The notes beneath the pieces are model-generated. The model did not search any database. It was not told the origin of the DNA and saw only the letters and a list, made by a program, of their open reading frames with translations. 16,515 nt of DNA from Clostridia bacterium (lineage in GTDB: Bacteria > UBA6262 > WVXT01 > JAUXBS01): the NCBI GenBank assembly GCA_030618495.1, contig JAUXDE010000027.1, positions 1-16,515 on the forward strand, given 5' to 3'. How positions within the stretch are numbered: the stretch's first letter is position 1; each line of letters opens with the position of its first letter. Positions 1 to 16,515 of this stretch are shown one piece after another. A program made the translations under genes and the position numbers.

Positions 1-389
1 AATCTTTTTTCACTGATATCTATATAAATATTCTTCACTGTTATTCCAGGGAACATTTTATTCAGTTTTAACCGGCATTTCCTGAGGTCTTCAAGCTGTT
101 TATCAACCAGTAACCCGGGGCTTAAATCCTTATAACAGTTCTTATAGTAACCGCAATCCGCATGAGAAATATTATAAATACTCTTAATCCCGTGGGCTCT
201 TACCAGGAGTTTTAATCTGTCAAGCAGGTTTTTTTCATTATTAACGATAAATGCAGGCCCGCCCGGAACAATCATTAAATCACAGTGTTTTGCATCCAGG
301 GATTTACTTAAGAATGTTAGAGTTGATTTAACAAACCGCTCATCACTGCAGAATATCGCCAGTTTACCGCTGAATTTGTTTTTATACAT
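1..389 (-). CDS. Beta-carbonic-anhydrase-like protein, C-terminus cut by the window edge
   Basis: Translating down from the ATG at 389-387 gives 129 open codons to the window edge. Residues 14-18 read CSDER, the CxDxR motif of beta-class carbonic anhydrases (zinc Cys14 and the Asp16/Arg18 dyad). Residues 76-79 read HADC, the HxxC motif that supplies the other two zinc ligands. The family hydrates CO2 to bicarbonate in the cytoplasm, and some members are only carbonic-anhydrase-like. The spacing between the motifs (about 60 residues) fits a compact member. A Shine-Dalgarno-like GAGAGGG lies 8 nt before the ATG. The gene starts 68 bp after uvrA and could be cotranscribed with it; I see no terminator between them. 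All catalytic motif residues are present, but the end of the protein is missing, so the subfamily is uncertain and a non-catalytic role is possible. Confidence 0.65.
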   Translation of the reverse strand, partial: MYKNKFSGKLAIFCSDERFVKSTLTFLSKSLDAKHCDLMIVPGGPAFIVNNEKNLLDRLKLLVRAHGIKSIYNISHADCGYYKNCYKDLSPGLLVDKQLEDLRKCRLKLNKMFPGITVKNIYIDISEKR

Positions 390-457
390 TAATAAACACC
401 CTCTCTTTTTAGAAAATCATAAAAACTTGCTTTTATCCACCGGGACAAAAAACAAGA

Positions 458-3280
458 TTACTTTTTTAAATGGTTTTTCAGGAACCCGCCCGTGTAGGAT
501 TTCTTAATCTTCATTATTTGTTCCGGCGTCCCCTCGGCAACTATCCCGCCCCCAAGGTCTCCCCCGTCAGGCCCAAGGTCAATAATATAATCAGCGGTTT
601 TTATGATATCAAGATTGTGTTCTATCATAAGCACCGTGTTGCCCGAGTCCACGAGCCGGTGAAGAATGCTCAGCAATTTTTCCACGTCGGCAAAATGCAG
701 TCCCATCGTGGGTTCATCGAGAATATAAAGCGTCTTGCCCGTTGAACGCTTTGAAAGCTCCTTTGATAATTTTACTCTCTGCGCCTCGCCGCCGGAAAGG
801 GTTGTCGCCGACTGCCCGAGCTTGATGTACCCCAGTCCAACGTCAAGCAGTGTCTTCAGTTTTTCCCTTACCCTGGGGATATTCTTAAAAAACTCAATGG
901 CTTCCTCCACGCTCATATCCAGCACCTCGGCAATATTCTTCCCCTTGTACCTTACCTCCAGGGTTTCCCTGTTATACCTCTTCCCCTTGCACACTTCGCA
1001 TGTAACGTAAACAGGCGCCAGGAACTGCATTTCAATCCTTATAAGTCCGTCGCCCTGGCAGGCTTCACAGCGCCCGCCCTTAACATTAAAGCTGAACCTG
1101 CCCGGCCTGTACCCCCTCATTCTTGATTCGGGGAGCTGCGCAAACAACTCCCTTACCATGGAAAACATACCAATGTAGGTTACAGGGTTGGAACGCGGGG
1201 TTCTGCCGATAGGCGACTGGTTGATATCAATGATTTTGTCAATATTCTCAAGCCCGCTGATCCGGCTGAACTTCCCCGGCTCTTCTTTTGAATGGTGCAG
1301 TTTCCGCGCTACGGCCTTGTAAAGTATTTCCTGCACGAGAGTGCTCTTCCCGGAGCCCGACACTCCCGTTACGCATACAAACAGGCCCAGCGGAATCCTG
1401 GCGTTAATATTCTTCAGGTTAAACTGGGATGCCCCTTTTATCACAATAGCCCTGCCGTCTTTTTCAGAACGCCTTCTGCCGGGAACGGGTATCTCCAGCT
1501 CGCCCTTGAGATACTTCCCGGTAAGCGAATTTGCGCTTTTCATTATTTTTTCAACGGGCCCCTCAGCCACCACTTCACCGCCGTGTTCCCCGGCGCCCGG
1601 GCCAAGGTCAATAATATGATCAGCGGCATTTATGGTTGCCTCATCATGTTCAACCACTATGAGCGTATTGCCAAGGTCTTTAAGCGCTAAGAGCGAACTG
1701 ATAAGCCTCCCCGTGTCCCTTGAATGCAGTCCAATCGTGGGTTCATCAAGAATATAGGTTACACCGGTAAGAGACGAACCGATTTGCGTGGCAAGGTTTA
1801 TCCTCTGAGCCTCGCCGCCCGCAAGGGTCGAGGCGGCGCGGTCGATGGTAATATAATCCAGTCCCACGCTCATTAAAAAACCAAGCCTGTCCCTTATTTC
1901 CTTAAGAACCTGTTTTATAATAGTTTTTTCCTTTTCTGTAAGCCGGATAGCGCTAAAAAACATTGCCGCTTCCTTTATGGACATCCGCGAAACCTCTGCA
2001 ATGGATTTATCGTTTACCGTAACGGACAGCAGTTCCTTCTTCAGCCTGTCCCCGTTACAGGCGGGACATACCGTTGTATGCATGTATTTCTCAAAAATCT
2101 CGTTACGGACGTACTCGGATTCGGTATCCCTGTATATCCTCTCCAGGCGCGAGATCACTCCCTCGTAAACAGCCCCGGGCCTGTAGTACACTTCGTTTGA
2201 CCCGTACAGTATGGTGTCCCGGTATTTTTTAGCAAGCTTCTTAAAAGGAGTGTTCATGCTGAACCCGTAGTGCCTGCTGACTGACTTCAACATCTCAAAA
2301 TACCATCCCTTCCAGGAACTCTTCCACCTGTGGGTCCTGGTGGTTATCGGGTTCGACCATGGGGCTATTGCCCCTTCAGCCAGGGAAAGGTTTTTATCCG
2401 GGACAACCAGCGCCGGTGAAACTTCCGACTTCATGGCCAGCCCCGCGCAGGTGGGGCAGGCGCCGTAAGGACTGTTAAATGAAAACGCCCTTGGCGAAAC
2501 TTCACCGATGCTTACACCGCACTTCGGGCAGGCATGATGTTCGCTGAATATAAGTTCTGCGGACTTCCGGTTTATCACAACCTGCCCCTCGCCGAGTTTA
2601 AGCGAGGTTTCAACCGAATCGGCAAGGCGCTTCTTGACCTCGGGTTTTATCACCAGCCTGTCAACAACCACTTCTATATTATGCTTTTGTTTCTTGTTTA
2701 GTTTTATTTCCTCGTCCAGGCCGTAAATATTTCCATCAACCCTCACGCGCACAAAACCCTGCTTACGGACCCTGTCAAAGAGTTCCCTGTATTCTCCCTT
2801 CCTTCCCCTGACCAGGGGCGCCAGGACTTCAATCTCCGAGTTAGCCGGCAATTTCATGACCTTTTCAATGATTTCCTGTGATGTCTGGGGCTTAATCTCC
2901 CTGGAGCACTGCGGGCAGTGGGGGTGGCCGACACGGGCAAACAATAATCTCATGTAATCGTATATTTCGGTAAGGGTACCGACTGTTGAACGGGGATTAC
3001 GGCTTAATCCCTTCTGCTGTATGGCTATGGCGGGAGAAAGCCCCTGAATCTGTTCAACATCCGGTTTTTCCATCTGCCCCAGGAACTGGCGGGCATAGGC
3101 AGAGAGGGACTCAACGTACCTCCTCTGCCCCTCGGCGTAAATGGTATCAAAAGCAAGGGATGACTTCCCTGAACCTGATAAACCGGTAATGACGACAAAC
3201 CTGTTTCTGGGTATTTCCAGGTTTATGTTTTTAAGGTTATGTACTTTTGCTCCCCTGATTACTATCTTATCCTGCAGCAT
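458..3280 (-). CDS. uvrA: Excinuclease ABC subunit A (UvrA)
   Basis: UvrA is the damage-recognition ATPase of nucleotide-excision repair. It dimerises, scans DNA and loads UvrB. At 940 residues it has the length of the E. coli protein. The first ATPase half has Walker [10 protein letters not shown] (33-41), a zinc module with CxxC pairs at 251/254 and 275/278, ABC signature LAGGE (486-490) and Walker B LDEPT (511-515). The second half has Walker [10 protein letters not shown] (639-647), the C-terminal zinc finger with CxxC pairs at 738/741 and 761/764, signature LSGGE (828-832) and Walker B LDEPT (854-858). Nothing is missing or broken. The ATG lies inside the 3' end of nadB (14-nt overlap) after a run of eight A and without a strong Shine-Dalgarno sequence, so translation is probably coupled to nadB. 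The stop is TAA. Confidence 0.98.
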
Positions 3281-4859
3281 TTTTTTTACCGCGCATTTTC
3301 TTTCTTAATATTGTGTTCTTTTTCCGCCGTGACTTTTCCGGGTAATCAATGATGTAATGCAATCCCCTGCTCTCCCTGCGTTTCATGGCAGATTCAATGA
3401 TAAGCCCAGCCACTAAAATAATGTTCCTCAATTCTACCAGGTCCGCCGTCAGGCTATAGTCCCAGTAATACTTTTCAATTTCACTGTGCAGTATCCTTAT
3501 CCTCTTCCTGGCGCGCTTGATTCTTTTCATGGAACGGACAATACCCACGTAATCAGTCATAATTCTGCGGATTTCATCCCAGCAGTGGGAAACGACAACC
3601 GATTCGGTACTTTCAACCGCAGCCTTCTTGTCCCAGGGCTGAATATCCGGGAACGATTTTTCCCTTTTTATATCCTCTTTTGTCCTGATTACCGCCATGT
3701 GCGAAAAAACCAGGGCTTCAAGCAGGGAGTTGCTTGCCAGCCTGTTGGCGCCGTGTAAACCGGTACAGGCAACCTCTCCAACGGCATAAAGGCCTCTTAT
3801 GCTCGTCCGGCCATAGTTATCTACACTGATCCCACCGCACGAGTAATGAGCCGCGGGAACCACCGGTATGGGGTCTACGGTCATATCTATTCCAAACGAA
3901 AGACACTTTGCATATATATTGGGGAACCTCTTCTTCACAAACTTCTTGTCCCTGTGCGTGATGTCAAGAAAAACACAGTCATCACCGGTCTTTTTCATTT
4001 CCGAATCTATCGCCCTTGCGACAACATCGCGCGGAGCAAGATCCTTAAGTTCATGATAATCCCCCATAAACGCCCTGCCGCTGTCCAACCTGAGTAAACC
4101 TCCTTCACCACGGACGGATTCTGAAACAAGAAATGATTTCGCATGCGGGTGGTATAAGCACGTCGGGTGAAATTGGACAAACTCCATATTTGAAATCTCG
4201 GCTCCGGCCCTGTAAGCCATCGCTATCCCATCCCCGGTGGCGATATCGGGATTGGATGTGTAAAGGTACACCTTGCCGGTGCCCCCCGTTGCAAGGATGG
4301 TTGCCCCGGCAAGAAAAGTTTCCACGACATTTTTTCTTTTATCAAGAATATAGGCGCCCCAGCATTTATTATCATGTACTATAAGGTTTACCGCTATGAA
4401 GTGTTCATGAACGCTGATATTGTTTTTTTCCCTAACCCGTTCAGCAAGAGTATCCTGCACTTCACGCCCGGTTATGTCGTCAGTATGCAGGATGCGCCTT
4501 TTTGAATGTCCGCCTTCCCTTGTCAGGTCGAAATCACCCAAATCCTTTTCCCGCGGAGTAAAATCAACTCCCCACTCAATCAAATCCCTGATACGCTCAG
4601 GCCCCTGCTTAACGGTCATCCCGACTATCTCTTTATCGCATAAGCCATCCCCCGCGGCGAGCGTATCGCTTATATGCTTCTCAAAAGAATCTTCATCGCT
4701 CCACACGGAAGCGATTCCGCCCTGGGCATACAGGGTGTTGGACTCGGCAATGTCCTTTTTTGCAACCATGGCAACCTTTCCGTCCCGGGCCGCCTTAAGG
4801 GCAAAACTCAACCCGCTGATACCACTGCCGATAACAAGATAATCCGATTTGAATATCAT
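3267..4859 (-). CDS. nadB: L-aspartate oxidase (NadB)
   Basis: NadB is an FAD enzyme that oxidises L-aspartate to iminoaspartate, the first step of de novo NAD synthesis; NadA and NadC are not in this window. The 530 residues begin with the dinucleotide-binding fold (GSGISG, 11-16). Family motifs follow: [10 protein letters not shown] (41-50), FHPT (230-233), RGEGG (250-254), [11 protein letters not shown] (275-284) and [16 protein letters not shown] (367-382), then the helical C-terminal domain with ESRGLHY. These separate it from succinate dehydrogenase flavoprotein mainly by context and by its soluble C-terminus; fumarate reductase partners are absent. In anaerobes fumarate can replace oxygen as acceptor. 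No Shine-Dalgarno sequence precedes the ATG, but a promoter lies immediately upstream, suggesting leaderless translation. The 3' end overlaps uvrA by 14 nt. The stop is TAA. Confidence 0.95.
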
Positions 4860-4865
4860 TTGATT

Positions 4866-4894
4866 ATTCTATCAGTTTAGAAAGCAAAAATCAA
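4866..4894 (-). promoter_or_regulatory. Candidate sigma-70 promoter for nadB-uvrA (leaderless)
   Basis: On the minus strand a -35-like TTGATT (4889-4894) is separated by 17 nt from a -10-like TAGAAT (4866-4871). Only 6 nt lie between the -10 and the nadB ATG, so the predicted transcription start falls on or next to the start codon. There is no Shine-Dalgarno sequence to contradict this. It lies in the 160-bp gap after panC, the largest gap in this half of the window. Confidence 0.5.
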
Positions 4895-5019
4895 TCAATA
4901 CGGCCCCCTGTTTAAAACCTAGTGCTTGAACAATTGATGGTGATATACAGCAGTTATCCGAAGGACATTGATGTAGTGAATAGATATTTCTATCTGCGGC
5001 AGAAGAAATGCGGTATTAT

Positions 5020-5871
5020 TCAGGAAATGACAACGTTATCAATCAGCCTGGTTTTCCCGACAAAAACCGCCAGGCCGACCAGAACTTTTCCCTTAACTGA
5101 TTTTACGTCTTCCAGGGTCTCCGGATCACATATATTTATATAATCAACCCTTGCCCCGGGCTGTTCATTTATGATTGCCTTCATACGGCTGATTATCAAG
5201 CCCGCGCCGGATACCCTTTTTGTTTTTATCAAGTACCTTGCGCTTTCCAATGCCCTGTGCAGGCACCGGGCTTCCGTCCTTTCCTTCGGGGAAAGACACC
5301 TGTTTCGTGAACTTAACGCAAGGCCATCCCCTTCCCTTACAGTGGGGCACATTCTCAGCTTAAGGTGGAAGTTCATATCCCGGGCCATCTTTCTTATGAC
5401 CAGGAACTGCTGGTAATCCTTCTGGCCAAAGTACGCAGTATGGGGTTTTACTATATTAAAGAGTTTACTCACGACGGTGCATACGCCCTTAAAATGTCCG
5501 GTCCGGGACCTGCCGCATAACTTATCCGTGAGTCCTTCCACGTTGACCGCGGTTAAATCCTTTCCCGGGTACATTTCCCCGGCCGCGGGGCAAAATACTA
5601 TATCAACCTTTTCTTTTTCGCACAGCTTTTTATCCCCCGCGAAAGCCCGGGGATACTTTTTATAGTCCTCTCCCGGGCCGAACTGCGCGGGATTGACAAA
5701 TATGCTTACAACCACGGTATCGTTTTCCCCGCGCGCCTTTTTCACCAGGGAGAGATGCCCTTCATGCAGGGCTCCCATGGTCGGGACCAGCCCTATTGTC
5801 CTGCCCTGTTTGCGCAGGCTGTCAACATGTTTTTGACATAATGATATTTTTGTTATTATTTTCACAGGCAA
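5020..5871 (-). CDS. panC: Pantothenate synthetase (pantoate-beta-alanine ligase, PanC)
   Basis: PanC condenses pantoate with beta-alanine using ATP to give pantothenate, the precursor of coenzyme A. The 283 residues carry the nucleotidyltransferase motif PTMGALHEGH (30-39), FVNPAQFG (58-65), RSRTGHFKGV (121-130), FGQKDYQQ (148-155) and ALSSRN (185-190). All are standard for the family, and the length matches. The start is uncertain. The TTG at 5871 has a GAGG 7 nt upstream and overlaps folK by 10 nt. The GTG at 5865 makes a 4-nt GTGA overlap with the folK stop but leaves GAGG 13 nt away. I kept the longer form; only two residues differ. panB and panD are not in the window. The stop is TGA, and a 160-bp gap with a new promoter follows. 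Confidence 0.95.
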   Translation of the reverse strand: MPVKIITKISLCQKHVDSLRKQGRTIGLVPTMGALHEGHLSLVKKARGENDTVVVSIFVNPAQFGPGEDYKKYPRAFAGDKKLCEKEKVDIVFCPAAGEMYPGKDLTAVNVEGLTDKLCGRSRTGHFKGVCTVVSKLFNIVKPHTAYFGQKDYQQFLVIRKMARDMNFHLKLRMCPTVREGDGLALSSRNRCLSPKERTEARCLHRALESARYLIKTKRVSGAGLIISRMKAIINEQPGARVDYINICDPETLEDVKSVKGKVLVGLAVFVGKTRLIDNVVIS

Positions 5872-6356
5872 GCTGGAACCTCAATTTTCTTCACCATGGA
5901 TTCCGGGATGTCCTTCAGCATTTCAGGAATATTTTTCTTGAGTACCGGATGGATAAAATCAGGGGCGATCTCCCGCAGGGGAACCAGGACAAACCTTCGC
6001 AAGTGCATTTCCCGGTGAGGGACTGTTAAATTCTTTTCCTTGATTGATTCATTACCGTATATCAATATGTCAAGGTCTATGACTCTCGGACCCCATTTGA
6101 TTCCATTCTTTCTTCCAAGTTTTTTTTCCATCAATTTTAGCAGGTCAAACAATTCAATCGGGGGGATGTCAGTACTGGCTTCAACCACACAATTCAAGAA
6201 CATATCCTGTTTTATCTTTCCGACAGGTTCCGTTTCATAAATGCTTGAGACGGCAGAGACTTCCATTTGTTCCTCAAGCAAGTCAACAGCTTTGTCGATG
6301 TTAGCCATCCTGTCACCCAGGTTACTCCCTATTCCAATATAAACCCTGCTTACCAT
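5862..6356 (-). CDS. folK: 6-hydroxymethyl-7,8-dihydropterin pyrophosphokinase (FolK)
   Basis: FolK transfers pyrophosphate from ATP to 6-hydroxymethyl-dihydropterin in folate synthesis. At 164 residues it is the usual single-domain size. Visible motifs are GIGSNLGDR (8-16), YETEPVG (40-46), the metal-binding RVIDLDILIY (91-100, with Asp94 and Asp96 as the likely Mg ligands) and VPHREMHLRRFVLVPL (112-127). The ATG overlaps the end of dapL by 7 nt and the stop overlaps the start of panC, so the three genes are translationally packed. No other folate genes are present. In many genomes folK neighbours panC or panB, which supports the assignment. The stop is TGA. Confidence 0.95.
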   Translation of the reverse strand: MVSRVYIGIGSNLGDRMANIDKAVDLLEEQMEVSAVSSIYETEPVGKIKQDMFLNCVVEASTDIPPIELFDLLKLMEKKLGRKNGIKWGPRVIDLDILIYGNESIKEKNLTVPHREMHLRRFVLVPLREIAPDFIHPVLKKNIPEMLKDIPESMVKKIEVPACL

Positions 6357-7516
6357 TCCAGATTACTCATCCTTTGGAGGGCTTCATTTATTTCATCCCT
6401 GTCAACCGTTAGTGAAAAACGTATGTACCCTTCTCCTGAAGGCCCGAAACCGTTACCTGGGCTTGCGATAATACCCGCCTCATCCAGTAATTTTGCCGCA
6501 AAGACCACCGATGTATACTTTTCGGGGACCCTCACCCACAGATAGAATGTCGCTTCAGGCGCAACGATGTTCATATTCAGTTCCTTTAAACCTTTTACCA
6601 TAATGTCCCGGCGCTGCCTGAAAACGCTCCTTATCTCATTCGTATATTTACCCGGGCCGTTCAGCGCCTCAACGGCCGCCACCTGCACGGCATTGAACGC
6701 CCCGGAATCAACGTTGCCCTTAACCTTTGAAAGCCCTTTAATAATATCCGCATTCCCGCATACCCAGCCAATACGCCACCCTGTCATATTATAGGTTTTT
6801 GAAAGTGAATGGAATTCAATGCCGACATCCTTCGCCCCGGGAACTTCCAGGAAACTCATGGGTTTTGACTCACCGTAATACAGTTCGGAATAAGCCGCAT
6901 CGTGAGCAACTATGATGTTGTGCTCCCTGGCAAAAGCCACCACGTCTTCATAGAATGCCCTGTCCGCGCACGCCCCCGTAGGGTTATTGGGATAATTAAT
7001 GAACATTATGACTGCCTTAGCGGCAGCTTCAGGCGTGATTGACTCCAGGCTTGGAAGAAACCTGTTCTTCTCAACTAGCGGCATGAAAATAGGCTCACCG
7101 CCGGCAATAATCGTACTGCCGTTGTATACCGGGTAGCCCGGCTCCGGGCACAGCACACCGTCCCCGGGATTGACGAAAGCAAGCGGCAGGTGCCCTATCC
7201 CTTCTTTTGAACCTATCAAAGAATGAATTTCTTTCTCAGGATCCAGGTCCACTTCAAAACGGTGCTTGTACCACACCGCAACCGCTTCCCTGAATTCCAG
7301 GAGGCCTTCCCCGAACGGATAGCCATGATTGTCCGGGTCGTCAACGGCATGTTTCATTTTATTTCTTATGAATTCGGGTGTCGGCAGGTCAGGGTCACCG
7401 ACCCCAAAATCAATAATCTTAACACCTTTTTTTATTGCTTCCTTTTTCTTTTTGTCAATTTCCAGGAATAGGTAAGGCGGTAATTTGTTTATCCTGTCAC
7501 TGAAATCATATTTCAT
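6350..7516 (-). CDS. dapL: LL-diaminopimelate aminotransferase (DapL-type class I/II aminotransferase)
   Basis: This PLP enzyme would convert tetrahydrodipicolinate plus glutamate directly to LL-diaminopimelate, replacing the DapD/DapC/DapE steps. The 388-residue fold-type I aminotransferase has NYPNNPTGA (174-182), the PLP-lysine motif FHSLSKTYNMTGWR (235-248, Lys240) and the substrate-carboxylate Arg366 in YIRFSLT. The stretch around SLSKTYNMTGWRIG and VDSGAFNAVQ looks like the DapL2 group rather than generic AspC. Context agrees: dapA, dapB, dapF and lysA are in the same unit, and no dapC/D/E is seen. The start is 1 nt after the membrane-protein gene and the end overlaps folK. The general aminotransferase call is certain. 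DapL specificity is an inference from motifs and neighbours. Confidence 0.88.
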   Translation of the reverse strand: MKYDFSDRINKLPPYLFLEIDKKKKEAIKKGVKIIDFGVGDPDLPTPEFIRNKMKHAVDDPDNHGYPFGEGLLEFREAVAVWYKHRFEVDLDPEKEIHSLIGSKEGIGHLPLAFVNPGDGVLCPEPGYPVYNGSTIIAGGEPIFMPLVEKNRFLPSLESITPEAAAKAVIMFINYPNNPTGACADRAFYEDVVAFAREHNIIVAHDAAYSELYYGESKPMSFLEVPGAKDVGIEFHSLSKTYNMTGWRIGWVCGNADIIKGLSKVKGNVDSGAFNAVQVAAVEALNGPGKYTNEIRSVFRQRRDIMVKGLKELNMNIVAPEATFYLWVRVPEKYTSVVFAAKLLDEAGIIASPGNGFGPSGEGYIRFSLTVDRDEINEALQRMSNLEW

Positions 7517-7517
7517 T

Positions 7518-7838
7518 TCACTGTTTCCTCTTTCCTGATATTCTTACGGCAGACCGTAAACACATTACAACCAGAACCAGCGCCGTAAGATTCACAATCC
7601 ACCCTTCAAACATTCCCTGCTCGTACCAGCCTTCAAAACCATAGTCCGGAAGTTGTTTTTTTGTAAAAACCACGGAAATGAAAGGAATTATTTTTTCAAA
7701 AAGACCCCCCTTGTACACCATGAGAGCCCAGAAAAGCCAGAAGAGAACGGATATGCAGAAAATAACTAAAACTATCATTATCCCGATATTAACCGGGTTA
7801 TATTCCTCTTCCTCAAAATATTTATTCAACTGATTCAT
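7518..7838 (-). CDS. Small two-helix membrane protein of unknown function
   Basis: I do not recognise a named family. The 106-residue product has an acidic N-terminus (EEEE at 9-12), a long hydrophobic segment (about 17-42) that likely spans the membrane, and a soluble middle with GFEGWYEQGMFEGW (67-80) that repeats FEGW. A second hydrophobic segment (about 81-96) is followed by a basic tail (SGKRKQ). This gives a two-pass topology with the aromatic loop between the helices. The gene starts 10 nt after the PilT reading frame ends and stops 1 nt before dapL, so it belongs to the operon. No strong Shine-Dalgarno sequence is seen. A link to the neighbouring PilT at the membrane is possible but only inferred from position. 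The stop is TGA. Confidence 0.8.
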   Translation of the reverse strand: MNQLNKYFEEEEYNPVNIGIMIVLVIFCISVLFWLFWALMVYKGGLFEKIIPFISVVFTKKQLPDYGFEGWYEQGMFEGWIVNLTALVLVVMCLRSAVRISGKRKQ

Positions 7839-7848
7839 CTATATTACT

Positions 7849-8034
7849 TTATGCCTCAGCGGGCATTTCCACCTTAACGCCCATGGTATCCAGTGTCTTT
7901 TTAAAGACCGCGGGGTCAATGGCCTTTGCCAGGGCGGTTTCGGGAGTTATTACCTTATCCTTAACGAGTCCCTTTAATGCGGCGTCGAATGCAACCATTC
8001 CCAGCGAGGCGCCTGTCTGTATTATGGATGCAAT
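7849..8034 (-). pseudogene. pilT: In-frame C-terminal remainder of PilT after the TAG
   Basis: These 61 codons plus TAA (7849-7851) continue the PilT frame with no frameshift. They read IASIIQTGASLGMVAFDAAL and onward, which matches the family's SIIQTG and GM..D.AL pattern, and end in MPAEA. There is no separate start codon with a ribosome site at the junction, so this part is made only if the TAG is read through or is absent in vivo. The frame is undamaged, which means the TAG is either very recent, a sequencing or assembly error, or translated. The next gene starts 10 nt after the TAA, the spacing expected if the full-length frame is the real gene. Confidence 0.8.
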
Positions 8035-8934
8035 CTAGTGCAGTTTCGACTCGCGAATAAGGTTCCTGATAGCTGAATTACATACCATGATTTCCTGCAC
8101 CGCAACTCTTCCGCCGCCAATCTTCGGCAGCAGATTCTGGGAAATCACGCCTTCAAGGACCATTGAAAGCTGGCTTCTTATCTGCGATTGATGTTCCGGG
8201 GGAAACGCGTCAATAATCCTGTCAATAGTCGCAATTGCTCCCGTAGTGTGCAGGGTCGCAAACACCATATGCCCCGTTTCGGCCGCCGTTATGGTGGTGG
8301 CTATTGTCTCAAGGTTTCTCATCTCTCCCACGAGTATCACATCCGGGTCCTGGCGGAGGATGTGTTTCAGGGCAGCATCAAAGGTAAGCGTATCCGATCC
8401 CACTTCCCTCTGGTTAACAATTGAGAGCTTATCGGGATGAACGAATTCGATGGGGTCTTCAATGGTAAGTATATGCGCCTTTCTTTTTTCATTTATATGG
8501 TTTATCAACGCGGCAAGTGTCGTTGACTTGCCGCTGCCGGTAGGCCCCGTCACGAGCACGAGCCCTTTTTCTTTAAGCGACAGTTTTGCAAGTATGGGGG
8601 CTGCATTCAGGTCCTTCAGCGTAAGGATTTTTAACGGTATCCTTCTTATCACAGCCCCGAGGTTTCCCCTCTGAAGGAGCACGTTGAACCTGAACCGCGC
8701 AACTTCCGGGATGCTGTGGGCAAAATCAAGTTCCCTTTCCTTGTCAAAAACCTTCTTCCCGGCATCAGGAACAACGGGCCCCAGAAGGTTCTTGATATCC
8801 GCGTTGCTCAGCGGCGTATCATTCAAGGGGACCACATCCCCGTGCAATCTTATCATCGGAGGTTTTCCGGATTTTAAGTGTAAATCAGAGGCATCCTTTT
8901 TAGCCATAGTGCGTAATAATTCATCTAAAGTCAT
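8035..8934 (-). CDS. pilT: Type IV pilus retraction ATPase PilT, cut by an in-frame TAG
   Basis: PilT is the hexameric cytoplasmic ATPase that depolymerises type IV pili. The open part is 299 residues, with an N-terminal PAS-like domain (about 1-100), Walker A GPTGSGKST (130-138), Asp box LTIEDPIEF (156-164), Walker B DVILVGEMRN (198-207), His box VFATLHTTGA (224-233) and the retraction motif AIRNLIRE (288-295). The reading frame then meets TAG (8035-8037) directly after LH. PilT homologues usually have Gln here (KTHQI-type sequence). The same frame continues with IASIIQTGAS and 61 sense codons to TAA, making a normal 361-residue PilT. A strong Shine-Dalgarno sequence (GGGAGGG) lies 6 nt before the ATG. 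No other pilus genes are in the window. The ATPase core is complete, so a short protein could fold, but it lacks the conserved C-terminal segment. Confidence 0.93.
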   Translation of the reverse strand: MTLDELLRTMAKKDASDLHLKSGKPPMIRLHGDVVPLNDTPLSNADIKNLLGPVVPDAGKKVFDKERELDFAHSIPEVARFRFNVLLQRGNLGAVIRRIPLKILTLKDLNAAPILAKLSLKEKGLVLVTGPTGSGKSTTLAALINHINEKRKAHILTIEDPIEFVHPDKLSIVNQREVGSDTLTFDAALKHILRQDPDVILVGEMRNLETIATTITAAETGHMVFATLHTTGAIATIDRIIDAFPPEHQSQIRSQLSMVLEGVISQNLLPKIGGGRVAVQEIMVCNSAIRNLIRESKLH

Positions 8935-8959
8935 ATAAAACCCTCCCTTTGGTTTATTT

Positions 8960-9439
8960 TTAAAACTGCGCGAACAGCTTAAGCGTCGTGGTGCGCAAGC
9001 GGGTCGTCAGGAGTTTCAAAAAGATATCCATCATCTTAACCGCTATTTCAGGCCTCTGCGCTTTCAGGTTATCATACATTTCGCCGGACATTTCAATCAG
9101 TTCCGTCTCTGAAACCGCCTTGGCGGCCGCCGACCTCGGGAATGCGTCAAGCAGGACCATTTCACCGAAAATATCCCCTTTGCCCAGCTGGGCTATCTGT
9201 TCCTCCCCGAGGAACCCTTCCTTGTAAATCTTTACACCGCCGTCCTTTACAACATACCCGCACTTACCCACCTCATTATCCTTGAAGATAACATCGTCTT
9301 TTTTCAGTTTCTTCACCGTAAACCTGTTTGCAATATAAATTCTTTCATCTTCAGGAAAACGACTGAAATATATGTGCTGGCTTAAAAATTCAACGACATC
9401 CGGGTTCTTGTTCTCCTCTTTCTGAACATCATTTGCCAT
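8960..9439 (-). CDS. Stand-alone cyclic-nucleotide-binding domain protein
   Basis: The 159 residues are almost entirely one cNMP-binding (CAP_ED-type) beta-barrel. The phosphate-binding cassette is GDIFGEMVLLDAFPRSA (88-104), with the usual FGE and RSA residues that contact the nucleotide ribose-phosphate. A short helix-rich tail follows (about 118-159). There is no helix-turn-helix, kinase or channel domain, so it is not a CRP-type regulator as it stands. It would more likely sense cAMP or cGMP, or act as a structural module for a partner. It has a good ribosome site (GGAGG, 8 nt before the ATG) and lies 25 nt upstream of pilT, so a role in pilus control is a reasonable guess. The stop is TAA. 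Confidence 0.9.
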   Translation of the reverse strand: MANDVQKEENKNPDVVEFLSQHIYFSRFPEDERIYIANRFTVKKLKKDDVIFKDNEVGKCGYVVKDGGVKIYKEGFLGEEQIAQLGKGDIFGEMVLLDAFPRSAAAKAVSETELIEMSGEMYDNLKAQRPEIAVKMMDIFLKLLTTRLRTTTLKLFAQF

Positions 9440-9487
9440 TTTATTAACCTCCGATAGTAGATTCGTCCCCTGGTTACGCCCTCCGTC

Positions 9488-10294
9488 TCACTCCGTTCGC
9501 CCGGGAACTTCGGCCATATCAAGTTTACCTGGTTCCTTTTTCTTCACAACATAATTCCGGAGATTGCCGATTTCCTTAATCCTTATTTCCACTATATCAC
9601 CGGCATTCATCGGGCCAACCCCCACGGGAGTGCCTGTTGCTATTATGTCCCCGGGCATCAGCGTCATGACCTTTGAAATGAAACTGACCAGCTCGTCGGG
9701 TTTAAAAATCATATTATCCGTAGTCCCCGATTGCTTTAATTTATCGTTCAAATATGCCTCAACCTTCAGCTTGTCGGTTTTAATGCCCGTCACTATACAC
9801 GGCCCAACGGGAGAAAAAGTATCAAAAGACTTTGCCCGTGTCCACTGGACATCTTCTTTCTGCAAGTCTCTTGCGGTAACATCATTAAAACATGTATAAC
9901 CGAGTATGTATTTTTGAACTTCATCCTTTTCTATATTTTTTGCCTTTGTCTTTATAACCACTGCAAGCTCAGCTTCATAATCCACCTGTTCCGACATTGC
10001 TGGATAAACAATTTCCTCTTCCGGGCCCAGCACCGAACTTGCGGGCTTAATAAACAATATCGGTGTCTTTGGTACAGGGAAATTCAGTTCCCTGGCATGG
10101 TCAGTGTAATTCAATCCGACACAAACAATCTTCTGCGGCTGGCACGGCGCAAGGAATTTAACGTCAAAAAGATTGTATTTCACGTTCTTCCTGCTGAAAC
10201 TTCCAAAGATGTCCCCGGAAACCTCAACCACCTTGTCACCTTCAATAATGCCGTAACTGATTTTATCTTTTATGCAGAATTTTACAAATTTCAT
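9488..10294 (-). CDS. Fumarylacetoacetate hydrolase (FAH) family protein
   Basis: FAH-family enzymes cleave or rearrange acylpyruvates and related 2-oxo acids using a divalent metal. Members include acylpyruvase, oxaloacetate decarboxylase or tautomerase, and HpcE-type isomerases. The 268 residues have a short N-terminal domain, then VGLNYTDHAREL (59-70), the metal ligands Glu107 and Glu109 in DYEAELAVVI (105-114), Asp138 in FNDVTARD (136-143), Lys155 in AKSFDTFSPVGP (154-165) and the family end motif GTPVGVGPM (221-229). About 18 residues extend past the usual NYVV end. It begins 5 nt after the dapB stop without a clear Shine-Dalgarno sequence, so it is probably coupled to dapB. The substrate cannot be told from sequence. 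Because DapA uses pyruvate, a housekeeping role on a 2-oxo acid is conceivable. The stop is TGA. Confidence 0.93.
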   Translation of the reverse strand: MKFVKFCIKDKISYGIIEGDKVVEVSGDIFGSFSRKNVKYNLFDVKFLAPCQPQKIVCVGLNYTDHARELNFPVPKTPILFIKPASSVLGPEEEIVYPAMSEQVDYEAELAVVIKTKAKNIEKDEVQKYILGYTCFNDVTARDLQKEDVQWTRAKSFDTFSPVGPCIVTGIKTDKLKVEAYLNDKLKQSGTTDNMIFKPDELVSFISKVMTLMPGDIIATGTPVGVGPMNAGDIVEIRIKEIGNLRNYVVKKKEPGKLDMAEVPGRTE

Positions 10295-10299
10295 TTGCT

Positions 10300-11070
10300 T
10301 TACTTTAGCCCCAGGACATCACTCATATCATACATCCCCGCGGGCTGGGAAATTACCCATTTTGCCGCCCTTACTGCCCCGTTACTGAAACATTCGCGTG
10401 ACTGCGCCCTGTGAGTGATTTCCATCCTTTCCACATCACCGGCAAAAATAATCGTATGATCCCCTATTATACTGCCGCCCCTGACAGCATGGATACCTAT
10501 TTCCTCCCGATTTCTTTCTGCTTTTTTTCCCTTCCTGCCAAAAATAATTTTTTCCATTCCCTTTACTTCAGCAATGTTCTCAGCCAACTTATACGCCGTA
10601 CCAGATGGAGCATCCTTCTTTTTATTATGATGAGCTTCTATTATCTCCACGTCATAACCTTCAAAAACCCCGGCGATTTCCCTCACCAGTTTAAACAAAA
10701 GGTTCATCCCCACTCCCCAGTTCGGAGCCTTCACACACGGAATGTTAACAGCTATTCGGTTTATCTGTTTTATTTCATCGCCTGAGAACCCCGTTGCGCC
10801 GACAACAAACGCTTTTCTTGCTTTTTTCGCTATTTCAAGATTTTCCAGTGTAGCCTGCTGGTTGGTAAAATCTATAACAACATCCCCATTGTCTATGACC
10901 TCTTCCAGGCTGTCCACAAGATTGACTTTTCCTGTCACAATTTCTCCCAGTCTTTTGTGACCTTTTACTTCAACAGCGCCGCTCAACTCTGATTCAGGTT
11001 CACTTTTGATAATATCAACTATGTTACTACCCATCCTGCCCATCGCCCCGCAAACAATTATCTTTACCAT
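10300..11070 (-). CDS. dapB: 4-hydroxy-tetrahydrodipicolinate reductase (DapB)
   Basis: DapB reduces the DapA product to tetrahydrodipicolinate with NAD(P)H in lysine and diaminopimelate synthesis. From the ATG at 11070 it is 256 residues, a typical length. It has the nucleotide-binding GAMGRMG (8-14), the substrate region EAHHNKKKDAPSGTA with the catalytic His-His and the Lys/DAPSGT loop, and a C-terminal AAKWV segment. The frame is open for 54 more codons upstream, but those lie in a mobile-element-like insertion and look like no DapB. The ATG at 11070 has AGAAGGG 5 nt upstream, so this start is firm. FAH follows after 5 nt. The stop is TAA. Confidence 0.97.
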   Translation of the reverse strand: MVKIIVCGAMGRMGSNIVDIIKSEPESELSGAVEVKGHKRLGEIVTGKVNLVDSLEEVIDNGDVVIDFTNQQATLENLEIAKKARKAFVVGATGFSGDEIKQINRIAVNIPCVKAPNWGVGMNLLFKLVREIAGVFEGYDVEIIEAHHNKKKDAPSGTAYKLAENIAEVKGMEKIIFGRKGKKAERNREEIGIHAVRGGSIIGDHTIIFAGDVERMEITHRAQSRECFSNGAVRAAKWVISQPAGMYDMSDVLGLK

Positions 11071-11087
11071 TTTTACCCTTCTTTCGT

Positions 11088-11285
11088 TAAGTGTGGTACT
11101 TTTAACATATCTTGACATTTGCTGGAAACATTTTGCTTCATAGTCAAGGCTCGAGGAGCGCGGTGTATCCGCTGCGATACATAAGCGACGAGTAACGCCG
11201 ACGATGAACAAAAGGCGACAGTCTTTCGACAAGCTCAGGATCTGCGACCCTTCATATGTAAAGCTATGTTAGAAACACCACTCTA
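11088..11285. mobile_element. MITE-like element between dapA and dapB
   Basis: The left end (11090-11121) and the reverse complement of the right end (11253-11283) form imperfect terminal inverted repeats. By eye the two arms agree at about 23 of 29 aligned positions, sharing GTGGT, TAACATA, CTT, ACAT and TG blocks. A TA dinucleotide flanks each side (11088-11089 and 11284-11285), as expected for a TA target duplication. The inside (131 bp) encodes no protein. It contains a hairpin TGTATC-CGCTGC-GATACA (11164-11181), several GCGAC blocks and TTCGACAAGCTCAGG (11225-11239), a short motif I recall as common in interspersed repeats of environmental bacteria. The right TA is part of the dapA stop codon. 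No transposase is present, so it would need one in trans; IS630/mariner-type enzymes use TA targets. The class is inferred. Confidence 0.65.
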
Positions 11286-12155
11286 TATCAAAGCATAACT
11301 CTTTAACGCCTTCTTTAACTTCCCTATATTGTCATCCGACATGGAACACAATGGCAGTCTCATTTCATCCGATATCATGCCCATGAGGCCCATGGCTGTC
11401 TTCACCGGGATAGGATTGGTTTCATAAAACATCGCCTTCACAAGCGGGAATAATTTCAGGTGCAACCTCCGCGCTTCCGTAACATCCCCCTTATCGAACG
11501 CATCAACCATTGCCTTTACTTCCCCGGGAACAATATTCGCCACTACAGATATCACGCCTTTACCCCCGGCAGACATGATTGGCAGGGTAAGAGCGTCATC
11601 GCCGGAAAGTACATCAAAACCGTCACCGCAGGCCGCAACTATTTCGCTCGCCTGGTCTATATTTCCGCTTGCCTCTTTTACCCCAACGATGTTTTTTATT
11701 TTTGCCAGCTCAATAATCGTTGACGGCAGCATGTTTATCCCCGTACGGCCCTGGATATTATACAATATGATGGGAATATCAACTTCGTCCGCTATTTTTT
11801 TAAAATGAAGAAATAAACCCTTCTGCGTGGGCTTGTTATAGTACGGCACGACAATCAGAACACCGTCAGCCCCAGCCTTTTTTGCAAACCCTGTCATCTC
11901 CAGCGCTTCGTTCGTGCAGTTGGAACCCGTACCCGCAATAACCTTGATTTTTCCCCCTGCCGCCTTAACCACCGTATCAATAACCTCTTCATTCTCCTTG
12001 ATTGAAAGTGTTGCGGATTCGCCTGTCGTACCGCATGGAACCAGCGCATCGGTACCGTTCTTGATATGAAATTCAACAAGTTCCCTTAACTTCCCAAAAT
12101 CCACTTTGCCGTCCTTAAACGGCGTTACCAGCGCTACGCATGAACCTGAAAACAT
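11283..12155 (-). CDS. dapA: 4-hydroxy-tetrahydrodipicolinate synthase (DapA)
   Basis: DapA condenses pyruvate with aspartate semialdehyde, the committed step toward lysine and diaminopimelate. From the ATG at 12155 it is 290 residues, close to the E. coli length. It shows the TIM-barrel motifs VTPF (10-13), GTTGES (42-47), YYNKP (105-109), YNIQGRTG (132-139, with Tyr132 and Arg137) and VGVKEASGN (157-165, Schiff-base Lys160). YNIQ replaces the more common YN[VI]P, a minor variation. The frame opens 7 codons earlier at a TTG, but AAGGAG (12162-12167) sits 6 nt before the ATG at 12155 and decides the start. dapF ends 17 nt upstream. The stop is TAG, formed across the edge of the inserted element, and ends the protein at the family length. 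Confidence 0.97.
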   Translation of the reverse strand: MFSGSCVALVTPFKDGKVDFGKLRELVEFHIKNGTDALVPCGTTGESATLSIKENEEVIDTVVKAAGGKIKVIAGTGSNCTNEALEMTGFAKKAGADGVLIVVPYYNKPTQKGLFLHFKKIADEVDIPIILYNIQGRTGINMLPSTIIELAKIKNIVGVKEASGNIDQASEIVAACGDGFDVLSGDDALTLPIMSAGGKGVISVVANIVPGEVKAMVDAFDKGDVTEARRLHLKLFPLVKAMFYETNPIPVKTAMGLMGMISDEMRLPLCSMSDDNIGKLKKALKSYALI

Positions 12156-12172
12156 ATTCCGCTCCTTCTTTC

Positions 12173-13003
12173 TCAATTTGATAAAATCCCATCGTACGCC
12201 ATTTCCGCCCCGCCTTCAAGGTATACATCCTTTACCGTGTAAAAAGAATCCCCTGTCCTGCTCATATCATAGTAAACCGTCAGAACCTCTCCCCCTCTCG
12301 TCTGCACCTTCACGGGGGAAACAACCCCCTGGAGCAATCCGCTTATTATCGCGGAGGCAACCGAGCCGGTGCCGCAGGCGAGTGTTTCATCCTCAACGCC
12401 GCGTTCATAAGTCCTGATAATTATCGAGTTAGCGCCCTTGACTGAAACAAAGTTTACATTGGCGCCGGCAGGCGAAAACATCTTATCATAGCGTATTTTC
12501 CTGCCGAGCTCCCGCACATCCACGTCTTCAACCCTTTCCGTGAAAACCACGACATGTGGAACACCTGTATCAATTAATGAAACATTCAATTTCCTGCCAT
12601 TTATTTTCAAATCAAGGCTCAGTCCCCCTTCGTCAGGATCCTTCATCTTTATTTTGACACCCTTGCTCTTGATTTCAGCCCCGACAGGCCCTGAAAGCGT
12701 CTGTATGGTCATTTTCCCGCCCGCAATCTTGTTGACATAGGCATACCTTGCGATGCACCTTGCTCCGTTGCCGCACATTCCGGGCTCACTGCCGTCCGGG
12801 TTAAATATCCTCATTCTGAAATCATTCATTCTTGATTTCTCTACCAGGAGCAAACCGTCAGCCCCCACGGAAATCTTCCTCCTGCATAATTTCCTGGCAG
12901 TGACAGCCAGATTCGACGACAATATCTTTTTCCTGTTGTCAATAACGATGAAGTCATTGCCCGAAGCGTTCATTTTTGTAAACTTTGTATTCATGGATTT
13001 CAT
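12173..13003 (-). CDS. dapF: Diaminopimelate epimerase (DapF)
   Basis: DapF interconverts LL- and meso-diaminopimelate, giving the substrate of LysA and the peptidoglycan precursor. From the ATG at 13003 it is 276 residues. Both catalytic cysteines are present: Cys77 in NPDGSEPGMCGNGARC and Cys210 in ETLACGTGS. The N-terminal FTKMNASGNDF motif is also present. I chose 13003 because its ATG overlaps the lysA stop (ATGA), the usual sign of coupling. An ATG three codons later (12994) is an alternative, and the frame also opens at a TTG at 13012. dapA follows after 17 nt. The stop is TGA. Confidence 0.96.
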   Translation of the reverse strand: MKSMNTKFTKMNASGNDFIVIDNRKKILSSNLAVTARKLCRRKISVGADGLLLVEKSRMNDFRMRIFNPDGSEPGMCGNGARCIARYAYVNKIAGGKMTIQTLSGPVGAEIKSKGVKIKMKDPDEGGLSLDLKINGRKLNVSLIDTGVPHVVVFTERVEDVDVRELGRKIRYDKMFSPAGANVNFVSVKGANSIIIRTYERGVEDETLACGTGSVASAIISGLLQGVVSPVKVQTRGGEVLTVYYDMSRTGDSFYTVKDVYLEGGAEMAYDGILSN

Positions 13004-14259
13004 TCCAACCAACCCGGCACTGCTTCATTACTGCCCATATCCTCGTAAACTTCCCTCTTCCGGATCGTATAAAAACTCTTCCCCTTTACCAGTATTTCGG
13101 CAATACGCGGTCTCATGTTGTAATTGGAAGACATTGCAAACCCGTAAGCGCCAGCGCTGAAAATTGCAAGGAGGTCGCCTTCCTTAACGTCTGCAACCAT
13201 CCTGTCTCCAGCGAAATAATCCCCCGACTCGCATATCGGGCCCACAACGTCAACCTTGACTTTTTTCTTTTCATTTTTCCTGCTGACCGGCATTATTTCA
13301 TGGTAAGCGTCGTAGAAACTCGGCCTTATCAGGTCATTCATGCCCGCATCAACCACCACGAACTTCTTCTCCGAAGTATTTTTCACGTGAGTAACCCTTG
13401 TAACCATTATCCCGGCATTCCCCATGATAACCCTTCCCGGCTCAAATATAACCTTGCATCCCGTCTTCTTTAGCAGGGGGCTTACAGCGCGGGCATATTC
13501 TGCCAGGGTAGGGGGCGCCTCGTCCCGGTAAGTTATGCCGATTCCCCCGCCAACATCAATATACTCAATACCAATCCCCAGCTTCTTAAGGGAAGGGAGC
13601 AGGGAAACAAGCTTCTCCAGCGCATCTACAAACGGCTTTATACCGAGTATCTGCGAACCGATATGCATGTGCATCCCTTTAACTTCTATGTTTTCCAGTG
13701 AAACCGCCAACCTGTACCCGTCAAGCGTCCTGTCAAAAGCAAAACCAAACTTACTTTCCTTCAAACCCGTAGCAAGATGATGGTGCGTTCCGGGGTCTAT
13801 GGCAGGATTGATCCTTAACGCAACAGGTGCCTTTTTCCCGAGTTTTCCGGCAATCTTATCAAGCAATTCCAACTCCGGCTCGGAATCCACGATGAACATA
13901 AGTATACCGGTTTCCAGGGCAGCCTCAAGCTCCCCGGCGGTTTTACCGTTACCGTTAAAAACGATTTTTCCCGGGGGCACCCCCGCATCAAGCGCGCGCC
14001 GCAACTCACCCAGCGAGACCACGTCCGCCCCGCACCCGTCATTTGCGATAATCCTGCACAGGGACAGGTTGGAGTTTGCCTTGTAAGCGTAACAGACAAT
14101 ATGCTCTACTTGCGAAAATGCTTTGTCAAATGCCCGGTAATGATTCAACAGTGTATTATAGCTGTACAGGTAGAACGGCGTCCCGACTTCCCCGGCAATT
14201 TCATCTACAGAAATATCTTCACAATATAACTTATTATTTATATAATTAAATTTATTCAT
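13000..14259 (-). CDS. lysA: Diaminopimelate decarboxylase (LysA)
   Basis: LysA decarboxylates meso-diaminopimelate to L-lysine with PLP. From the ATG at 14259 it is 419 residues, typical of the family. It has the PLP lysine in CYAYKANSN (Lys60), HIGSQ (199-203), GGGIG (237-241), EPGR (273-276), CESGD (343-347) and GAYGFAMSSNYN near the C-terminus. Several upstream starts exist in frame (ATG 14265, ATG 14289, TTG 14295). I prefer 14259 because a promoter-like -10 ends 7 nt before it, there is no Shine-Dalgarno sequence, and the upstream ATG at 14289 would overlap the -35/-10 spacer. The stop overlaps the dapF ATG by 4 nt. It heads the lysine operon. The stop is TGA. Confidence 0.96.
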   Translation of the reverse strand: MNKFNYINNKLYCEDISVDEIAGEVGTPFYLYSYNTLLNHYRAFDKAFSQVEHIVCYAYKANSNLSLCRIIANDGCGADVVSLGELRRALDAGVPPGKIVFNGNGKTAGELEAALETGILMFIVDSEPELELLDKIAGKLGKKAPVALRINPAIDPGTHHHLATGLKESKFGFAFDRTLDGYRLAVSLENIEVKGMHMHIGSQILGIKPFVDALEKLVSLLPSLKKLGIGIEYIDVGGGIGITYRDEAPPTLAEYARAVSPLLKKTGCKVIFEPGRVIMGNAGIMVTRVTHVKNTSEKKFVVVDAGMNDLIRPSFYDAYHEIMPVSRKNEKKKVKVDVVGPICESGDYFAGDRMVADVKEGDLLAIFSAGAYGFAMSSNYNMRPRIAEILVKGKSFYTIRKREVYEDMGSNEAVPGWLE

Positions 14260-14266
14260 AATCATC

Positions 14267-14295
14267 AATTTAGCATTTATAAATAGCATTGTCAA
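14267..14295 (-). promoter_or_regulatory. Candidate leaderless promoter of lysA
   Basis: The minus strand has a perfect -35 TTGACA (14290-14295), a 17-nt spacer and a weaker -10 TAAATT (14267-14272). Seven nt separate the -10 from the lysA ATG, so transcription would start at about the ATG. The spacer holds a perfect 10-bp palindrome ATTTATAAAT (14275-14284) and two AATGCTA copies, which could bind a regulator. The -35 lies 7 bp downstream of a 30-bp repeat that also precedes the hicB promoter. Confidence 0.5.
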
Positions 14296-14302
14296 TTAAA
14301 AT

Positions 14303-14332
14303 GGCGACAAAACAACTGCCTGAATATTGATT
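14303..14332 (-). repeat. Direct repeat, copy next to lysA
   Basis: This 30-bp sequence, core GGCGACAAAACAACTGCCTG on the plus strand, matches 15289-15318 at 28 of 30 positions in the same orientation. Both copies are followed (minus strand) by an AT-rich linker and then AATTGACAA containing a -35 box, so the duplicated segment is about 40-50 bp with a 6-bp length difference in the linker. A truncated signal-peptide-like frame ends exactly at this copy. Confidence 0.85.
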
Positions 14333-14378
14333 AAATACAGAAAAGAATAAGAAATATTAGTGTTAATAGCTTTCTCAT
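14331..14378 (-). pseudogene. 15-codon signal-peptide-like stub ending at the repeat
   Basis: An ATG at 14378 overlaps the lipoprotein stop (ATGA) and opens MRKLLTLIFLILFCI before TAA (14331-14333). The stop's last two bases belong to the 30-bp repeat. A basic n-region (RK) plus a 12-residue hydrophobic core is what a secreted protein begins with. The abrupt end at the repeat suggests the rest was removed by recombination. The alternative is a short leader peptide ahead of lysA, but it has only one Lys codon, so lysine-dependent attenuation is not supported. Confidence 0.4.
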
Positions 14379-14557
14379 TTCAAAGAGATTATAGCACCTC
14401 TATAATGTTTTGGCAAGGAGTATCTGGCAGTTTTTCTGGCGGTTTTTAATTTTAAGAATGATTCTTTTGCCTTAATTACTTTTGGCATCTCTTTCTGACC
14501 ACATCCATTAAAAATTAAGAACAGGGCAACAAGGCAAGTTGTTATTTTTATCATCAT
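14375..14557 (-). CDS. Small lipoprotein, 60 aa
   Basis: The product starts MMIKITTCLVALFLIFNGCG: a basic n-region, a hydrophobic core and a lipobox-like FNGC, with Cys19 as the predicted lipid-attachment residue. About 40 mostly basic residues follow (KEMPKVIKAKESFLKLK). An AGAG-type ribosome site precedes the ATG pair. A tiny lipoprotein gene just upstream of lysA or dapF is familiar from Proteobacteria, where LptM (YifL) has CGxKGPLY after the lipid Cys. Here CGQK matches but GPLY is missing, so homology is only a suggestion. The mature part is short and could be a truncation. It lies inside the repeat-bounded segment, 57 nt after the Ig-like remnant. The stop is TGA. Confidence 0.5.
   Translation of the reverse strand: MMIKITTCLVALFLIFNGCGQKEMPKVIKAKESFLKLKTARKTARYSLPKHYRGAIISLK
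14388..14416 (-). promoter_or_regulatory. Extended -10 promoter reading toward lysA
   Basis: Inside the 3' end of the small lipoprotein gene the minus strand has TTGCCA (14411-14416), a 17-nt spacer and a perfect TATAAT (14388-14393) preceded by TGC (extended -10). Predicted transcription would start near 14381, just before the stub ATG at 14378 and about 120 nt before lysA. It could give lysA a second, leadered transcript, or be the relic promoter of the truncated stub gene. Confidence 0.45.
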
Positions 14558-14614
14558 TTTCTCTTAGTATTTATATGTGATTTATAGACATTCAAAATTA
14601 TATTAAGAGATATT

Positions 14615-14827
14615 TTAATCACACGGAGTGTAATCAGGATTAGTACTAACGCACCCAAATGGATCTAATATACTAAAAGGTTTTCTGTGGATAAGAGAAA
14701 TACTTATATTCTTATTTCCCCCATTTGAGGCAACTGTAATAGTACCATTTTGTTCGCCGTAAGTCGGAAGACAGGTGCTTCTAACTGTAAGGGTTATTTG
14801 TGTGCTAAAGGAGCTTTGAAAATTCTT
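14615..14827 (-). pseudogene. C-terminal remnant of a BACON/Ig-like domain protein
   Basis: A 70-codon open frame without a start codon ends in TAA at 14615. From about residue 7 it reads FSTQITLTVRS, then YGEQNGTITVASNGGN and ISISLIH. This is the alternating pattern and the GTITV.SNGG strand-turn typical of BACON and related Ig-like beta-sandwich domains in bacterial surface or secreted proteins. The tail has two Cys and ends DYTPCD. Its 5' end overlaps the last 23 nt of hicA in another frame and meets a stop there, so the N-terminal part of the original gene is gone. I infer that hicBA arrival or a deletion removed it. Homology is judged by eye only. Confidence 0.5.
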
Positions 14828-15029
14828 TTACCGAAAGCTCAGCATCTTTTAAAATACCCTTTAACAACCAGCGATCAACTTCTTTGTGATTGGGAATTAT
14901 GAGTGTTATTTCTTTTTCATCATTCCTGATTTTAATATGACTTCCTCTCTGGCTGATTTTATAATAACCAATCTTTTGAAAAGCTTTGATAATTTGGCGA
15001 CCAGAAAGAAGAGGTGGTTTAAAAGTCAT
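14805..15029 (-). CDS. hicA: HicA-family mRNA interferase toxin
   Basis: HicA toxins bind and cleave mRNA through a small double-stranded-RNA-binding-like fold. The 74 residues show the family layout: LSGRQIIKAFQKIGYY (8-23), then RGSHIKIR (28-35) with the catalytic His31, a beta strand ending TLIIPNHKEV, and a C-terminal helix containing LLKGILKDAELS. The ATG overlaps the hicB stop by 4 nt (ATGA), so the antitoxin is made first. This is the hicBA order, whereas hicAB is the commoner one. The stop is TAG. The gene lies in the AT-rich segment between the repeats, consistent with recent acquisition. Confidence 0.9.
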   Translation of the reverse strand: MTFKPPLLSGRQIIKAFQKIGYYKISQRGSHIKIRNDEKEITLIIPNHKEVDRWLLKGILKDAELSVKEFSKLL

Positions 15030-15229
15030 ATGGCGAGCTCTAATACCTTATGATTTGAGGTTGGCTTTACTTCCTTGGGTTTAGGCTCAAGATAAAGCAC
15101 TATGGCTTCTTTGATATTTTTAATAGCCTCCTTTTCCGTCTTACCTTGAGACCAGCACCCTTTCAGTGAAGGACAATGAACAACAATATAACCGTCTTTC
15201 CCTTTTTCAATAACAATTTTGAGTTTCAT
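15026..15229 (-). CDS. hicB: HicB-family antitoxin
   Basis: HicB neutralises HicA and usually represses the operon. The 67 residues are the partial RNase-H-like HicB core: strands KLKIVIEKGKDGYIVVHCPSL, then GCWSQGKTEKEAIKNIKEAI and the helix ending LYLEPKP. The C-terminus is short and has no evident helix-turn-helix or ribbon-helix-helix, so DNA binding is not assured from sequence. A good ribosome site (GGGAG, 7 nt before the ATG) and a consensus promoter precede it. It is directly followed by and overlaps hicA. The stop is TGA. Confidence 0.9.
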   Translation of the reverse strand: MKLKIVIEKGKDGYIVVHCPSLKGCWSQGKTEKEAIKNIKEAIVLYLEPKPKEVKPTSNHKVLELAI

Positions 15230-15247
15230 AATATCACTCCCAAAACA

Positions 15248-15275
15248 ATTATACCATAGATATTGAATTTGTCAA
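15248..15275 (-). promoter_or_regulatory. hicBA promoter with overlapping operator-like dyad
   Basis: Consensus hexamers TTGACA (15270-15275) and TATAAT (15248-15253) are 16 nt apart, followed by a leader of about 18 nt with GGGAG before hicB. A dyad ATTGA-5-TCAAT (15262-15266 and 15272-15276) overlaps the -35, a sensible place for autorepression by HicB or the HicAB complex. Confidence 0.7.
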
Positions 15276-15288
15276 TTGATATTTTTAA

Positions 15289-15318
15289 GGCGACAAAACA
15301 ACTGCCTGGATATTGGTT
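15289..15318 (-). repeat. Direct repeat, copy upstream of hicB
   Basis: This is the second copy of the 30-bp repeat, differing from 14303-14332 at two positions. It lies between the end of argH and the hicB promoter. The two copies bracket about 956 bp of AT-rich accessory DNA. This fits insertion or deletion by recombination at the repeats, or a dispersed repeat family; an upstream regulatory element duplicated with its promoter is also possible. Confidence 0.85.
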
Positions 15319-15400
15319 GCATATCTCAACCATTTATAAAAAAATGAGGTAAAAGAAAGGAAAAGGAAAACATTCTTAAAGTTATCAGATTGATATCAAG

Positions 15401-15422
15401 AAAAAAAATAGGATAGGCTCCT
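15401..15422 (-). terminator. Weak Rho-independent terminator after argH
   Basis: Six nt past the argH stop, the minus strand has AGGA-GCCTA-TCCT followed by A and a run of eight T. The T-run is convincing, but the stem is only 4 bp, so termination may be partial. Confidence 0.35.
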
Positions 15423-15427
15423 GCGGC

Positions 15428-16515
15428 TTACCTGGTTCTTATCTGCTTTCTTACTTCTCCCGGGGACGTCCCGCCCGTTGATTTGCGGCTTGCTACTGAT
15501 TTCTTAATATCCATGACCTTGAACACATCCCGTGAAAACTTGCCGGAGAATTTCCTTAATTCGGAAAGTTTCAGGTCCTGCAGGTTCTTGTTCTTATTGA
15601 TGCAGTATGAAACGATATCCGATACGATTCCGTGGGCCTTCCTGAACGGCACATTTTTCCTGACCAGGTAATCGGCAATGTCCGTGGCATTCAGAAAACC
15701 CTGCCGGCAGGCATCAAGCATTCTTTCCTTGTTGACCTTAAGCGTTTTGAGCATGCCCGGAAATATATCCAGTATGGAAACCAGTGTGTCCACCGTATCA
15801 AACAGGGGCGTCTTGTCCTCCTGCATGTCCCTGTTATAGGAAACAGGGAGCCCTTTCATCACCGTAAGCATGTTAAGGAGGTTACCGTAAATCCTGCCCG
15901 TCTTTCCCCTGATAAGTTCCGCGACATCAGGATTCCTTTTCTGCGGCATGATGGAAGAACCCGTACAGTAAGCGTTTCCCAGTTTTATAAAGTCAAATTC
16001 CGGTGACAACCATATAATTATTTCTTCCGTGAACCTTGAAAGGTGCATCATCAATACCGCCGCGGCGCTTATAAATTCAATGATAAAATCCCTGTCTGAA
16101 ACGGTATCAATACTGTTTGAAGTAATACTGTCAAAATCCAGGAGTTTGGCAACGTACTTCCTGTCTATGGGAAATGCCGTCCCGGCAAGAGCGGCAGCCC
16201 CGAGGGGCATTACATTAACCCTTGTCAGACAGTCCCGCAATCTTTGCGCATCCCTGGCCAGCATGAAGGAATAAGCCATGATATGCTGGCTAAACAGTAT
16301 TGGCTGGGCGTGCTGCAGGTGCGTGAATCCGGGCATGATTACATCAATATTCTTCGTGGCCGTTTTCTTTATAACCGATTTAAATTCTTCAATTTTCCCC
16401 GCAATGTCCTTTATGGTCCTGCGGAGGTACATTCGCAAATCCAGCGACACCTGGTCATTCCTGCTCCGCGCGGTATGAAGCTTGCCGCCCACTTCGCCTA
16501 TATCCTTAATCAGCA
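15428..16515 (-). CDS. argH: Argininosuccinate lyase (ArgH), 5' end beyond the window
   Basis: ArgH splits argininosuccinate into arginine and fumarate, the last step of arginine synthesis. The frame is open to the right edge, where it reads LIKDIGEVGGKLHTARSRND. About 362 residues are present, missing roughly the first 100. The conserved TARSRNDQ is near the edge, HLQHAQPI follows, and the fumarase/aspartase-superfamily signature GSSIMPQKRNPD with the flexible catalytic-Ser loop is intact. The C-terminal helical domain runs to TAA at 15428-15430. An in-frame GTG at 16492 is not the real start, because conserved sequence continues upstream of it. Confidence 0.97.
   Translation of the reverse strand, partial: LIKDIGEVGGKLHTARSRNDQVSLDLRMYLRRTIKDIAGKIEEFKSVIKKTATKNIDVIMPGFTHLQHAQPILFSQHIMAYSFMLARDAQRLRDCLTRVNVMPLGAAALAGTAFPIDRKYVAKLLDFDSITSNSIDTVSDRDFIIEFISAAAVLMMHLSRFTEEIIIWLSPEFDFIKLGNAYCTGSSIMPQKRNPDVAELIRGKTGRIYGNLLNMLTVMKGLPVSYNRDMQEDKTPLFDTVDTLVSILDIFPGMLKTLKVNKERMLDACRQGFLNATDIADYLVRKNVPFRKAHGIVSDIVSYCINKNKNLQDLKLSELRKFSGKFSRDVFKVMDIKKSVASRKSTGGTSPGEVRKQIRTR

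Follow-up and report, generated by a model that had tools for sequence, protein, structure and literature searches.

A dispersed TA-flanked repeat family and its probable insertion at the dapA stop codon of an uncultured bacterium

MITEs are a well-known class of element, and the class includes insertions in operons, as for Chunjie (PMC10969869), and at gene 3′ ends, as for QMITE2 (PMC5896051). Chunjie, from Geobacter uraniireducens, is non-coding, measures 178–235 bp, and occurs in about 38 copies in addition to partial ones, with one copy located in an operon (PMC10969869). Correia/NEMIS, ERIC, and RUP span approximately 100–200 bp, carry terminal inverted repeats (TIRs) and a terminal TA, and lie in transcribed intergenic regions, where they yield long stem-loop transcripts (PMC2229807, PMC3049150). 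In Coxiella burnetii, QMITE2 is located at a gene 3′ end and affects the stop codon of enhC (PMC5896051).

In this study, we analyzed a window of 16,515 nucleotides, the whole stretch of DNA under examination, in which the dapA–dapB junction harbors a repeat of this type. Based on the evidence below, a non-autonomous, TA-targeting MITE very probably entered this junction, most simply after the split from the congener compared here. Similar to Chunjie, the copies of this family are intergenic, vary in size, and include an operon insertion. However, the host differs, the dap insertion is positioned at a stop codon, and the likeness is one of description, not of TIR sequence. The family also resembles Correia/NEMIS, ERIC, and RUP in size, TIRs, TA termini, and stem-loops, as compared by description rather than by alignment. 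In contrast to those elements, its host belongs to an unrelated uncultured lineage, and while RUP is linked to an IS630 transposase, the IS630 domain is absent here. QMITE2 lengthens its protein by 33 residues, whereas the length of DapA is unaltered and no more than the third base of its stop codon would have changed. The locus would represent a clean case, readable from the sequence, of a small transposable element in a biosynthetic operon, with both genes and their signals intact and a stop codon partly made by the element.

The dapA–dapB junction

The dapA, dapB, and dapF genes were confirmed by Pfam. The dapF and dapA genes are closely packed, and the next gene follows dapB within 6 bp. 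In this tightly packed operon, the dapA–dapB gap of 212 nt is conspicuous. The features of the junction are as follows:

10300–11070, minus strand: dapB (dihydrodipicolinate reductase), ATG start; PF01113 and PF05173
11076–11082, minus strand: probable dapB ribosome binding site AGAAGGG, read from the sequence, outside the element
11088–11089: flanking TA on the dapB side, one base farther out than in the family consensus
11090–11283, minus strand: putative MITE copy, 194 bp between both TA pairs, delimited by sequence, own-genome family matches, and full-copy extraction
11091–11283: family core within the dap copy, 193 bp, oriented with dap transcription
11091–11121, plus strand: terminal inverted repeat on the dapB side, GTGTGGTACTTTTAACATATCTTGACATTTG
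11253–11283, minus strand: terminal inverted repeat on the dapA side, GAGTGGTGTTTCTAACATAGCTTTACATATG
11283–11285, minus strand: present dapA stop TAG, its G supplied by the element
11284–11285: flanking TA on the dapA side, equal to bases 1–2 of the present dapA stop
11283–12158, minus strand: dapA (dihydrodipicolinate synthase), ATG start; PF00701, E 3e-102

On the minus strand, dapA ends in TTG ATA TAG, with the stop codon at 11285–11283. The G at 11283 is the first base of the element, and the TA before it occupies 11285–11284. At the dapB side, the element ends in GTACCACAC (to 11091), followed by T (11090), TA (11089–11088), ACGAAAGAAGGGTAAAA, and the dapB ATG (11070–11068). In-silico deletion of the 194 bp together with one TA gives ATA TAA CGAAAGAAGGGTAAAA ATG and places the dapB ATG 16 nt downstream; this reconstruction, proposed in a preliminary description of the window, proved exact on reading. 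Compared with the consensus end TA|GTGTRGTG, the dap copy is one base longer on the dapB side (TTAA|GTGTGG), and its TA duplication would thus be slightly asymmetric. Its own inverted repeats are imperfect, with 41-nt arms that are 73% complementary, and a search with a 9-nt seed returned no match between them. Because these repeats are weak, the single copy is not conclusive, and the family evidence decides. Scanning the dap copy and the one next to recA revealed no promoter, and the terminator-like matches in these two copies are weak.

Mechanistically, a transposase acting in trans would have used the approximately 30-bp inverted repeats to insert the element at the TA of the dapA stop TAA, with ATATAACG / ATATAACGAAAG as the putative pre-insertion allele. 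The TA would have been duplicated, and the dapA stop would have become TAG, composed of TA and the initial base of the element. The insertion would have left the ribosome site and start codon of dapB in place. Such an insertion would do almost no harm, since the G that opens the element completes a TAG stop with the preceding TA and since the ribosome site of dapB is preserved; it would be tolerated since both dapA and dapB are intact. The element would form part of the dap mRNA, in which it is predicted to fold into a long hairpin and would serve as a stem-loop spacer. This spacer may decouple the translation of dapB from that of dapA, or it may make the message accessible to nucleases. By analogy, nuclease cleavage could take place at the hairpin, as with Correia and ERIC (PMC10969869, PMC3049150). 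That dapA now ends in TAG with a third base from the element, as the preliminary description stated, is read directly. The rewriting of TAA to TAG is well supported, but we infer it, because DapA of the congener is only 84% identical and the empty junctions compared all come from other species.

A dispersed family and its empty sites

The family places the dap copy in context. The TIR pattern matches 44 times in the own genome (G000) and 7 times in the congener (G001), with no match for the reversed-pattern control, which upholds the earlier view of a non-coding element of about 194 bp with terminal inverted repeats and TA flanks. BLAST against the own genome recovered 77 matching pieces, the longer of which are approximately 70–92% identical. 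Counted from the contig list, the copies number at least 30 and about 40 at most, a range that arises because many lie at contig ends, where two halves may be one copy. The family TIRs are about 30 bp long and imperfect, the elements are non-coding with no long ORF in common, and all copies can fold into a hairpin. For fourteen copies, a single contig contains the two ends. These copies span 117–265 bp, apart from one of 533 bp that contains a nested second element, and eight of them fall into two size classes with common interiors, namely 190–193 bp and 265 bp. As in MITEs, which typically measure 100–400 bp, the copies are short, lack a transposase gene, share their TIRs, and are dispersed at several sites.

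Additionally, among 28 ends of full copies, 16 directly abut a TA, where the background rate is 6.8% (p ~3e-12). Three copies have TA on both sides, and the dap copy does so if one extra dapB-side base is allowed. These matching ends and TA flanks elsewhere in the genome agree with the TA-targeting, MITE-like insertion originally proposed. For the dap site, we infer that the TA was duplicated, and the precise sequence of the empty allele, from the reconstruction, the congener being too distant.

To place the insertion relative to related genomes, the corresponding junctions were compared. In the sole congener compared, the gene order lysA-dapF-dapA-dapB is identical, and the dapA–dapB junction lacks the element, with a dapA TAA, 20 nt, and the dapB ATG, which comes near the reconstructed junction of TAA and 16 nt; an empty site in a relative was thus found. 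In three further relatives with the same gene order (G002, G003, and G005), dapA ends in TAA before a short gap, and in G004 it ends in TGA. Another copy separates recA from a probable pgpA (L129 1149–1413, G000 contig C10); it is located 14 bp upstream of the recA start and does not include the recA ribosome site. This pgpA–recA site is element-free in the congener, as is the site matching the C13 copy, in alignments that are about 70–73% identical and show absence rather than the exact target base. Filled and empty sites were therefore found at dapA–dapB, pgpA–recA, and C13. Strictly, secondary loss of the element in a congener as distant as this one (DapA 84% identical), instead of insertion here, is conceivable.

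Among 40 relatives searched, matches occurred only in this congener, the sole other member of the genus. An exact-pattern scan of approximately 85,000 GTDB species genomes likewise found the pattern only in the congener MAG CSMAG_2805, and viral contigs, plasmids, and phages contained no relatives of the element. Within the genomes searched, the family appears to be new and restricted to one genus of uncultured bacteria. Two congener contigs, C208 and C47, are near-identical to contigs of the own genome though the genomes are otherwise distant, which suggests probable cross-binning in CSMAG_2805. We rejected them as ancestral shared insertions: they are 99.7–99.9% identical to G000 contigs over 1.6–3 kb, against 84% for DapA, and their coverage is about 38, compared with 20–28 for other element-bearing contigs of the congener.

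Terminal stem, orientation, and alternative readings

The ends of the copies are matched. Within copies, the first 12 bases of both ends agree well above the level of reshuffled pairings (136 versus 116, p ~5e-5). In the 30-pair terminal stem, 93.6% of cells are paired, and two-sided changes occur in 15 cells, compared with 6.4 in shuffles, although related sequences can surpass shuffles without selection on structure. This signal collapses when the alignment is slid by 1–3 columns. Relative to the neighboring gene, the element direction agrees at 43 classified ends and opposes at 11 (both genomes, longest-ORF gene calls), and a hand count in the own genome gave agreement for 22 of 27 ends on the right (p 0.0015) and for 16 of 19 on the left (p 0.0044); in these counts, the two ends of one copy are non-independent and the gene calls are crude. 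On a plain reading, the matched ends reflect subfamilies copied with matched ends, or ends evened by hairpin-templated repair; selection on an RNA stem is a mere possibility.

The terminal stem, the matched ends, and the bias toward the transcribed direction would also suit a structured RNA element, regulatory or involved in processing, that transposition once dispersed and that operons now retain for its RNA function; the transposon anatomy would then reflect its origin and the stem its current role. However, matched ends are equally expected from subfamilies or hairpin-templated repair, and kinship inflates the counts. Moreover, neither the window nor eight copy-bearing loci matched Rfam, and the congener lacks the element at each of the three sites examined, which gives no example of a copy retained at its position; we consider this explanation unlikely. 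Similarly doubtful is the fuller proposal of a genus-restricted repeat whose stem evolves as a base-paired unit, which operons retain in the direction of transcription as an mRNA-processing spacer, and whose lost copies leave a standard 16-bp remnant, TAGTGTRGTGNNNCTA.

The remaining alternatives start from the dap copy or its ends. Its weak inverted repeats might indicate an ordinary intergenic spacer that merely resembles a transposable element, but the recurrence of these ends in dozens of copies across the genome, together with the empty congener junction, already refutes this reading, to which we assign almost no probability. The differences in size and interior among copies could instead point to a decayed insertion sequence remnant peculiar to the dap site, rather than a MITE moved as such. 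Against this, the eight two-ended copies in two size classes with common interiors argue that short forms moved as units, and identical short copies with differing flanks, at odds with such a remnant, were largely seen, which makes it very improbable. Finally, CTAACA/TGTTAG near the element ends recalls attC core sites, and this superficial likeness of subterminal bases could suggest an integron attC-like recombination site. Yet the copies are single and dispersed among ordinary genes, conservation spans 30 bp, beyond the likeness, and TA adjoins the true ends; an attC-like origin is hardly credible. Collectively, the insertion of a TA-targeting MITE is the reading we retain.

Candidate mobilizers, short end motifs, and nested copies

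The preliminary description had also suggested looking for a complete IS that shares the inverted repeats; none with the element ends (such as GTGTRGTGNNNCTAACATANCTTKACAT) was found in the own genome, a 179-contig assembly, or in the congener. Every TIR match inspected continues into repeat sequence without coding capacity or into unrelated DNA at gene borders, and none borders a transposase. A transposase domain search covering PF13358 (IS630, DDE_3), PF01609 (DDE_Tnp_1, IS4/IS5-type), and PF12762 (IS1595) found these domains absent from both genomes, where G000 is 98% complete in 179 pieces and an IS in assembly gaps is possible. Two rve-domain genes occur, in G000 only, and the one scanned combines HTH, rve, and rve_3. 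They were rejected as the mobilizer, since the flanks examined contain no element TIR motif. An autonomous partner with the same ends, a feature of MITEs but not a required one, was accordingly not observed.

With a shorter pattern, approximately 14 further gene-border sites in the own genome carry only TAGTGTRGTGNNNCTA of the element end, followed by unrelated DNA (L104, L106, L112, L113, L115–L119, L122, L158, L168, L181, and L182). TAGTGTRGTG occurs 49 times in the genome, compared with 6 times for the reversed pattern. Both element ends contain CTA, and a deletion from the inner CTA of one to the outer CTA of the other would thus leave exactly TAGTGTRGTGNNNCTA. The sites are probably scars of such deletions between the CTA repeats of the two ends, the alternative being a short motif of independent origin; no locus with both the full and the scar state was seen. 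Together, the matched ends, the orientation bias, and the probable loss scars provide material on how an element may persist without a visible transposase.

The interior of the family is modular, as noted at window 11222–11254 and in copies in C105, C163, C122, and C4: in place of a segment like AGATCCTGAGCTTGTCGAAGG found in some copies, others contain a longer hairpin segment. A second MITE-like family, 269 bp long with ends AGTGTCTTATTAAACAAC, is nested in a first-family copy (L100 1021–1289, G000 contig C1); further copies occur in C151, C157, and C178, and none in the congener. In G000 contig C21 (L009 111–186), one copy has landed inside another member of its own family, at a TAGAATACC site, and this nesting position equals the internal position of the second family in C1.
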